From NCBI RefSeq assembly GCF_020715685.1, contig NZ_CP085840.1, positions 434,001 through 498,000 on the forward strand: 64,000 bases of DNA, in the 5' to 3' direction. Under the pieces are notes generated by a model, which saw only the letters and a list, made by a program, of their open reading frames with translations, was not told where the DNA came from and did no database searches. Position numbers and translations under genes: made by a program. This document shows positions 1-64,000 of the stretch, piece by piece. Numbering within the stretch: position 1 is the stretch's first letter; each line of letters begins with the position of its first letter. Source of the DNA: Dermatobacter hominis (GTDB taxonomy: Bacteria; Actinomycetota; Acidimicrobiia; Acidimicrobiales; Microtrichaceae).

Positions 1-327
1 GTCCCCGACGTGGGGGAGGTGGGCCAGCTCGTGGTCACCCGCGGGCCGACCGCCGGCGCCCGCTACGCGCTGGCCGACGCCGTGACATCGATCGGCCGCC
101 ACCCCGACAGCGGCATCTTCCTCGACGACGTCACCGTGTCGCGCCGCCACGCCGAGGTGCGGCGCGGCGCCGACGGCAAGTACCTGCTCGCCGACGTGGG
201 TTCGCTCAACGGCACCTACCTCGACGGCGAGCGGATCGAGGAGGCGGCGCTCAGGGAGGGAGCACAGGTCCAGGTCGGCAAGTACCGTCTCGTTTTCGTG
301 ATCGGGACCCTGGGTGGGGGAGCGTGA
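1..327 (+). CDS. garA: FHA-domain protein, GarA-like (5' end outside window)
   Basis: The reading frame is open to the left edge, so only the C-terminal FHA domain is present. It shows the FHA signature: SIGRHP, then SRRHAEV, then SLNGTYLDG, the residues that bind phosphothreonine. In mycobacteria GarA (Rv1827) is a PknB/PknG substrate that inhibits alpha-ketoglutarate dehydrogenase and glutamate dehydrogenase. The next genes match the mycobacterial order garA, ftsR (Rv1828), nuclease (Rv1829), MerR (Rv1830), gcvB, which supports orthology. The N-terminal phosphorylation motif (TxxTT) cannot be checked. The stop overlaps the next start (TGATG), implying translational coupling. By synteny gcvH may lie just left of the window. 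Confidence 0.85.
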   Translation, partial: VPDVGEVGQLVVTRGPTAGARYALADAVTSIGRHPDSGIFLDDVTVSRRHAEVRRGADGKYLLADVGSLNGTYLDGERIEEAALREGAQVQVGKYRLVFVIGTLGGGA

Positions 328-1532
328 TGGGAGAGGACCCCTTGCTGCAGACCACGAGCGGAGCCACCGCTGCGACCGGCGTGTCGGTCGCAGCCGAACA
401 CCTGCCGATCGGTGAGGTCCTGGCGCTCCTCCAGGAGGAGTTCCCCGACGTCACGATCTCCAAGATCCGGTTCCTCGAGAGCCAGGGGCTGATCCAGCCG
501 GAGCGGACCGCGTCCGGCTACCGGCGCTTCTCCGCGTCCGACATCGAGCGGCTGCAGTGGATCCTGCGCCAGCAGCGGGACCACTTCCTGCCGCTGAAGG
601 TCATCCGCAAGATGCTCGACGAGGGCGTCGACCGCTACGACCCGGGCGGCGGGGCCCAGCCCACGCTGTTCTCCGCCTCGGTCGAGGCGCAGGCCGACGC
701 CGAGGAGGGCCCCGACGACGACGCCGAGGACGCAGCGGACGCCGACGCGCCGGCCCCGGATCCGGCTGCCCGCCGCCGTTCGCCCGCCCACCCGGCCGTG
801 GCCTCCGCGCCCCCGCGCCGCGAGGCGCCCCGCCCGGCCGAGCGGACGCCGGTCCGGAGCGGCGGAACCGCGCCGCCGCCCGCCGCCGCCCGCCCGCAGC
901 CGTCGCCCCCGCCCTCGCCGTCGCGGCGCCCGGTCGAGACCGAGCCGCCTGCGGCGACCCAGGAGACCCCGCCCGCCGACGCCCCGCCCGCCGAGGAGCC
1001 GGCGGCCGCACGGCCACCGCTCGAGACCCCGGCCGACGTCGTGGCCGCCCTGCAGGAGGACCCGCGCCCGCAGCGCCGGCCCGATCCTCGCCCGTCCCGC
1101 GCCGCCGACCGGCCCGTCCGCCGGCGGGAGCCCGCCGAGTCGGTCTCCGCCGAGACCCAGCTCACCGGCGAGGAGCTCTGCACCACCGCGGGCATCGAAC
1201 CGGCGCTCCTCGTCGAGCTCGAGCGCTTCGGGCTCGTGCAGGCGGTCGCCCGGGTGGGGGAGCGGGTGTACGGCCCGTCGGCGCTCGAGGTCGCCCGACT
1301 CGCCGCCCGCTACGCCGAGCACGGCGTCGAGCCGCGGCACCTGCGCATGTACCTGGTCGCCGCCGAGCGCGAGGCCGGGATGGTCGAGCAGCTGGCGGTC
1401 CCGCTGCTGAAGCAGCGCAACCCGAAGGCCCGCGAGCACGCCTCCGAGCTGGCCTCCGAGCTCGCCGAGCTGGGCGCGGACCTCCACCGCTCGCTGCTGC
1501 GCCGCGAGCTCGGACACGACCTCCTCGGGTAG
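327..1532 (+). CDS. ftsR: MerR-family regulator, FtsR-like, with long disordered linker
   Basis: An N-terminal MerR winged helix (residues about 28-95, with ISKIRFLESQGLI and SGYRRFSASDIERL) is followed by about 170 residues rich in Pro, Ala, Arg and Glu, then a conserved C-terminal domain (about 275-400). Rv1828/FtsR homologues are near 250 residues and control ftsZ and cell division in corynebacteria. The extra length here is the linker. ATG 327 overlaps the FHA stop as TGATG and has a GGGGGAG ribosome site. GTG 324 in the same frame is an alternative start. It is probably co-transcribed with garA. DNA-binding function is confident; the FtsR assignment rests on position and domain pattern. 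Confidence 0.85.
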   Translation: MGEDPLLQTTSGATAATGVSVAAEHLPIGEVLALLQEEFPDVTISKIRFLESQGLIQPERTASGYRRFSASDIERLQWILRQQRDHFLPLKVIRKMLDEGVDRYDPGGGAQPTLFSASVEAQADAEEGPDDDAEDAADADAPAPDPAARRRSPAHPAVASAPPRREAPRPAERTPVRSGGTAPPPAAARPQPSPPPSPSRRPVETEPPAATQETPPADAPPAEEPAAARPPLETPADVVAALQEDPRPQRRPDPRPSRAADRPVRRREPAESVSAETQLTGEELCTTAGIEPALLVELERFGLVQAVARVGERVYGPSALEVARLAARYAEHGVEPRHLRMYLVAAEREAGMVEQLAVPLLKQRNPKAREHASELASELAELGADLHRSLLRRELGHDLLG

Positions 1533-1601
1533 CCGAGCGGGGGTCCCGACGCTCACCGAGGGCCACCGGTCGGTCCGAATGCGCTGGCGTAAGCTGCCGC
1601 C

Positions 1602-2090
1602 GTGATCGAACTCGAGCTGGTCGCGGTCCGGGTGGAGCTGCCGAGCAACACACCGGTGGTGGTGCTCAAGGAGCTCGCCGGTCGGCAGCGCCAGCTGTCG
1701 ATCTTCATCGGCAACCCCGAGGCCACCGCGATCGCGTTCGCGCTCGAGGGGGTCGACACGCCCCGGCCGCTCACCCACGACCTGTTCTGCGACGTCCTCG
1801 ACGAGCTGAGCGTCACGCTCGAGCGCGTGGTGATCACCGAGCTGCGCGACACGACGTACTTCGCGGACCTGCACCTCAAGGCGTCCGCCGGCGTCGTGCA
1901 CGTGTCGAGCCGCCCGTCCGACGCCATCGCGCTGGCGGTGCGGACGGGGTGCCCGATCTTCGCCGAGGAGGACGTCCTCGACGAGGCGGGCTTCGTCGAG
2001 GAGGTCGACGAGGACGTCGACGCCGAAGAGGTGGTGGAGGAGTTCCGCCAGTTCATCGACAACGTCTCGCCCGACGACTTCGCCTCCTGA
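1602..2090 (+). CDS. Bifunctional nuclease family protein (DUF151)
   Basis: A 162-residue protein made almost entirely of the BFN/DUF151 domain: an N-terminal beta-strand region, LSIFIGNPEATAIAFALEG near residues 30-50, and the family block SSRPSDAIALAVR near 105-118. The C-terminal tail is acidic. It corresponds to Rv1829 in position and size. Family members were described as DNase/RNase proteins in plants, and the actinobacterial role is unclear. A TAAGCT -10 box (1590-1595) ends six bases before the GTG start with no Shine-Dalgarno, so the mRNA is probably leaderless and this gene has its own promoter despite the same-strand neighbours. Confidence 0.88.
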   Translation: MIELELVAVRVELPSNTPVVVLKELAGRQRQLSIFIGNPEATAIAFALEGVDTPRPLTHDLFCDVLDELSVTLERVVITELRDTTYFADLHLKASAGVVHVSSRPSDAIALAVRTGCPIFAEEDVLDEAGFVEEVDEDVDAEEVVEEFRQFIDNVSPDDFAS

Positions 2091-2168
2091 GGGGCCTCCG
2101 GCCGCCCTCGGTGGAGGTGGGAGTGCGGTCCACCCACGCCGCGCCTCGGGGGCGGTATGGTGAACTAC

Positions 2169-2660
2169 ATGACTGTCATGCCCGGCGAGCCGTCCGATGA
2201 GGCCTCCTACAGCGGTCGCAGCGCCGCCGAGATCGTCGGGATCAGCTACCGCCAGCTCGACTACTGGGCGCGCACGGACCTCGTCCGCCCGTCGGTCACC
2301 GACGCCGCCGGGAGCGGGAGCCGCCGGCGCTACTCGTACGCCGACCTCCTGGAGCTGAAGGTCATCAAGTCGCTCCTCGACGCGGGCATCAAGCTCGAGT
2401 CGGTCCGCCGGGTCTTCGCCTACGTGCGCGAGCACCTCGGCGAGGACGTGAGCTCCGCCAACATCGTCATCAGCGGCGACCGCACGGTGCTCGTGAAGAC
2501 CGGCGAGGAGCTCATCGACGTGCTCCGCCAGGGGCAGGGCGTGCTCAACGTGCTGGCCCTGTCCGGCGTGAAGGACGAGGTCGACGCCCGCATCGTCGAG
2601 CTCTTCCCGACGGCGACCCCGGCCGACCGGGCGCACCACCCCAGCGCCGGCGCCGTCTGA
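2169..2660 (+). CDS. MerR-family transcriptional regulator (Rv1830-like)
   Basis: A 163-residue protein with a MerR helix-turn-helix (AAEIVGISYRQLDYWARTDLV, then SRRRYSYADLLELKVIKSLL) and a short helical C-terminus ending in a conserved segment around TVLVKTGEELIDVLRQGQG. It corresponds in position to Rv1830, a regulator of resuscitation and division timing in mycobacteria. The frame also offers ATG 2157, but a TATGGT -10 box (2156-2161) lies exactly 7 bases before ATG 2169. A leaderless start at 2169 is therefore more likely. gcvT starts 8 bases after the stop, so the two are probably co-transcribed. Confidence 0.88.
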   Translation: MTVMPGEPSDEASYSGRSAAEIVGISYRQLDYWARTDLVRPSVTDAAGSGSRRRYSYADLLELKVIKSLLDAGIKLESVRRVFAYVREHLGEDVSSANIVISGDRTVLVKTGEELIDVLRQGQGVLNVLALSGVKDEVDARIVELFPTATPADRAHHPSAGAV

Positions 2661-2668
2661 GCCCAGCC

Positions 2669-3745
2669 GTGCGCCACTCGCCGCTCGACGGCGTCCACCG
2701 CGCGCTCGGCGCCAAGATGGTGCCGTTCGGCGGGTGGGAGATGCCGATCGCGTACCCGCTCGGGACCCTCGAGGAGCACCGCGCCTGCCGGCAGGACGCG
2801 GTCGTGTTCGACGTCAGCCACCTCGGGACCGTGCGGGTCGAGGGCCCGTCGGCCTTCGACGCGCTGCAGCGCGAGCTGACGAACGACCTGGGCAAGGTCG
2901 CGCCCGGCCGCGCGCAGTACACGCACCTGCTCGACCCCGACGACGCGTCGGTCCTCGACGACATCATCGTGTGGTGGCTGCCCGACGCCGCCGACGGCAC
3001 CGCCCGCTTCGACGTCATGCCGAACGCCTCGAACACCGACGGCGTGGTCGGCGCCTTCACCGCCGACGGCGTCGAGGTCCGCGACACGACCGCCGAGCGG
3101 GCCGTCCTCGCCGTCCAGGGCCCGCAGGCCCGGGAGCGCGTCGCGACGTTCGCGCCCGAGGCTGCGGCCGTGGGCCGGTTCCGGGTGATCGAGGTGGACG
3201 TCCTCGGGCACCCGTGCCGCGTCGCGGGCACCGGCTACACCGGTGAGGACGGGCTCGAGCTCGCCGTGCCGGTCGAGGCCGCCGAGCCGATCTGGCAGGA
3301 GCTCACCGACGCCGGCGTGGTGCCGGCCGGACTCGGGGCCCGCGACACGCTCCGCCTCGAAGCGGCGCTGCCGTTGCACGGCCACGAGCTGGGCCCGGGG
3401 ATCACCCCGCTCAACGCCGGGCTCGGGTGGGTGGTCTCGTGGGACAAGGGCGACTTCCGCGGCCGTGCTGCGCTCGAGGCGCAGCGTGAGGCCGGCGTGA
3501 CGCCGGTCCTCCGGGGGCTGCGCACCGAGGGGCGCCGTCCGCCACGCGCCGAGCAGGACGTGCGGCGCGACGGGGCGGTCGTCGGACGCATCAGCTCGGG
3601 CAACTTCTCGCCGACGCTCGGCTGCGGCATCGCGCTCGCCTTCGTCGACCCGTCGGTCGCCGTCGGCGACGAGCTGGCGATCGACGTGCGGGGCCAGGAC
3701 CTGCCGGCCACCTGCGTCGACACGCCCTTCGTCCCCAAGCACTGA
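2669..3745 (+). CDS. gcvT: Aminomethyltransferase, glycine cleavage T-protein
   Basis: A 358-residue T-protein, normal family length. It starts with the typical PLDGVHRALGAKMVPFGGWEMP region and contains the folate-binding segment, GYTGEDGLELAVP near residue 190, GARDTLRLEAALPLHG near 225-240, and the C-terminal beta-barrel with GRISSGNFSPTLG. T-protein moves the methylene group from aminomethyl-lipoyl H-protein to tetrahydrofolate and releases ammonia. It sits 8 bases after the MerR gene and converges with gcvP. gcvH and the lipoamide dehydrogenase L-protein are not in this window. Unlike gcvP, it is not behind the riboswitch. Confidence 0.95.
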   Translation: MRHSPLDGVHRALGAKMVPFGGWEMPIAYPLGTLEEHRACRQDAVVFDVSHLGTVRVEGPSAFDALQRELTNDLGKVAPGRAQYTHLLDPDDASVLDDIIVWWLPDAADGTARFDVMPNASNTDGVVGAFTADGVEVRDTTAERAVLAVQGPQARERVATFAPEAAAVGRFRVIEVDVLGHPCRVAGTGYTGEDGLELAVPVEAAEPIWQELTDAGVVPAGLGARDTLRLEAALPLHGHELGPGITPLNAGLGWVVSWDKGDFRGRAALEAQREAGVTPVLRGLRTEGRRPPRAEQDVRRDGAVVGRISSGNFSPTLGCGIALAFVDPSVAVGDELAIDVRGQDLPATCVDTPFVPKH

Positions 3746-3766
3746 GGACCCCCGGTCGCGCCCCGG

Positions 3767-3818
3767 CGTTCTGTTCCCAGATCCTGGGGTGTTCGCCCCG
3801 GTCTCCGGGAACAGAACG
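3767..3818. terminator. 12-bp inverted repeat between convergent gcvT and gcvP
   Basis: Perfect arms CGTTCTGTTCCC (3767-3778) and GGGAACAGAACG (3807-3818) enclose a 28-base loop that can itself pair (GGGG...CCCC around TGTTCG). It lies between two convergent stops with no U-tract on either side. It is best read as a bidirectional terminator or insulator. The same 12/28/12 geometry recurs at 9324-9375. Confidence 0.55.
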
Positions 3819-3830
3819 GGCCGAGGGGCG

Positions 3831-6758
3831 CTACTCGGCGAGGTCCTCGACGGGCGGGCAGCTGCAGACCAGGTTGCGGTCGCCGTAGCCGCCGTCGATG
3901 CGCCCGACGGGCGGCCAGTACTTCCACTCGACGCCGTCGTGGCCCGGGCGGCCGCCGGGCCAGCCGGCGAGCGACCGCGGGTACGGGTGGTCCCAGTCGT
4001 CGCCGCCGACGACCGGCGCCGTGTGCGGGGCGTTGACGAGCGGGTTGTCGTCGGCCGGCCACTCGCCGGCGCCGACGCGGTCGATCTCGCCCTTGATCTC
4101 GATCATGGCGTCGCAGAAGCGGTCGAGCTCGGCCAGGCTCTCTGACTCGGTGGGCTCGACCATCAGCGTGCCGGGCACCGGGAACGACATCGTGGGGGCG
4201 TGGAAGCCGTGGTCGATGAGCCGCTTGGCCACGTCCTCGTTGGTGATGCCCGTCGCCTTCTCGATGGGGCGCAGGTCGAGGATGCACTCGTGGGCGACGA
4301 GCCCGTGGGACCCCGTGTAGAGCACCGGGTAGTGCGGCGAGAGGCGGGCGGCCACGTAGTTGGCCGACAGGATCGCCAGCTCGGTCGCCCGCTGGAGGCG
4401 GTCGCCCATCATCGTCACGTACATCCACGGGATCGGCAGGATGACCGCCGAGCCGAACGGCGCCGCCGACACCGCGCCCACGCCGCCGTTCGGCCCCGGC
4501 GCGCCGCTGTCGGGGTGCGTCGGGAACAGCCGGTGGCCCGGCAGGTACGGCGCCAGGTGCGAGCGCACGGCGACCGGTCCGACACCGGGACCGCCGCCGC
4601 CGTGCGGGATGCAGAACGTCTTGTGGAGGTTGAGGTGGCTGACGTCGGCGCCGAAGTCGCCCGGTCGGGCCAGGCCGACCAGGGCGTTCAGGTTGGCGCC
4701 GTCGACGTACACCTGGCCGCCGGCGTCGTGGACGATCCGGCACAGCTCGACGATGCCCTCCTCGAACACGCCGTGCGTCGACGGGTACGTCACCATGACG
4801 GCGGCCACGCGGTCGCCGTGCTCGTCGACCTTGGCCCGCAGATCGTCCATGTCGACGTTGCCGTGGTCGTCGGTGCCGACCACGACGACGCGCATGCCGG
4901 CCATGACGGCCGACGCCGCGTTCGTGCCGTGCGCGGAGTCGGGGATGAGGCAGACCTCGCGGGACGTGTCGCCCCGGTCGCGGTGGTAGGCGCGGATGGC
5001 GAGCAGCCCGGCGAGCTCGCCCTGGCTGCCCGCGTTGGGCTGGAAGCTGACCGCGTCGTACCCGGTGATCTCGACGAGCGCCGCCTCGAGCTCGTCGACG
5101 AGCTGGCGGTACCCGGCCGCCTGGTCGGCCGGCGCGAACGGGTGCAGGTGGGCGAACTCGGGCCACGTGATCGGGATCATCTCCGCGGCGGCGTTGAGCT
5201 TCATCGTGCACGACCCGAGCGGGATCATCGTGCGGTCGAGCGCCAGGTCCATGTCGGCGAGGCGGCGCAGGTACCGCATCATCTCGGTCTCGGAGTGGTA
5301 CCGGTGGAACGTCGGGTGCGTGAGGACGTCGCCGGTCCGGCGCAGGGCGGCCGGGAGCCCCGACGGCGCACCGAGGTCGAGCTCGTCGACGGTCGCGGCG
5401 ATGCCGAACGCGGCCAGCAGCCGCACGACGACCTCGGGGGTGGTGGTCTCGTCGAGCGAGAAGCCGACCTCGTCGGCCGACACACGTCGCAGGTTCAGGC
5501 CCTCGGCGAGCGCGGCGGCAACGATGCGGTCGGCGTCGCCCGGCACCCGCAGCGTGACCGTGTCGAAGAAGGTGTCGGCCGTCGTCCGGAAGCCGTTGGC
5601 GACGAGGGCGCCCCGGGCCGCAGCGGTCAGGCGCTGCACCCGATCGGCGATCGCCCGCAGGCCGTCGGGGCCGTGGTACGTGGCGTACATGGCAGCCATC
5701 ACCGCCAGCAGCACCTGGGCGGTGCAGATGTTCGACGTCGCCTTCTCGCGCCGGATGTGCTGCTCGCGGGTCTGCAGCGCGAGTCGCAGCGCCCGGTCGC
5801 CCTGCGCGTCGACCGAGACGCCGACGAGGCGGCCGGGCAGCGACCGCTTGAGGTCATCGCTGACGGCCATGAACCCGGCGTGGGGGCCGCCGTAGCCCAT
5901 CGGCACCCCGAAGCGCTGGGCCGAGCCGACGACGACGTCGGCGCCCCACTCGCCGGGCGGGGTCAGCAGGGTCAGGGCGAGCAGGTCGGCGGTGGCGCAC
6001 ACGACGGCACCGGCCTCCTTCGCCGCCGCAGCCGTGGCTCGGTGGTCGGCGACGCCGCCGTGGGTCCCCGGGTAGGCGAGCAGCACGCCGAAGACCTCGT
6101 GCGCCCCCAGGTCGGTGTGCGGGTCGCCGGCGACGACCTTGATGCCGAGCGGCTCGGCCCGGGTCTCGACGACCTCGATCACCTGCGGGTGGCACTCGGC
6201 GTCGACGAAGAACGTCGCCCCGGCGACCTTCGACCTCCGGCGGGCGAGCGTCATAGCCTCGGCCGCAGCGGTCGCCTCGTCGAGGAGCGAGGCGTTGGCG
6301 AGGTCGAGCCCGGTCAGCTCGGCGACCATCGTCTGGAAGTTGAGCAGGGCCTCGAGCCGGCCCTGGGAGATCTCGGGCTGGTAGGGCGTGTAGGCCGTGT
6401 ACCAGGCGGGGTTCTCGAGCACGTTGCGGAGGATCACGTTGGGCGTGACGGTGCCGTAGTACCCGCCGCCGATCAGGCTCGTCACCACCGTGTTGCGGTC
6501 GGCCAGCGCACGGACGCGCGCCAGCGCGGCCGACTCGTCGGGCACGGGCGTGAGGGCGAGCGGCTCGCGCCGCCGGATCGACTCGGGGACCACGGCGTCG
6601 ACCATGGCGTCGAGCGACGGGTAGCCGACGACCTCGAGCATTCGCGCGACGGCGTCGTCGTCGGGTCCGAGGTGGCGGGGCGCGAAGTCGGTCACCGGGA
6701 GGTCGGCGACGAGCTGGTCGTCGGGGGAGGCGGGCGTGGGAGCCGGCTCGGTGGTCAC
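3831..6758 (-). CDS. gcvP: Glycine dehydrogenase (decarboxylating), P-protein
   Basis: A 975-residue fused-type P-protein with the N-terminal half ([11 protein letters not shown] start, MIGGGYY-type region) and the C-terminal half carrying the PLP-lysine motif [18 protein letters not shown] near residue 712. It decarboxylates glycine and loads the aminomethyl group onto lipoyl-GcvH, the first step of the glycine cleavage system. GTG 6758 is supported by GGAGGAA at 6762-6768. A tandem glycine riboswitch precedes it. It converges with gcvT across an inverted repeat. All expected regions are present and length is normal (about 950-980). Confidence 0.97.
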
Positions 6759-6784
6759 GGGTTCCTCCGGGGTCGCGGACGGTG

Positions 6785-7005
6785 GGAGCGGTGTGCCCCC
6801 CGCTGTCGCGTGACCTGAGAGCTTCGCCCGGCGATCGCGGGTGGCGATCGTGAGCTTTCCCCGTCGGTGAGCCCGTCAACGTCGACGGGCTGCTTTCCAG
6901 CGGTGCCTGCACCACCCGGTACGTGGGCCTGAGAGATTCCGGGGGCGGTTGCTCCTTCGGCGCCCGCCGTCGGGCCTGGACCTGGCGGCGGAGCTCTCCC
7001 GGGTG
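6785..7005 (-). promoter_or_regulatory. Tandem glycine riboswitch upstream of gcvP
   Basis: Read on the minus strand, aptamer 1 has GGGAGAGCTCC, GCCGAAGGAGCAA (6949-6961), CTCTCAGGCCC (6925-6935) and GCTGGAAAGC (6892-6901). Aptamer 2 has CGGGGAAAGCTCACG (6849-6863) and the GCGAAGCTCTCAGGTC core (6812-6829). These are the conserved gcvT-type core motifs. A TAGCCT -10 box at 7031-7036 would start the leader near 7024. The second aptamer ends close to the gcvP ribosome site, so control may be at translation or termination. Confidence 0.9.
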
Positions 7006-7099
7006 GGGTGCGGCGTCGGTTGTCCGACCGAGGCTAGCCGCGACCTGGGGCCCGGCCCCGCTCGGCCGGCACGGTGCGCCGGGCTGCGGTTCCCGCCCC

Positions 7100-7162
7100 G
7101 CTCGGTGGGTGGATGTGCCGGCTCGGTCGGTGGAGGTGCGGGCTCAGTCGGTGGAGGCGCCG
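7100..7162. repeat. Three tandem 21-bp repeats at the 3' end of the LLM gene
   Basis: Units begin at 7100, 7121 and 7142, each of the form GCTCGGT-GGTGGA-GTGCCG with 2-4 differences. The stop codon of the minus-strand LLM gene (7144-7146) lies inside the third unit, where a CGA of the other copies reads TGA. Confidence 0.75.
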
Positions 7163-8358
7163 GCCGGCTCGGGCTCGGCGTCGCCGGGGCCGGCGGTGGC
7201 CTCGGCCTTCTCGTCGGCGTGCTGCTGGATGGCGGCACCGATGGCCTTCATCGCCGCGCCCAGCTGCTCCGGGCGGTTCGACATGACCCACTCCATCGAG
7301 GCGGTCGTCGAGCCGGCGTGGGCGTCGAAGTGCGGCAGCACGTGCTGTGCGAACAGCTCGTAGCTCCGCTTGGTCGCCTCGGGGTTGGCCCACTCGTGCG
7401 CCTGCAGGAGCAGGGTGCCGAAGCCGCCGTTCGACTCGTCGACGAGGTGCTGGACCAGCTCGATCGCGTCGTCGGGCGTGCCGATGACCGCCGCGCCCGA
7501 GTTCATGAGGGTGTCGACGATCGTCTCGATCGGGGCGTCGGGGAAGATCGGCAGCGCCGCCACCTCGCGGAAGTAGCGGGCGTACTCCGACAGGCCGTAC
7601 TGGACGTCGGCCACCGCCTGCTCGCGCGTCTCGGCGAGGTGCATCATCGTCACCAGCCGCCACTGGCGCCGGTCCGCCACGTGGCCGAACTGCTCGCTGC
7701 GCTCCTCCATGACGCTCCACGCCGCCCCGAGCATGTCGATGCCGGCGCGCTGCGTCGCGCCGATCGACAGCAGCGAGCAGCCGAAGCGTCCGGCGGCGCG
7801 GGGGCCCGACGGCGAGATCATGGCCGCCACCGCGACCTCGGGGTGCGGGTGCGTGTAGGGGCGGAGGTGGAGCCGGGCGTCGCGCAGCGTGAACCACTCC
7901 GACTCGTAGGTGACCGGCTCGTCGGAGCGGAGCAGCCGCAGGATGATCTCGAGGGCCTCCTCCATCCGGGCGCGCTGGTCGGCCGGGTCGATCCCGAGCA
8001 TGAAGGCGTCCGACGGGAGGGCCCCGGGTCCGACGCCGAGCTTCACGCGGCCCCTCGTCATGTGGTCGAGCTGCACGATGCGCTGCGCCGTCATCAGCGG
8101 GTTGTGGTACGGCAGCGACACGACGCCGGTGCCGAGGTCGATGTGCTTGGTGCGCTCGGCCGCGGCGGCGATGAACACCTCGGGCGAGGCGATGATCTCG
8201 AAGCCGCCGGAGTGGTGCTCGCCGATCCACGCCTCGTGGAACCCGATCCGGTCGAGGTGCTCGATCAGTTCGAGGTCGCGCTCGAGGGCGAGCGTCGGAT
8301 TCTGCCCGTTCGGGTGGAACGGGGCCATGAAGATGCCGCAGCGCAGGGGCCAGTCCAT
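7144..8358 (-). CDS. LLM-class flavin-dependent oxidoreductase
   Basis: A 404-residue luciferase-like TIM-barrel protein (MDWPLRCGIFMAPFHP start; FHEAWIGEHHSGG near residues 40-52; GRVKLGVGPGALPSDA near 105-120). It resembles limonene-hydroxylase/alkanal-type monooxygenases. Cofactor (FMN or F420) and substrate cannot be read from sequence. ATG 8358 lies 8 bases after a TATGGT -10 box, so the transcript is probably leaderless. A perfect palindrome abuts the -10 and suggests control by a TetR-type repressor. The C-terminal tail is Ala/Glu-rich and ends in a 21-bp repeat. Confidence 0.88.
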   Translation of the reverse strand: MDWPLRCGIFMAPFHPNGQNPTLALERDLELIEHLDRIGFHEAWIGEHHSGGFEIIASPEVFIAAAAERTKHIDLGTGVVSLPYHNPLMTAQRIVQLDHMTRGRVKLGVGPGALPSDAFMLGIDPADQRARMEEALEIILRLLRSDEPVTYESEWFTLRDARLHLRPYTHPHPEVAVAAMISPSGPRAAGRFGCSLLSIGATQRAGIDMLGAAWSVMEERSEQFGHVADRRQWRLVTMMHLAETREQAVADVQYGLSEYARYFREVAALPIFPDAPIETIVDTLMNSGAAVIGTPDDAIELVQHLVDESNGGFGTLLLQAHEWANPEATKRSYELFAQHVLPHFDAHAGSTTASMEWVMSNRPEQLGAAMKAIGAAIQQHADEKAEATAGPGDAEPEPAGASTD

Positions 8359-8366
8359 GGCGCACG

Positions 8367-8391
8367 ACCATACTTGACCGCTCGGTCAAGT
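8367..8391 (-). promoter_or_regulatory. Leaderless promoter with palindromic TetR-type operator
   Basis: The -10 TATGGT (minus strand, 8372-8367) is followed by 8 bases and the ATG of the LLM gene. The palindrome ACTTGACCG-CT-CGGTCAAGT (8372-8391) overlaps its upstream edge. A related site precedes the enoyl-CoA hydratase gene at 38934-38949, with the same 2-base centre and CGGTCAA arm. TetR-family repressors usually bind such sites; the regulator is not in the window. Confidence 0.65.
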
Positions 8392-8490
8392 GCGACCACC
8401 GTCACATCGGCCCGGAGCTGCAGGCGGGGTCCGGATTTCTCCGGTCGGGATCGCGACAAGGGATGTCGTTGTGCACCCCTATATCTCGGC

Positions 8491-9267
8491 TCAGTCGAGG
8501 AGGTCGGGTTCCTCGGCGACGATCCACGTGTACAGCGGGTGGAAGCTGAACGCGCCGGCCACCTCGGTGCCGACCTGCGAGCGGGTCAACGCCGCGGTCT
8601 CGGGATCGATCTCGATGGGCTTGCCGGCCGACATCGCCATCAGCTGGGCCTGGCAGCTGCGGTCCGCCGTGATGAACCACCACGCCGCCGAGTCGACCGA
8701 CGTGCCGACGGTCAGCAGGCCGTGGTTGCGGAGGATGGCCAGCTTGCGGTCGCCGAGCGCCTCGGCGATCCGCCGCCCCTCCGACGTCGCCTCGACGACG
8801 CCCGTGTAGTCGTCGAACACGGCCTGGTCGTCGAAGAAGGCGCACGCGTCCTGCGTGATCGGCGCCAGGGTCTGGCCCAGCGTCGAGAAGCTGCGTCCGT
8901 AGACGGCGTGCGAGTGAGCGGCGGCCACGATGTCGGGCCGGGCCCGGTGCACCTGCGAGTGGATCGCGAACGCCGCCACGTTCACCGGCCAGTCGCCCTC
9001 GACGACGTTGCCGTCGTGGTCGACGCAGATCAGGTCCGAGGCCCGGATCTGGCGGAAGCTCATGCCGAACGGGTTCACCCAGAACCGGTCGGGGTGCTCG
9101 GGGTCCCGGGCGGTGATGTGGCCGGCCACGCCCTCACCGAAGCCGAACCGGCCGAAGAGCCGGAACGCGGCGGCGAGCCGCTCCTTCAGGTGGCGGCGCT
9201 CGTCCTCCTTCGAGGCGTGCTCGGGGAACGTGAAGCGCTCGGGGCGGGACGTGTCGCGGGTGGCCAT
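8491..9267 (-). CDS. Class II aldolase/adducin family protein
   Basis: A 258-residue class II aldolase/adducin-head protein. It shows FGEGVAGHITARDPEHPDRFWVNPFG, the metal-binding HSHAVYG (about residues 124-130) and NHGLLTVG (about 185). This fold includes L-fuculose-phosphate aldolases and decarboxylases, and many actinobacterial copies are annotated only as aldolase. Length and zinc-ligand histidines are normal, so it should be active. A TACCCT -10 box (9275-9280) lies 7 bases before the ATG, implying a leaderless mRNA. The flanking oxidoreductase gives no clear pathway. Confidence 0.85.
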   Translation of the reverse strand: MATRDTSRPERFTFPEHASKEDERRHLKERLAAAFRLFGRFGFGEGVAGHITARDPEHPDRFWVNPFGMSFRQIRASDLICVDHDGNVVEGDWPVNVAAFAIHSQVHRARPDIVAAAHSHAVYGRSFSTLGQTLAPITQDACAFFDDQAVFDDYTGVVEATSEGRRIAEALGDRKLAILRNHGLLTVGTSVDSAAWWFITADRSCQAQLMAMSAGKPIEIDPETAALTRSQVGTEVAGAFSFHPLYTWIVAEEPDLLD

Positions 9268-9323
9268 GTCGTGAAGGGTAGGGCGCGGTGCGGGGCTCGG
9301 GCCCGCGCAGGTCGGTCCCCGCC

Positions 9324-9375
9324 CGCTCTGTCACGTCTCGCGGTGCCGAACGGGGCCGCCAGCCGTGACAGAGCG
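9324..9375. terminator. 12-bp inverted repeat, 28-base loop
   Basis: Arms CGCTCTGTCACG (9324-9335) and CGTGACAGAGCG (9364-9375) are perfect and enclose 28 bases. It lies between the aldolase promoter and the end of the serine hydrolase gene (both minus strand), so it probably terminates the upstream minus-strand transcript. Geometry equals the element at 3767-3818, although the arm sequences differ. Confidence 0.5.
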
Positions 9376-9409
9376 TCGAGCGGGCGACTGGGGATCGGGC
9401 GGCGGGCCG

Positions 9410-10480
9410 TCAGGGGCGGAAGCAGTCGACGACGTCGGACCAGAACCGCTCGAGGTGCGGGCGCAGCGTGCTGGGCGTCTTGCCGAGCCGGACGACCACC
9501 AGGTCGAGGGCGGGGACGCAGCAGATCATCTGGCCCTCGTAACCGTTGGCCCAGAACGTGCCGAGCTCGTCCTCGACGCGCACCCACCAGTGGTGCCCGT
9601 AGCCCCAGCCGTCCTCGGGGTCGATCGAGCGGAGCGTCCGGGCGGAGTCCACCCAGCCCTCGGGCAGGAGCCGGCGGCCGTCCCACACGCCGTCGCGCTG
9701 GTAGAGGAGCCCGAACCGTGCGAAGTCCCGGGCCGTGGCGAACAGGTACGACGAGCCGACCCAGGTGCCCGCCGCGTCGCACTTGGCGGTCGCGCTCCGC
9801 ATGCCGATGGGGTCGAGCAAGCGCTCGCGGAGGAACGTCGTGATCGCGTCGGCGCCGGCCGGCGCGCCGTCGTCGCGCCCCGCTGCGAGGCTCCCGACGA
9901 GCCGGGCGAGGATGTTCGTCGTCCCGCTCGAGTAGTTGAACGTCGTGCCGATCGGGTGCTCGAGCGGCTGGCCGGCCGCGTAGTGCGCCATGTCGTCGGC
10001 GCCGGAGCCCCACAGCATCTCGAGGCAGTCCGAGACCGTGTCGTCGACGTAGTCCTCGACGAAGTGCAGGCCCGAGCGCATGGCCAGGAGGTCGTCGACG
10101 GTGATGGCCCTCCGGGGGTCGGCCGGATCGGTCCACTCCGGCACCGCCGCGGGCGCCGACGGGTCGAGGCGGCCGTCGCCGACGAGCACCCCGAGCAGCG
10201 CGTGGGTCACCGACTTGGCCATCGACCACGAGATCAGCGTCGTGTCGCGGTCGACGCCGGGGGCGTACCGCTCGGCGACGAGACGTCCGCCCTGCACCGC
10301 GACGATGGCCAGCGATCGAGCCAGCTCCGGCGTCTCCTCGACCGAGAAGACCGGGTCGAGCAGGGCGGCCAGGCGCTCGGGGTCACCGGTCGCCTGCTCG
10401 CCCTCGGGCCACTCTTGCGCAGGCCACGCGACGCCGTCGGGTTGGCGGGGGAGCGGGACCAGCGGGTCGGCGAGGGTCAT
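9410..10480 (-). CDS. Serine hydrolase, beta-lactamase class C / NylB-like
   Basis: A 356-residue penicillin-binding-protein-type hydrolase. The nucleophile motif SxxK is SMAK in LISWSMAKSVTHALLG (near residue 87). A YSSG segment in FNYSSGTTNILARL (near 175) sits where the Tyr of YxN lies, and GYGHHWWVR (near 295) replaces the third motif. This pattern matches 6-aminohexanoate-dimer hydrolases and esterases better than true beta-lactamases. No signal peptide is visible, so it is probably cytoplasmic. GGAGG precedes ATG 10480, which lies 22 bases after the upstream gene's stop, so the two form an operon. Confidence 0.87.
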   Translation of the reverse strand: MTLADPLVPLPRQPDGVAWPAQEWPEGEQATGDPERLAALLDPVFSVEETPELARSLAIVAVQGGRLVAERYAPGVDRDTTLISWSMAKSVTHALLGVLVGDGRLDPSAPAAVPEWTDPADPRRAITVDDLLAMRSGLHFVEDYVDDTVSDCLEMLWGSGADDMAHYAAGQPLEHPIGTTFNYSSGTTNILARLVGSLAAGRDDGAPAGADAITTFLRERLLDPIGMRSATAKCDAAGTWVGSSYLFATARDFARFGLLYQRDGVWDGRRLLPEGWVDSARTLRSIDPEDGWGYGHHWWVRVEDELGTFWANGYEGQMICCVPALDLVVVRLGKTPSTLRPHLERFWSDVVDCFRP

Positions 10481-10502
10481 GGCGGGCCTCCGGGAGAGCG
10501 CC

Positions 10503-11411
10503 TCAGGCGAGGGGCCGGCCGAACGGCAGGGACTCCTGCCACGTGGACAGGTACGCCTCGGCCCGGTAGGCGGCGCCGAGGTACGGGCCCTCCTCGTGGC
10601 CGGCGACCTCGGCGGCGATGCCCCGCACCGTGGCGTCGGCCTCGGCGCGGAGCGACTCGGCGGTGGCGCCGTCGGCCGGGCGGAAGGCCAACAGGGGGCC
10701 GAGCAGGCTCAGGAAGTCGGCGACGACGACCACGTCGCGCCGGCGGGCGACCGCGAGGCCCTTGGCCGTGACCGGCGCGACACCGCAGGGGACGATCGCC
10801 CGCTGGGGGAGCTCGGCGGCGAGGTCGTGGTCGACCAGCCCCATCTTCGAGCCGCACACGAGCAGGTCGGACGGGGTCGTGGCGACCTCGGCGCCGTCGC
10901 CGGTGGCGGCCACCTCGGCGCCGGCCGCGACGAGTGCGGCGGCGATCGCGTCCGCGCTCGCGCCGGCGCCTTCGACGACCGCGGTCGCGCCGGCCAGGCC
11001 GCCCAGCGCGACGTCGGCCGCGGCGGCGATCCCGATCCCGAGCAGCTCGTCGCCGAGCTCGGTCCGCAGCGGCGAGCGCCGGTCGAGCTCCTGCAGCGCG
11101 GTCAGGTCGCCGGGGGCGACGCCCTTGCCGGCGTCGAGCGACAGCGTGCCGGCGGCGACGGGCTCCTGGAGCTCCTCGACGAACGCGGCGATCGCGGCGT
11201 CACGGTCGTCGGGCGCGGCGCTGATGCCCGCGGACGCCCCGCTCACCTGCTGCTCGAGCAGCGCCCACGAGTAGGACCGAGACCGCGCCATCGTACGGGC
11301 GCCGTCCTGCAGCACCTTCTTGGCCCAGCGCACCACCCCGTCTGCGTGCGCCGCGCCCGGGAGGTCGGTGACGACGAACGCGTCGGTGGACGAGAGCTTC
11401 TGGAGTGCCAT
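10503..11411 (-). CDS. Divergent Glu/Leu/Phe/Val dehydrogenase-like protein
   Basis: A 302-residue protein I recognise only weakly. The middle (ATAVVEGAGASADAIAAALV, near residue 145) looks like a Rossmann strand-turn-helix with a degenerate GxGxxG, and VVVVADFLSLLGPLLAF near 235 resembles the PDxLANAGG region of amino-acid dehydrogenases. The catalytic lysine-rich N-terminal domain is not obvious, so enzymatic activity is uncertain. CAGACT (11420-11425) lies 8 bases before ATG, suggesting a leaderless start. It is followed in the same direction by the serine hydrolase gene after 22 bases. Confidence 0.55.
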   Translation of the reverse strand: MALQKLSSTDAFVVTDLPGAAHADGVVRWAKKVLQDGARTMARSRSYSWALLEQQVSGASAGISAAPDDRDAAIAAFVEELQEPVAAGTLSLDAGKGVAPGDLTALQELDRRSPLRTELGDELLGIGIAAAADVALGGLAGATAVVEGAGASADAIAAALVAAGAEVAATGDGAEVATTPSDLLVCGSKMGLVDHDLAAELPQRAIVPCGVAPVTAKGLAVARRRDVVVVADFLSLLGPLLAFRPADGATAESLRAEADATVRGIAAEVAGHEEGPYLGAAYRAEAYLSTWQESLPFGRPLA

Positions 11412-11493
11412 CGGGGCGCAGTCTGCCCGAAACCGTGGGCCGCGGTCGGCACGGTGGGGTCCGGTCGTCGGCGCGCGGACGACCCGGGCCGAA

Positions 11494-11556
11494 AAACACC
11501 GGAGGCCGTGTGGAATCGAACCCCCCGTGCCGATTCCACACGGCCTTGCCGGACAC
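11494..11556 (-). terminator. Strong hairpin with T-tract in the 11412-11735 intergenic region
   Basis: Arms GGCCGTGTGGAATCG and CGATTCCACACGGCC (about 11512-11553) enclose 12 bases, with CCGG pairs extending the stem. On the minus strand it is followed by TCCGGTGTTTTT, so it reads as an intrinsic terminator for the Dabb gene transcript. Part of it (GGTTCGATTCC) mimics a tRNA T-arm, but no tRNA fits. The rest of this 324-base gap holds the operator at 11590-11612 and nothing else I can identify. Confidence 0.6.
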
Positions 11557-11589
11557 CGGGAGCCCTCGGAGACCGAGCGCCTCGACCGG

Positions 11590-11612
11590 CGTCAACCACT
11601 CGGTGGTTGACG
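11590..11612. promoter_or_regulatory. Palindromic operator candidate
   Basis: CGTCAACCAC-TCG-GTGGTTGACG has perfect 10-bp arms. On the minus strand it lies just after a TATGGT hexamer (about 11621-11626) that could be a -10 box, about 180 bases upstream of the dehydrogenase-like gene. A short-looped RNA hairpin is an alternative reading. Confidence 0.4.
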
Positions 11613-11735
11613 GAGAGCACCATAGGCCGAACCGGTGACCGCTGTCACGCAAAAGTTTCGGGAGTGTGAACGGGGTTCGAACAACGGCGCGACGGGAGGT
11701 GACGCGACGGGTCCGGCCACGCCGCGACGGTGCCG

Positions 11736-12035
11736 TCAGGCCGGGTGCTCGTGCTGCGCCGCCGTCCGCGAGGCGAGGATCGGACGGATCATCTCGGCGA
11801 TGATCCGCTGGTGCTCGGGGTGGTCCCGGTACGCCACGTAGCCGTCGACGTCGTCCACGTCGGCCACGACCACGAGGTCCGCGTTGTCGTCGGCCAGGTC
11901 GAGGTCGACCCCGACGACGTAGCTCCGCAGCTCGGGGATGCGGTCGGGCAGACCCCGGAGCGCCGTGGCGATCGCCTCCACCTCCTCGGGCGAGGTGCCG
12001 TCGACGAAGGTGAGGAGGACCACGTGGCGAACCAT
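11736..12035 (-). CDS. Dabb (stress-responsive A/B barrel) domain protein
   Basis: A 99-residue protein with the Dabb pattern: MVRHVVLLTFVDGTSPEEVEAI at the start, GLPDRIPELRSYVVG in the middle, and YVAYRDHPEHQRIIAEMI near the end. These small dimeric ferredoxin-like barrels include stress-induced proteins and polyketide cyclases, and the role here is unknown. The frame extends further upstream, but ATG 12035 fits the domain start and lies 7 bases after a TAGGCT -10 box (12043-12048), giving a leaderless mRNA. A terminator-like hairpin lies about 180 bases downstream. Confidence 0.85.
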   Translation of the reverse strand: MVRHVVLLTFVDGTSPEEVEAIATALRGLPDRIPELRSYVVGVDLDLADDNADLVVVADVDDVDGYVAYRDHPEHQRIIAEMIRPILASRTAAQHEHPA

Positions 12036-12088
12036 GGGCGGGAGCCTACGTACGGTGGCTCGAGGCGACCGCACCCCGGACGCGAGCC

Positions 12089-12252
12089 GGGGGACCCCGT
12101 CGGGTCCCCCGGGAGTGAGCACTCGGGATGTTCCTGTTGCAGCACCAGCAGGGAGACAGGAGTGCGATGGCTTTCCCACCGGGCTGGATGGCAGCCCCTC
12201 CCGGTGGTTCGATGCGCCGCCTCAGCGGCGTGTCACAGGTACTGACGTACGG
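12089..12252. ncRNA. Candidate structured RNA or multi-hairpin intergenic region (unclassified)
   Basis: The non-coding stretch 12036-12306 contains tightly packed stems: GGGGGACCC/GGGTCCCCC (12089-12110), GAGTG-AG-CACTC, CCACCGGG/CCCGGTGG (about 12177-12206, with an inner GGCTG/CAGCC-type stem), CGCCGC-CTCA-GCGGCG (about 12215-12230) and GTAC-TGAC-GTAC (about 12239-12250). I compared it by eye with known actinobacterial riboswitches and RNAs without a match. It may be a 3' UTR of the mscS-like operon, an independent small RNA, or only terminators. Confidence 0.3.
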
Positions 12253-12306
12253 GGTGCACGGAAGTCGCGTCGGTCGCAGATGTTTCTCGGGAATGGGCCG
12301 AACGGC

Positions 12307-13032
12307 TCAGGGCCGCACGGTGAAGGGCTGCTCGAGCAGGTAGCCGTGGGGCACGTGCTGGCGGCTCCCGTCGGCGGTCTCGACCTCGACCGTCGTCGGG
12401 TGGACCCGGACGATGCGCCCGGTCAGGGGCACGCCGCCGAGGGTCTCGCAGGACAGCGTCCAGCCCTCGCGGAGCTGGGCCCGCAGCGCCCGCCCCGCCG
12501 CGAGCTGCGCGGCGACGTCGCGACCGCCGAACGACGACAGGAGCGCGACGGCGGTCGCGGGCACGGCCAGGACGATGACGACCAGGGCGGCGATCATCCC
12601 GTCGGCCACGCCGGCCTGGTGCAGGGCGAGCAGCAGGGCGATCACCATGATCAGGATCCGCAGCACCCGCTCGAGGTTCTCCTGGCGGACGCCGCTCGCC
12701 CGGCGCGCCGACTGGCCGACCGCGGCCGACACGCCCACGGCGACGGCGTAGCCGATGATCACCATGACGAACGCCAGCAGCAGGTTCGGGAGCGAGTCGC
12801 TGATCGTCTCGCCCATGTCCTCGAGCGCGTCGCTGTCGAGGACGCCGACGGCGATGACGAGGCCGATCGCGGTCGCGGTCCAGAACACGAGCGAGCCCAC
12901 CGAGCGTGCCGTGGCCCGGACGGCGGGGGAGCGGTCGGCGCCGCCACGTGCGGCGCGCACGAGCCGCCCGCCGAGCTCGCCGAGCAGCAGGCCGCTGCAC
13001 ACCGCCACGAGGGCCCAGATCCAGTTGTTCAC
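12307..13032 (-). CDS. Small mechanosensitive-channel-like (MscS family) membrane protein
   Basis: A 241-residue protein with about five hydrophobic segments (near residues 3-22, 48-70, 80-105, 122-142, 147-168) and a short soluble tail (LTGRIVRVHPTTVEVETADG, HVPHGYLLEQPF) that resembles the beta domain of MscS-like channels. The canonical pore helix is not clear, so channel activity is an inference. GTG 13032 overlaps the upstream stop as GTGA and has GGGAGGG ahead of it. It is the third gene of an operon with an ECF sigma factor and a small acidic protein, which suggests an envelope or osmotic-stress regulon. Confidence 0.7.
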   Translation of the reverse strand: MNNWIWALVAVCSGLLLGELGGRLVRAARGGADRSPAVRATARSVGSLVFWTATAIGLVIAVGVLDSDALEDMGETISDSLPNLLLAFVMVIIGYAVAVGVSAAVGQSARRASGVRQENLERVLRILIMVIALLLALHQAGVADGMIAALVVIVLAVPATAVALLSSFGGRDVAAQLAAGRALRAQLREGWTLSCETLGGVPLTGRIVRVHPTTVEVETADGSRQHVPHGYLLEQPFTVRP

Positions 13033-13415
13033 GTCGCGGCCCTCCCTTCGGCGGTCGGCCCTGCCGCGCCCGGGCCCCCGTCGTGGGCGGCACCGGTCCC
13101 GTTCCTGTCGGCAGGAGGAGGCGGCTCGGTGAGGATCGTCATCAGGGTCCTCACCCCCAGGCCCAGCAGGTCGAGCGCGGTGCCGGCGGCCGAGCGGCCG
13201 ATCAGCTGCTGCGAGACGGTGTCGGCGACCCGGTCCTCGATGTCCGACGGCGGCTCGAGCAGGGCCCGCAGCGAGCCGCGCAGCTGCCCGTCGTCGGCCT
13301 CGAGCTCGGCGTCGATCGCCGCCGTGTCGAGCGACTCCAGCGCCTCCGGCTGGGGCGGCTGGGGGTCGGTGGGGTCGGGCGGCGAACCCGTGGGCTCCGC
13401 GCGGTGGTCGTTCAT
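13029..13415 (-). CDS. Small acidic protein between ECF sigma factor and MscS-like gene
   Basis: A 128-residue protein of no recognised family. The N-terminus is Pro/Glu-rich, the centre is helical (LDTAAIDAELEADDGQLRGSL, then IEDRVADTVSQQLIGRSAAG), and a mild hydrophobic stretch ALDLLGLGVRTLMTIL near residues 80-96 is too short for a confident membrane anchor. ATG 13415 overlaps the sigma stop as ATGA, with GGAGGAACC before it, and its own stop overlaps the next start. This is where anti-sigma genes usually sit, but no zinc (HxxxCxxC) motif is present. An atypical sigma regulator is possible, not shown. Confidence 0.6.
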   Translation of the reverse strand: MNDHRAEPTGSPPDPTDPQPPQPEALESLDTAAIDAELEADDGQLRGSLRALLEPPSDIEDRVADTVSQQLIGRSAAGTALDLLGLGVRTLMTILTEPPPPADRNGTGAAHDGGPGAAGPTAEGRAAT

Positions 13416-13975
13416 GGTTCCTCCTCGCGCCGTTCGGCGTCCTGCAGCGCACGCCGGGCGCGCAGCAGGCGGGTCTTGACGGTGGGCACCGGGACGTCGA
13501 GCGCCTCGGCGATCTCCTGGTACGACATGCCCTCCACCTCGCGGAGGACGACGATCGAGCGACTGGTCTCGTCGAGCCCGGCGAGCGCCCGGCCGACGGC
13601 CGCGAGGCTGTCCATGCCCGCGGCCCGGTCGGCGGGGTCGGCCCGGTCCGCGATCTCGGGCATGTCGAGCGGGTCGGTCGCCAGGTCGCGCCGGCGGCGC
13701 AGCGCGTCGATGGCGGTGTTGTGGGCGATGCGCAGGACCCACGTGCGCTCCGAGGCGTCCCCCCGGAAGCCGCCCATCGACGTCCAGGCCCGCATCATCG
13801 TCTCCTGCACGACGTCCTCGGTGAGCTGGCGGTCGTGCAGGATGCCGAAGGCCAGGCGGAACACGGCGTCGGCGTGCTCCTCGATGAGATCGCCGAGCTG
13901 GCGGTCGAGCGCAGGGCGCTCGACCGCGCGGAGGTCGGCCCGGCGGGCACGTCGGCGGCGGGGGAGGGCAGGCAC
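13412..13975 (-). CDS. ECF-type RNA polymerase sigma factor
   Basis: A 187-residue sigma-70 family protein with region 2 (LIEEHADAVFRLAFGILHDRQLTEDVVQETMMRAW) and region 4 (LDETSRSIVVLREVEGMSYQEIAEALDVPVPTVKTRLLRARRAL). No region 3 or C-terminal extension is present, which defines the ECF class. The longer open frame upstream is not conserved-looking. GTG 13975 is chosen because CAGACT lies 9 bases upstream and the protein then begins close to region 2. It heads a three-gene operon with ATGA and GTGA overlaps. Target promoters cannot be told from sequence. Confidence 0.88.
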   Translation of the reverse strand: MPALPRRRRARRADLRAVERPALDRQLGDLIEEHADAVFRLAFGILHDRQLTEDVVQETMMRAWTSMGGFRGDASERTWVLRIAHNTAIDALRRRRDLATDPLDMPEIADRADPADRAAGMDSLAAVGRALAGLDETSRSIVVLREVEGMSYQEIAEALDVPVPTVKTRLLRARRALQDAERREEEP

Positions 13976-14060
13976 GACCGTCCCAGTCTGCGGTCGACGG
14001 GCGCGAAACCGTCGCGGCGGGGTCGTTGCGACCGGCCGCCGTTTCGTGGAGGCTCCCCGG

Positions 14061-15578
14061 ATGCGCGAGTTCGATGTGGGCATCGGGGCCCTGGTGGTGC
14101 TCCACGGGCACGGCGACGAGCCGGCGTCGGCCCGGGAGTGGGGGCGCCGGGTGGCCCCGGCGGGCTGGGAGGTCGTCGCGCCGGGCGCGAGCCGCGACGA
14201 CGAGGGCGTGCGGAGCTGGTTCGGCACCGGACCACGTGGTGCCGACGGCGATGAGCTCCGGCGCTCCGCCGGCCGGATCGCCGAGCTGGTGGCCCGCCTC
14301 CAGGAGACCGGTCGTCCGGTCGCCGTCGTCGGGTTCTCGCAGGGCGGCGCGCTGGCGCTGAGCCTCGGGCTGGCGGGGTGCCGCCCCGACGCCGTGGCCT
14401 CGGTGTGCGGGTTCCTCCCCGACGTGGACGACGACGACCTCCTCGAGCGCCTCGGGACCGGCCCGGGGGACCCGCCGACGCTGCTGGTCGCCGGTTCGGC
14501 CGACGAGCACGTGCCGGCGTTCCTGTCGACCGACGCCGCCGCGGTCCTGTCCGCCGGGGGGCGCCCGGTCACCTCCGTGGTCGAGGACGGCGGTCACGAG
14601 GTGACCACGCAGGCGGCCGACCGCGTGCGCGCCTGGGTGGCGGAGCAGCTTGCCCGGTCGATCCGCGTGTCGGTCGGGCTGCCGGTCGACCGCACCGACA
14701 CCGGCGCGGAGCTGGTCTCCGGAGAGGCGATCGCCGAGCTGGCGGCGGCCTACGAGCGCCTCGGCTTCGCCGCGGCCTACGTGACCGACCACCCCGCGCC
14801 GGACGACCGCTGGCTGGCCGGCGGCGGCCACCAGGCGATGGAGCCCACCGTCGCCCTCGCCACCGCCGCGGCTGCGACCCGACGGCTGCTCCTCCACACG
14901 AACGTGTACGTGCTGCCGTACCGCAACCCCTTCATGGCGGCGAAGTCGCTGGCCTCGCTCGACGTCGTGTCGGGCGGCCGGCTCATCGTCGGCGTCGCCG
15001 CGGGCTACCTGCGCCCCGAGTTCCGGGCCGTGGGCACCGACTTCGAGGACCGCACCGCGCGCCTCGAGGAGGCGTTGCAGCTGCTGCCGCGCATCTGGTC
15101 CGAGACGTCGGTCGCCGCTGACGGGACCGGCTTCGAGGCCCGCGGCGTCACGGCGGAGCCCCGGCCGTGGCAGCGGCCGCACCCGCCGATCTGGGTCGGT
15201 GGCAACAGCCCCGCGGCCATGCGCCGCGCCGTCCGGTGGGCGCAGGGCTGGTCGCCCTTCCCGACGCCGGGGGGCATGGAGGCGGCGGTGCGCACCTCGG
15301 CGATCGCCGACATGGACGACCTGCGCGCCGCCCTCGACCGCGCCCGCGAGCTGTGCGAGGCGGAGGGGCGGACGACGCCGCTCACGATCTGCTTCGTCCC
15401 GTTCTCGCTGCAGGGCTACCTGCGCGACCCCGTCGGCGGGCTGGCGCCCATGGTCGACGAGATCGCCGAGATGGAGTCGATCGGCGTCGACTGGGTGGCG
15501 CTGCAGGTGCCGGGCCTGGCCCGGGCCGAGGTCGCCGACCGCGCCGCAGCGCTGGCCCAGGCGCTCGACCTGCGCTGA
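14061..15578 (+). CDS. Fusion: alpha/beta-hydrolase (esterase) plus LLM oxidoreductase
   Basis: One uninterrupted 505-residue frame encodes two enzymes. Residues 1-200 are a phospholipase/carboxylesterase-type hydrolase: LVVLHGHGDEP oxyanion region, nucleophile elbow GFSQGG near 95, an Asp near GSADEH, and a His in GGHEV. Residues about 203-505 are an LLM-class flavin/F420 oxidoreductase (IRVSVGLPVDR start, then GGRLIVGVAAGYLRPEF, HPPIWVGGNSP). The LLM part begins where such proteins normally start, at an internal GTG, so internal initiation is possible. GAGGCT precedes ATG 14061 by 6 bases. Substrate unknown. Confidence 0.8.
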   Translation: MREFDVGIGALVVLHGHGDEPASAREWGRRVAPAGWEVVAPGASRDDEGVRSWFGTGPRGADGDELRRSAGRIAELVARLQETGRPVAVVGFSQGGALALSLGLAGCRPDAVASVCGFLPDVDDDDLLERLGTGPGDPPTLLVAGSADEHVPAFLSTDAAAVLSAGGRPVTSVVEDGGHEVTTQAADRVRAWVAEQLARSIRVSVGLPVDRTDTGAELVSGEAIAELAAAYERLGFAAAYVTDHPAPDDRWLAGGGHQAMEPTVALATAAAATRRLLLHTNVYVLPYRNPFMAAKSLASLDVVSGGRLIVGVAAGYLRPEFRAVGTDFEDRTARLEEALQLLPRIWSETSVAADGTGFEARGVTAEPRPWQRPHPPIWVGGNSPAAMRRAVRWAQGWSPFPTPGGMEAAVRTSAIADMDDLRAALDRARELCEAEGRTTPLTICFVPFSLQGYLRDPVGGLAPMVDEIAEMESIGVDWVALQVPGLARAEVADRAAALAQALDLR

Positions 15579-15582
15579 CCCA

Positions 15583-15602
15583 CCGCCCCGGTGCCGGGGC
15601 GG
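15583..15602. terminator. Bidirectional hairpin between convergent genes
   Basis: CCGCCCCGG-TG-CCGGGGCGG (15583-15602) is a perfect palindrome directly after the fusion gene stop and abutting the isochorismatase stop. No U-tract follows. Confidence 0.6.
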
Positions 15603-15603
15603 T

Positions 15604-16236
15604 TCAGCCGGCGACGAGCGCGTCGACGCTGGTGATCGTCGCCACCATCGCGAGCGTGTTCGCCAGGACGTCGTCGCCGTAGTCCGCCGGGACGCCGACG
15701 ACGGCGTCGGAGGGGACGACCACGCGGTAGCCGAGGTCGGCGGCCGACAGGCAGAGGCCGAGGACGCCGACGTTGAGCGAGACGCCGCACGCCACGACCG
15801 TGGTCGTCCCGAGCGACCGCAGGACGGCGTCGAGGTCGGTGCCGGTGAACGGCGTGAGGCCGTGGTGGCGGACGCTGCGGAGGTCGCCGGCGGTGTCGCC
15901 GAGCTCGTCCACGAGCTCGACCGCCGGGCTGCCGGCGAGGATCTGACCCGGGTTGCGGGCCAGCGCCCGCGTCAGCGGCGTGTTGAGCACCGTCCCGCGC
16001 CGGTCCTCGCGCCACTGGGCGATGCAGTGCACGACGGGCACACCCCGCTCCCGGGCGGCGGCGACCAGCCGGCCGCAGGCCTCGAGCGTGCCGCGCTCTC
16101 GGGCGGCGTCACGGAGCTGGGTGAGCGTCGCCTCGTCACCCACCACGCCGCGCTCGAGCTCCATCGTCACCACGGCGGTGCCCTCGGCGAGCGTCGGAAC
16201 CCCGTCGCCGCCGGTCCTGTCGTCGCTCGTCGTCAC
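15604..16236 (-). CDS. Isochorismatase-family cysteine hydrolase
   Basis: A 210-residue cysteine-hydrolase-fold protein: AVVTMELERGVVG at the start (the catalytic Asp position is replaced by Glu in TMELE), ELVDEL and HHGLTPFTGTDLD in the centre, and VVACGVSLNVGVL carrying the nucleophilic Cys near residue 150. Relatives include nicotinamidases and N-carbamoylsarcosine amidases. The D to E change near the N-terminus makes the precise reaction uncertain. GTG 16236 lies 8 bases after TACGCT (16245-16250), so it is probably leaderless. It is divergent from the Maf gene, and their -10 boxes are only 7 bases apart. Confidence 0.82.
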   Translation of the reverse strand: MTTSDDRTGGDGVPTLAEGTAVVTMELERGVVGDEATLTQLRDAARERGTLEACGRLVAAARERGVPVVHCIAQWREDRRGTVLNTPLTRALARNPGQILAGSPAVELVDELGDTAGDLRSVRHHGLTPFTGTDLDAVLRSLGTTTVVACGVSLNVGVLGLCLSAADLGYRVVVPSDAVVGVPADYGDDVLANTLAMVATITSVDALVAG

Positions 16237-16271
16237 GGCGGCGGAGCGTAGCGGTGCCACACTCCTGGACC

Positions 16272-16931
16272 GTGAGCTCGGCACCCCAGGACGGACCGCT
16301 GGTCCTCGCGTCGGGATCCCGGTACCGCGCCGCGCTCCTGGCCGAGGCCGGGATCGAGGTCGCGATCGACCCGCCCGACGTCGACGAGCGGGCCTTCGAC
16401 GTCCTGCTCGAACGGCTCGGGCCCGACGGCCTCGCGGTCGAGCTCGCGCTCCGCAAGGCGCTCGACGTCGCGCCGCGGCACCCGGGGCGGACGGTGGTCG
16501 CGGCCGACCAGGTGGGCGTGCTGCCGACCGGCGGCGGCGTCGAGCTGCTCACGAAGCGGCCGACGGTCGAGGGGGCGGTGGCGCAGCTGGTGGCGATGTC
16601 GGGGACCACCCACCGACTCGTCAACGGAGTGGTCGTCATCGGCCCGGGTGGGACGTGGCACAGCGGGGTCGACGTCCAGGTCGTGACGATGCGGTCGTAC
16701 ACCGAGGACGAGGCGCGGGCCTACGTCGAGCGCTTCGAGCCCTTCGACACGTCCGGGTCCTACCGCCTGGAGGACGGCGACGTGCTGGTGCGCGAGGGCG
16801 GTCCCGGCGCCGCGCTGGTCGCGTCGGTCGCGGGGGAGCACGCGAGCGGGGTGGTCGGCCTGCCGCTGCCCCTGCTGCGCCGCCTCCTCGCCGACGCCGC
16901 GGCCCCCGGGTTCAGCCCTCGGGAGCCGTGA
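16272..16931 (+). CDS. Maf-family nucleotide pyrophosphatase (YceF-like)
   Basis: A 219-residue Maf protein: LASGSRYRAALLAEAG near the N-terminus, the catalytic Asp in VVAADQVGVL near residue 75, KRPTVEGAVAQL near 95, and EPFDTSGSYRLED near 160. DQV rather than DTV matches the YceF branch, which hydrolyses 7-methyl-GTP and similar modified nucleotides; that assignment is inference. GTG 16272 lies 8 bases after CACACT. The C-terminus overlaps the convergent GH3 gene by 20 bases. Confidence 0.85.
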   Translation: MSSAPQDGPLVLASGSRYRAALLAEAGIEVAIDPPDVDERAFDVLLERLGPDGLAVELALRKALDVAPRHPGRTVVAADQVGVLPTGGGVELLTKRPTVEGAVAQLVAMSGTTHRLVNGVVVIGPGGTWHSGVDVQVVTMRSYTEDEARAYVERFEPFDTSGSYRLEDGDVLVREGGPGAALVASVAGEHASGVVGLPLPLLRRLLADAAAPGFSPREP

Positions 16932-19446
16932 CGTCGACCTCGAGGGTCGCGTGCACGTCTCGAGAGGATCGGGCCACGTGGACGAGGAACCGGCCGGGTT
17001 CGACCGTCCAGTCGCCGGCCTCGGGGTCCCACGCGGCGAACGCCCGCCGGCCGAGCGCGATGCGGACGTCGGCCGTCCCGCCGGGCTCGAGGTGCACCTT
17101 GGCGAATCCGCGCAGCTCCCGCTCCGGTCGCCGCAAGGTGGACTCGGGATCGGTGACGTACACCTGCACGACGTCCGCACCGGCGCGCGGCCCGGTGTTG
17201 GTCACCCGGAGGGTGACGTCGACCCCGGCGGCGTCGGGCGACAGGGGGGTGGCCCCGACGAGGTCGCCGACCCCCACCGCCGAGGCCGACAGCGCCGGCT
17301 CGCTCCACGAGAACGACGTCGTCGACAGCCCGTGGCCGAACGGGAAGGCCGGCTCGGTCCCTCGGGCGTCGAAGCCCCGGTAGCCGAGCAGCAGCTCCTC
17401 GCCGTAGAGCACCTTCCCCGCGTCGCCCGGATAGTTGAGGAACGACGGCCAGTCCTCCTCGCGACGGCCCAGCGTCGTCGGCAACCGCCCGGTCGTGTCG
17501 GCCGCGCCGAGGAGGACGTCGGCGACGGCGCCGGCCGTCTCCTGGCCGAGGTACCAGGTCTGCAGCAGCGCCGGCGCGCCCTCGGTCCCGTCGAGGAGGA
17601 CCGGCGCACCGGCGTTGACGAGCACGACGGTGCGGGGGTTGGCCTCGATGACGCGACGGGCCAGCTCGTCCTGGCCCCCCGGCAGCGCCATCGACGCCCG
17701 GTCCTCGCCCTCGGTCTCCCAGTCGGCGTTCAGCCCGAGCGCGAGCACCACGGCGTCGGCGTCGGCCGCGGCGCGCACGGCCCGGTCGAGGGCGTCGTCG
17801 GGCACCGGCGGCACCATGCCGATGAGCAGAGCGCCGACCGCGAGGTCGCGGAACGAGCGGAACTCGCCGACGAGCTCCACCTCCTGGCCGTCGGTGAGGT
17901 CGACCTGGGTGCGGATCTCCTCGGAGCCGAGGCCGAAGAACGACGTGCCCGGCCGGCGGTCCTCGGTGTTGTCCAGCGCGACCTCGCCGTCGAGGAGCAG
18001 GCGGCCGGTCCCGCCGGTCACCAGCCCGAAGGTGTGGGCTCCGGGCACCGTGGCGGTGAACGTGCCGGTGATGCGGACGCTGAAGCCCGACGACGGCACG
18101 GCGTCGTCGTCCATCCACATCAGCTTCGTATCGGCGTGGGACTCGACGAGCACGGGGTCGCCGGCGAGCTCACGGTTCGCGAAGTACTCGACGGTCACGC
18201 CCGAGGGCCCGTCCTGGGGCCGGGCGGGTCGGATCTGCGCGGGCGGCACGGGACGGGCCGTGCGGGACGAGTCGACGCCCGGCTCGTGGACGACCTCGAG
18301 GCGGCCCTCGGCGATCGGCTCGGCCAGCGCGTCGAGCAGTCCGTCGAGGATCGAGTCCGTCCGGTGCAGGTTGACCGCGGCCGACCCGCCGCCGAGCAGC
18401 GCGGTCGCGGCGGCGTTGGGTCCGACGACCGCGAGCCGGCGGACCCGGTCGAGCGGCAGCGGCACCAGCGGGCTGCCCTCGACCGGGTCGTTCCGGAGGC
18501 AGACGATGGCCTCGGTGGCGGCCCGGCGCAGCACCGGCCGGTGGGCGGGGTCCTCGGCGTCGGACTCGACCGAGCCGGCGCCCTCGGTGGTCGACTCGTT
18601 CGAGAACACGCCGGTGCGCTCGGCGAGCAGCAGCAGGCGCCGCACCTGCTCGTCGAGCACCGACTCGTCGAGCTCGCCGTCCCGGACGCGCTGCGCCGTC
18701 GTCGCGCCGGTGTGTCGCGCCGGGCCCGGCATCTCGAGGTCCTGGCCGCCCTCGACCGAGCGCTCGCTCTGGGTGCCCCACCAGTCGGACATGACCACGC
18801 CGTCGAAGCCCCACTCGCCCTTGAGGACGTCGCGCAGGAGCCAGGTGTGCTCGGCGCAGTAGGTGCCGTTGAGGCGGTTGTAGGCCGACATCACCGAGAA
18901 CACGCCGGCCTCGACCGCAGCCTCGAACGGGACCAGCAGGAGCTCCCGCAGGGTGCGCTCACCCACCTCGGACGAGATCGTGTGGCGCTGGTACTCGCTG
19001 TCGTTGGCGACGAAGTGCTTGATGCACGCGCCGACGCCGGTCGACTGGACGCCCTCGACGAACGCGACGGCCAGCGCGGCCGACAGGTGGGGGTCCTCGG
19101 AGTAGCACTCGAAGTTCCGGCCCGCGAGCGGCGATCGGTGCAGGTTGACCGTCGGCGCGAGCAGCACGTTGGCGCGCTTGGCCCGGGCCTCCGAGCCGAG
19201 CACGCGGCCGACCTCGCGAACGCGGTCGGGGTTCCAGGTCGCGCCGAGGGCGGAGCCGCAGGGCCCGCACGCCGAGCGCGTCCCGACCCAGCGCGCCCCC
19301 CGTGCGCCCACCGGGCCGTCGGTCACCTTGAGCGCCGGGAGCCGCACGCGGTCGACCGCCGCGCCGTGCCACATGTCCACCCCGGCGGTCACCGCCGCCT
19401 TCTCCTCGAGCGTCAGCTCGGCCAGCAGCTCGTCGATCCGTGACAA
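16912..19446 (-). CDS. Glycoside hydrolase family 3 beta-glucosidase with PA14 domain
   Basis: An 844-residue GH3 enzyme. The N-terminal barrel includes VTDGPVGARG, GKNF-like AGRNFECYSEDP, and the nucleophile Asp in GVVMSDWWGT near residue 220. The second GH3 domain is split by a PA14 insert (about 415-545, with EYFANRELAGDPV and GTGRLLLDGEVALD). A C-terminal fibronectin III-like domain ends the protein. No signal peptide is seen, so it probably cleaves imported beta-glucosides. TTG 19446 is chosen because AGGGGGA lies 6 bases upstream and the protein then begins SRIDELLAELTLEEK, the usual start. Confidence 0.9.
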   Translation of the reverse strand: MSRIDELLAELTLEEKAAVTAGVDMWHGAAVDRVRLPALKVTDGPVGARGARWVGTRSACGPCGSALGATWNPDRVREVGRVLGSEARAKRANVLLAPTVNLHRSPLAGRNFECYSEDPHLSAALAVAFVEGVQSTGVGACIKHFVANDSEYQRHTISSEVGERTLRELLLVPFEAAVEAGVFSVMSAYNRLNGTYCAEHTWLLRDVLKGEWGFDGVVMSDWWGTQSERSVEGGQDLEMPGPARHTGATTAQRVRDGELDESVLDEQVRRLLLLAERTGVFSNESTTEGAGSVESDAEDPAHRPVLRRAATEAIVCLRNDPVEGSPLVPLPLDRVRRLAVVGPNAAATALLGGGSAAVNLHRTDSILDGLLDALAEPIAEGRLEVVHEPGVDSSRTARPVPPAQIRPARPQDGPSGVTVEYFANRELAGDPVLVESHADTKLMWMDDDAVPSSGFSVRITGTFTATVPGAHTFGLVTGGTGRLLLDGEVALDNTEDRRPGTSFFGLGSEEIRTQVDLTDGQEVELVGEFRSFRDLAVGALLIGMVPPVPDDALDRAVRAAADADAVVLALGLNADWETEGEDRASMALPGGQDELARRVIEANPRTVVLVNAGAPVLLDGTEGAPALLQTWYLGQETAGAVADVLLGAADTTGRLPTTLGRREEDWPSFLNYPGDAGKVLYGEELLLGYRGFDARGTEPAFPFGHGLSTTSFSWSEPALSASAVGVGDLVGATPLSPDAAGVDVTLRVTNTGPRAGADVVQVYVTDPESTLRRPERELRGFAKVHLEPGGTADVRIALGRRAFAAWDPEAGDWTVEPGRFLVHVARSSRDVHATLEVDVTAPEG

Positions 19447-19520
19447 CGCGGTCCCCCTGTGCGCTCGGCCGCGGTGCCGGCCGGCCACACGGCACGACGG
19501 GGGGTCCGACGTCCGAACCG

Positions 19521-19548
19521 TTGCCGTCGCGGGCGGTGACGCTACAGT
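19521..19548 (+). promoter_or_regulatory. Promoter for the membrane-protein/SnoaL operon
   Basis: TTGCCG (19521-19526), a 16-base spacer and TACAGT (19543-19548) resemble a vegetative promoter. The start of transcription near 19555 would leave a 70-base leader with AGAGGGGG before ATG 19624. Confidence 0.5.
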
Positions 19549-19623
19549 CTCGTGACGTCCTCACCGCTCGGCGGTGGAGGCCATGGGGGACAGGGGCAGT
19601 CCAGGGGGCCAGAGGGGGCAGAC

Positions 19624-19956
19624 ATGCGGTACGAGTTGGTACGACTCGCGCAGTTGGTGTTCGCGCTGTCGATGATGTTCGGCGCGTTCCTGTGCGGGCT
19701 CGCGATCGGTTGGCTCCGGTGGGGTCGATCCCTGCCCGAACGACCCGACCCGGCGGCCGAGGCGGAGGGCGTCCCCCGCATCGTCAAGCCGGACCTGTTC
19801 TCGCCCGCGGTCGTGCCGACCATGGCCGGCGATGCGCCCCCGGCGACGGTGCTCGAGCTGCAGCGCTGGACCGTCGACTCCGAGCCCGTGGACGCCGAGC
19901 TGGTCGTCGACCTGACCGAGCAGCCGACCCCGACGGGCCCCTGGGGCTCGCGCTGA
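19624..19956 (+). CDS. Small single-pass membrane protein of unknown function
   Basis: A 110-residue protein with one strong transmembrane helix (LVFALSMMFGAFLCGLAIGWL, residues about 10-30) followed by an arginine, so the N-terminus is probably outside or embedded and the Pro/Glu-rich C-terminus is cytoplasmic. I do not recognise the family. ATG 19624 has AGAGGGGG five bases upstream; longer in-frame starts lack a ribosome site. Its stop overlaps the SnoaL start as TGATG, so the two are co-translated. Confidence 0.6.
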   Translation: MRYELVRLAQLVFALSMMFGAFLCGLAIGWLRWGRSLPERPDPAAEAEGVPRIVKPDLFSPAVVPTMAGDAPPATVLELQRWTVDSEPVDAELVVDLTEQPTPTGPWGSR

Positions 19957-20465
19957 TGGCGGGAGACGAGCTGACGCCCGAGCTCCTGGTCGAGATCGAG
20001 CGCATCAAGCGGGTCAAGTACGCGTACCTGCGGTGCCTCGACCAGAAGGACTGGGACGGGCTGGCCGAGGTGTTCACCGAGGACGCCACCGCGTCCTACA
20101 GCGGTGGCAACTACACGTACTCGGGCCGGGACGAGATCGTCGGGTTCATCTCGCGCAACATGGGCCGCGAGGCGTTCCACTCGAGCCACCGCGTGCACCA
20201 CCCCGAGATCGACGTCGACGGCGACACCGCCACCGGCACGTGGGCGCTCGAGGACACGGTGCTCGACACCGACTGGGGCTTCGTGCTGTTCGGCGCGGCG
20301 TTCTACGTCGACAGCTACCGCAAGGTCGACGGGCGCTGGCTGATCGCCCACACCGGCTACCGCCGGAGCTTCGAGGCGATGGTACCGACGGCGGACGTCC
20401 AGGGGTTCCAGGTCACCGCCAGCTGGTGGGCGACCGACGGTCGCAGCACGCTGCCCGTCGAGTGA
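19956..20465 (+). CDS. SnoaL-like / NTF2-fold protein
   Basis: A 169-residue NTF2-like protein: IKRVKYAYLRCLDQKDWDGLAEVFTEDA near the start, SGRDEIVGFISRNM, and SSHRVHHPEIDVDGDTATGTWALEDTV. This cone-shaped fold is used by polyketide cyclases, ketosteroid isomerases and dehydratases, and many copies act in lipid or aromatic degradation. No residue fixes the reaction. ATG 19956 overlaps the preceding stop (TGATG). An amidohydrolase gene follows after 117 bases with its own operator-controlled promoter, so a shared pathway is plausible but not proven. Confidence 0.85.
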   Translation: MAGDELTPELLVEIERIKRVKYAYLRCLDQKDWDGLAEVFTEDATASYSGGNYTYSGRDEIVGFISRNMGREAFHSSHRVHHPEIDVDGDTATGTWALEDTVLDTDWGFVLFGAAFYVDSYRKVDGRWLIAHTGYRRSFEAMVPTADVQGFQVTASWWATDGRSTLPVE

Positions 20466-20503
20466 CGTCCGCCTGACGGTTCCTCCGCGCCGCTCCCTGC
20501 GGG

Positions 20504-20530
20504 TACAGTTTCTGACGACCCGTCAGAAAC
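20504..20530 (+). promoter_or_regulatory. Promoter with palindromic operator upstream of amidohydrolase
   Basis: TACAGT (20504-20509) fits a -10 box. GTTTCTGACG-ACC-CGTCAGAAAC (20508-20530) is a perfect 10-bp inverted repeat with a 3-base centre that covers the expected transcription start. This looks like a TetR-family operator; the cognate regulator is not in the window. Confidence 0.6.
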
Positions 20531-20582
20531 CGCTCTGGGGGGCGATGGCAGAACCCGGTCCCGAGCCGGGGGAGGAGGCACG

Positions 20583-21815
20583 GTGACCATCACCGAACCC
20601 AGCACGGAACCCGCGGCCGAGACCGGCGACCTTCCGATGATCGTCAGCGTCGACGACCACGTCGTCGAGCCGCCGCACGTGTGGGAGACCTGGCTGCCCG
20701 CGAAGTACCGGGACCGCGGCCCCAAGGTCGAGCGCCGCGGCATCGGCGCCATGAAGCACATCGGTGGTGGGGCCTACGAGCAGGAGTTCACCGACGACGG
20801 CCAGCCGGCCGACTGCTGGGTCTTCGAGGACCTCGTGTACATCCACAAGCGCCACGTCGCCGCCGTCGGCTACTCCCGCGACGAGATGACGATGACGCCC
20901 ATGACCTACGACGAGATGCGCCCGGGGTGCTACGACCCCAAGGCCCGTGTCGAGGACATGCTCGTCAACCACGTCGACGTGTCGCTCTGCTTCCCGACGT
21001 TCCCGCGGTTCTGCGGCCAGACCTTCACCGAGGCCAAGGACCGCGAGCTCGGCGAGGCCTGCGTCTACGCGTACAACGACTGGATGGTCGAGGAGTGGTG
21101 CGGCGACAGCGACGGGGCGCTCGCTCCGCTCTGCATCATCCCGCTGTGGGACGCCGAGCTGGCCGCCAAGGAGGTCCGGCGCAACGCCGCCCGCGGCGTC
21201 CACGCCGTCTGCTTCAGCGAGATCCCCCCGCACCTCGGTCTGCCCAGCATCCACACCGGCTACTGGGACCCGCTGTTCCGGGCGTGCGAGGAGACGAACA
21301 CGGTCGTCTGCATGCACATCGGGTCGTCGTCGCGCATGCCGGCCACGTCGCCCGACGCGCCGGTGGCGGTCGCCGCCTCGCTCAGCTTCAACAACTCGAT
21401 GGCCAGCCTGTCGGACTTCCTCTTCTCCGGCGTGCTCGTCCGGTTCCCGAACCTGAAGCTGGCCTACTCGGAGGGCCAGATCGGCTGGCTGCCGTACATC
21501 CTCGAGCGCGTCGACGACGTCTGGAGCGAGCACCGGGCCTGGGGCGGCGTCGCCGACCTCATCCCCGAGCCGCCGTCGACCTACTACTACCGGCAGGTCT
21601 ACGGCTGCTTCTTCCGCGACCAGCACGGGCTCAACTCGCTCGACGTCATCGGCATCGACAACGTGACGTTCGAGACCGACTACCCGCACACGGACTCGAC
21701 GTGGCCGCACACCAAGGAGGTGGCCGAGAAGATGATGGGCCACCTGCCCCCCGACGTGCAGTACAAGATCCTGCGGGGCAACGCCATCCGGATGCTGTCG
21801 CTCGACATCACCTGA
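20583..21815 (+). CDS. Amidohydrolase family 2 (metal-dependent TIM-barrel hydrolase)
   Basis: A 410-residue amidohydrolase-2 protein. VSVDDHVVEPPHVW near residue 22 gives the metal-binding DxHxxE-like site, MHIGSSSRMP near 243 gives the central His, and ETDYPHTDSTWPHT near 365 gives the catalytic Asp. Relatives include aminocarboxymuconate decarboxylase and many actinobacterial decarboxylase-like enzymes. GTG 20583 has GGAGGAGG ahead of it. A palindromic operator overlaps the promoter, so expression is probably substrate-induced. The last 8 bases overlap the convergent GGDEF/EAL gene. Confidence 0.87.
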   Translation: MTITEPSTEPAAETGDLPMIVSVDDHVVEPPHVWETWLPAKYRDRGPKVERRGIGAMKHIGGGAYEQEFTDDGQPADCWVFEDLVYIHKRHVAAVGYSRDEMTMTPMTYDEMRPGCYDPKARVEDMLVNHVDVSLCFPTFPRFCGQTFTEAKDRELGEACVYAYNDWMVEEWCGDSDGALAPLCIIPLWDAELAAKEVRRNAARGVHAVCFSEIPPHLGLPSIHTGYWDPLFRACEETNTVVCMHIGSSSRMPATSPDAPVAVAASLSFNNSMASLSDFLFSGVLVRFPNLKLAYSEGQIGWLPYILERVDDVWSEHRAWGGVADLIPEPPSTYYYRQVYGCFFRDQHGLNSLDVIGIDNVTFETDYPHTDSTWPHTKEVAEKMMGHLPPDVQYKILRGNAIRMLSLDIT

Positions 21816-24492
21816 CGCGGCCCGACACGGGCCGACCCGCCGGGGCGGGTCGGCCGTGCGGCGGCACCTGCAGGATCGTCGCGGCCAGATCGGCCGGCTT
21901 CGGCCGCGCGATCAGGTAGCCCTGCGCCATGTCGCAGCCGAGCTCCCGGAGGCGGTCCAGCTGCTCCGGCGTCTCGACGCCCTCGGCCACGGTCTCGAGG
22001 CCGAGCACCTTCGCGAGGTCGACGAGGCCGCGCACCATGTCGGGACCGGACTCGCCCGAGGCGACCTCGGCGACGAACGAGCGGTCGATCTTCAGCACGT
22101 GGACCGGGTACTGCTGCAGGTGGCTGAGCGACGAGTAGCCGGTGCCGAAGTCGTCGACGGCCAGGCCGACGCCGAGCTCTCGGAGCCGGTGCACTGCGGC
22201 CAGCGCCGCGACGTCGTCGCCGATGAGGGCGGTCTCGGTGATCTCGAGGACCAGCGCGTCGGCGGCGAGGCCGTTGCCGACCAGCGCGCTGTGCACGTCG
22301 ACGTCCAGCCGGCCGGACTCCAGCTGCCGACCCGACACGTTCACCGCCATCGTGAGGTGCGAGCCGTAGCGCTTCCGCCAGACCGCGGCCTGGGCGCACG
22401 CGTGGCGGAGCACCCAGCGACCGATGTCGTCGATGACGCCGATCTCCTCGGCGAGCGGCACGAACTCGTCGGGGCCCACCTCGCCGAGGTCGGGGTGCCG
22501 CCACCGCAGGAGCGCCTCGAAGCCGACGACGCGCCGGTCGGCCACGCCGACGACCGGCTGGTACTCGAGGCGCAGCTGGTCGCACGCCAGCGCGACGTGC
22601 AGCTCGTTCTCGAGCTGCAGGCGCCGGACCGCGGCGTCGCGCATGGCCGGCTCGTACTCCATCCACCGCCCGCGCCCGGCGGCCTTCGCCCGGTACATCG
22701 CCGTGTCGGCCTCGCGCAGCATCGAGCCCGGCGACGAGCCGTCGCCGCCGCGGGCGATGCCGATGCTGGCCGACAGCGAGATGGGCCCGTTGGCGAGCAC
22801 GATCGGATCGGCGAGCGCGGCACGGACGCGCTCGGCCGCCCCAGGCGCGTCGGCGCAGCGGTCGAGGAGCACGGCGAACTCGTCGCCGCCAAGCCGGGCG
22901 ACGGTGTCGCCCGGGCGCAGCACAGTGGTCATCCGCCGGGCCACCTCGCGCAGCAGGTCGTCGCCGGCATCGTGGCCGAGGCTGTCGTTGACGTGCTTGA
23001 AGCCGTCGAGGTCGACGTACAGCACCGCCGGCTGGTCGTCCTCGTCCCGGGAGAGCGAGAGGGCGGTGTGCAGCCGGTCCCGGAACAGCGTGCGGTTGGC
23101 GAGGCCGGTCAGGTGGTCGTGGGTCGCCTGGCGGACGAGCAGCTCCTCCATCCGCTTCCGGTCCGTGATGTCGCTGAGCGTCACGACGATGCCCTGCACG
23201 TCGGGGTCGTCGAGGAGGTTGACGGCCCGCACGGCGAGCCAGCGCTCCTCCTCGTCCCAGGTCAGGCGCAGCTCCTCGTCGACGGGTTCGCCGGCGCTCG
23301 CGAGCGCCGCGTCCAGCAGGCGGCGGGCCGCGCCGCCCGTGGCCCGCTCGTCGTCGGAGCCGCCGACGACGTCGTCGCCGACGGCGCCGGCGTCGGGGAT
23401 GCCGACCAGCTCGGCGAGACCCGGCGACTCCCGTCGCAGCACGCCGTCGCGGTCGAGCACCATCACGGCGTCAGACGAGTTCAGCGCCAGCTTCCGGAAC
23501 AGGCGCTCGCTGGCCTCGAGCGAGTCGACCGCCTCCTGCTCCTGGTGCAGGAGGTGGAGGGTGCGGCGCCAGACCAGCGCGGTGACGACGAGGGCGGCGA
23601 CGAGCGGGGCGGCCAGGTCGTCGTGGCCTCCGAGGACGTCGACGAGCACGAAGGCCCACGGCACGATCAGACCGAGGTAGGCGATCCCGAGTCGGACGGT
23701 GCTGACGCGCCCGGGCGCCGTCCGATCCCGTGCCGGTCCGTCCCGGTCGTCCGCGGTCCGCATGGTCCAGCAGGCGGTGGCCAGGAGGGCGGCGCCGACG
23801 ATCCATCCGGCGTTCATCGGGCCGACCAGCCAGCTCTCCTCGCCGACGACGAGGAAGCCCATGTCCGACACGAGCCAGCACGAGACGCCCCCGGCGAGCG
23901 GCCACGTCACACGCCGGGGCGTCTCGCCGTCCAGCAGCATGCGCACCAGCAGGCAGAGGAGGAGCGCGTCGAGGACGGGGTACGTCGCCCACACGGTCCG
24001 GTCGAGCACGGGGACCGAGCCGTCGAAGATCATCGGTCCGGCCCAGAGCTCGCCGACGACGAGGATCGCCAGCACTGCGACGACCGCCATGTCGATCAGC
24101 GCGTCGCCGTCGCTGCGGATCCTCCGCCGCCATTCCGGGACGGTCGCGACCATCGCCGCGCCGACGAGGAGGTACGAGGACAGCCACGGCACGTCGGGGA
24201 GCGAGACGCTGGGCGTGGCGTCGCGCAGCCAGCTCTCGAGCGTCCACAGCAGGTCGCCGAGCGTCGAGCACACGACGCCGGCAGCGAGCAGCCGCCTGGG
24301 CACCCGGCGGGCACCGGGGCGGGCGGCGCCGACCACCGCCAGGACGGACGCGAGCACGAGGCCCGCCAGGTACGTGGCGTTGCCGAGGTCGCCGTCCGGC
24401 TCGACCGACTGGGCCACCGCCAGCGCCGCGAGCACGGCCGCGGCGAGCCAGGGCCAGTGGCGGCGCCAGGCGGGTTCAGCGGGGGTGGGCAT
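21808..24492 (-). CDS. Membrane-bound GGDEF/EAL protein with PAS domain
   Basis: An 894-residue cyclic-di-GMP enzyme. The N-terminus holds about eight membrane helices (residues about 15-310), then a PAS-like segment (about 330-445), a diguanylate cyclase domain with intact ARLGGDEFAVLL near 537, and a phosphodiesterase domain with VGFEALLRWRHPDLG near 659 and DDFGTGYSSL further on. Both active-site signatures are complete, so it could make and degrade c-di-GMP. The membrane part has no named sensor motif I can assign. It is convergent with the amidohydrolase and divergent from yqgE. Confidence 0.92.
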   Translation of the reverse strand: MPTPAEPAWRRHWPWLAAAVLAALAVAQSVEPDGDLGNATYLAGLVLASVLAVVGAARPGARRVPRRLLAAGVVCSTLGDLLWTLESWLRDATPSVSLPDVPWLSSYLLVGAAMVATVPEWRRRIRSDGDALIDMAVVAVLAILVVGELWAGPMIFDGSVPVLDRTVWATYPVLDALLLCLLVRMLLDGETPRRVTWPLAGGVSCWLVSDMGFLVVGEESWLVGPMNAGWIVGAALLATACWTMRTADDRDGPARDRTAPGRVSTVRLGIAYLGLIVPWAFVLVDVLGGHDDLAAPLVAALVVTALVWRRTLHLLHQEQEAVDSLEASERLFRKLALNSSDAVMVLDRDGVLRRESPGLAELVGIPDAGAVGDDVVGGSDDERATGGAARRLLDAALASAGEPVDEELRLTWDEEERWLAVRAVNLLDDPDVQGIVVTLSDITDRKRMEELLVRQATHDHLTGLANRTLFRDRLHTALSLSRDEDDQPAVLYVDLDGFKHVNDSLGHDAGDDLLREVARRMTTVLRPGDTVARLGGDEFAVLLDRCADAPGAAERVRAALADPIVLANGPISLSASIGIARGGDGSSPGSMLREADTAMYRAKAAGRGRWMEYEPAMRDAAVRRLQLENELHVALACDQLRLEYQPVVGVADRRVVGFEALLRWRHPDLGEVGPDEFVPLAEEIGVIDDIGRWVLRHACAQAAVWRKRYGSHLTMAVNVSGRQLESGRLDVDVHSALVGNGLAADALVLEITETALIGDDVAALAAVHRLRELGVGLAVDDFGTGYSSLSHLQQYPVHVLKIDRSFVAEVASGESGPDMVRGLVDLAKVLGLETVAEGVETPEQLDRLRELGCDMAQGYLIARPKPADLAATILQVPPHGRPAPAGRPVSGRVR

Positions 24493-24636
24493 GCGCGGGG
24501 TGCTCGGAGCGGTGGGAGGTCGGGATCACGGTGGGCGAGGTGGTCCCACGTACATCGACACGCGTCGAGCGGTGCTTGATGAAGTGGCCCCGGCCCCCGG
24601 GCGCCCGTCGGCCCCGCCGTCTGGGAAGCTGGGGCG

Positions 24637-25194
24637 GTGATCGAGGCGTCGACCCGCTACCAGCTGCTCGTGTCGGTGCCCGACCTCGGTGACGCGAACT
24701 TCGACCAGACGGTCGTGTACGTGGTCGAGCACGACGACGCCGGCGCCTTCGGCGTGGTGCTCAACCGACCGACCGAGACCGACATCGGCGACCACCTCCC
24801 GGACCTGTCCATCCCCGTCGTGTCGCCGGGCGTGTTCTTCATCGGCGGTCCGGTGTCGGTCGGCGGTCTGCTCGCGCTGGGCCGGCGCCGCCTGGGCGCC
24901 GAGGCCGCCCACGTGGCCGAGCTGCCGGGCCCCCTGGCCCTGATCGATCCCGAGGCCCTCGTCGAGGGCGAGGTCGAGGGGATCGACGCCATGCGGCTGT
25001 TCACCGGCTACTCGGGGTGGGGCGCGGGCCAGCTCGACGCCGAGATCGCCGCGGGCGCGTGGCACGTGGTCGAGGCCACGCCCGACGACGTGCTGTGCGC
25101 CGAGCCCGAGGCCCTGTGGCGCACGGTGATGCGACGCCAGGGCGGCCGCCTGGCCAGCCAGGGCCTGTACCCCGAGGACCCGTCGGTGAACTGA
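24637..25194 (+). CDS. YqgE/AlgH family protein
   Basis: A 185-residue UPF0301 protein with the family blocks DANFDQTVVYVVEHDDAGAFG, VVLNRPTE and RLFTGYSGWGAGQLDAEI. AlgH is linked to alginate regulation in Pseudomonas, but the biochemical role is unknown. Length and motifs are complete. GTG 24637 lies 6 bases after GAAGCT (24625-24630) and has no strong ribosome site. Confidence 0.92.
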   Translation: MIEASTRYQLLVSVPDLGDANFDQTVVYVVEHDDAGAFGVVLNRPTETDIGDHLPDLSIPVVSPGVFFIGGPVSVGGLLALGRRRLGAEAAHVAELPGPLALIDPEALVEGEVEGIDAMRLFTGYSGWGAGQLDAEIAAGAWHVVEATPDDVLCAEPEALWRTVMRRQGGRLASQGLYPEDPSVN

Positions 25195-25213
25195 TCGGCG
25201 GGGGAGGGGAGCG

Positions 25214-25229
25214 GGCCGCGCCGGCGGCC
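25214..25229. terminator. Hairpin between convergent yqgE and aldehyde dehydrogenase genes
   Basis: GGCCGC-GCCG-GCGGCC (25214-25229) is a perfect 6-bp stem with a 4-base loop in a 38-base convergent gap. Confidence 0.45.
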
Positions 25230-25232
25230 GGC

Positions 25233-26654
25233 TCAGCCCTGGATGACGATCATCCGGCGCTCGGTCATCTCCTGCACCGTGTACGGCGGACCCTCACGGG
25301 TGTTGCCGGAGTCGCGGACGCCGCCGTAGGGCTGCTGGTCGGCCCGCCACGACGGCAGCTCGTTCACCAGGACGCCGCCGAAGTCGAGCGTGTCGGCCGC
25401 CTTCAGGGCCTTGCCGATGTCGGTCGTGAACACCGACGCCTGGAGGCCGTAGCGCGTGTCGTTGGCGAGCGCGAGGGCGTCGTCGAAGCGCTCGTAGGGC
25501 GCGACGCCGACGAGCGGTCCGAACACCTCGGTGGTGCAGACCTTCATGTCGGGCCGGACCCCGTCGAGCAGCGTGGGCACGAGCACGTCGTGGTCGCCGC
25601 GGGTGCCGCCGACGACCAGCCGCGCGCCCTCGTCGGTCGCCTCGGCGATCCAGGCTGCGACCCGGTCGGTCTCGCCGGGGTCGATCAGCGCGCTGACCTC
25701 GGTCGCGGGGTCGGACGGCGGCCCCACCTTCAGCTGGCCGACCTTCTCGGCCAGGGCGGCGACGAAGCCCTCGTGGAGGCTGTTGTGGACGTACACCCGC
25801 TGCACCGAGATGCAGGTCTGGCCGGCGAAGGCGTAGCCGCCGACGGCGATCTTGGCGGCCGCGGTCTCCCAGTCGCCGTCCGGCTCGATGACGACCGGGG
25901 CGTTGTTGCCGAGCTCGAGGCTGACCCGCTTGCGGGGCGCGTCGGCCCGGATGCCCCAGCCGACCTCGGGCGACCCCGTGAACGTGATCATCGCCACGTC
26001 GGGGTGGAGGACCATGTGGTTGGCGACCCGACCGCTGCAGGTGACGACGTTGAGCCACCCCGGCGGGAGGCCGGCCTCCTCGAAGAGGCGGGCGATGCGC
26101 AGGGCGGTGAGCGGCGTCGACGAGGCCGGCTTCAGCACCACCGGGCAGCCGGCGGCCACCGCCGGTGCGATCTTGTGGCACACGAGGTTGAGCGGGAAGT
26201 TGAACGGCGAGATCGCGCCGACGACGCCGATCGGCACGCGCTTGGTGAAGCCGAGCTTGCCGACGCCGGCCGACGACGCGTCGAGCGGGACCATCTCACC
26301 GGTGAACGTGCGGGCCTCGGCGGCCGAGAAGCGGATCGTGTCGACGGCGCGCTGCGCCTCGACCCGTGCGGTGGTGATCGGCTTGGCCGACTCCTCGGAG
26401 ATCGAGCGGGCGAACTCGTCGAGGCGCTCGGTCAGCAGCACCGCGGCGCGGTCGAGCACCTCGGCGCGCTCGAACGCGGGCGGCGGCCCGGCGCGGTGGC
26501 GCTCCAGCGCGACCGCGATGGCGCGGTCGAGGTCGGCCGTGGTGCACGCGGGCACGACGCCGACCACGGAGCCGTCGTAGGGGGAGCGGACCTCGTTCAC
26601 CTCGTCCGCGAGGACGTCGGTCCCGTCGATGAGCGCCGGTGTGATGTCGGTCAT
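25233..26654 (-). CDS. NAD(P)-dependent aldehyde dehydrogenase
   Basis: A 473-residue aldehyde dehydrogenase. It has ISPFNFPLNLVCHKIAPA near residue 150, ITFTGSPEVG near 225, the general-base Glu in SLELGNNAPVV near 245, and the nucleophilic Cys in FAGQTCISVQRVYVH near 280. It oxidises an aldehyde to an acid, and relatives include lactaldehyde and succinate-semialdehyde enzymes. TAGCCT (26661-26666) lies 6 bases before ATG, so the mRNA is probably leaderless. No pathway partner is adjacent. Confidence 0.92.
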   Translation of the reverse strand: MTDITPALIDGTDVLADEVNEVRSPYDGSVVGVVPACTTADLDRAIAVALERHRAGPPPAFERAEVLDRAAVLLTERLDEFARSISEESAKPITTARVEAQRAVDTIRFSAAEARTFTGEMVPLDASSAGVGKLGFTKRVPIGVVGAISPFNFPLNLVCHKIAPAVAAGCPVVLKPASSTPLTALRIARLFEEAGLPPGWLNVVTCSGRVANHMVLHPDVAMITFTGSPEVGWGIRADAPRKRVSLELGNNAPVVIEPDGDWETAAAKIAVGGYAFAGQTCISVQRVYVHNSLHEGFVAALAEKVGQLKVGPPSDPATEVSALIDPGETDRVAAWIAEATDEGARLVVGGTRGDHDVLVPTLLDGVRPDMKVCTTEVFGPLVGVAPYERFDDALALANDTRYGLQASVFTTDIGKALKAADTLDFGGVLVNELPSWRADQQPYGGVRDSGNTREGPPYTVQEMTERRMIVIQG

Positions 26655-26718
26655 GCGGCGAGGCTACCCACGAGGGGGTGGCCGGCAGTCGGCGACGAGG
26701 GCCCGTCGCAGCGGGTGC

Positions 26719-27600
26719 TCAGCCGGCCGGCGGCGACCCGGGAGGCGGCGGGGTCCGGTAGGTCGCCTGGACGTCCACCCGCTCCACGCGCTCGACGATG
26801 ACGGCGTCGACGATCTCGTCGTCCCAGGCGCCACGAGGTGGGCCGCCCTCCGAGCCGTTCGCCCCGCCGGCCCCCGATCGCGGGCCGGGCTCCTCGACGA
26901 CCTCGCCCTCGCCGGCGTCCTCCTGGACGGCGGCCTGAGCCGGTGGGTCGGCGCGCCCGCCCGCGAAGTACTGCTTGGCGGCCCGGCCCACCGAGCGGGC
27001 CAGCACGGCGTTGCCCGCAGCGCCGACGCCGGCGCCGATGCCGTAGGGCACGAGCGCAGCCAGGCTCCACGGGCCCCTGGCGTTGGACAGCTTGGCGACC
27101 GCCTTCTTGGTGACGCCCGCGCTGGCGGGCGCCGCGGTCCCCGTGGGCAGCTTGGCGACGAGGCGAGCGCCGCTGCGGGAGCCCACCCGGGCGGCCAGGC
27201 CGGTGAGGCCGACCGCGGCGCTCTCCGACAGCCCCAGGACGGCCAGGACGAGCGCGGTGCGCTCGTCGACGGTGGACTGCTGGTGGCCGTAGATCAGGCC
27301 GATCCCCATGATCATCTCGCTCAGCCGGCCCATGCTGTACGTCGCGTCCGCGCCGGCGGTGGCAGCCGCGACGGCCACGCCCGCGACCGGGGAGGCGGCG
27401 GCGCCGCCGGCCACCGCGCCGCCGAGCGCGAGCTCCTTGGCGCACTTGCGGATCAGCCGGTCCGCCAGCTCGTCGGGCGTGGCGGTCGGGTCCTCGGCGC
27501 GCAGGCGGGACACGGCCTCGACGGCCATGGCGAAGCGCTGGTCGACCATGCGGTCGACGATCGGCACGAGCGAGCGCTCGTCAGGGCGACGACGGGCCAC
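26719..27600 (-). CDS. EcsC-family protein
   Basis: A 293-residue protein with an Ala/Gly-rich middle that could insert in membranes (AVAGGAAASPVAGVAVAAAT near residues 60-80) and the block YSMGRLSEMIMGIGLIYGHQ, which I associate with EcsC-like proteins of actinobacteria. EcsC accompanies the Ecs ABC transporter in Bacillus, but no transporter is next to it here. The C-terminal 60 residues are acidic and low complexity. TAGCGT (27607-27612) lies 6 bases before the GTG start. Function unknown. Confidence 0.65.
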   Translation of the reverse strand: MARRRPDERSLVPIVDRMVDQRFAMAVEAVSRLRAEDPTATPDELADRLIRKCAKELALGGAVAGGAAASPVAGVAVAAATAGADATYSMGRLSEMIMGIGLIYGHQQSTVDERTALVLAVLGLSESAAVGLTGLAARVGSRSGARLVAKLPTGTAAPASAGVTKKAVAKLSNARGPWSLAALVPYGIGAGVGAAGNAVLARSVGRAAKQYFAGGRADPPAQAAVQEDAGEGEVVEEPGPRSGAGGANGSEGGPPRGAWDDEIVDAVIVERVERVDVQATYRTPPPPGSPPAG

Positions 27601-27732
27601 GTCGTCACGCTACCGAACCACCCCGGCTCCCCACGGTCATGGGGAGCCGGACCGGTCCGTCATCACAGGATCACCCCCGACGGTGCAGACGTGTCACGCC
27701 GGCGACCGCGCCAAGGGAGTGGTGGTCCCCGC

Positions 27733-28053
27733 TCAGGAGAGCGTGAGGTATGCCTCCGCCCGTCGACGTCGCACGTTCGTCCGGCGCTTCCAGAAGGTCT
27801 GCTTCCAGTGGCGCACACGCCGCTGCGGTCGGAGCACGGCGTGGGACTCCGGCGAGTCGTGCTCGTCGGTGTAGCCGTGGGTCGCGTGCGGGATCTCCAG
27901 CACCAGGCCGTCGTGATCCTCGTCGAGGACCGCGATGTGCAGGGACTGGTTGACCGTGCGGCGCACCCTCCGGTGCTCCGCCTTGCGCAACTCCCGTTCC
28001 TCCTGCAGCGCAGAAGTGGCTCCGGACCGACGAGTACGGTGACGGTTGGACAT
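27733..28053 (-). CDS. Small basic protein of unknown function
   Basis: A 106-residue protein with basic ends (MSNRHRTRRSG, then RRVRHWKQTFWKRRTNVRRRR) and a central segment RTVNQSLHIAVLDEDHDGLVLEI. I do not recognise it. ATG 28053 is chosen over upstream in-frame codons because GGGAGGTG lies six bases before it. The charge pattern would suit nucleic-acid binding, which is speculation. It is divergent from the PanK-like kinase gene. Confidence 0.5.
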   Translation of the reverse strand: MSNRHRTRRSGATSALQEERELRKAEHRRVRRTVNQSLHIAVLDEDHDGLVLEIPHATHGYTDEHDSPESHAVLRPQRRVRHWKQTFWKRRTNVRRRRAEAYLTLS

Positions 28054-28140
28054 CGGCACCTCCCTGGGTTGTGGGTGGCAGGCCGGACGGGTCCGACCCG
28101 CTCCACTAGGGGACACCGGTCACCCGGGTCTGTCAAGGGT

Positions 28141-28893
28141 ATGGACCGGCGCTCACGGGAACTTCACGGGAGGCTCACGGTGGTGATGGAGGCCCTGGTC
28201 GAGCTGGTCGCCGCGTGCCGGGACGAGGTGGGGGAGCGGCCCGCCGTCGTGGGCATCGGCGGTCCGATCTCGAGCGGGAAGTCCACGTTCGCCGGGCTCC
28301 TGGCCGATCGCCTGCGCGAGGACCGCGAGCTGGCGGTCGGCGTCGTGGCGGCCGACGGGTTCCTGTTCAGCAACGACGACCTGCACGCCCGGGGCCTGTT
28401 CGACCGCAAGGGCTACCCGGAGTCGTTCGACGTCGCGTCGCTCGTCGCCTTCCTGGACGCGGTGCGGCACGGCCGCACCGACGTCGTCGCGCCGAGGTAC
28501 TCCCATGAGGCCTACGACGTGGTGCCCGGGACCGATCCGGTCGGCGACGTCGACGTGCTGGTCGTCGAGGGCATCGTCGTGCTGCAGCCGTCGATGGACG
28601 GCCAGCTCGACCTCGGCATCTACCTGAACGCCGAGCCGGACGACCTCCGCGACTGGTACACGGACCGGTTCGTGGAGCTCGTGGGCGAGGTGGAGGACGG
28701 CTCGACGTCGATCCTGTCGCTGTTCCGGGGGCTCGAGGGCCAGGCGCTGCGCGACGCCGCGGTCAACGTCTGGGAGGCGATCAACGTCCCGAACAACGTC
28801 GAGTTCGTGGAGCCGACGCGGGGGAGGGCCGACGTCGTGGTGGTGCAGGACGCGGACCACGGGCTGGTCGCGCTCGAACGCCGCGAGGTCTGA
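28141..28893 (+). CDS. Type I pantothenate kinase-like P-loop kinase
   Basis: A 250-residue kinase with Walker A GGPISSGKST near residue 40 and the block DRKGYPESFDVASLVAFLDAV near 95, then VVAPRYSHEAYDVVPGTDPV near 118 and VLVVEGIVVLQ. This series (KGxPESxD, APxYSHxxYD) is typical of CoaA, which phosphorylates pantothenate in coenzyme A synthesis. CoaA is about 310 residues, so this copy is short. A related uridine-kinase-like specificity is possible. GTG 28180 with GGGAGG upstream is an alternative start that would remove 13 residues. Confidence 0.75.
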   Translation: MDRRSRELHGRLTVVMEALVELVAACRDEVGERPAVVGIGGPISSGKSTFAGLLADRLREDRELAVGVVAADGFLFSNDDLHARGLFDRKGYPESFDVASLVAFLDAVRHGRTDVVAPRYSHEAYDVVPGTDPVGDVDVLVVEGIVVLQPSMDGQLDLGIYLNAEPDDLRDWYTDRFVELVGEVEDGSTSILSLFRGLEGQALRDAAVNVWEAINVPNNVEFVEPTRGRADVVVVQDADHGLVALERREV

Positions 28894-28900
28894 CCGGCGA

Positions 28901-28968
28901 CCCCCGCCTTTGGCGGACGTTTCCGTCGTCTGACGACCGGAACCGCCGCCAAAGGCGGCGGCGGGGGG
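28901..28968. terminator. Nested long inverted repeat after the kinase gene
   Basis: Outer arms CCCCCGCC...GGCGGGGG, then CGCCTTTGGCGG/CCGCCAAAGGCG, and an inner TTCC-GTCGT/ACGAC-GGAA core make a near-continuous hairpin starting 8 bases after the kinase stop. It contains copy 1 of a 43-base repeat. Confidence 0.6.
28912..28954 (+). repeat. Direct repeat copy 1 (43 bp, one mismatch to copy 2)
   Basis: Positions 28912-28954 match 29451-29493 with one difference (A versus C at the sixth base); the last 37 bases are identical. The core is GTTTCCGTCGTCTGACGAC. Confidence 0.9.
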
Positions 28969-29001
28969 CCTGGGATCCGTCCGGGGTCGGCCGTCGAGCA
29001 C

Positions 29002-29022
29002 TAGATTCGTCACTGTGACGAA
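29002..29022 (+). promoter_or_regulatory. Leaderless promoter with palindrome over the start codon
   Basis: TAGATT (29002-29007) ends 7 bases before GTG 29015. The palindrome TTCGTCAC-T-GTGACGAA (29006-29022) covers the -10 edge, transcription start and first codons, so a bound repressor would block initiation. Confidence 0.55.
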
Positions 29023-29431
29023 ACGACGGGGTGGGGAGGTGGGGTCGGGGGACGCGTCGTCGGTGCGGCGGTCGTCGCAGGTCGCCGACCTCGAGGAACG
29101 GGACGCACCGAGGCGATGTGCGTGGTGCGGACGGCGGTTGCCGGATCCGGCGGCCACGGGACGGCCGAGGACGTACTGCCGGCGATCGTGTCGCCAACGG
29201 GCGTTCGAGGCCCGCCGGCGGCTCGGTGAGCTGACCTGGGGCGAGGACCGCCTCAAGGAGCTCGTGAGCCGCATGGACGACCAGTACGTGGTCCTGGCGA
29301 CGCTGCGGGATGCGGTCGACGAGATGCTGCGTGACGTCGAGGACGGCCGTCCGTGGGACGACGACACCAGGGACGAGCACGTGCGGCGGCTCAGCGCCTT
29401 GCTGGACGACGTGTCGACGACGTCGTCGTAG
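29015..29431 (+). CDS. Putative zinc-finger protein
   Basis: A 138-residue protein with a four-cysteine cluster, CAWCGRRL near residue 35 and YCRRSCRQRAFEARRR near 54, which should bind one zinc ion. The C-terminal half is helical and acidic (ELVSRMDDQYVVLATLRDAVDEM). Similar small CxxC...CxxxC proteins with a CRQRAxxxR helix are common in actinobacteria and have no known role, but DNA binding is plausible. The start codon lies inside a palindrome, so autoregulation is possible. The gene is bracketed by two copies of a 43-bp repeat. Confidence 0.7.
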   Translation: MTKRRGGEVGSGDASSVRRSSQVADLEERDAPRRCAWCGRRLPDPAATGRPRTYCRRSCRQRAFEARRRLGELTWGEDRLKELVSRMDDQYVVLATLRDAVDEMLRDVEDGRPWDDDTRDEHVRRLSALLDDVSTTSS

Positions 29432-29450
29432 CGGCCCTCGATACCGCTTC

Positions 29451-29493
29451 GGCGGCCGTTTCCGTCGTCTGACGACCGGAACCGCCGCCAAAG
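29451..29493 (+). repeat. Direct repeat copy 2, hairpin after the zinc-finger gene
   Basis: Second copy of the 43-bp repeat, 20 bases after the zinc-finger stop. It can fold with GGCGG/CCGCC outer and CCGTCGT/ACGACCGG inner pairs, so each copy probably terminates the gene before it. The following 150 bases to the UspA stop contain an unusually AT-richer patch (29505-29535) and no gene I can support. Confidence 0.85.
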
Positions 29494-29646
29494 TCCTCTG
29501 TGGGAATGCCGGAAATGCTGATTATGTCCGTAGGGCTGGATGGCGGCGCAGGGCCCGGCTGCGCCGGTACCCCGCTCTCGACGCTCCCACGATCCTCAGC
29601 GACGCCGGCGCGCGTGCTGCGGGTCGGAACGATCCGCGCCGCGCGG

Positions 29647-30102
29647 TCAGTCGTCCTTGGAGTTGACGACGAGCACCGGGCACGGGGCGTTGTGCACGAC
29701 GTGGGTGCTGACCGAGCCGAGCAGGGCCCGCTTGATGGCGCCCCTCCCCCGGGACCCGATGACCACCACGTCGGCGCCGAGCTCCTGGGCGGCCGCGACC
29801 ACGGCGAGGCCGGGCTCCCCCGTCTCCACCCGCCGCTCGATGTTCTGCCCGGCGGGCAGGCCGGCGATCGTGCGGTCGATGCTCTCGTCGGCCTCCTCCT
29901 TGGCGCCGACCCACGCCGCGTCGACGACCTCGGGGGTGGCCATGCCGCCGGCGAAGCCCGACTCCATCCCCGACGACACGACGGCCGGCGTGTGGACGAC
30001 GCACACCAGGGTGACGCTCTCGGCCTCCCCCAGGACGGCGAGGCCGCTGGCGGCCGCCTCCACGGCGTGATCGGAACCATCGGTGGCCACGAGGATCTTC
30101 AC
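29647..30102 (-). CDS. Universal stress protein, UspA family
   Basis: A 151-residue single-domain UspA protein. MKILVATDGSDHAVEAA gives the N-terminal ATP-binding Asp, and VVVIGSRGRGAIKRALLGSVS near residues 110-130 is the G-2x-G-9x-G-S ATP motif, so it belongs to the ATP-binding subgroup. Such proteins act in hypoxia and starvation responses of actinobacteria. GTG 30102 is preceded by GGAAGGGGAG. It is divergent from the glycosyltransferase gene. Confidence 0.92.
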   Translation of the reverse strand: MKILVATDGSDHAVEAAASGLAVLGEAESVTLVCVVHTPAVVSSGMESGFAGGMATPEVVDAAWVGAKEEADESIDRTIAGLPAGQNIERRVETGEPGLAVVAAAQELGADVVVIGSRGRGAIKRALLGSVSTHVVHNAPCPVLVVNSKDD

Positions 30103-30235
30103 GGTCGCTCCCCTTCCAGGGTGGCTCGGCGCGACGCTGGAGGCCGCGGTAGATCTGCGAGGGCAAGGGTAACCCTCGCTGCACCCTGGGAAATGCCTGT
30201 GAGATGAGCGGGCCGACCATTACAGTTCGATGACG

Positions 30236-31375
30236 ATGGGATGGGTGGCCGACAAGACCTCGTGGTGGCGTCGAGCCGACCCTGGGCCTCGTCGTGCCTC
30301 ACGCAAGGCGGCGCACTGGCCGCGGACCGTGCCCGCCGCCGTGCTGTCCGGGGCTGAGCTGGTCCACCTGGGGGGCGGAGAATCCCTCCCGTGCCCCGAC
30401 GCCGACAACCTCCCGCTGGCGCCCGCCGCTGCCCGCGCCGGCCTCGGCACGTCCCGTCTCGCGCTCCCGCCGGCTCGCGTCCACGTGCTCGCCGACGTCG
30501 TCGTGCGACCGGGCTGCGGCGTGGTCACGAGCGCCGACGGGCGGATCGTGGCCGAGAGCGTCACGACGGCGATGATCGGCCGCGTGCCCCTCGACGACGC
30601 CGAGCTGCGCCGTGACCCGATCCACGTGGACGGCACGGTGGCGGTCTTCCGCTCGCCGCAGCGGTCGACCTTCCACACGCTGGTCGACGACCTGCCCAGG
30701 GCGGCCCTGCTCATCCACCCGGCCCTCGGTCGCCTCGGCAACATGTCGGTCCTGCACGACGGGCCGCTGACCGACATGGAGGCGACGCTGCTCGAGCACC
30801 TCGGCGGTCGGCGTGTGCAGCTCGTCGAGGTCGAGCCCGGGCAGCCGATCCACGCCGATCGGGTGGTCGTCCCGAACTTCGTCACCCGACCCGGGGCCGG
30901 TGCGGTCCCGAGCTGGTTCCGGCGCTGGTGCGACCAGGTGCCGCTGCCGTGCGCGGCCCAGGGGCCCCGGCGCATCTTCCTCGACGCCGGCTCGGCCGCC
31001 GGTGTCGAGAACCGCGCCGACCTCCTCGAGGTCCTCGAGCGCCACGGCGTCGAACCGCTCGACCCGTCGTCGCTCAAGCCCGACCTGCTGCTCGCCACCC
31101 TGCGCGACGCCGACGTGGTCGTCGGCTCGGCCGACGGCGGCCTGACCGGCTGCCTGTTCAGCCACCGCGCCCACGTGGTCGAGCTCCTCGACGACGTCAC
31201 GCTCGACCCGGCGATGTACTACCTCGCAGCGTGCAAGGGCCTGCCGTACGACTACGTGCCTGCGGTCGCACCGGCGACGCCGGCCCGCCGCTCGGGCCGG
31301 GACCGCCGGTCCGGGGCCGAGGTCACGATCGACATCGGCTGGATCGACCGGTTGCTCGACCGCGTCGCGGCCTGA
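30236..31375 (+). CDS. Glycosyltransferase family 61-like protein (DUF563)
   Basis: A 379-residue protein with the GT61/DUF563 pattern: STFHTLVDDLPRAALLIHPAL near residue 145, GPRRIFLDAGS and ENRADLLEVLERHGVEPLDPSSL near 240-270, then [18 protein letters not shown] near 295 and HVVELLDD. In GT61 the ENxxEL and GAGLTNxxF-like positions are conserved; here they are ENRADL and DGGLTGCLF. It probably transfers a sugar to a surface polysaccharide. TACAGT (30221-30226) is 9 bases from ATG 30236; ATG 30230 in frame is too close for a leaderless start. Confidence 0.75.
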   Translation: MGWVADKTSWWRRADPGPRRASRKAAHWPRTVPAAVLSGAELVHLGGGESLPCPDADNLPLAPAAARAGLGTSRLALPPARVHVLADVVVRPGCGVVTSADGRIVAESVTTAMIGRVPLDDAELRRDPIHVDGTVAVFRSPQRSTFHTLVDDLPRAALLIHPALGRLGNMSVLHDGPLTDMEATLLEHLGGRRVQLVEVEPGQPIHADRVVVPNFVTRPGAGAVPSWFRRWCDQVPLPCAAQGPRRIFLDAGSAAGVENRADLLEVLERHGVEPLDPSSLKPDLLLATLRDADVVVGSADGGLTGCLFSHRAHVVELLDDVTLDPAMYYLAACKGLPYDYVPAVAPATPARRSGRDRRSGAEVTIDIGWIDRLLDRVAA

Positions 31376-31396
31376 CCGTGGTCCCCGACCGCGCGG

Positions 31397-31455
31397 CTCC
31401 CGTTCCTGCGTGACGTTCCGTCGCTCGGCGACGGCCGGCGACGCAGCAACGGGAG
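31397..31455. terminator. 15-bp inverted repeat between convergent genes
   Basis: CTCCCGTTCCTGCGT (31397-31411) pairs with ACGCAGCAACGGGAG (31441-31455) with one mismatch. The 29-base loop contains its own CCGTCG/CGACGG stem. No U-tract. Confidence 0.55.
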
Positions 31456-31465
31456 CGGCGCTCGG

Positions 31466-32572
31466 TCAGACGGGCTGCTCGGCGATGATCTCGCCGAGGA
31501 GGAGCAGCTGGCGCGTCGCCCCGCCGAGCTGGAGCTCGAGCTCCTTGGCCTGCAGGAAGCAGCGGTGCAGCGGGTAGTCGCGATCCACGCCGACGCCGCC
31601 GTGCAGGTGCTGCGCCGCGTGGACGACCCGCTGGCCGCCCCACGCCGCCCAGAACTTGGCGGTCGACACCTCGGCCGAAGCCGGCTCGTCGTTGCCGAGC
31701 CGCCACAGCGCCTGGTGCGTCGTGAGCCGGACGGCCTCGGTGTCGATGTAGGCGTCCGCGGCCCGGTGCGCCACCGCCTGGAACGAGGCGATCGGCACGT
31801 CGAACTGCTTGCGCTCCTTGGCGTAGTCGGCGGTGAGGCGGAGGGCCTCGTCGCACACGCCGGTGGCCACCGCGCACTGGGTGCCGATCGCCCGCTCGTA
31901 GGCCCAGCGGAGCGCGTCCGCGCCCTCGGCGATCAGGGTCGCCGGCGCGTCGGCCAGCAGCAGTGCGGCCTGCGGGTCGCCGAGGGTGGTGTCGAGCGGC
32001 TCGACGCCGACACCCTCGCCCTTCTCGACCAGGAACAGGCCCACAGAGCCGCCCGACTCGATGGCGGCCGGCACCAGCACCGCGTCCGCGATCACGCCGG
32101 CGGGGACGCAGATCTTCGTGCCGCTCACGGTCCAGGCGTCGCCGGCGCGGCTGGCGATCGTGGTCGGCACCAGCGGCTCGCCGCCCTGCTCGTGCCACGC
32201 CGCGGTCAGGATCAGCTCGCCGGCCGTGACTCGGCCGAGGAGATCGGCGGCCACGTCGACCGGTGCGTAGCGGGCCACGGCCGGGACGCCCAGGCCGAGC
32301 GTCTCCCACAGGGGCACCGCCGCGGCCGTGCGGCCGACGGCCTCGAGCACGGCGCCCAGGGCGATCAGGTCGAGCCCGGCGCCGCCGTGCTCCTCGGGCA
32401 CCGTGGCGCCCAGCACGCCGACCTTCGCGAGCTCGGCCCACAGGTCGGCGTCGAAGCGGGGGCCGTCGCCCCGCTCGAGCTCCCGAAGGCGCTCGTGGGT
32501 GGATCGGTCGGCGAGCACCTGGCCCGCCAGGTCACCGATCGCCTGCTGCTCCTCGCTGAAGCGGAAGTCCAT
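31466..32572 (-). CDS. Acyl-CoA dehydrogenase (second subunit of a pair)
   Basis: A 368-residue acyl-CoA dehydrogenase: MDFRFSEEQQAIGDLAGQVL start, PEEHGGAGLDLIALG near residue 62, and QFDVPIASFQAVAHRAADAYID near 250. The FAD-binding and catalytic positions look diverged compared with its partner upstream, as in the two-gene FadE pairs of mycobacteria (alpha2beta2 enzymes for steroid side chains) where only one subunit carries the catalytic Glu. AGGAGA precedes ATG 32572, 54 bases after the partner's stop. The pair is under the KstR-like operator at 33880. Confidence 0.88.
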   Translation of the reverse strand: MDFRFSEEQQAIGDLAGQVLADRSTHERLRELERGDGPRFDADLWAELAKVGVLGATVPEEHGGAGLDLIALGAVLEAVGRTAAAVPLWETLGLGVPAVARYAPVDVAADLLGRVTAGELILTAAWHEQGGEPLVPTTIASRAGDAWTVSGTKICVPAGVIADAVLVPAAIESGGSVGLFLVEKGEGVGVEPLDTTLGDPQAALLLADAPATLIAEGADALRWAYERAIGTQCAVATGVCDEALRLTADYAKERKQFDVPIASFQAVAHRAADAYIDTEAVRLTTHQALWRLGNDEPASAEVSTAKFWAAWGGQRVVHAAQHLHGGVGVDRDYPLHRCFLQAKELELQLGGATRQLLLLGEIIAEQPV

Positions 32573-32626
32573 GTCGTTCGTCTCCTCGTGCGTTCGTCTG
32601 CGTCGTGTCCCGGGTGATCGGCCGCG

Positions 32627-33805
32627 TCAGTTGCGCAGCGCCCGGGGCAGGCCCAGACCGAACATGCCGATCAGGTCGCGCTGGATCTCGTTCGTGCCGC
32701 CGCCGAAGGTGAGGATCAGCAGGCTGCGGTAGTTGCCCTCGAGCCGGCCCTTCAGGACCGAGCCGACCGAGTTGCGCTCGAGGTAGGCGGACGGGCCGAT
32801 GACCTCCATCAGCAGGCGGAACGCCTCCAGGTAGAACTCGGTGCCGAACGTCTTGATCGTCGACGCGTCGGCCACGTCGAGGTGCCCCTCGGTGGCGGTC
32901 CAGGCGACCTTCCAGTTGATGAGGCGCAGGAACTCGAGGCCGGCGTGGACGCGGGCCAGGTTGAGCCGCACCCACTCCTGGTCGACGGGGCGGGAGCCGT
33001 CGGCGTTCACCGTCTCCTGCGCCCAGCGGCGGACCTCGGTGTAGGACTGCTCGAGCAGGCCGGGCGAGCACAGCGTCACGCGCTCGTGGTTGAGCTGGTT
33101 GACGATGAGGCCCCAGCCGTTGTTCTCGCCGCCGACCAGCCAGTCGGCGCGGGCCCGGACGTCGTCGAAGTACGTCGCGTTGATGTCGTGGCTCGACAGC
33201 AGGTGCAGCGGGTCGATCGTGATGCCCGGCGACTTCATGTCGACGATGATCATCGAGATGCCCTTGTGCTTCGGGGCGTCGGGATCGGTGCGGACCGCCA
33301 GCCAGCAGTAGTCCGCGTCGGAGGCCAGCGACGTCCACATCTTCTGGCCGTTGATGACGTACTCGTCGCCGTCGCGGACGGCCTTGGTGCGCAGCGACGC
33401 GAGGTCGGTGCCGGCGCCCGGCTCGGAGTAGCCGATGCAGAAGTGCAGGTCGCCGGCGAGGATCTTCGGGAGGAAGAAGTCCTTCTGCTCCTCGGTGCCG
33501 TACTGCATGATCGTCGGGCCGACGGTGTTGATCGTCAGCATCGGCACCGGGGCGCCGGAGCGCATCGACTCGTCGAAGAAGATGAACTGCTCCATCTGGC
33601 TTCGGCCCTGGCCGCCGTACTCCTTCGGCCAGCCGATCCCGAGCCAGCCGTCCTCGGCCATCTGCTTCACGATCCGCCGGTGCGTCGGGCCGACGCCGGC
33701 CTCCTTGTGGAGCAGGTCCTTGACCTCGTCGGTCAGCAGGTCCTCGTAGTAGCGCCGCAGCTCGTCCCGGAGGCGCTGCTGCTCCTCCGTGTACGCGATG
33801 TGCAT
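32627..33805 (-). CDS. Acyl-CoA dehydrogenase (first subunit of a pair)
   Basis: A 392-residue acyl-CoA dehydrogenase with WPKEYGGQGRSQMEQFIFFDE near residue 60, CIGYSEPGAGTDLASLRTKAV near 120, NGQKMWTSLASDADY near 150, and LILTFGGGTNEIQRDLIGM near 375. These are the flavin, substrate and C-terminal helix motifs of the family. It forms a likely two-subunit enzyme with the next gene. AGGGGGAACAG precedes ATG 33805. The promoter carries an AACGCGTT-centred palindrome like KstR sites, which suggests sterol or fatty-acid degradation. Confidence 0.92.
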   Translation of the reverse strand: MHIAYTEEQQRLRDELRRYYEDLLTDEVKDLLHKEAGVGPTHRRIVKQMAEDGWLGIGWPKEYGGQGRSQMEQFIFFDESMRSGAPVPMLTINTVGPTIMQYGTEEQKDFFLPKILAGDLHFCIGYSEPGAGTDLASLRTKAVRDGDEYVINGQKMWTSLASDADYCWLAVRTDPDAPKHKGISMIIVDMKSPGITIDPLHLLSSHDINATYFDDVRARADWLVGGENNGWGLIVNQLNHERVTLCSPGLLEQSYTEVRRWAQETVNADGSRPVDQEWVRLNLARVHAGLEFLRLINWKVAWTATEGHLDVADASTIKTFGTEFYLEAFRLLMEVIGPSAYLERNSVGSVLKGRLEGNYRSLLILTFGGGTNEIQRDLIGMFGLGLPRALRN

Positions 33806-33879
33806 CTGTTCCCCCTGGCTCGGTCCGTCTCGGTCTGGCGGTTCGATCGTGCAGCCCGGGTCGACCGGGCGGGACGGGA

Positions 33880-33899
33880 AACTGTAACGCGTTCCAGTT
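33880..33899 (-). promoter_or_regulatory. KstR-like operator and promoter for the acyl-CoA dehydrogenase pair
   Basis: AACTGTAACGCGTTCCAGTT (+ strand) is palindromic except for one pair and has the AACnnGTT core of KstR-type operators. On the minus strand it contains TACAGT, a likely -10 box, so the repressor would block polymerase directly. The leader before ATG 33805 would be about 68 bases. Confidence 0.6.
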
Positions 33900-34012
33900 C
33901 TGCGGCCGGGATCGGTGCGCGACGTGCGGTGCGCTCTCGTGCGTGCCGGCCGGTCCGATCCCCCGCCCGGCGCCGCCTCGGTCGCGACCACCCCGCCGTA
34001 GGCTCGGCCGTC

Positions 34013-35428
34013 ATGACGTCCCCCTCCACGGCCCACGTCGACGTGCTCATCATCGGGACCGGCTCGGGCAACTCGATCCCGACCCGCGAGTACGACGACC
34101 TCACGATCGGGATCGTGGAGCGGTCGACCTTCGGCGGGACGTGCCTCAACCGGGGCTGCATCCCGTCGAAGATGCTGGTGATGCCGGCCAACCGGGTGGT
34201 CGAGGCGGAGGAGGCGACGGCGCTCGGGGTCCACTTCGACCCGCCCCGCATCGACTGGCCGTCGATCCGCGACCGGACCTTCGGCCGGATCGACCCGATC
34301 GCCGAGGGCGGCGAGCAGTACCGCCGCGGCCAACCCAACACCACGGTGTTCACCGGCGACGCCCGCTTCACCGGCGAGCGCGCCGTGCGGGTCACCGCCC
34401 CGGGCGGCGCCACCACCGACGTCACCGCCGACAAGGTCGTCCTGGCGGCGGGGGCGTCGCCGATCGTCCCCGACATCCCCGGGCTCGCCGGCACCCCGTT
34501 CCACACGTCCGACACGATCATGCGGGTGGACTCGGTGCCGCGTCACCTGCTCGTCATCGGCGGTGGGTTCATCGCCGCCGAGATGGGCCACGTGTTCGGC
34601 TCGCTCGGCTGCGACATGACGATCGTCCACCGTGGCGCCCGCATGCTGCGCCACGAGGACCCCGACGTCTCGGAGCGCTTCACCCGTGAGTTCGGACGCC
34701 GGGCCCGTCTCCACCTCGACACCGAGGTCGTGGGCGTCGAGCACTCGGGCGGCACCTTCCGGCTCGTCCTCTCCCCCGCGCCCGGCCACCAAGGCCCCGA
34801 CTGCCCCACCGACGTGACCGGCGACGCGCTGCTCGTCACCACCGGCCGCCACCCGAACGGAGCCGAGCTCGAGGTCGAGGCCGCCGGGGTGAAGCTCGAC
34901 GAGGACGGCTACGTCCTCACCGACGACACCCTGCTCACCACCGCCTCGAACGTGTGGGCGCTGGGCGACATCCGGAACCCGCTGCAGCTCAAGCACCTCG
35001 CCAACCGCGAGGCCAAGGTCGTCTCGCACAACGTCGTGCACCCCGACGACCCGATGCACCTCGACGAGCGCGTCGTCCCGCACGCCGTCTTCTCCCACCC
35101 CGAGGTCGCGTCGGTCGGCGAGACCGAGACCGAGCTGCAGGAGCGCCGGCAGCCCTACCGAGTCGGCAAGCGGGCGTTCGGCGACACCGCCTACGGGTGG
35201 GCCCTCGAGGACCGCAGCGGCTTCGCCAAGGTGCTCGTGTCGGCCGACACCGGGCTGATCCTCGGCGCCCACGTGCTCGGGCCGCAGGCCGCGACGCTCA
35301 TGCAGCAGATGGCCCAGGCGATGACGTTCGGCCTCACGGCGGAGCGGGTCGCCAAGGAGCAGATCTGGGCGCACCCCGGCCTGGCCGAGGTGCTCGAGAA
35401 CGCCCTGCTCGACGCGCTCGACGACTGA
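34013..35428 (+). CDS. mtr: Mycothione reductase
   Basis: A 471-residue FAD/NADPH disulfide reductase. The N-terminal DVLIIGTGSGNSIPTREY, with GTGSGNSI, is the signature that separates mycothione reductase from lipoamide dehydrogenase. The redox disulfide is GGTCLNRGCIPSK near residues 43-55, NADPH binding is VIGGGFIAAEMG near 180, and the dimer-interface active-site His is in AHPGLAEVLENALL near 455. It keeps mycothiol reduced. TAGGCT (33999-34004) lies 8 bases before ATG 34013, implying a leaderless mRNA. It is divergent from the acyl-CoA dehydrogenase operon. Confidence 0.9.
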   Translation: MTSPSTAHVDVLIIGTGSGNSIPTREYDDLTIGIVERSTFGGTCLNRGCIPSKMLVMPANRVVEAEEATALGVHFDPPRIDWPSIRDRTFGRIDPIAEGGEQYRRGQPNTTVFTGDARFTGERAVRVTAPGGATTDVTADKVVLAAGASPIVPDIPGLAGTPFHTSDTIMRVDSVPRHLLVIGGGFIAAEMGHVFGSLGCDMTIVHRGARMLRHEDPDVSERFTREFGRRARLHLDTEVVGVEHSGGTFRLVLSPAPGHQGPDCPTDVTGDALLVTTGRHPNGAELEVEAAGVKLDEDGYVLTDDTLLTTASNVWALGDIRNPLQLKHLANREAKVVSHNVVHPDDPMHLDERVVPHAVFSHPEVASVGETETELQERRQPYRVGKRAFGDTAYGWALEDRSGFAKVLVSADTGLILGAHVLGPQAATLMQQMAQAMTFGLTAERVAKEQIWAHPGLAEVLENALLDALDD

Positions 35429-35443
35429 TCCCCGACCCGGGAG

Positions 35444-35481
35444 CTCGGGGATGTCCCCGAGAACGCCGATCCGGCGTTCTC
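35444..35481. terminator. Two overlapping hairpins after mtr
   Basis: CTCGGGGA-TG-TCCCCGAG (35444-35461) and GAGAACGCCG-ATC-CGGCGTTCTC (35459-35481) share three bases, so only one can form fully at a time. They lie between convergent mtr and the SDR gene. CCCCGAG and AGCGATCGCT recur in the next 40 bases. Confidence 0.55.
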
Positions 35482-35568
35482 GCGGCTCACGCGTCGCTCA
35501 GCGATCGCTGGTCCCCGAGATCGGACGGCGGTGCCTGCACGCGTCGACGAGGTCGCAGAGGAGGAGGG

Positions 35569-36501
35569 TCACGCCTGGGAGGCGAGCCAGGCGTCGGCGA
35601 GGGCGTCGAAGCCGTCCTTCCACGCGACCGTGGTCGGCCCGGTGATGCTCACCATGCGCTCGAGGTCGACGGTGACGCCGCCGATCGTCGACTCGGTCTC
35701 CTCGAACGTGGCGCGGTAGCCGCACCGGTCGGCGAGGTGCTCGCACCACTCCTCGAGCGAGACCTGCTCGGCGCCGCCCCAGTTGACGATCGTCGCCGGG
35801 ACCGTGGCCGCGCCGAGCAGCGCCGGCACGGTCGCGGCGATGTCGGCGAGGTCGATCGGGTTGAAGAGGTTGGGCCGGTCGGGGTGCACGGGGATCGGCA
35901 GGCCGGCCTGCATCATCGCCAGGTGGAAGGCCGGCCAGCCCCGGGGCGTGCCGTCGGGCCCGACGCCGTAGGGCACGTTGAGCCGGGCGATGGTCGTCGG
36001 GACGTCGAGCAGCCGGCACATCGTGCGCACCACCTCCTCGGCGGCGATCTTGGCGATCGAGTAGGTGGGCATGATCGGGCGGTGGTTGTCGCCGAGCGCG
36101 GCCGACTCGTCGAGGACGGTGGCCCCGGCCGGGTCGTACACCCCGGTCGACGAGCAGTGCAGGACCCGGGCCGGCCGGACGTGCGCGATGAGCAGCCCGA
36201 TGCCCTCGGCGTTGGCGCGCAGGTCGAGGTCCCACCGCTGGGTCTTGACGACCGCGAAGTTGAGGAGCGCGTCGACGCCCGTCGGCACCGCTCCGAAGTC
36301 GGCCTCGACCAGGTCCGCGGAGGCGCACGCCACCCCCGCGGCCTCGAGTCGCTCCCGCGCCGCGGCGTCGGAGAAGCGGGCCACGCCGGTGACGTGGTGG
36401 CCTGCGGCGGCCAGCGAGGTGGCCACCGATTCGGCCACCTGGCCGGTGACGCCGGTGACGATCAGGGTCTGGGCTTCGGGGAGGTCGCTCACGTCGCCCA
36501 T
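35569..36501 (-). CDS. NAD-dependent epimerase/dehydratase (extended SDR)
   Basis: A 310-residue extended short-chain dehydrogenase. LIVTGVTGQVAESVA near residue 13 is the GxxGxxA cofactor site, LHCSSTGVYDP near 115 gives the catalytic Ser, and TYSIAKIAAEEVVR near 146 gives YxxxK. It probably acts on a nucleotide sugar or a related carbonyl substrate. ATG 36501 matches the usual distance to the Rossmann strand; GTG 36492 is an alternative. Divergent from the RGG protein gene. Confidence 0.87.
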   Translation of the reverse strand: MGDVSDLPEAQTLIVTGVTGQVAESVATSLAAAGHHVTGVARFSDAAARERLEAAGVACASADLVEADFGAVPTGVDALLNFAVVKTQRWDLDLRANAEGIGLLIAHVRPARVLHCSSTGVYDPAGATVLDESAALGDNHRPIMPTYSIAKIAAEEVVRTMCRLLDVPTTIARLNVPYGVGPDGTPRGWPAFHLAMMQAGLPIPVHPDRPNLFNPIDLADIAATVPALLGAATVPATIVNWGGAEQVSLEEWCEHLADRCGYRATFEETESTIGGVTVDLERMVSITGPTTVAWKDGFDALADAWLASQA

Positions 36502-36564
36502 GCTGGCACCCGGGGGGCGGTTCCGGCTTCCTGCACTCGTGAGGCGTCCGTTAGCTTGGCGCCC

Positions 36565-38346
36565 ATGTCCCGCCGACTCGAGATCGAGCTGACCTCCGAA
36601 CGCCCTGACGGGTCCTGGACCTGGCGCGCGGCCGGTGCCAAGCAGCCGAAGGGCGAGATGGACGGGTCGCTCGTGCCGGGCGGCGCCAAGGTCGGCGACG
36701 TGCTCCGCGCCGACGCCGAGTTCCTCATCGACGGCATCGAGATCACCGGCGTCCTGCCCCCCAAGGGCGAGCGCAAGCAGCCGGAGCTGCTCGAGATCAT
36801 GGGTTCCGGCCGCGACGAGCCGCTGGTCACCACGCAGCTCGTGAGCCGGGGTCGCGGCGAGGGCCGCGGTCGCGGGCGCGGTCGGGACCGCGACGGCGAC
36901 GGCCCCCGTCGCGAGCGTCGGGACCGCGGCGATCGGGGTGACCGACCGCGCGGCGACCGGCCCCGTGGGCCGCGCCCCGAGGTGCCCGAGCGCCCCAAGC
37001 CGAAGCGCCTGCGCCCGGGTCGCGCCTACCGGAACGCGGTGATCGACGAGGTGCCGACCGAGCAGCGGCCGATCGCCGACCAGGTGCTGCGCGGCGGTGT
37101 GCCCGCCGTGCGCGAGGCGATCGCCAAGCAGAACGAGCAGGCCCGGGCCGAGAACCGACCCGAGGCGCCGACCGAGCAGGTCGTGGCCATGGCCGAGGCC
37201 CTCTACCCGCGCCTGCGCGACGCCGAGTGGAAGGACCGCGCCGCGGCCGCGATCGCCGACCTCGACGAGCTCGACCTGCGCGACCTGCGCTCCGTCGTGG
37301 TGGCCGGCGACGGCGCCACCCACGACGAGGAGGCGCGGGAGATGCTCGAGCAGCTCCGCAGCGGCCTGACCCGTCGGGTCGAGGAGGAGCACTCCAACTG
37401 GGTGGCCGACATCAGCGCCAACCTCGAGGCCGGGCGGTTCGTCCGCGCCCTGCGCCTCAGCTCCCGCCCGCCGAAGGCCGGGACGCCGGTGCCCGCCGAG
37501 CTGTCGGCGCGGCTGGTCACCTCGGTCTCCGAGGGCCTCACGCCCGGCACGAACCAGGAGCTGTGGGCCGCGGCGGTCGACGCGCTCGCCTACTCGCCCG
37601 TCCGCCAGCAGGTCGCGCCGGCGGGGCGGCCCGAGAACCCGACCGACGACCTGATGGAGGCCGTGCGCCGGGTGTCGGACCGCGTGCCCAAGGTCGCCGA
37701 GCTGTTCGGGGTCGACCCGTCCGAGGCCGCGGCCGCCAAGCGCCGGCGCCCGCCGCGCGGCAAGCAGGGCGCCGGCCGTCCGGGTGCCAAGCAGGGCGGC
37801 GGAGGCAAGGGGGACGCCCCGAAGGGCGGCGGGCGCGAGGGCGGGTCGCCGAAGGGCGACGCCGCGAAGGCCGACGCGCCGAAGGCCGACGCGTCGAAGG
37901 GCGAGGCGCCCAAGGGCGACGTTCCGACGGCCGAGGCGCCCGACGCCGACGCCCCGACCCAGGACGCCGTGACCGACGAGGCCACCCCGCCGTCCGCGCC
38001 GTCGACCGAGGCCGCCGCCGAGACCGCGCCGGCCGAGCCCGAGCAGGACGCTGCGCCGGCCCAGGACGCTGCGCCGGCCCAGGACGCTGCGCCGGCCCAG
38101 GACGCCGAGGCCGCACCGGCCGAGCCCGAGCAGGACGCGGCGCCGGCGCCGGACGAGGCGACCGAGGCGACCGACGACGCTGCGCCGGTGGAGGCCGAGC
38201 CCGCTGCCGGTGACGAGGCCGTCGGCGCGGATGACCCGGCGCCCGAGACCGGCGCCGCGGCGGAGGGCGAGATCGACGCCGCCGAGGCGGGTCCGCTGCG
38301 GGCTGAGCCCCACGCCGGGTCTGCGGGCCCGGTGACTCAGCCGTAG
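36565..38346 (+). CDS. RGG-rich putative RNA-binding protein with low-complexity tail
   Basis: A 593-residue protein of no named family. Residues 1-95 form a compact domain (EIELTSERPDGSWTWRAAGAK). Residues about 93-145 are Arg/Gly/Asp repeats (RGRGEGRGRGRGR, RGDRPRG) like RGG RNA-binding boxes. Residues about 150-395 are a conserved-looking helical domain (AYRNAVIDEVPTEQRPIAD, HSNWVADISANLEAGRFVRAL). The last 180 residues are Lys/Ala then Glu/Ala/Pro repeats, including DAAPAQ three times. TAGCTT (36552-36557) lies 7 bases before ATG, a leaderless start. RNA binding is inference. Confidence 0.65.
   Translation: MSRRLEIELTSERPDGSWTWRAAGAKQPKGEMDGSLVPGGAKVGDVLRADAEFLIDGIEITGVLPPKGERKQPELLEIMGSGRDEPLVTTQLVSRGRGEGRGRGRGRDRDGDGPRRERRDRGDRGDRPRGDRPRGPRPEVPERPKPKRLRPGRAYRNAVIDEVPTEQRPIADQVLRGGVPAVREAIAKQNEQARAENRPEAPTEQVVAMAEALYPRLRDAEWKDRAAAAIADLDELDLRDLRSVVVAGDGATHDEEAREMLEQLRSGLTRRVEEEHSNWVADISANLEAGRFVRALRLSSRPPKAGTPVPAELSARLVTSVSEGLTPGTNQELWAAAVDALAYSPVRQQVAPAGRPENPTDDLMEAVRRVSDRVPKVAELFGVDPSEAAAAKRRRPPRGKQGAGRPGAKQGGGGKGDAPKGGGREGGSPKGDAAKADAPKADASKGEAPKGDVPTAEAPDADAPTQDAVTDEATPPSAPSTEAAAETAPAEPEQDAAPAQDAAPAQDAAPAQDAEAAPAEPEQDAAPAPDEATEATDDAAPVEAEPAAGDEAVGADDPAPETGAAAEGEIDAAEAGPLRAEPHAGSAGPVTQP
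38047..38100 (+). repeat. Three tandem 18-bp repeats inside the RGG-protein gene
   Basis: GACGCTGCGCCGGCCCAG is repeated three times without change (38047, 38065, 38083) and encodes DAAPAQ x3. The perfect identity indicates a recent or slippage-prone expansion. Confidence 0.95.
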
Positions 38347-38888
38347 AGGTCGAGCAGCTGGTCCGGACGGTCGAGCACGCTCCCGTCCGGACGGGCCGCC
38401 CGCACGCGCGGGTTCCAGCCGGCCCACACGAAGCGGCACCCGATCTCGTCCGCGCAGCGGACGTCGCCCCCGCTGTCGCCGACCATGACGATGTCGGTGG
38501 CGTCCAGCCCGATCGCCTCGAGGACCGGTCCGAGCCCCTTGTGGGCCCAGCCGAAGTGGTCGGAGAAGAGCGCCACCTCGGGCGTCCATCCGAGGCGCGC
38601 CAGCTCGGCCGCCCCGGAGCGGGGGTGCTTGTTCGAGCACAGGGCCCACCGGCCGAGGCGGGCCACCACCTCGTCGACGCCGGCGAACGGCCGCACGACC
38701 TGCTCGTCGTAGAGGTCGGCGTAGGCGTCGAGCGAGATGCCGAGCCGCTCGCACTCCTCGGCGATGGCGTGGCCGAAGCTGATCTCCCCGCGGGGCACCC
38801 CGAGGGCCAGGAAGGGCTGCACGAGCGCGTCGTCGGAGTCGACCAGGGTGCCGTCGAAGTCGAACACGAGCGCCTGGACCGCAGCCAT
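38337..38888 (-). CDS. HAD-family phosphatase (phosphoglycolate phosphatase-like)
   Basis: A 183-residue HAD hydrolase with motif I VFDFDGTLVDSDDALV near the start, motif II CSNKHP near residue 78, the lysine in WAHKGLGPVLEAIG, and motif III MVGDSGGDVRCADEIG. It resembles phosphoglycolate phosphatases. ATG 38888 is chosen because TAGGGT (38896-38901) lies exactly 7 bases upstream. The stop overlaps the convergent gene by 10 bases. Divergent from the enoyl-CoA hydratase. Confidence 0.88.
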   Translation of the reverse strand: MAAVQALVFDFDGTLVDSDDALVQPFLALGVPRGEISFGHAIAEECERLGISLDAYADLYDEQVVRPFAGVDEVVARLGRWALCSNKHPRSGAAELARLGWTPEVALFSDHFGWAHKGLGPVLEAIGLDATDIVMVGDSGGDVRCADEIGCRFVWAGWNPRVRAARPDGSVLDRPDQLLDLYG

Positions 38889-38933
38889 GCGGCGCACCCT
38901 ACCGACGCCCGCCCGGCCCCCCGGGCACTGAAG

Positions 38934-38964
38934 TAGACCGGCCGGTCAAGTTCGGCGGTAGTGT
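38934..38964 (+). promoter_or_regulatory. Operator and leaderless promoter of the enoyl-CoA hydratase gene
   Basis: TAGACCG-GC-CGGTCAA (about 38934-38949) contains a perfect 12-bp palindrome and covers the expected -35. TAGTGT (38959-38964) is the -10, 8 bases from ATG 38973. The motif matches the one at 8372-8391, so one TetR-type regulator may control both genes. Confidence 0.6.
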
Positions 38965-38972
38965 CCGGGCCC

Positions 38973-39749
38973 ATGACCATCGAGTACACGAAGCAGGGCA
39001 ACGTCGGGATCATCACGATCAACCGACCCGACGCCCGCAACGCCGTCAACAGCGACGTCGCCTCGGGCATCGAGGACGCGATCGACCAGATCGAGGCCGA
39101 TGACGAGGTGTGGGTCGGCATCCTGACCGGCGCCAGGACGGAGAAGGGCTACATCTTCTGCGCGGGCGCCGACCTCAAGCAGATGGCCACCGATCCCGGC
39201 GGCATGACGACCGCCAAGGGCGGGTTCGCCGGCTTCGTGCAGCGCGAGCGGACCACCCCGATCATCGCCGCGGTCGACGGCCCGGCCCTCGCCGGCGGCA
39301 CCGAGATCGTGCTGGCCGCCGACCTGGTCGTCGCCTCCCGCACCGCCGTGTTCGGCATCCCCGAGGTGAAGCGCAACCTGGTGGCGGGGGCCGGCGGCCT
39401 CTTCCGCCTCCCCCGCAAGATCCCGCGCAACATCGCCATGGAGCTCGCCCTCACCGGGCGGCTCGACTTCCCCGCCGAGCGTGCCTACGACTTCGGCATG
39501 GTGAACCGCCTCTGCGACGAGGGCCAGGCGCTCGACACCGCGCTCGAGCTCGCCGCCGAGATCACCGAGAACGCGCCGCTCGCCGTGGCCGAGAGCCGCC
39601 AGATCATGCTCAAGTCGACGGACGAGCCCGACGAGGTCGGCTGGAAGCTGTCGGGTGAGGGGATGATGAAGATGTTCGGCACCGAGGACTTCGGGGAGGG
39701 CCTCACCGCCTTCGCCGAGAAGCGCAAGCCGAACTGGAAGGGCCGCTGA
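38973..39749 (+). CDS. Enoyl-CoA hydratase/isomerase (crotonase family)
   Basis: A 258-residue crotonase. The oxyanion-hole regions are FCAGADLKQMA near residue 64 and DGPALAGGTEIVLAADLVVAS near 105, and both catalytic-type glutamates are present (GGTEIVLA and FGIPEVKRNL). It hydrates an enoyl-CoA in beta-oxidation or a related degradation pathway. ATG 38973 follows a TAGTGT -10 box by 8 bases, so leaderless; upstream GTG 38961 lies inside that box. A palindromic operator overlaps the promoter. Confidence 0.92.
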   Translation: MTIEYTKQGNVGIITINRPDARNAVNSDVASGIEDAIDQIEADDEVWVGILTGARTEKGYIFCAGADLKQMATDPGGMTTAKGGFAGFVQRERTTPIIAAVDGPALAGGTEIVLAADLVVASRTAVFGIPEVKRNLVAGAGGLFRLPRKIPRNIAMELALTGRLDFPAERAYDFGMVNRLCDEGQALDTALELAAEITENAPLAVAESRQIMLKSTDEPDEVGWKLSGEGMMKMFGTEDFGEGLTAFAEKRKPNWKGR

Positions 39750-39756
39750 GCCCCGA

Positions 39757-39833
39757 CCTGACCTGATCCCGGACCCGGGGTCCCCCGCTCCCCACGGGGG
39801 CGAGGGGCCTCGGGACCCGGCTGAAGGGTCAGG
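39757..39833. terminator. Complex inverted repeat between convergent genes
   Basis: CCTGACC (39757-39763) pairs with GGTCAGG (39827-39833), and an inner GGTCCCCCGC/GGGGGCGAGG stem region lies between them. It overlaps the Nudix stop by a few bases. Confidence 0.45.
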
Positions 39834-40245
39834 CCAACGTGTCGATGACGCCGTGCTCGGCGAGGAGCTCGGCGAGCCCGTCGACGAGCGGCAGCTCGGC
39901 CACGTCCCACACGGGCATCCAGCGGGCCTCGGCGACCTCGGCGCCGGCCGTCGGGTCCACCGCGTCGAGGATCACCGACGTGAAGCAGGCGACCACCTCG
40001 TGGGCACCTCCGGGGTCCGCGGTGCGGATCGACTCGTACCAGCCGAGGAAGGGCCCCGACAGCGCGCCGAGGCCGGTCTGCTCCGCCACCGCCCGGACCG
40101 CCGCCTCGACCATCGTCTCGCCACCGGCGACGCGGGCGAGCGGCACCGACCACCGCCCCTCGGCCGGACCGCCGTCCCGCCGCACGACGAGCAGGTCGTT
40201 GCCCCGGGTGGCGACCGCGCCGGCCACCACCACCGGGTCAACCAC
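39829..40245 (-). CDS. Nudix-fold protein with degenerate Nudix box
   Basis: A 138-residue Nudix-fold protein. LLVVRRDGGPAEGRWSVP and the helix region GGETMVEAAVRAVAEQTGL (near residues 38-56) align with the box GX5EX7REUXEEXGU, but the first Glu of REUXEE is Ala and the last is Gln. Metal binding and hydrolysis may be reduced or altered. GTG 40245 overlaps the upstream GNAT stop by 8 bases, so the two are translated together. Confidence 0.78.
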   Translation of the reverse strand: MVDPVVVAGAVATRGNDLLVVRRDGGPAEGRWSVPLARVAGGETMVEAAVRAVAEQTGLGALSGPFLGWYESIRTADPGGAHEVVACFTSVILDAVDPTAGAEVAEARWMPVWDVAELPLVDGLAELLAEHGVIDTLA

Positions 40246-40783
40246 CGCCGCGCCCGTCGACCGGGCCCTCCTCGTCGACAGCGCCGCCCAGGGGCCGGTG
40301 CACGGTGATCTTGCGGGCGACCAGGCCGAAGCCCTCGAAGAAGTTCTTGGTCGCACGGTCGCCCGGCAGGGCCTCGGCCTGGATGCCGCCGCACCCGTCC
40401 TCCTCGGCGCGCCGGACCAGCGCGGCCATGAGGGCCCGGCCGACGCCGACCCGGCGCGCCTCGGGCTCGACGTAGAGGTCCTGCACCACGGCGAGGGGCG
40501 CGCCCCTGGTCGGCTCGACCCGTGCCACCGCATAGCCGACGGGGACCGGCCCGAGGCAGCCGAGCAGCACGATCGCCCGGCCCTCGGCGGCCGCGGCCAG
40601 ATCGGCGTCCACGGTGCCGTCGACCGGGACGGGTCGGGCCTCGCGGTCGCGGAACACGGCCCCGCCCTTCTGGGTGTCGAGGTGCTCGAGCGCCCTCGCC
40701 GCCAGGCGAACGAGCTCGGGGCGGTCGGCCGGGGTCGCGTCGCGCACGACGGGTTCGAACGACGGGGTGGGCGCCGGGCCCAC
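40238..40783 (-). CDS. GNAT-family N-acetyltransferase
   Basis: A 181-residue GNAT protein with the acetyl-CoA motif LYVEPEARRVGVGRALMAALVRRA near residues 103-126 (the R-x-x-G-x-G/A loop is RRVGVG) and NFFEGFGLVARKITVHRPL near 146-164. Substrate unknown. GTG 40783 starts 3 bases after the upstream stop. It is in a tight minus-strand operon with the DUF4193-like gene, a hypothetical protein and the Nudix gene. Confidence 0.85.
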   Translation of the reverse strand: MGPAPTPSFEPVVRDATPADRPELVRLAARALEHLDTQKGGAVFRDREARPVPVDGTVDADLAAAAEGRAIVLLGCLGPVPVGYAVARVEPTRGAPLAVVQDLYVEPEARRVGVGRALMAALVRRAEEDGCGGIQAEALPGDRATKNFFEGFGLVARKITVHRPLGGAVDEEGPVDGRGGG

Positions 40784-40786
40784 GGC

Positions 40787-41251
40787 TCAGCTCCCGTCCG
40801 CGGCGGACTGGAGCTGCCGGACCCGGTTCAGGATGGTCTGGCGGGCCCGGTGGGCCTGCTCGTAGGCCTCGACGTCGGACAGCTCGTCGACCGACAGCGA
40901 CGCGAGCCGCGGCACGACCTGCGAGGCGGCCAGGCTGTCGTAGTCGGGGATCGCCAGCTCGTCGGGCGCCGGCGCGCCCTCGGCGGCCGGGACCGGCGCG
41001 TGCGCCGGGCTCGCCGCCGCGGTGGCGATGTCGACGACCGGCGCGAGGTGCTCGTCGTCAGCGCCCGAGTCGTCGGCCGCGTCGTCGCCGGCGCCAGCCG
41101 ACGAGCCGTCGCCGCGGCGACCGAGGCACGGCAGGTGCGACACGATCCGCTGCGCCAGCTCGACCTGCGAGCGGGTGCGCTCGACGAGGAGCGGGACCGC
41201 GCCCGCCACCTCCTCGACGAGCGCCGCCGGCAGATCGAGGGGGCGGACCAC
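40787..41251 (-). CDS. Hypothetical protein with conserved C-terminal helix motif
   Basis: A 154-residue protein. The N-terminal 35 residues are helical (LPAALVEEVAGAVPLLVERTR), the middle is acidic and disordered, and the C-terminus has YDSLAASQVVPRLASLS then ELSDVEAYEQAHRARQTIL. I have the impression that this terminal helix pattern recurs in unrelated actinobacterial proteins, but I cannot name it. GTG 41251 lies just before the stop of the DUF4193-like gene (41256-41254), a 2-base gap, so it is translationally coupled. Function unknown. Confidence 0.6.
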   Translation of the reverse strand: MVRPLDLPAALVEEVAGAVPLLVERTRSQVELAQRIVSHLPCLGRRGDGSSAGAGDDAADDSGADDEHLAPVVDIATAAASPAHAPVPAAEGAPAPDELAIPDYDSLAASQVVPRLASLSVDELSDVEAYEQAHRARQTILNRVRQLQSAADGS

Positions 41252-41253
41252 GC

Positions 41254-41781
41254 TCAGCCCTTCCTGCCCTTCGCGGGCTGCTTGCCGGTCAGGCGGTTGA
41301 CGATCTCGATGCCGCCGCACGGGTCGTAGCCCTCTGGGCACGTCAGTGCCCCCGGCCGTCCGAACTGGCGCGGATGCACGATCAGGAAGCACGTCGGGCA
41401 GGTGAACTCGTCCGCGGTCTTGGCCGCGACCCGCTCGCCGGACTCGGCACCGGGCTCCTCGAGCTCGTCCTCGTCCTCGTCGTCGTCGCCCGCGGCGATG
41501 CGGTCCTTGAGGATCGTGTCCAGGTCGGCCTCGACGTCGTCGGGGTCGACGTCCTCGTCGTCCTCGTCCTCGTCCTCGGAGGCGCGCTTCGCCTTGGCCG
41601 CGGGGACGTCGTCGGCCGCGTCCTCCTCGTCCTCCTCCTCCACGGCGACGACGACATCGTCCTCGTCGTCTGCGATCTCGACCTCGTCGATGTCCTCTTC
41701 GAGATCGTCGTCGAGGGCTTCCTCGTCGTCGAGGGTCTCCTCCTCGTCGGTGTCCTCATCAAGGAGTTCGTCGTCGTCCAT
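41254..41781 (-). CDS. DUF4193-like acidic protein with zinc-binding cysteines
   Basis: A 175-residue protein whose first 110 residues are almost entirely Asp and Glu. The C-terminal part has ADEFTCPTCFLIVHPRQFG, the DUF4193 block, and further cysteines (LTCPEGYDPCGG) that would complete a zinc site. Actinobacterial DUF4193 proteins are about 100 residues, so the acidic N-terminus is extended here. GAGAGGAAC precedes ATG 41781, and a TATGAT -10 box on the minus strand lies about 62 bases upstream. Function unknown; it heads the four-gene operon. Confidence 0.78.
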   Translation of the reverse strand: MDDDELLDEDTDEEETLDDEEALDDDLEEDIDEVEIADDEDDVVVAVEEEDEEDAADDVPAAKAKRASEDEDEDDEDVDPDDVEADLDTILKDRIAAGDDDEDEDELEEPGAESGERVAAKTADEFTCPTCFLIVHPRQFGRPGALTCPEGYDPCGGIEIVNRLTGKQPAKGRKG

Positions 41782-41923
41782 GTTCCTCTCGGCCGTCGCT
41801 CAGGCCTGGTGGCAGGGGGTCTTCAGGGCGAGGTCGGGGCGCATCATAGACATCACGCCCCCTCCGGGAGTACCGGATGTGCCAGCGAGGCGTGACCGCC
41901 GTCGCAGGGGGCCGAGCGGGACC

Positions 41924-43546
41924 TCAGGCCGACTCGGTCCGCCGCGCCTCGGCGCGGCGCTCCGCACCGAGGCGCTCCAGCTCCGCCTCGCCGGAGTGGT
42001 CCACGAAGCGCATCATCTCGGCGATGGCCCGGTGCCCCGCCCGCTCCGCGATCAGGTGGTGCATCCGCTGGCCGATCGCCCGGTAGCTCGGGTGGCCCTG
42101 GATCGAGGTCCGCAGCTCGATGAGGTGCATGGCCTCCCGGGCGTTGAACTGCATGGCGTAGCGGAGGCGGTAGGCCAGCGAGACCGCGTACGAGGCCCGC
42201 TCCGGGAACCGCTCCGCCAGCAACGACCACAGCGCGGCCGACCGCTCCATGGCGTCGTCGAAGCGGCCGGTCATCCCGGCCTCGTCGATCGCGGCCGGAC
42301 GGGTGTAGCCGTGGGCGGGCGTCAGCTCCTGCCACTCGATCGTCATCAGCCGGTGGCGCTGCAGGTCGCGGAAGGCGCCGTAGTCCGAGACGACGTCGAA
42401 CCGGTAGTCCGTGCGCTCGAGCGCCCGACCGGGCTTGTGGCGGCGGTTGGTGCGGTCGCCGACGTAGGCCCGCATGACCGCCAGGCGGTCCTCGACCGAC
42501 ATGGTCCGGACCCGTTCGATCAGCGTCGACTCCGCGAGCCCGGTGTAGGGGTAGAGCATCGCGGCGACGACCTTGAGCTCGCCCTCGGGGTCGAAGTCGA
42601 CCAGCTCGACGCCCGGATCGGTCGGGCCGTCGACGGCGTCGCCCGAGAGCATCTCGTAGGTGATCGCCTCCATGGCGTCGCGGTTGGTGCGCAGGTACTC
42701 GGAGGTGGCCACACCCCGATCGGGCAGGTCGACCCGCTTCAGGAAGCTGGGCACCACCTTGCGGAGCTCGACGAGCATGAGGTCCGCGTACTGCCGGGCC
42801 TCGGGCAGCGGGTGCGAGCGCATGCGCAGGAGCAGCGTCTCGAACGCCTGGCCCGATGCGTAGATGCCGACGTTCGACAGCGAGGCCGCCGGCAGGATGC
42901 CGCGGACCGCGTCGAAGGCCTTGGCCCGGATGGCCTGGCGGTAGACGAAGTCGGAGTCGGACTCGCTCTTCGGGTGGCGATCCCGGAAGTGCTCCTGCAT
43001 GTCGAGGGCCAGCGCCGAGTACGTGTCGAACAGCTGGTCCATGTCGCCGACGTAGCGGGCCCCGAGGTGCGAACCGAGGATCTCGGGGTCGCGGTGGTAG
43101 CGGTAGCGGCCGCCGAGGCGCTCGTCGTAGGGGATGTAGCGGGTCGACTGCTCCAGGTAGGACATCAGCCGGCCCCACTCGAGGACCTTCGTCAGGAGGT
43201 TCGAGGCCTGTTCGCAGGCGAGGTGGACGCCGCCGAGCTGGGCCACGCTGTCGTCGCCGTACTCGAAGAACACCCGGTCGTAGAGCGACTCGGCCCGGGC
43301 CAGGCCGATGGTGGCGTCGACGGTCTCGTCGCCCGTGGTGTCGAGCTCGCCCACGAACTCGTCGAGGAACAGGCGCCGCAGCGACTTGGCCGAGCGCGAG
43401 TAGCGGGCGAAGAGCGCTCCCTTGACGACCTCGGGCAGGTTCACGAGCGCGAAGACCGGCCCGTCGAGGCTGGTGAAGTAGCGACGGAGGACCGTCGACT
43501 CCTCCTCCGTGAACTGCTCGGCGACGTAGGTCGGGAGTGCCGTCAT
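41924..43546 (-). CDS. Double-length ThyX (FAD-dependent thymidylate synthase-like), two domains
   Basis: A 540-residue protein made of two ThyX-like halves; normal ThyX is 210-260 residues. The N-terminal half has WGRLMSYLEQSTRYIPY near residue 132: it keeps the SxRY end of RHRx7SxRY but has WGR for RHR. The C-terminal half has DLQRHRLMTIEWQEL near 396, keeping RHR but losing the Ser and Arg, and FNAREAMHLIELR near 469, keeping the NAR...LR element. Normal ThyX sites are built between subunits, so one complete site could form between these halves. Activity is not proven. Confidence 0.85.
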   Translation of the reverse strand: MTALPTYVAEQFTEEESTVLRRYFTSLDGPVFALVNLPEVVKGALFARYSRSAKSLRRLFLDEFVGELDTTGDETVDATIGLARAESLYDRVFFEYGDDSVAQLGGVHLACEQASNLLTKVLEWGRLMSYLEQSTRYIPYDERLGGRYRYHRDPEILGSHLGARYVGDMDQLFDTYSALALDMQEHFRDRHPKSESDSDFVYRQAIRAKAFDAVRGILPAASLSNVGIYASGQAFETLLLRMRSHPLPEARQYADLMLVELRKVVPSFLKRVDLPDRGVATSEYLRTNRDAMEAITYEMLSGDAVDGPTDPGVELVDFDPEGELKVVAAMLYPYTGLAESTLIERVRTMSVEDRLAVMRAYVGDRTNRRHKPGRALERTDYRFDVVSDYGAFRDLQRHRLMTIEWQELTPAHGYTRPAAIDEAGMTGRFDDAMERSAALWSLLAERFPERASYAVSLAYRLRYAMQFNAREAMHLIELRTSIQGHPSYRAIGQRMHHLIAERAGHRAIAEMMRFVDHSGEAELERLGAERRAEARRTESA

Positions 43547-43592
43547 CGGACCGTGAGGATAGAGGCGCCCGGGACCTGCCCCGGGGACCGCC

Positions 43593-44771
43593 TCAGGACC
43601 CGCTCGTCGGGGCGTCGGAGGGGCCCGCCGCCCAGCGGTCGAGCACCACCGCCGCCAGGGCCTTCGCCCCGTCGAGCACGGCGGCGTCGCCGGCCGCGCC
43701 CCGGGCGTGGACGGCGAAGTCGGGGGTGTGGATGGCCACCCCCGGCGGGGCGACCGCGATCATCGGATGGATCGACGGCACTGCGTGGCTGACGTTGCCC
43801 ATGTCGGTGCTGCCCACGACCGGCCCGACCACGTCGGGGTCCTGCGGCACCCGCCCGAGCTCGCTCGACCGCTCGCGCCAGCGCTCGAGCAGCCACGCGT
43901 CGTCGATGAGGTCGTCGTAGGGCGGGTCGAGCCACTCGTGCTCCATCTCGCAGCCAGCGGCCTCGGCGCCGGCGGCGAGGCAGGCCAGCACCCGCTCCTT
44001 CAGCGCGGCCAGGCCCTCGATGCTCGGCGAGCGGACGTACCAGGACGCCCCGGCGCGGCGGGGCACGACGTTGGCCTGCTCCCCCGCCTCGGTGAAGATG
44101 CCGTGGACCCGCTCGTCGGGGCGGATGTGCTGGCGGAGGGCGGACACGTTCACGTAGCCGAGCACTGCGGCGTCGAGGGCGTTGCGGCCGTTCCACGGCG
44201 CTGCGGCGGCGTGCGAGGCCCGGCCCGTGTAGGTCACCGAGAGGCGCTGGATGGCGATCGCCGCCATCGTCGGCAGGTCGTGGTCGGCGGGGTGGACCAT
44301 CACCGCCGCGTCGACGCCGTCGAACGCGCCGTCCCGGAGCAGGAACACCTTGCCGCCGCCGCCCTCCTCGGCCGGTGTCCCGAGGATGCGGACCCGTCCG
44401 CCGAGCTCCTCGGCGAGCTCCGCCGCGGCGAGGCCCGCGCCGAGGCCTGCGGCGGCGATCACGTTGTGCCCGCAGGCGTGGCCGACGCCGGGGAGCGCGT
44501 CGTACTCGCAGATCACGGCGACGACCGGGCCGGTCGAGCCGGCCTCGGCGACGAACGCGGTCTCGAGCCCGTGCGCGTGCCGGGTGACGGCGAGCCCCTG
44601 CGACTCCAGCTCGTCGCAGAGCAGGTCGTGCGCGAAGCGCTCCTCGAAGCAGAGCTCGGGGTGGTCGAAGATCTCGTGGCTCACCCGCAGCAGCCGATCG
44701 GCGTGGCGGTCGACGGCCTCGTGGGCGCGCCGGGCGTCGGCCGGATCTGCGGTCGTCGTCACGGGCGCCAC
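43593..44771 (-). CDS. M20-family peptidase/amidohydrolase (PM20D2-like)
   Basis: A 392-residue M20 protein. ICEYDALPGVGHACGHNVIAA near residues 88-108 holds metal-binding residues, LGTPAEEGGGGKVFLL near 130 holds the catalytic Glu pair, and VGSTDMGNVSHAVPSIHP near 330 holds further ligands. It resembles aminoacylase/aminobenzoyl-glutamate hydrolases. All expected ligands are visible. It follows the alcohol dehydrogenase gene's opposite end with no shared regulation evident. Confidence 0.9.
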   Translation of the reverse strand: MAPVTTTADPADARRAHEAVDRHADRLLRVSHEIFDHPELCFEERFAHDLLCDELESQGLAVTRHAHGLETAFVAEAGSTGPVVAVICEYDALPGVGHACGHNVIAAAGLGAGLAAAELAEELGGRVRILGTPAEEGGGGKVFLLRDGAFDGVDAAVMVHPADHDLPTMAAIAIQRLSVTYTGRASHAAAAPWNGRNALDAAVLGYVNVSALRQHIRPDERVHGIFTEAGEQANVVPRRAGASWYVRSPSIEGLAALKERVLACLAAGAEAAGCEMEHEWLDPPYDDLIDDAWLLERWRERSSELGRVPQDPDVVGPVVGSTDMGNVSHAVPSIHPMIAVAPPGVAIHTPDFAVHARGAAGDAAVLDGAKALAAVVLDRWAAGPSDAPTSGS

Positions 44772-44859
44772 CCTACCGGCCGCCCTCCGTCGTCCCCTCT
44801 CGTCCGGCCCTACCGCAGGTCCGGTGATCGCCCGGGGCCGGGGACGGCGGCTCGTCGGG

Positions 44860-45849
44860 TCAGGGCTCGGGGTGCTCGAGGACGATCTTGCCGAGCTGCT
44901 CGGCGGAGCGGAGCCGCTCGAGCGCCCGGGGGTACTCCGACAGCGGGAGGATCTCGTCGACGACGACGGGGAGCCCGTCGCTCAGCAGGTCGGTGACGTG
45001 CTGGAACTCGGTCTGGCTGCCGCAGGAGGCGCCGATGACGTCGATCTGCTTGAAGAAGAGGCGGGGCAGGTTGAGCTCGACCTTCGGCCCGGAGGTGCCG
45101 CCGCACACGCACATGCGGCCGCCGTGGCGCAGGGTGCGGAAGGCGAAGTCCCAGGTGGCGGGGCCGATGCTGTCGACCACGATGTCGGCGGTGACCGGGT
45201 AGGGCTCGTCGGACGGGAAGGCGCCCTCGGCCCCCAGCTCGAGGGCCCGGTCGCGCTTGGCCGCGTCCCGCGACGTGACGAAGACCCGGGCCCCGACGTG
45301 CTGGGCCAGCATCAGCGCCGCCGTGGCGACGCCCCCGCCGATGCCGGTGACGAGCACGGTGTCGCCCTTCTGGATCCCGGCCCGGCGGAACAGCCGCCAG
45401 GCGGTCGTGTAGCAGACCGGGTAGCTCGCGGCCTCGGCCCACGAGCGGCCGGTGGGCCGGCGGGCCAGCTGGTGCGCGGCGACCACGCAGAACTCGCCGT
45501 GACCGCCCCAGCACCCCTCGCCGAGCAGGGTCATCGCCGGGTCGAGCACGCTGTCGTCGCCGCGGACGAGGGCCTCCTCGGGGACGAGGGCGGTGTTGAT
45601 CACGACCTCGTCGCCCGGGGCCCAGTCGGTGACCGCGCTGCCGACCTCGTCGATGACCCCGGCCACGTCGTTGCCCGGCACGTGCGGGAAGGCCGGGGGC
45701 TTGGGCAGGCCGGTCGTCAGCCACAGGTCCATGTGGTTGAGCGCCGTGGCCCGGACGCGGACCTTGACCTCGCCGGGGCCCACCACCGGGTCCGGCACCT
45801 CGCCCCACCGGTAGGTGCCGGGCGACTCGTCGAGGAACCACGCTCTCAT
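44860..45849 (-). CDS. Zinc-type alcohol dehydrogenase family (MDR) oxidoreductase
   Basis: A 329-residue medium-chain dehydrogenase: ALNHMDLWLTTGLPKPPAFPHVPGNDVAG near residue 37, the cofactor motif VTGIGGGVATAALMLAQHVGA near 160, and SRDAAKRDRALELGAEG for NADP-type binding. Cys of the catalytic zinc site is replaced by Asn-His (NHMD), as in many quinone-oxidoreductase-like members, so it is perhaps a zinc-free reductase. TACCCT (45856-45861) lies 6 bases before ATG 45849. Confidence 0.88.
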   Translation of the reverse strand: MRAWFLDESPGTYRWGEVPDPVVGPGEVKVRVRATALNHMDLWLTTGLPKPPAFPHVPGNDVAGVIDEVGSAVTDWAPGDEVVINTALVPEEALVRGDDSVLDPAMTLLGEGCWGGHGEFCVVAAHQLARRPTGRSWAEAASYPVCYTTAWRLFRRAGIQKGDTVLVTGIGGGVATAALMLAQHVGARVFVTSRDAAKRDRALELGAEGAFPSDEPYPVTADIVVDSIGPATWDFAFRTLRHGGRMCVCGGTSGPKVELNLPRLFFKQIDVIGASCGSQTEFQHVTDLLSDGLPVVVDEILPLSEYPRALERLRSAEQLGKIVLEHPEP

Positions 45850-45902
45850 GCCTGGAGGGTACCCACGCGCGGGGCCGAACGTGCCTGGGTGGTTCCGCCC
45901 GG

Positions 45903-46538
45903 TCAGACCACGATCACCAGGGCGTCGGGCAGGCACCGGAACTCGAAGTGGGTCGCGGCGCCGATGAGCCGCCCGTCGACCCGGATCGGCATCTCCCGCT
46001 CGTCGAGCACCTCGTAGGACGCGGTCCGCCGCTCGACGATGCCGGGGTGCGGCAGGTGGCTGCCGGTGGCCTCGCGCCGGGCCGCGGCCCGGACCTGGCT
46101 GCGCGGGACCCGGCCGTCGGTGATGTCGAGCAGGCCGTCGTTCGGGTGCGCCCTGGGGCCCAGGTCCGCAGCGCCGAGGTGCGTCCCGTTCATGGCGACG
46201 ACGGTGCGACGGGCCCACCGCCGGCGGCCCTCCCCCGCCACCGCGTGGGCCAGGAAGAGGTGGCGCGCCACGAGCCCGTCGCCGCGGTCGACGACCACCT
46301 CGCCCAGGTCGATCGGGAGGCGCACCCCACGGCCGGCCCGGAGGTCGGCCTCGTCGTGGGGCGGCGAGCCGAGCGCGGCGTGCAGGTCCCCGCCGAGCAG
46401 GCCGACCTCGGCGAGCGTCGTGCCCTCGGCGATCGCAGCGGCGGCCAGGTCGGCGACCTCGCCGTCGGTCCGCGCGACGGGGGCGCCCTCGGCGAGCGCC
46501 CCCGGGGCACCCCACTCCTGGCCCCGGCGGATGGTCAC
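45903..46538 (-). CDS. Protein resembling the C-terminal half of lipid/diacylglycerol kinases
   Basis: A 211-residue protein that resembles only the C-terminal beta-sandwich of DgkB/YegS-type lipid kinases: VVAMNGTHLGAADLGPRAHPNDGLLDITDG near residues 117-145 and REMPIRVDGRLIGAATHFEF near 180. The N-terminal catalytic domain with GGDGT is absent, so kinase activity is unlikely. GTG 46538 overlaps the helicase stop (GTGA), giving translational coupling with helY. Confidence 0.65.
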   Translation of the reverse strand: MTIRRGQEWGAPGALAEGAPVARTDGEVADLAAAAIAEGTTLAEVGLLGGDLHAALGSPPHDEADLRAGRGVRLPIDLGEVVVDRGDGLVARHLFLAHAVAGEGRRRWARRTVVAMNGTHLGAADLGPRAHPNDGLLDITDGRVPRSQVRAAARREATGSHLPHPGIVERRTASYEVLDEREMPIRVDGRLIGAATHFEFRCLPDALVIVV

Positions 46539-49201
46539 GACACCTCGCTTCCGGCCTCCACCACGCCGCGGAACAGGTCGTCGGCGGCCCGCCGGCACAC
46601 GGCGGCGGTGCGGGGGTCGGGTGCGACGTCGCCGAGCTGGCGGAGCAGGTCGATCAGCTGCTTCGTGTTGCGGACGAAGTCGCCGCCGGTCATGTCGTCG
46701 TCCAGCACCGCCTGCAGCGACCGGCCGTCGGCCCACGCGAAGGCGGCGGCGGCGAAGCCCGGCTCGGGTCGTCGTGTCTCCGGCACCTTCGCGGCCCGCT
46801 CCCAGCCGTTGAGCCGGCTGCAGAGGTCGTCGAGGCGCTCGGCGCGGCGCCGCACGTCCTGCGACGGGTACTGCGGGGGCGGCGGCGCCTCGGGGCTGCG
46901 GTGCTCGTAGGTGACGCAGCTCGCCAGCGCTGCCACCCCTGGCGCGTCCAGGTCGTCGAACAGCCCGTCGTCGAGCGCGAGCGACAGGAGCAGGTCGCAC
47001 TCGTGGTAGATCCGCCGCAGCCGCTCGCCCGACGGCGTCAGCGACCAGCCCCGGGTGTGCCCGCCGCGGGCCAGCACCTCGAGCACCGCGTCGAAGCGCT
47101 TCACCAGGCCCGAACCGCGCCGGTCGAGGCGGCGCCGGGCGACCGAGAGGTCGTGCGCCAGGCGGGCGCGCTCCCGGTGGCGGGCCACGACCTGGTCCCG
47201 GTCGTCACGGCGTTCGAGCGGGTGCGCCTCGACGGCGGCCCGCGCCGCCAGGTGGGCCTCGAGCGCGTCGTCGTCGACGCCCTCCCACTCGTCGTCGCCG
47301 CGGCGACCGCCCTTCCGGTTCCCCGCCCGTCGGAGGTTGGTGCGGCGCAGCACGGCGGCCGCGTCGCGCCGGTAGTCGGCCCGCCGGGGCTCGAACGGGA
47401 CGGGCAGGTCGACGGTGGCGATCGGCGAGACCGGCGCGTCGAGGTCGGCGGCGCGGAGCTCGACGTCGGTCCCCTGGGCCGTCACCGTGCGGACCCGGAC
47501 GGCGCCCCCCTTCCGGAACGCGACCGAGAGGACGAGCAGCAGGCGCCGCCCGTCGCGGGTCGGGCGCTCGATCACGTCGCCCGGGCGGAGCGACGCCAGC
47601 GAGGTCTCGATGAGGGCGCGCCGATCGCCCCGGCGTGGCCGCGTGGCCGCCACCTCGTCGAGCGCGGCCACGTAGGACGCGACCGCGTCGTCCTCGGCGC
47701 CCTCGGGAGGACCGCCGAGCAGGTCGAGCTCCCCGGTCAGGCGGTCGACACGGGTCTGGAGCTGCACGGCGGCCCGGTCGGCCTGGAACTGCGCGAACGA
47801 CCGGGCGAGCACCGAGTGGGCGACCTCTCGGTCGTAGCGGTGCACCAGGTTGGCGGCCATGTTGTACGTCGGCCGGAACGCCGACGCGAGGGGGAACTCG
47901 CGGCTCGCCGCCAGCCGCGCCACCTGGGCGAAGGTCACGAACGGCGACCACAGCACCACCGAGGTGCCCTGGTCGTCGATGCCCCTCCGACCCGCCCGGC
48001 CCGTCAGCTGCGTGAACTGCGCCGGCGTCAGGAACTCGTGCGACTCGCCGTTGTACTTGGTCAGCTTCTCGATGACGACCGACCGCGCCGGCATGTTGAT
48101 GCCGAGCGCCAGGGTCTCGGTGGCGAAGACGACCTTGATCAGGCCCTCGGCGAAGCAGTCCTCGACCGCCTCCCGGAACGCCGGGATCATGCCGGCGTGG
48201 TGCGCCGCCACCCCCGCCTCGAGCGTGGCCAGCCACTGGTCGTAGCCGAGGACGTCGAGGTCGGCGTCGCTCAGGCTCGCGACCCGACCCTCGGCGAGCG
48301 CCCGGATCCGCGAGCGCTCGGCGGCGTCGGTCAGGCGGAGCCCGGCCTCGAGGCAGTGGTTCGCCGCGTCGGTGCAGGCGGCACGGCTGAAGATGAAGTA
48401 GATCGCGGGGAGCAGGTCCTCGTCGTCGAGCCGCTCCACGACCTCGAGGCGCCGCGGCGTCCTGAAGCGGCTGCGGTACCGGCTGGGGCCCTGACGGCCC
48501 GGGCGCTGCCGCGGCCCACCCGGTCGGCCGCGATCGGCGTCGAAGCGGTCGCCCTCGGGGTTGGGCCGGCCGTCGACCAGCACCGGCACCAGGTGGTCGC
48601 GCTCCGACGAGCGGTCGCCGACCATGTAGAGGCTGTCGAGTCGGATCGGCCGCACGTGCTCGACGACCGTGTCGGTCGGGCCGCGCAGCTCCGCGACCCA
48701 CTCGCCGAGCTCGGCGGCGTTCGACACGGTGGCCGACAGGCACACGAAGCGGACCGACGCCGGCGTGTGGATGAGGACCTCCTCCCAGACCGGTCCCCGG
48801 TACGCGTCCTGCAGGAAGTGGACCTCGTCGAGCACGACCCACTGCAGGCCCCTGAGCGACGAGGAGCCGGCGTACACCATGTTGCGGAGCACCTCGGTCG
48901 TCATCACGACCACCGGCGCACCCGGGTTCACGGCGTGGTCGCCGGTCAGGAGGCCGACGCGCTCCGGCCCGAGCTCGGCGACCAGATCGGCGTACTTCTG
49001 GTTCGACAGGGCCTTGATCGGCGCGGTGTAGAAGGCCTTGCCGCCGTCGCGCAGCGCGAGGGCGACGGCGTGCTCGCCGACGACGGTCTTGCCCGATCCG
49101 GTCGGGGCCGACACCAGCACGTTCCGACCGGCGTCGAGGCCGGCGATCGCCTCCTGCTGGAAGCGGTCGAGCGGGAAGTCGTGGGCGAAGGCCCCGGTCA
49201 G
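46535..49201 (-). CDS. helY: Ski2-like DEAD/DEAH-box RNA helicase, HelY
   Basis: An 888-residue superfamily 2 helicase: Q-motif region FPLDRFQQEAIAGL, Walker A SAPTGSGKT near residue 32, DEVH box VVLDEVHFL near 128, LSATVSN near 160, and motif VI QLTGRAGRRGIDDQG near 400. The C-terminal part resembles the Mtr4/Ski2 arch and winged-helix region. It lies beside tatC/tatA as in mycobacteria (Rv2092c). The only start compatible with the Q motif is CTG 49201, which overlaps the TatC stop as CTGA and has GAGGGAG upstream; no ATG, GTG or TTG is in frame nearby. Confidence 0.88.
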   Translation of the reverse strand: MTGAFAHDFPLDRFQQEAIAGLDAGRNVLVSAPTGSGKTVVGEHAVALALRDGGKAFYTAPIKALSNQKYADLVAELGPERVGLLTGDHAVNPGAPVVVMTTEVLRNMVYAGSSSLRGLQWVVLDEVHFLQDAYRGPVWEEVLIHTPASVRFVCLSATVSNAAELGEWVAELRGPTDTVVEHVRPIRLDSLYMVGDRSSERDHLVPVLVDGRPNPEGDRFDADRGRPGGPRQRPGRQGPSRYRSRFRTPRRLEVVERLDDEDLLPAIYFIFSRAACTDAANHCLEAGLRLTDAAERSRIRALAEGRVASLSDADLDVLGYDQWLATLEAGVAAHHAGMIPAFREAVEDCFAEGLIKVVFATETLALGINMPARSVVIEKLTKYNGESHEFLTPAQFTQLTGRAGRRGIDDQGTSVVLWSPFVTFAQVARLAASREFPLASAFRPTYNMAANLVHRYDREVAHSVLARSFAQFQADRAAVQLQTRVDRLTGELDLLGGPPEGAEDDAVASYVAALDEVAATRPRRGDRRALIETSLASLRPGDVIERPTRDGRRLLLVLSVAFRKGGAVRVRTVTAQGTDVELRAADLDAPVSPIATVDLPVPFEPRRADYRRDAAAVLRRTNLRRAGNRKGGRRGDDEWEGVDDDALEAHLAARAAVEAHPLERRDDRDQVVARHRERARLAHDLSVARRRLDRRGSGLVKRFDAVLEVLARGGHTRGWSLTPSGERLRRIYHECDLLLSLALDDGLFDDLDAPGVAALASCVTYEHRSPEAPPPPQYPSQDVRRRAERLDDLCSRLNGWERAAKVPETRRPEPGFAAAAFAWADGRSLQAVLDDDMTGGDFVRNTKQLIDLLRQLGDVAPDPRTAAVCRRAADDLFRGVVEAGSEVS

Positions 49202-50088
49202 GACCCGTCTCCCTCGTCGGGCGGCGCGTCGTCGGCCGCAGCGGCGGCCTCGGCCTGCTGCTCGTCGACCCGGGCGGCCTTCGCCGCGCGCCGCGCCCGC
49301 TGCTCCTCCGCCTCGCGCCGGGCCTTCTTGCGCTTGCGGCGGTTCCAGAGCTTCCCGATCCAGATGCTGATCGCGTAGAAGAGCCACATCGGGATCGCCA
49401 GGGCGAACATCGAGATCGGGTCGCCGCTCGGCGTGATGCCCGCGGCGATCAGCGTGATGAGGACGATCGCCTGCCGCCACCACGAGGCCAGCCGCTCCGG
49501 GGTCACCACCCCGATCATCTGCAGCGCGACCACGACGACGGGGAACTGGAAGCCGACGCCGAAGGCCAACATCATGAACAGCGCCAGCTTGACGAAGTTC
49601 TCGATGCCGGAGCGGATCTCGACGTCCTGGCCGCCGATGCTGACGAGGAAGCTGACGGCCTGCGTGAGGGTGAAGTAGGCGGTGACCGCACCGGCGATGA
49701 ACAGCAGCATCGCCGTGACCGTGAAGGCCAGCGCGTAGCGGCGCTCCTTCTTGTAGAGGCCGGGGGCGATGAACCGCCACAGCTGCCAGAGGATCACGGG
49801 CATCGCGAGGAACAGCGCGCCGTAGCCCGCGATGCGGAGGCGCAGGGTGAACGGCGCAAGGAGGTTCGTCTCGAGGAACTTGCAGCTCGCGTCGGGATCG
49901 ATGTTCGTCAGCGCGTCGCAGTACGGGGCGTTCAGGATGTCGACCAGCCACGGGTACAGGAACCACGCGGGGATGAGCATGAACGCGATGGTGCCGACGC
50001 AGATCAGCAGGCGGGTGCGCAGCTCCCGCAGGTGATCGGCGAGCGCCATCGAGGCGCCCTCGCGCTCCGCTCCCTTCAGGACGGCCAC
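49198..50088 (-). CDS. tatC: Sec-independent protein translocase TatC
   Basis: A 296-residue TatC with six membrane helices, the conserved LADHLRELRTRLL N-terminus and the FMMLAFGVGFQFPVVVVAL segment near residue 175. It forms the twin-arginine signal receptor with TatA/TatB and exports folded proteins. The C-terminus carries a 50-residue charged Ala/Glu/Arg extension beyond the usual end. GTG 50088 lies 2 bases after the tatA stop; ATG 50049, directly at the conserved MALADHLREL, is an equally good start. helY overlaps the stop. Confidence 0.95.
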   Translation of the reverse strand: MAVLKGAEREGASMALADHLRELRTRLLICVGTIAFMLIPAWFLYPWLVDILNAPYCDALTNIDPDASCKFLETNLLAPFTLRLRIAGYGALFLAMPVILWQLWRFIAPGLYKKERRYALAFTVTAMLLFIAGAVTAYFTLTQAVSFLVSIGGQDVEIRSGIENFVKLALFMMLAFGVGFQFPVVVVALQMIGVVTPERLASWWRQAIVLITLIAAGITPSGDPISMFALAIPMWLFYAISIWIGKLWNRRKRKKARREAEEQRARRAAKAARVDEQQAEAAAAADDAPPDEGDGS

Positions 50089-50090
50089 GG

Positions 50091-50624
50091 TCAGGCGGTC
50101 TCCCGCTCCTCCGGTGCGACGGGGACCTCGGCAGCGGGAGCGGTCACGTCATCGCCGCCGGCCGGGGCCGGCGCGTCGGCCGGGGTCGCGTCGGTCGGCG
50201 CGGCAGCCGGGGACGCGTCGGCCGACGCGGCAGCCGGGGACGCGTCGGGCGTCGCCGCAGCCGGGGACGCCGCTGCCGGCGCGGCGTCGCCGTCGGAACC
50301 CGTGGCGGCCGACCCGTTCGCCGCCGCGGCGTCGATCGAGGCCTGCTCGGCCTTGGCGCGCTCGTCGGCCTCGGCCTCGAGGGCGTACTCGGCGAGCTTC
50401 TGGCGCGGCCGGGCGGCGAAGTCCCCGAGCTCCTTCAGCGGCTGCATGGCCGGGTCGTCCATGACGCCCTGGACCTGGCCCTGCAGGCCCGAGGTCATGT
50501 TCTTGAACTTGGCGATCAGCCGGCCGGCGCCCTTGGCCATCTCGGGGATGCGCTCCGGGCCGAGCACGACGAGGGCGAGGATGATGATGACGAGCAGCTC
50601 ACCGCCGCCGAAGTTCTGGATCAT
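50091..50624 (-). CDS. tatA: Twin-arginine translocase TatA/TatB-type subunit
   Basis: A 177-residue TatA/B-family protein: one N-terminal membrane helix (GGGELLVIIILALVVLGPERIP) with the GPE hinge, an amphipathic helix (MAKGAGRLIAKFKNMTSG), and a long Ala/Pro/Asp-rich tail. The GPERIP motif is TatB-like, but a single such gene beside tatC could serve as TatA. ATG 50624 is chosen because it forms an ATGA overlap with a leaderless mini-ORF; GTG 50654 in frame lies directly after the -10 box and would be upstream of the transcription start. Confidence 0.9.
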   Translation of the reverse strand: MIQNFGGGELLVIIILALVVLGPERIPEMAKGAGRLIAKFKNMTSGLQGQVQGVMDDPAMQPLKELGDFAARPRQKLAEYALEAEADERAKAEQASIDAAAANGSAATGSDGDAAPAAASPAAATPDASPAAASADASPAAAPTDATPADAPAPAGGDDVTAPAAEVPVAPEERETA

Positions 50625-50647
50625 CGGCGTGCGCCGGCCAGGGACAT
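50621..50647 (-). CDS. Leaderless 8-codon ORF coupled to tatA
   Basis: TACGAT (50655-50660, minus strand) ends 7 bases before ATG 50647, the usual leaderless spacing here. This ATG opens MSLAGARR, whose TGA overlaps tatA ATG 50624 as ATGA. The likely purpose is to load ribosomes at the 5' end and deliver them to tatA. It is supported by architecture only. Confidence 0.45.
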   Translation of the reverse strand: MSLAGARR

Positions 50648-50814
50648 GGCCCACATCGTACCGGCCGTTCCCGTCGGGCCCGGTACGGCCCGTCGTCGGG
50701 CGCCCCCGGTCCGGGACGTGGCCGGGCGGGCGGTGACGGGCGGCACCGTCCGGGTCGCAGGGGCCCGCAGGACGGCGGACTCGGGATCGTGTGGCGCCGG
50801 GACGGCGCCGGGGG

Positions 50815-51144
50815 TCAGCGGTCCTTGATGGTGGTGAGGTTCGCGAACCAGTCCGGCGTGGACAGCAGGTCGTGGAAGTCGAGCACGTCGTCGTGGGTGA
50901 TCGGCGACCCGCCGCGGGGCTCGGCCAGCTCGGCCGGCAGGTGCCACTCGGTGCAGTGCACCCCGGCGGCCAGGAGCACGTCGACGACGTGCTGCTCGGC
51001 GGGGCGGACCTCGATCATCCGGCACACGGGGCAGCGGAAGAGGTAGGTCGCCGACTCGTCGTCACGGCACTGGCGAACCCGCAGGTCGCGTGAACGCAGC
51101 TCCACGTCGCCGCAGTCGCTGCACGTCGCTCGGATGAGTGCCAT
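50815..51144 (-). CDS. Zinc-ribbon-like protein
   Basis: A 109-residue protein with two cysteine pairs: CSDCGD near residue 8 and CPVCRM near 42, consistent with one zinc site. The second half (VVDVLLAAGVHCTEWHLPAE, then ITHDDVLDFHDLLSTPDWF) is not recognised. Similar small zinc-ribbon proteins occur in actinobacteria, function unknown. ATG 51144 is the natural domain start; AGGAG lies 12-14 bases upstream. Divergent from the GDPD gene. Confidence 0.6.
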   Translation of the reverse strand: MALIRATCSDCGDVELRSRDLRVRQCRDDESATYLFRCPVCRMIEVRPAEQHVVDVLLAAGVHCTEWHLPAELAEPRGGSPITHDDVLDFHDLLSTPDWFANLTTIKDR

Positions 51145-51356
51145 CGTCGGGTGTCTCCTCTTCAGGTGCTCCACCTTCCTTCGGTCCGCACCCCGGGCGG
51201 GTTGACAATTCCTGCTCCGGTTCTTTCGCTGAACATCGGTCACCGACGGTGCACCACGTCCGACGCCGGCGGCGTACCGGCGCCGAGAGGCCGGGCCGCG
51301 GCACCGTGCGACCGGTGGCGACGAGCAGGCCGCGGTGGTGCCACGATGGGCCGTCG

Positions 51357-52109
51357 ATGGCCGACCGACTCCCCTCGCTGCGGGTCCCCCCGATCCTCTT
51401 CGCCCATCGCGGCGCCCGTGCCCACGCGCCGGAGAACACGATCGAGGCGTTCACGCTGGCGCTGCGCCTGGGAGCGACGGGCATCGAGAGCGACGTGTGG
51501 CGCACCGCCGACGGCGCCGCGGTGCTCGACCACGACGGGCTCCTCCGGAAGGGCCTGCGCCGGATCCCGATCCGCGAGGTGGCCCGGGCCGACCTGCCCG
51601 CCTCGATCCCGACCCTGGCCGAGCTGTACGAGGCCTGCGGGACCGACGTCGAGCTCTCGCTCGACGTCAAGGACCCCGACGTGCTCGACGAGGTCCTGCG
51701 CACCGCCCGGACCGCCGGTGCGACCGAGCGGCTGTGGCTGTGCCACCCGGACCTGGACCTGCTGTCGTCGTGGCGCGACGCCTCCGGGGCCGTCCGCCTG
51801 GTGCACTCCACCCGCCTGGGTGCGATCGGCAAGCCCGAGCCCCACGCCGCCCACCTCCGCGAGCGGCGCGTCGACGCGGTGAACCTCCACCAGTCGGAGT
51901 GGACCGGTGGGATGGTGGCCCTCTACCACCGGTTCCACCGTCTCACCCTCGGCTGGGACGCGCAGCACGAGCGGGTGATCCGGGCGCTGCTGTCCACCGG
52001 GATCGACGGCGTCTTCTCGGACCACGTCGACCGCATGGTCGACGTGGCCGGCGAGGGCGGCCCGGGCGATGCCGACGAGGCGACCGAGCCGCTCGCGGGG
52101 AGCGACTAG
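51357..52109 (+). CDS. Glycerophosphodiester phosphodiesterase
   Basis: A 250-residue GDPD: ILFAHRGARAHAPENTIEAF (HRG and ENT motifs) near residue 15, ATGIESDVWRTADGAAVLDHDGLLRKG with the metal ligands E, D and catalytic His near 40-60, and GVFSDHVDRM at the end. It hydrolyses glycerophosphodiesters to glycerol-3-phosphate. No signal peptide is seen, so it is cytoplasmic. CACGAT (51342-51347) is 9 bases before ATG 51357. The upstream 212-base gap has TTGACA at 51202-51207 without a good -10. The stop overlaps lepB by 4 bases. Confidence 0.9.
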   Translation: MADRLPSLRVPPILFAHRGARAHAPENTIEAFTLALRLGATGIESDVWRTADGAAVLDHDGLLRKGLRRIPIREVARADLPASIPTLAELYEACGTDVELSLDVKDPDVLDEVLRTARTAGATERLWLCHPDLDLLSSWRDASGAVRLVHSTRLGAIGKPEPHAAHLRERRVDAVNLHQSEWTGGMVALYHRFHRLTLGWDAQHERVIRALLSTGIDGVFSDHVDRMVDVAGEGGPGDADEATEPLAGSD

Positions 52110-52717
52110 AGCGAGCCCATCCGGCTCGGCGGCCACATCACCATGAAGGCGCGGCCGACGATCGTGTCCTCGGCGATCGGTCCGAAGACGCGGCTGTCCT
52201 GCGAGTCGCCCCGGTTGTCACCCATGACCCACACGTGGCCGTCGGGGATCGTCACGGGGTCGTCGAGCCCGTCGGACACGGTGCCGTCGGCGAGGTAGGG
52301 CTCCTCGAGCTGCCGACCGTTGACGTACACGTCGCCGTCCTTGGTCTGGACGGTGTCGCCGGGCAGCCCGATCACCCGCTTGATCAGGTCGTCGGGATCG
52401 TTCGGGCCGGCGTTCATGCCCTTGGGCCGGGCGAACACGATCACGTCGCCCCGGTTCACGTCGTGGAGGTCGTAGCTCAGCTTGTTCACCAGCACCCGGT
52501 CGCCCTCGAGGAGCGTCGGGTGCATGGAGGCGCTCGGGATCTGGAACGCCTGGATCAGGAACGTCTTGACGACGAAGGCGACGACGATCGCGCCGACGAT
52601 CACCAGCGCCCACTCGACCATGTTCCTGGTCGACGAGCGCGACGACCGCTTGGAGCGCTTCGTCGGGGGCGCTTCGGGCGGTTCGCCAACGGGTCGGCCC
52701 ACCGACGGATCGGACAT
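52106..52717 (-). CDS. lepB: Signal peptidase I
   Basis: A 203-residue type I signal peptidase. After a basic, Pro-rich N-terminus, one membrane helix (MVEWALVIVGAIVVAFVVKT, residues 33-52) precedes the catalytic motif IPSASMHPTL (nucleophile Ser about 64), the lysine in DLIKRVIGLPGD, and the box VWVMGDNRGDSQDSR. It cleaves Sec and Tat signal peptides at the membrane. TAGCCT (52725-52730) lies 7 bases before ATG 52717. It sits between tat genes and pafC, a position I would not expect from mycobacteria. Confidence 0.95.
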   Translation of the reverse strand: MSDPSVGRPVGEPPEAPPTKRSKRSSRSSTRNMVEWALVIVGAIVVAFVVKTFLIQAFQIPSASMHPTLLEGDRVLVNKLSYDLHDVNRGDVIVFARPKGMNAGPNDPDDLIKRVIGLPGDTVQTKDGDVYVNGRQLEEPYLADGTVSDGLDDPVTIPDGHVWVMGDNRGDSQDSRVFGPIAEDTIVGRAFMVMWPPSRMGSL

Positions 52718-52737
52718 CGGGTCGAGGCTACCGGCGC

Positions 52738-53691
52738 TCACCGGTACCGCCGCAGCACCCGGGCGGCCGCGTCCGCGGCGAGCGGCCGCAGGTCCTCGCC
52801 TGTCGTCGCGTCGTTGGCCTCGGCCCCGCTGCCCAGCCGGAGGAGCAGGCGCTGGAGCCAGGGTTCGGCCGTCACCCGCAGCTCGACGCGGACCCGTCCG
52901 TCGCCCTCGGCCGACACCGAGGTGGTCGGGAACGCCTCGACGATCCACTCGTCGCCGGCGTCGACGACCAGGACGACCGGCCGGCCCTCGCTCAGGTCGC
53001 CGTCGGGGTGCTGGTCGTCCTCACCGGCACCGGCGTGGGCCTCGACCGGGTCCCCGGTGAGCTCGGCCGTGGTGATGCGGTCGACGCGGAAGGCCCGGAC
53101 GTCCTGCGCGGTGTGGCACCACGCCGTGAGGTACCAGTGGCCGCCGAGCGCCGCGACGCGGACCGGGTCGACCTCGCGCACCGAGCGCTCGTCGCGACCG
53201 AACGAGTAGTAGTCGATCCGCAGGCGGCGGCCGTCCTCGGCCGCCTGCCGCACCGTGCTGAGCACGGCCGGGTCGGCGTCACCGAGCCTCACGTCGACGG
53301 CGTCGGCGACCCCCTCGCCGAGCACCCGCGAGAGCTTGTCGACGGCGCGGGCCAGCACGGGGTCGGGATCGGGGCGGTCGAGCAGCGCCCGGCCGGCGGC
53401 GTAGAGCACCAGCGCCTCGTCTGGTGTGAGGCGCAGGGGACGGCGGAAGTAGTCGCCGAGGTGGACGAAGATCCGCCCGTCGTCCTCGACGATGGCGTCG
53501 ACCCGGGCGTCGGGGGTGAACGGGTGGATCCCGACCTCGTACATGAGGAGGTCGAGGTCGGCGCGCAGGTCGCGCTCGGTCATGCCGAACCGGTCGCAGA
53601 CCTGCTCGACGGTGGTGCCGGGCTCCTCGACGATCCACGGGAGGACCGACAGGATCCGCTCGACCCGCTCGGAGGCGGTGGCGACGCTCAC
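52738..53691 (-). CDS. pafC: WYL-domain regulator PafC
   Basis: A 317-residue WYL regulator: winged-helix N-terminus (RILSVLPWIVEEPGTTVEQVCDRFGMTERDLRADLD), then the WYL domain with RIDYYSFGRDERSVREVDP near residue 160 and GGHWYLTAWCHTAQDVRAFRVDRI near 185-208, and a WCX-like C-terminus. PafB/PafC heterodimers activate RecA-independent DNA-damage genes in mycobacteria and sit beside pafA. GTG 53691 is 16 bases after the pafB stop. Assignment as PafC rests on order and family; the two could be swapped. Confidence 0.85.
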   Translation of the reverse strand: MSVATASERVERILSVLPWIVEEPGTTVEQVCDRFGMTERDLRADLDLLMYEVGIHPFTPDARVDAIVEDDGRIFVHLGDYFRRPLRLTPDEALVLYAAGRALLDRPDPDPVLARAVDKLSRVLGEGVADAVDVRLGDADPAVLSTVRQAAEDGRRLRIDYYSFGRDERSVREVDPVRVAALGGHWYLTAWCHTAQDVRAFRVDRITTAELTGDPVEAHAGAGEDDQHPDGDLSEGRPVVLVVDAGDEWIVEAFPTTSVSAEGDGRVRVELRVTAEPWLQRLLLRLGSGAEANDATTGEDLRPLAADAAARVLRRYR

Positions 53692-53707
53692 GTGCGCCGG
53701 CCCCGGC

Positions 53708-54646
53708 TCACGCGGCGTCCCCGACGAACGCCTGCAGCCACCCCACGAGGTCCTCGCGGAGCGCCGGCGGGTCGAGCAGCTCGGCCCGTTCGAGGTGCGA
53801 CAGGACGAAGCTGCGCAGCCCCGCCGCGCTCCGGACCTGGAGCTCCACGACCACCGAGCCGTCGTCACGCCGCTCCGCCACGACGAGGTCGGGGTCCTCG
53901 GCCAGCACCGGGCCGGCGACCGTCTCCTCGAGCAGCACGTGCGCGGTCGTCGCCGGGCCGTCGCCGAGCTCCCACGGTCGGAGGCGGACCCCCGGCAGGT
54001 CGGCGGGCGGCTCGAACGCCCCGGGCTCCCCCGTCTCGACCGGACCGGCGATGCGGTCGAGGCGGAAGCTGCGGGTGGCGTCGCGATCGACGTCGTGGCC
54101 ACTCACGTACCAGCGGCCCTGCTCGTACTGCAGGCGGTGCGGCTCCAGGTGCCGCTCCTCGCTCCCGTAGGCGAAGCGGACCTGGCGGTGATCGAGCACC
54201 GCCTCGAACAGGGTCGACAGCGCGGCGGGGGCGGCGACGGCGCTGAGGGGCGCGGACTCGGCCGGCTCGGACCCGGTGACGCCGCCGAGCTTGCGGAGCG
54301 CGTCGTCGACCTCGTCGTACGGGATGCCCTCGAGCCGGACCGACGTCGCGGCGAGGTGCAGCGACGCCAGCTCCTCGGGCGTCAGGCCGGGGTCGGGCAG
54401 CTCGTAGCGGTCCCGACGGATCCGGTAGCCGGCCTTCGGCTGCTCGAGGTGCTCCACCACGACGGTCTCGACGGGCACGCCGGCCGAGCGCAGGTCGTCC
54501 TTGTCGCGCTCGAACGTCCGCCGGAACGTGTCGTCGGACTGGTCCTCGTAGCCCGGGACGCGGGCGCGCAGCTCGTCGGCGGTGAGCGGCACGGTCGACG
54601 CCTGGAGCGCCGCCACGATGTTGAGGAGCCGGTCGACCTTGGCCAC
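53708..54646 (-). CDS. pafB: WYL-domain regulator PafB
   Basis: A 312-residue WYL protein starting AKVDRLLNIVAALQASTVPLTADELRARVPGYE, the PafB-type winged helix, then a WYL domain (QVRFAYGSEERHLEPHRL, RWYVSGHDVDRDATRSFRLDRI) and a C-terminal WCX region. It should dimerise with PafC, the next gene, and respond to single-stranded DNA in mycobacteria. TACACT (54655-54660) lies 8 bases before GTG 54646, so the pafBC mRNA is leaderless. Confidence 0.87.
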   Translation of the reverse strand: MAKVDRLLNIVAALQASTVPLTADELRARVPGYEDQSDDTFRRTFERDKDDLRSAGVPVETVVVEHLEQPKAGYRIRRDRYELPDPGLTPEELASLHLAATSVRLEGIPYDEVDDALRKLGGVTGSEPAESAPLSAVAAPAALSTLFEAVLDHRQVRFAYGSEERHLEPHRLQYEQGRWYVSGHDVDRDATRSFRLDRIAGPVETGEPGAFEPPADLPGVRLRPWELGDGPATTAHVLLEETVAGPVLAEDPDLVVAERRDDGSVVVELQVRSAAGLRSFVLSHLERAELLDPPALREDLVGWLQAFVGDAA

Positions 54647-54652
54647 GGCGGG

Positions 54653-55774
54653 TCAGTGTACGGGTCGGTCGTCGCCCGGCCGGACCGGTTCCGGCGGCGC
54701 CGTCCGCTCCCCCCGTGCCCCGTCGACCACCCCGCCGACCACACCGTCGACCAGACCGTCGACCAGGTCGGCGGCGAGCGCGCCGGCCGCAGCCGCCGCG
54801 GCGAAGAAGAGCGGGTCCCGGCCGACGTCGCGGCCCATCGTCGTCACCCGCATCCCGGCGCTCGCCAGCAGCTCGCCGGCGTCGGGGACGTCGGCCACGT
54901 CGAGCGCACGGACGCCGGGCAGGTCGGCGGCCTCGCTGGGCACGCTCGGGACCAGGGGCCGGGCCGAGGTCAGCCGGGCCACGGTGCCGACGTGGTGCGA
55001 CACCCCCCGGTGGCGTTCCCGACCGTCGCCGTCGGAGGCGCGCACGCAGAGCACGGGCTCCCCGCCGAGGGCGGCGGCGGCGTCGAGCACCGACGCGGCC
55101 TCGACGGCGGTCGTCCCGAGGGCGGTCCCGGTGCCGACGACGCCCGGTCCCATGCCCACGACCACGACCTCGGCGCCGAGCGCGTGCACGGCCAGGCCGA
55201 GCGCGGCCGGCACCGACACGGCCTCGAGGTCGCCGCCGAAGGCGTGGCCGGCGGTGACGGTGCCGACCAGCAGCCCCCGCTGCGACAGCTCGTGCACGGT
55301 GTCGGAGAGCGCCAGGGGCAGGGCCGCGCCGTCGGTCATCACGTAGGCCACCCGCGTCCCGGGCCGTCGGGCCGCCGCGGCAAGGACGACCACCGGGACC
55401 TGGCTGTGCACCGTGCACGCCACGACCGGGACCCCGTCCAGCGGGTCGTCGCACTCGGGGTGCAGCAGCTCCGACGTGCCCACGTCGGCCTGCAGCGAGG
55501 TGTAGCGCAGCTTCATCACGTGGTCCGGGCCCGGCTGGACAAGCTCGTCGCGTGCGAGGTTCCAGTGCACGACGTGCCAGCCCCCGGTGCCGAGCCCGAG
55601 CTCGACCGCCGTGGTGTTCAGCACGACCCGATCGCCGACGGCGCACTCCCCCGCGAGCGCCGTGGTGGCGTACGCCCTGGCATCGGTGCCGTCGGGCATG
55701 CGGACGGCGATCCGTTGCAGGCCCGGTCGGGCCGACAGGAGCTCGGTGACGAGCGCGGTGCGGAACGTGGGCAC
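54653..55774 (-). CDS. DUF3866 family protein
   Basis: A 373-residue protein of the actinobacterial DUF3866 family, function unknown. Blocks seen are HVMKLRYTSLQADVGTSE near residue 90, GTRVAYVMTDGAALPLALSDTV near 145, and VGMGPGVVGTGTALGTTAVE near 205, which look like a nucleotide- or sugar-binding fold with many Gly-rich turns. The gene lies between pafB and the CocE hydrolase gene, 6 bases upstream of pafB and starting 1 base after the hydrolase stop, so it is probably cotranscribed with that hydrolase. Confidence 0.75.
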   Translation of the reverse strand: MPTFRTALVTELLSARPGLQRIAVRMPDGTDARAYATTALAGECAVGDRVVLNTTAVELGLGTGGWHVVHWNLARDELVQPGPDHVMKLRYTSLQADVGTSELLHPECDDPLDGVPVVACTVHSQVPVVVLAAAARRPGTRVAYVMTDGAALPLALSDTVHELSQRGLLVGTVTAGHAFGGDLEAVSVPAALGLAVHALGAEVVVVGMGPGVVGTGTALGTTAVEAASVLDAAAALGGEPVLCVRASDGDGRERHRGVSHHVGTVARLTSARPLVPSVPSEAADLPGVRALDVADVPDAGELLASAGMRVTTMGRDVGRDPLFFAAAAAAGALAADLVDGLVDGVVGGVVDGARGERTAPPEPVRPGDDRPVH

Positions 55775-55775
55775 G

Positions 55776-57989
55776 TCAGCCGCCGGCCGAGCCCACCGGC
55801 TCCGCGTGGGCGGCGACGTTCGAGATCGGTCGCGCCTCGCGCGCCGGCTGGCCCCGCAGCGCGCCGGGCGCGGGCAGGTCCTCGGGGTGGTCGATCACCA
55901 CGTCCCACGCCGGCAGGACGAGCGCGGAGGCGTGGTCGCCGCCGCGCCCGACCTGGTGCGTCGCGCCGTCGACCACCGGGTTCTCGAAGCACCAGAACGG
56001 GTGGTCCCGGCCGGGGGTGGACAACGTGAGCCGCAGCCGGGAGCCGGGTCGCAGCAGCGCGGTGAGCGGGTAGACGGGGAGCCGGAAGCGGATCCACTCG
56101 CCGGGCACCAGCGCCCGCCGGTCCTCGGGGGCGAAGGTGTAGTCCACCCGCAGCTCGTCGGACAGGGCCGGGTCCTCGACCCGGTGGACGGGCCGGTGCC
56201 AGCCGCACTGCAGCCGGACCTCGTGCCCGTCGGGGCGGATCTCGGTCAGCGTGGCCTGCACCGCCGTGTCGGACGTGCCGGGGCGGAGCCACAGGTCGAC
56301 GTGCCCGGAGCCGGCCACGACGAGCGGGGACTCGAGCGGCTCGGTCTCGTACGAGGCGGTGCAGCCGTCGGGGAACCGGGTCCAGTCGATCGGGACGCTC
56401 GTGCCGGCGAAGCGGTCCATGTCGACCAGGAGGTCCTTCGAGTAGGCCTCCTCACCCGCGTCGGGGTCGTCGCGGTACTCGTCCACGCCCGCGGTCGCAG
56501 GCGCGTCGTCGACGAGCCGTCCGCCGTCCGCGAGGTGGAGCCGGCGGGGCCGCACACCGGGCGGCGGGAAGGTGTCGGTGCCGATCTCGAAGCGGTGGGC
56601 CGTGGCGCCGGGGACCTCGTGGCCCGCCCCGTTCTCGAACAGCAGCCGGACCCGGGGCTCGGACCGGTACTCGGCCAGTGCGGCCTCCAGGTCGTCGCCG
56701 TGGTGGCCGAAGCGGTCGGCCTCCAGTTCGGGGCTGAACCCGAAGACCTCGGCGAACTGGGCCGGGGCGAACATGCGGATCATCTCGTGGACCTTCGGGA
56801 CCCGCCGGGCCACGTGGAAGTTGAGGAACTCGAACCACCGCAGGATCACCATCGGGCTGTAGCCGTCGGGGTGGTGCCCGTTGAACAGGACGTAGCGCTG
56901 CTCCGGGCTGTTGGCGAAGTCCTCGAGCATGAGGGCGAACCGGCTGCCCGTCTGCTCGTCCTGCCACGCACCGGTCAGGTACACCGGCACCTGGATCCGC
57001 CCGACCATCTCGGCGAGGAACCGGGAGCGCTGCAGCGCCTGGAAGTCCTGCGACGAGCGGCCGAACTGCTCGAAGTCGAAGTTCTGCGTCCGGATGCGCT
57101 GGTTGTCCCGGGCGACCTCGTCGCCCGCCTCGATCCGGCGCTGGTCCCACGACTGGCCGCCCGCGGTCGTCGCCCGGTCCCGGGCGGCGACCCAGGCGCG
57201 GGTGAAGCCGGAGTTGTAGATGCCGCCGGGCCACTGCTGGCGCCACGGGTCGTCGATCACCGACAGCGGCGTGATGCACGCGAGCGACGGCGGTTGCGCA
57301 GCCGCCACGTAGAGCTGCGTGATGCCCGGGTAGCTCAGGCCCACCATGCCGACGTGGCCGTGGAGCACCCAGGGCTGCCGCGCCACCGTCTCGACCACGT
57401 CGTAGCCGTCGGCGGCCTGGGCCGGGCTGAACAGGTCGAACACCCCGCCCGAGCACCCGGTGCCGCGCATGTTGACGCCCACGGCGGCGAAGCCCATGAG
57501 GTTCGCGAGCAACGTGCCCGGCTGGGGTGCGTCGGGGTCCGACGGCGTGTAGCCCGAGTACTCGACGACCGTCGGCCAGGGCGGCGGGCCGTAGAGGTCC
57601 TGGTTCGGGAACCGCACCATCACCGACAGCTCCACGCCGTCGCGCATCGTCATGTAGCCGAAGCCCTCGGGCAGCTCCCGGTCGTAGAACGAGGGATCCG
57701 GCACGTCGGCCAGGCCGATCACGTGCACGCCGCCGAGCTCGGTGCCGTCGTCGCCGTGGACGGTGTAGTCACCGGCCTCGAGCGGCCGGCCGCCCGCCAC
57801 CATCGCGGAGAGGGCCTTCGGCGAATCCACGACGATCGGGTGCTCGGGGACGAAGGCCAGGTGGGCGTTGCCCGCGTGGTCCGCCACGAGCGTCACCACC
57901 TCCGTGCCGTCCGAGCGCCGCACCTCGAGGTGCGTCCCGGGGACCGCCCCGGTGATCGTCAACGTCTCCACGCCGCCGCTGATGTCCAT
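55776..57989 (-). CDS. CocE/NonD-family alpha/beta-hydrolase (X-prolyl dipeptidyl aminopeptidase type)
   Basis: A 737-residue S15/CocE-type hydrolase. The nucleophile elbow is GMVGLSYPGITQLYVAA near residue 220, MRGTGCSGGVFDLFSP lies near 180, and the C-terminal jelly-roll domain includes LRPGSRLRLTLSTPGRDHPF. Such enzymes cleave esters or N-terminal X-Pro peptides. GAGGGGG precedes ATG 57989, and no signal peptide is evident. Its place inside the pup-proteasome/paf region, together with DUF3866, is unusual; a role in peptide processing would be speculation. Confidence 0.88.
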   Translation of the reverse strand: MDISGGVETLTITGAVPGTHLEVRRSDGTEVVTLVADHAGNAHLAFVPEHPIVVDSPKALSAMVAGGRPLEAGDYTVHGDDGTELGGVHVIGLADVPDPSFYDRELPEGFGYMTMRDGVELSVMVRFPNQDLYGPPPWPTVVEYSGYTPSDPDAPQPGTLLANLMGFAAVGVNMRGTGCSGGVFDLFSPAQAADGYDVVETVARQPWVLHGHVGMVGLSYPGITQLYVAAAQPPSLACITPLSVIDDPWRQQWPGGIYNSGFTRAWVAARDRATTAGGQSWDQRRIEAGDEVARDNQRIRTQNFDFEQFGRSSQDFQALQRSRFLAEMVGRIQVPVYLTGAWQDEQTGSRFALMLEDFANSPEQRYVLFNGHHPDGYSPMVILRWFEFLNFHVARRVPKVHEMIRMFAPAQFAEVFGFSPELEADRFGHHGDDLEAALAEYRSEPRVRLLFENGAGHEVPGATAHRFEIGTDTFPPPGVRPRRLHLADGGRLVDDAPATAGVDEYRDDPDAGEEAYSKDLLVDMDRFAGTSVPIDWTRFPDGCTASYETEPLESPLVVAGSGHVDLWLRPGTSDTAVQATLTEIRPDGHEVRLQCGWHRPVHRVEDPALSDELRVDYTFAPEDRRALVPGEWIRFRLPVYPLTALLRPGSRLRLTLSTPGRDHPFWCFENPVVDGATHQVGRGGDHASALVLPAWDVVIDHPEDLPAPGALRGQPAREARPISNVAAHAEPVGSAGG

Positions 57990-58117
57990 CTCGTCCCCCT
58001 CGTCGGCACCCGCCTGCGGTGCGCGTCCCGCGATGGTGCTCCGGCGGGGGCGCGCCGGTCCAGCACCGAGGGCCGGCGTGGAGCCACCGGGGCCGGACGG
58101 CGAGCCCGGAACCGGCG

Positions 58118-59476
58118 CTAGAGGGACTCGATGAGGCGCTCGACCCGCTCGTCGTAGGCCTTGAACGGGTCCTTGCAGAGGACGGTGCGCTGGGCCTGGT
58201 CGTTCAGCTTCAGGTGCACCCAGTCGACCGTGTAGTCCCGCTTGCGCTCCTTGGCCTTGCGGATGAACTCGCCCCGCAGCCGGGCCCGGGTGGTCTGCGG
58301 CGGCGTGTCGATCGCCTCCTCGATGTCGGCGTCGGTCACGATCCGCTCGACCCGACCGGCCCGCTGCAGCTTGTAGAACACCGACCGCTCGCGGCTGATG
58401 TCGTGGTACTGCAGGTCGAGCAGGGCGACCCGCGGGTGCGACAGCGGGATGTCGTGGCGCTCCCGGTAGGCCTCGATCAGGTTGTGCTTCGTCACCCAGT
58501 CGATCTCGCGGTCGAGCGACAGCGGATCGCGCTCCAGGCCGGTGACGACGTGCTCCCACATGTCGAGCGCCTGCTTCTCCTGGGTGTTCAGGTCGTGGTT
58601 CTCGGCGTAGCGCAGCGCCCGGTTCAGGTACTCGGACTGGATCTCGAGCGCAGAGGCCTCGCGGCCGTTGGCCAGGCGGACCCGGCGCGTGCAGGTGATG
58701 TCGTGGGAGATCTCGCGGATGGCCCGGATCGGGTTCTCGAGCGTCATGTCCCGCAGCACGACCGTCGGGTCCTCGAGCATCCGCAGGATGAGCGCCGTGG
58801 CCCCGACCTTGAGGTAGGTGGCGTACTCGCTCATGTTCGAGTCGCCGACGATGACGTGGAGCCGCCGGTAGCGGTCCGAATCAGCGTGCGGCTCGTCGCG
58901 GGTGTTGATGATCGGCCGGGACCGCGTGGTCGCGGAGCTGACGCCCTCCCAGATGTGCTCGGCCCGCTGGGCCATCGAGAACTGGGCGCCCCGGGCCGTC
59001 TGCATGACCTTGCCGGCGCCGGCGTAGATCTGGCGGCTCACCAGGAACGGGATGAGGACCTCGGTGTAGTGCGTGAGGTCGTCGTGGCGGCTGGTCAGGT
59101 AGTTCTCGTGGCAGCCGTAGCTGTTGCCCGCAGAGTCGGTGTTGTTGCGGAACAGGTAGATGTCGCCGCGGATGCCCTCCTCGGCGAGCCGCTGCTCGGC
59201 CGACTCGAGCAGCTGCTCGAGGATCCGCTCGCCGGCCTTGTCGTGGGCGACGAGGTCGGTGAGCGAGTCGCACTCGGGCGTGGCGTACTCGGGGTGGGAG
59301 CCGACGTCGAGGTAGAGCCGGGCGCCGTTGGCGAGGAAGACGTTCGAGGACCGGCCCCACGACACGACCCGACGGAACAGGTACCGGGCGACCTCGTCCG
59401 GGCTGAGGCGTCGCTGCCCGCGCAGGGTGCAGGTGACGCCGTACTCGTTCTCCAGCCCGTAGATCCTGCGCTCCAT
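58118..59476 (-). CDS. pafA: Pup-protein ligase PafA
   Basis: A 452-residue Pup ligase. [10 protein letters not shown] at the start provides the metal-binding Glu9, [15 protein letters not shown] places the catalytic Asp at residue 57, and [18 protein letters not shown] and [34 protein letters not shown] complete the ligase fold. It attaches deamidated Pup to lysines. The length and Asp57 match mycobacterial PafA. TAGGTT (59486-59491) lies 9 bases before ATG 59476, so it has its own promoter despite following prcA. Confidence 0.97.
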
Positions 59477-59501
59477 CGCGCGGCCAACCTACCCCGAGGT
59501 C

Positions 59502-59556
59502 CCGCGGAAACCGCGGCGTCGACGTGAACTCTGCGTGTCGGGCGCCGGCCGGCGCC
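59502..59556 (-). terminator. Two palindromes between prcA and pafA
   Basis: GGCGCCGGCCGGCGCC (59541-59556) and CCGCGG-AAA-CCGCGG (59502-59516) lie in the 118-base gap between the prcA stop and pafA promoter on the minus strand. They could end the prcBA transcript before the pafA start. Confidence 0.4.
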
Positions 59557-59594
59557 GTCCCGGCCCGGGGCGCCCGGCCGCCGGCGGGAGCAGC

Positions 59595-60278
59595 TCAGTC
59601 CTCGGAGAGGAGGGCGGCGAGCTCGTCGTCCTCGATGCGGTGGAAGGTCCGGCGGCCGTTGCCCCGGACCAGCACCGCCACCTCGAGCTCGGTCGCCGGG
59701 ATCGTCCGGTCCGGGCCGGCCAGCGCGCCGACGGCGGCCCCGAGGGCGTCGGCCAGCGGGCCCCCCTCGGTCCACGCCGCCCCCAGCCGCTCGCCGATCG
59801 CCTCCGCCTCGCCCCCGAGCACGGCCCAGCCGGTCTCGTCGATGAGCGTGCCGTCGTAGAGGATGTGGAACAGCTGGTCGCCGGAGGGCTCGTGGCCGAC
59901 CTCGGCCACGAGGATCTCGACCTCCATCGGCTTCATCTCGTGGGTGAAGACCTGGCCGAGGATCTGGGCGTACTGGTTGGCGAGGCTCCGGGCGTCGACG
60001 TCCTCGCGGCTGAAGGAGAAGCCCTTCAGGTCCGCGTGGCGGACGCCGGCGATGCGGAGCTGGTCGAACTCGTTGTACTTGCCGACCCCGGCGAAGCCGA
60101 TCCGGTCGTAGATCTCGGAGACCTTGCGGAGCATCCGCGACGGGTTCTCGGCGCACAGCAGGACGCCGTCGTCGTAGGTGCAGGCGACGAGGGCACGACC
60201 CCGGGCGATGCCCTTCCGGGCGTAGTCCGCCCGGTCCTTCATCATCTGCTCGGGAGCGACGTAGAACGGCATGCTCAT
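59595..60278 (-). CDS. prcA: Proteasome alpha subunit
   Basis: A 227-residue 20S alpha subunit: [27 protein letters not shown] start, [19 protein letters not shown]-like region, and [24 protein letters not shown]. It forms the gated outer rings. No catalytic Thr is present, as expected. ATG 60278 overlaps the prcB stop (ATGA), so alpha and beta are translationally coupled. Confidence 0.96.
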
Positions 60279-61123
60279 CGGAGGTCACCTCCCCCGGAGA
60301 CGCCGCCGGTCTCGGTGCCGCCGCGTGCGCCCTCCATCTCCTGGTAGAGCGTCACGTAGCGCTGGCGGAGCTCGTCGTCGCCGACCCGCTCGAAGCCCGC
60401 CGCCGTGATCGTCGCCACCACGGGGAAGATGCCCCGCAGCAGGTCGGGGCCCCCGGTGGCCGAGTCCTCGTCGGCGGCCTCGTAGAGCGCCCGCAGCACG
60501 AGGTCGACGACGGCCTCGCGGTCCAGGCCCTCGCGGAAGCCGAGCTTCACCACGGTCCCGGCGTGCAGGCTGCCCGACCCGGTGGCGGCGTGGTCGTGCT
60601 CCTCGTAGCGGCCGCCGGTCACGTCGTACTGGAAGAGCCGGCCGCGGCTGGAGTGCGTGTCGTAGCCGGCGAAGATCGGCACCACCGCCAGGCCCTGCAT
60701 GGCCGCCGGCAGGTGGTTGCGGACCATCTGCGACAGCTGGTTCGCCTTGCCCTCGAGGCTGATCGGCGAGCCCTCGACCTTCTCGTAGTGCTCCAGCTGC
60801 AGCTGGAAGAGCCGCACCATCTCGACGGCCGGACCGGCGGCACCGGCGATCGCGACGCCCGAGTGGCGGTCCGCCGGGAACACCTTCTCGATCGTGCGAT
60901 GGCTGATGAAGTTCCCTGACGTCGCACGCCGGTCACCGGCCATCACGACGCCGTCGGCGAAGCGCACCGCGACGCAGGTCGTGCCGTGCGTGATGGCCAG
61001 GCCGCCGGGCCCGAGCGCGTCGACCGCACCGGCCGGGAGCGGCGGCACCAGGCCGGCGCGCCGGACGAGCTCGGCGAAGTTCGGGCCCGGGTCGTCCTGG
61101 GGGCTGTAGAGGGGCAGGTTCAC
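60275..61123 (-). CDS. prcB: Proteasome beta subunit
   Basis: A 282-residue beta subunit with a 47-residue propeptide. The maturation site is [27 protein letters not shown], so Thr48 becomes the catalytic N-terminal residue after self-cleavage; D and K positions of the active site ([22 protein letters not shown]) follow. It forms the inner, proteolytic rings. TACGCT (61131-61136) lies 7 bases before GTG 61123, so prcBA has its own leaderless promoter. Confidence 0.97.
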
Positions 61124-61181
61124 GGGCGGCAGCGTACAAGCAGTCCGCGCCCGGCCTGCGTTGGTGCAGGCGGCACTGGGG

Positions 61182-61376
61182 CTACTGGCCGCCCTTCTGG
61201 ATGTAGGCCTTCACGAAGTCGTCGGCGTTGGTCTCGAGCACGTCGTCGATCTCGTCGAGCAGCTCGTCCAGCTCCGCCTTGATCTTCTCCCCGGCCTCGG
61301 TGGAGGCGGGCGCCTCCTCGACCTCGTCCGAGCGACGCTGGGGAGCCGGCTTCTTCTTGAGTTCTCTCTCTGCCAT
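61182..61376 (-). CDS. pup: Prokaryotic ubiquitin-like protein Pup
   Basis: A 64-residue, charged protein ending in GGQ, the form that must be deamidated by Dop before ligation. The helical C-terminal half ([20 protein letters not shown], then [13 protein letters not shown]) matches the Mpa-binding coiled coil of other Pups. The open frame extends upstream, but ATG 61376 gives the correct size, with GGAGGTG 9-15 bases upstream. A CGGATC/GATCCG hairpin (about 61424-61459) lies in the 89 bases between dop and pup. Confidence 0.97.
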
Positions 61377-61465
61377 GTGGGGGTACACCTCCGCGTCACG
61401 TGCACGGTACCGCGCGCCTCCTCCGGATCGGGTGCACGTTCCGGGTGATCCCGGATCCGCGACCC

Positions 61466-62980
61466 TCAGCGGCCGAGGCGGTCGAGCAGATCCGACGCGG
61501 AGCTGGCGGCGTCGAGCAGCTCGCCCACGTGCTCCTCGGTCCCCCGCGCCGGTTCCAGCATCGGCACCCGGCGCAGCGACGAGCCGCCGGTGTCGAACAC
61601 CAGCGAGTCCCAGTTGGCGGCGACGATCTCGGACGCGAACCGCTCCAGGCAGCGCCCCCGGAAGTAGGCCCGGGTGCCGCTCGGGGGCTCGGTCATCGCG
61701 ATGCGCACCTCGTCGTCGTCGGTGAGGCGCTCGAGGCCCAGCTTGCGGGCCAGGCAGCGCCCGGGCCGGAGGTCGTGGTACTGGAGGTCCATCGCCGCGA
61801 GCCGGGGATCGGACCACTCCATGCCGTCGCGCTCCCGGTACGCCTCGTACAAGCGGTACTTCGCCACCCAGTCGAGCTGGTCCGACAGCGTCATCGGGTC
61901 GGCGTCGAGCCCCGACAGCACGGCCTCCCATCGCGACAGGACCGCCTCGCCGACGTCCTCGGGTCCGAGCGCGTCGAGCCCGCGCGACTCGGCGTAGTCG
62001 CGGGCCCGGCCGAACAGCTCCCACTGCAGGTCGAGGGCCGTCCGGCGCGAGCCGTCGGCCATCTCGAGCGGTTGCGCCAGCGAGAGGTCCCACGACACCT
62101 GGTGCATGGCGGGGACCGGCCGGGCCAGCGCGAGCGGCGCGCCCAGCACGTCGTCCTCGACCATCGCGAGGACGAGCGCCGTGGTGCCGAGCTTGAGGAA
62201 CGTCTGGACTTCGCTGAGGTTGGCGTCGCCGGTGATCACGTGGAGCCGGCGGTACTTCTGCGCGTCTGCGTGGGGCTCGTCCCGGGTGTTGATGATCGGC
62301 CGCTTGAGCGTCGTCTCGAGGCCGACCTCCTCCTCGAAGAAGTCCGCCCGCTGGGTGAGCTGGAACGGCACCTCGTCGGTGCGCATGCCGGGCGCCTCGG
62401 AACCGACCTTGCCCGCGCCGGTGAAGATCTGGCGGGTGACGAGGTGGCCGGTCGCGTGGGCGACGATGCGACCGAAGGGCACCGCCCGGTCGACCAGGTA
62501 GTTCTCGTGGCAGCCGTAGCTGTTGCCCTTGCCGTCGGAGTTGTTCTTGTAGACGACGATCTCCTGGTCGTCGGGCAGCATCGACGTCGCGGCCGCCATC
62601 GACCGGATCAGGATCTCCTCGCCGGCGCGGTCGTGGGTCAGCGCGGTGAGGGCGTCGGGCGCCTCGGGGCAGGAGTACTCGGGGTGGGCGTGGTCGACGT
62701 AGTACCGGGCGCCGTTGGTGAGCACGGCGTTGACCAGGTGGGTCTCGACCTCGGGTGCGAGCGAGAGCAGCAGCGTCTCCTCGCGGGCGTCGTTGCCGGG
62801 CGACTCGTCGTCGAAGTTCCAGCCGACCCGCTGCGTGCGGTGCGAGCCCCGCTCCCCCTCGAGGGCGGCCAGGTAGGCGTTGATGAGCATCGACGACGCG
62901 GAGATCGGGTTCGACTCCCCCGCGCCGCGCACGAGGATGCCGTACTCCGTCTCGATGCCGCAGATCTTGGCGATGGCCAC
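61466..62980 (-). CDS. dop: Pup deamidase/depupylase Dop
   Basis: A 504-residue PafA paralogue. AKICGIETEYGILVRGA carries the metal-binding Glu, YYVDHAHPEYSCPE near residue 93 carries the catalytic Asp, and [23 protein letters not shown] and [34 protein letters not shown] complete the fold. The extra N-terminal loop (residues 20-80) distinguishes Dop from PafA. It converts Pup-Gln to Pup-Glu and removes Pup from substrates. TAGGGT (62989-62994) lies 8 bases before GTG 62980. Confidence 0.96.
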   Translation of the reverse strand: MAIAKICGIETEYGILVRGAGESNPISASSMLINAYLAALEGERGSHRTQRVGWNFDDESPGNDAREETLLLSLAPEVETHLVNAVLTNGARYYVDHAHPEYSCPEAPDALTALTHDRAGEEILIRSMAAATSMLPDDQEIVVYKNNSDGKGNSYGCHENYLVDRAVPFGRIVAHATGHLVTRQIFTGAGKVGSEAPGMRTDEVPFQLTQRADFFEEEVGLETTLKRPIINTRDEPHADAQKYRRLHVITGDANLSEVQTFLKLGTTALVLAMVEDDVLGAPLALARPVPAMHQVSWDLSLAQPLEMADGSRRTALDLQWELFGRARDYAESRGLDALGPEDVGEAVLSRWEAVLSGLDADPMTLSDQLDWVAKYRLYEAYRERDGMEWSDPRLAAMDLQYHDLRPGRCLARKLGLERLTDDDEVRIAMTEPPSGTRAYFRGRCLERFASEIVAANWDSLVFDTGGSSLRRVPMLEPARGTEEHVGELLDAASSASDLLDRLGR

Positions 62981-63049
62981 GGTTCGTGACCCTACGTGAT
63001 CGCGCTCGACGCCCCGAGGTCGGGGCTCACCCGGCCGTGGCGCAGCGCT

Positions 63050-64000
63050 TCACTTCACGACGCTCAGGGTCACCGAGGGCTCGACGCGCAGGTGCTCGAT
63101 CGACGCGGAGCGACCTCCCGAGGTGGTCTCCCAACCGGCCTGGAACGTCGAGTAGATCGCACGCTGGGCGCCGTCGCGGTCCTGGAAGAAGCTCAGGCCG
63201 CCCGGGCCGCTCCGACCGTTGGACGACTGGATCCAGGGCCCCGACGGATCGCTGGTGCACGGCCCGGTCGGGGAGGCGCAGCGGGCGATCCCGGTCGAGT
63301 AGCCGCCCTCGTACCACCGGCCGGCCGAGTACGCGAGCAGGTAGTTGCGGCGTGAGCGGTCGTAGACCATCGAGGGGTTCTCGATGAAGTGGTACTCCCA
63401 CGGGTGGTCGCGGCCGAGGACCATCGTCGCCGGGCCCGAGATGTTCCCCCAGGCGTCGAGCGGGAAGACGTGGATCGGGTCCTCGGTGCCGCCGAACGCC
63501 ATGTAGAGCCACCGTCCGCCGTTCGCGTCGGTGAACACGTCGGGGTCGAGCGCGCCGTGCGCCCAGTCGATGCCGCACGTGATCGGCTGCGCCTCGGGCA
63601 CGAACGGGCCCGAGGGCGACGAGGCGAGGGCCCGGCCGACGCACTGCGGGTTGGCCGGGTCGGGCGGCGACGTCCGATCCGCGCTGAAGTACATGATCCA
63701 CGTGCCGCCGAAGCGGGCGACCGTGGGCCCCCACAGCTGGCGCGGTCGAGCCGCCCACGGCGGCTTCTGCGGCATGCCCTCGACGGTCACGGCGTTCTTC
63801 TGCGAGAGCGTGTACGCCCGATCGATGTCGGTGAGCCTCGTCACCGGCGCCCGCAGGTGGTTGTCCGAGCCGTAGACGTAGTACGTCCCGCCGTCCTCGA
63901 CGACGAACGGGTCCGACGTCTCGGGCAGCCGCACCGCCTCGACCGCCACCTTCGTGACGGGCCCGAGCGGCACCTGGCAGCCCGTGGCGAGCGCCACGGC
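63050..64000 (-). CDS. Secreted glycoside hydrolase family 43-like protein (5' end outside window)
   Basis: At least 315 residues of a five-bladed beta-propeller glycosidase. ETSDPFVVEDGGTYYVYGSDN gives the first catalytic Asp, GALDPDVFTDANGGRWLYMAFGG the second acidic position, and HFIENPSMVYD the catalytic Glu, the GH43 pattern (arabinanases, xylosidases). At the truncated N-terminus, ALATGCQVP resembles a lipoprotein cleavage box, so the protein is probably exported. The start codon lies beyond the right edge. The stop is 70 bases from the dop start region. Confidence 0.75.
   Translation of the reverse strand, partial: AVALATGCQVPLGPVTKVAVEAVRLPETSDPFVVEDGGTYYVYGSDNHLRAPVTRLTDIDRAYTLSQKNAVTVEGMPQKPPWAARPRQLWGPTVARFGGTWIMYFSADRTSPPDPANPQCVGRALASSPSGPFVPEAQPITCGIDWAHGALDPDVFTDANGGRWLYMAFGGTEDPIHVFPLDAWGNISGPATMVLGRDHPWEYHFIENPSMVYDRSRRNYLLAYSAGRWYEGGYSTGIARCASPTGPCTSDPSGPWIQSSNGRSGPGGLSFFQDRDGAQRAIYSTFQAGWETTSGGRSASIEHLRVEPSVTLSVVK

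Follow-up and report, generated by a model that had tools for sequence, protein, structure and literature searches.

Dermatobacter hominis encodes what is very likely a double-length, two-domain flavin-dependent thymidylate synthase (ThyX), whose halves have lost opposite parts of the active site and would assemble into a pseudo-tetramer with two live sites. Judged from its conserved residues, the bacterium appears to make thymidylate with this fused enzyme, a working site forming only from both halves together. The gene lies within the window, which is the whole 64-kb stretch of DNA that was analysed. The plus strand across 41924-43546 is likewise open, and homologues were found for the minus frame; open frames on both strands are common in GC-rich DNA. 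The features of the gene are as follows.

41924 to 43546, minus strand: tandem (two-domain) ThyX gene, 540 amino acids, ATG start, stop included; 78 homologues align end to end over the full length
42677 to 43546, minus strand: D1, first Thy1/ThyX domain, residues 1 to about 290 (Pfam Thy1, hhalign, predicted fold)
41987 to 42625, minus strand: D2, second Thy1/ThyX domain, about residues 308-520 (Pfam Thy1, hhalign, predicted fold)
43247 to 43258, minus strand: D1 GDDS (residues 97-100), equivalent of GHxS/T (His53, Thr55); His replaced by Asp98, Ser100 kept
43136 to 43177, minus strand: D1 half-motif WGRLMSYLEQSTRY (residues 124-137); Ser88, Arg90, and Tyr91 equivalents S134, R136, and Y137 kept, Arg78-His79 replaced by Trp-Gly
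42902 to 42904, minus strand: D1 R215, putative equivalent of T. maritima ThyX Arg147 by hhalign register; Arg in 112/112
42350 to 42358, minus strand: D2 half-motif RHR (residues 397-399), Arg78-His79-Arg80 equivalent, with no SxRY after it
42110 to 42145, minus strand: D2 NAREAMHLIELR (residues 468-479), with NAR at 468-470 and ELR at 477-479; N468, R470, and R479 are the Asn163, Arg165, and Arg174 equivalents

Two ThyX domains in one chain

By profile comparison, both halves of the protein are Thy1/ThyX domains, with a ThyX fold in predictions; the first-pass annotation had already called both ThyX-like. The whole 540-residue protein matches Pfam Thy1 (PF02511) with 109.1 bits in two stretches, and each half does so alone at about 56 bits (residues 1-300, E 4.9e-15; residues 301-540, E 3.6e-15), the cut-off being 24.8 throughout. 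Against the NCBIfam thyX equivalog TIGR02170, the protein scores 41.6 bits, below the cut-off of 87.9.

For hhalign, 79 tandem proteins were combined in one profile, which was split into D1 (1-290) and D2 (291-540); a second profile, against which both parts were run, held TM0449 and 20 single actinobacterial ThyX proteins. The TM0449 sequence used agrees with its PDB copy at 219/220 residues, the second-last being different. Both domains match the single ThyX profile (D1, probability 96.9, E 1.8e-10; D2, probability 97.9, E 3.4e-13), and the divergent tandem proteins of phages and plasmids match it more strongly (E 6.4e-22 and 9.5e-17). When compared with one another, D1 and D2 of the actinobacterial type reach a probability of 6.7 with no global match, and those of the phage type match partially (probability 78 over 61 columns). 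At the profile level, D1 and D2 are each closer to single ThyX than to one another. A direct sequence search of the 540-residue protein against solved structures found no ThyX; the relation is visible with profiles only.

The predicted model of D2 aligns to solved ThyX with a Z of 15.9 (rmsd 2.5, 183 residues). Its best fold match is Thermus thermophilus Thy1 (PDB 6J61), a longer ThyX with an extra C-terminal domain, which differs from the tandem form in having one Thy1 domain (T. maritima ThyX is matched once, at residues 6-229). A D1-only model (residues 1-300, from a more diverse alignment; pLDDT 89.1) aligns to solved ThyX with a Z of 13.1; the best unrelated structure has a Z of 5.8. From the full-length model (pLDDT 76), we discarded the D1 half, whose catalytic loop has a pLDDT below 50, and the D1-D2 arrangement.

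The active site is divided between the halves

The same division of active-site residues is found throughout the tandem proteins. We compared 112 distinct sequences from Actinobacteria, Bacteroidota and Bacillales plasmids, jumbo phages, and viral contigs, taken from 42 loci of the species collection, 40 survey-genome regions, viral contigs, plasmids, and one phage. Residues were placed on T. maritima ThyX numbering by the hhalign profile alignments, in which D1 W124-G125-R126 is aligned to Arg78-His79-Arg80 and E132 to Glu86. S134, R136, and R215 of D1, and R397, H398, and R479 of D2, are invariant in 112/112 proteins, while S100, E132, and Y137 of D1 are kept in 111/112. By this register, the dUMP-side residues (Ser88, Arg90, and Arg147 equivalents) fall in half 1 of all 112 proteins and the flavin-side residues (Arg78, His79, and Arg174 equivalents) in half 2 of all 112.

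A motif scan found a contiguous RHRx7-8SxR within one domain in 0/96 tandem proteins and 0/33 distant tandem proteins; across all those scanned, D1 had no RHR and D2 no SxRY. In contrast, 20/20 single actinobacterial ThyX proteins and TM0449 (21/21 together) carry RHR and then, 7-8 residues on, SxR[YF]. The D2 motif is RHR or RHNR in every tandem protein, RHNR being that of the Bacillales type. Of the 22 invariant columns in alignment A3, whose 55 proteins reach as low as 21% identity to the 540-residue protein, 10 are ThyX active-site positions by this register: S100, E132, S134, R136, Y137, R215, R397, H398, R399, and R479. Two proteins appeared as exceptions in the motif scan. One (L147) was rejected as an exception, as its QRSTRY stands for ExSxRY and the split is obeyed; the other (L115), a divergent copy of reduced length, has Lys in place of Tyr.

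The first-pass annotation had seen a full RHRx7SxRY in neither half, and the survey extends this to 112/112 distinct tandem proteins. It had further given SxRY to half 1, and RHR together with NAR and ELR to half 2. The placement of SxRY and RHR stands, but NAR and ELR are not specific to half 2, since most actinobacterial D1 domains have an Arg174 counterpart and the phage/Bacillus type has NAR in half 1.

A candidate pseudo-tetramer with two live sites

In solved ThyX, subunit A supplies RHR together with Arg199 (Arg174 in T. maritima); subunit C supplies Ser105, Arg107, and Tyr108 (Ser88, Arg90, and Tyr91 in T. maritima); and subunit B supplies Ser71 and Arg190 (M. tuberculosis numbering) (PMC6514825, review). 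A like division of the site between two monomers is reported for PBCV-1 ThyX (PMC3498832), and His53 is supplied by a third monomer (PMC11940539). From the numbering offset, we infer that Ser71 corresponds to Thr55 and Arg190 to Arg165.

All A-role residues of the tandem protein (R397, H398, and R479) are in D2, and all C-role residues (S134, R136, and Y137) are in D1. R215 is also in D1; its equivalence to Arg147 is placed by sequence register only, and the subunit role of Arg147 is our own putative assignment. In the GHxS type described below (n=29), the B-role residues sit in D1 as well. In solved ThyX tetramers, the two sets of residues are contributed to a site by different subunits, so the losses in D1 and D2 are complementary. 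This strongly supports the first-pass suggestion of complementary half-sites after duplication: by alignment, the A-role residues are invariant in half 2 and the C-role residues occur only in half 1.

We propose that duplication and fusion of an ancestral thyX came first, after which each copy lost the opposite half of the active site. D2 would stand in for the FAD-holding subunit, which also polarises uracil (RHR and the Arg174 equivalent), and D1 for two neighbour subunits, contributing the GHxS/GDxS element and, for dUMP, SxRY and Arg147. Since a ThyX site draws on three subunits, a live one should take one D2 and two copies of D1, and hence two chains. The first-pass annotation had considered a split site in one chain; the D1-D2 pair of a site may come from one chain or from two. 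Sequence and published geometry together suggest that a dimer of two-domain chains most likely forms a pseudo-tetramer in a 222 arrangement, in which two sites would be complete (D2 + D1 + D1') and two dead. Here D2 would take role A and the two D1 copies roles B and C, and the D1-centred sites would have neither RHR nor SxRY. The ThyX homotetramer has four equal sites, whereas the tandem form is expected to have two per four domains. The reaction would be the formation of dTMP from dUMP, methylene-tetrahydrofolate, and NADPH, and the protein very probably works like ThyX.

One observation speaks against two dead sites: an Arg at the Arg174 position is kept in most actinobacterial D1 domains, and a wholly dead site would have no need for it. 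We consider unlikely a more far-reaching version of the proposal, in which complementary loss has turned a homotetramer into an obligatory asymmetric pseudo-heterotetramer (two live and two dead sites) found widely among bacteria and jumbo phages. In that version the actinobacterial type, its folate-stacking His53 changed to Asp, would also have put the D1 pocket, dead but with its Arg retained, to a second use, e.g., allosteric or substrate sensing.

GDxS and GHxS subtypes

Tandem proteins comprise two subtypes. The GDxS type (83/112, including the D. hominis protein) has Asp at position 98 in 83/83, whereas the others, of GHxS type, have His there in 28/29 and keep in D1 both the Ser (28/29) and the Arg165 equivalent (28/29). 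In D1 of the GDxS type, the Arg165 position is Gln (Gln233 in the D. hominis protein) and Arg occupies the Arg174 position in 77/83; the D2 counterpart of the former, R470, is kept in 83/83. The place of the NAR residues also depends on the type: half 2 for the actinobacterial type alone, half 1 for the phage/Bacillus type. By this register, the third-subunit (role B) part of the site is altered in the GDxS type, with His53 changed to Asp98 and Arg165 to Gln233 in D1. Crystals of a laboratory H53D mutant of T. maritima ThyX have been obtained with FAD alone and with FAD and dUMP (PDB 4KAR and 4KAS). At D1 residue 124 (43175-43177), Trp is replaced by Arg in 14/83 GDxS-type proteins, giving an RGR that is partly like RHR.

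The subtypes differ in their carriers. A Parabacteroides distasonis plasmid record (L116, 3001-4620) encodes a GDxS-type protein 45.5% identical to that of D. hominis, a distant host for this type. GHxS-type proteins with RHNR in D2 are encoded on 200-kb plasmids of Bacillus and Paenibacillus (L117-L120, L139-L146, L148, and L149). The Paenibacillus rhizovicinus plasmid (228,841 bases) is equal in size to an IMG/VR contig (L145) and encodes the same protein; thus, these plasmids may be phage-plasmids. A tandem ThyX, split as in bacteria, is also found in phage Tunturi_5 (309 kb) and in viral contigs (360-529 kb; L109, L111, L113, L121, and L136).

Genome context and the case for thymidylate synthesis

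The tandem ThyX is the sole candidate thymidylate synthase of the D. hominis genome (4.66 Mb, one contig, 95.8% complete). In this genome, profile searches found no Thy1 match other than the two halves, and no ThyA (PF00303), DHFR/folA (PF00186), or thymidine kinase (PF00265); a dUTPase is present. These absences rest on one genome of estimated 95.8% completeness, but the class agrees; PF00186 is absent from 22/25 of its genomes. Organisms with thyX are often without folA (PMC9931769), and the D. hominis pattern, with neither thyA nor folA, is that of a ThyX organism. The first-pass annotation had treated a second thyX or thyA as telling; neither was found, and this favours the split-site idea.

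A survey of 149 genomes of the phylum gives the same picture. At least two Thy1 matches of the tandem kind occur in 47, including 13/13 of the class, and 46/47 of these have no ThyA match (Fisher p 6e-7). From 39 of the other 46 paired-Thy1 genomes, 40 loci were obtained, each a single tandem open frame. A short ThyA match (74 positions, in a 110-residue frame) accompanies two Thy1 matches in one survey genome (G129), and another (G040) has two tandem ThyX genes on separate contigs (L067 and L068).

Neighbouring genes in relatives make dUMP or its precursor: a dUTPase and a dCMP deaminase are near the tandem ThyX in phage Tunturi_5, and a dCTP deaminase is near that of a Euzebya plasmid. The neighbours in the 64-kb window (M20 peptidase, DUF4193-like, GNAT, enoyl-CoA hydratase, zinc dehydrogenase, and DSHCT helicase) are uninformative on function. 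The DUF4193-like neighbour (41254-41781, minus strand) is a very acidic protein of 175 amino acids whose C-terminal part resembles DUF4193 at 24.5 bits, against a Pfam cut-off of 25.

This context bears on whether the protein might be a ThyX-derived enzyme for another substrate, e.g., a UMP or pyrimidine C5 methylase or hydroxymethylase like PolB, and not the cell's thymidylate synthase. ThyX paralogues with relaxed substrate choice do exist, PolB among them (PMC5003785; see also PMC5954106), the third-subunit residues of the GDxS subtype are altered, and the GHxS type is carried by some phages. However, the cell has to obtain dTMP somehow, and its genome has neither another thymidylate synthase nor a thymidine kinase; among surveyed genomes of the class, 13/13 carry the tandem form without ThyA, and no antibiotic or nucleotide-modification genes adjoin the tandem ThyX. 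A change of substrate is quite improbable.

It is highly improbable that ThyX catalysis belongs to D2 alone, with D1 reduced to a degenerate half of structural or regulatory use. D2 does keep RHR, NAR, and ELR, and is closer than D1 to solved ThyX (Z 15.9 versus 13.1), but it has no SxRY in any protein examined, and S134, R136, Y137, and R215 of D1 are as firmly kept as the RHR of D2. If D1 were merely structural, its catalytic loop would not be held constant from Actinobacteria to Bacillales plasmids and phages. A non-catalytic flavoprotein or pseudoenzyme, an alternative raised in the first-pass annotation that would suit the incomplete motif of each half and the score below the NCBIfam thyX cut-off, is hardly credible given near-absolute conservation of the split residues and a genome with no other dTMP source.

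Relation to known ThyX proteins

The tandem protein shares the Thy1 profile and the predicted fold of ThyX in both halves (PF02511, TIGR02170; solved for T. maritima, M. tuberculosis, H. pylori, and PBCV-1), and has the main catalytic residues once per chain. It differs in having two domains per chain, with RHRx7SxR divided between them, and in falling below the TIGR02170 cut-off. A domain-duplicated ThyX was noted in Chloroflexi in 2009 as uncharacterised, and was the only thymidylate synthase of the Chloroflexi genomes then available, except Dehalococcoides (PMC3224940). That protein and the tandem ThyX, compared by description, are likely one family; both are ThyX with a domain duplication, but a partition of residues is absent from that paper's account.

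The two-domain layout and the split are shared by phrog_36506 (PHROGs, 491 positions, "thymidylate synthase") and by the jumbo-phage and Bacillus/Paenibacillus plasmid proteins, which are about 21-33% identical to the D. hominis protein. In D1 these have retained GHxS and N-x-R, which are replaced by GDxS and Gln in the actinobacterial type. Plasmid records name tandem members FAD-dependent thymidylate synthase. Automatic annotation gives members the plain ThyX name, or they miss the equivalog cut-off, and the split is hidden. Double-length ThyX has been noticed before, and the division of labour between its halves appears to be undescribed in the literature searched; that search found no account of a residue partition and covered few subscription papers, so it is no proof of novelty.

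If the proposal is correct, all sampled genomes of the class Acidimicrobiia, many other actinobacterial families, and many large phages need such an enzyme for DNA synthesis, and its architecture is absent from every solved thymidylate synthase structure. It would also show cleanly how, in nature, the two copies left by a duplication can degenerate in complementary ways within a single active site, and the outcomes in D1 and D2 can be read residue by residue. Subunit roles in the ThyX mechanism could be tested directly in the tandem protein, since each role could be mutated alone, unlike in the homotetramer.

Three loci on contigs titled "Bifidobacterium breve" (L008, L013, and L035) encode proteins 73-81% identical to that of D. 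hominis, and this label is probably wrong.
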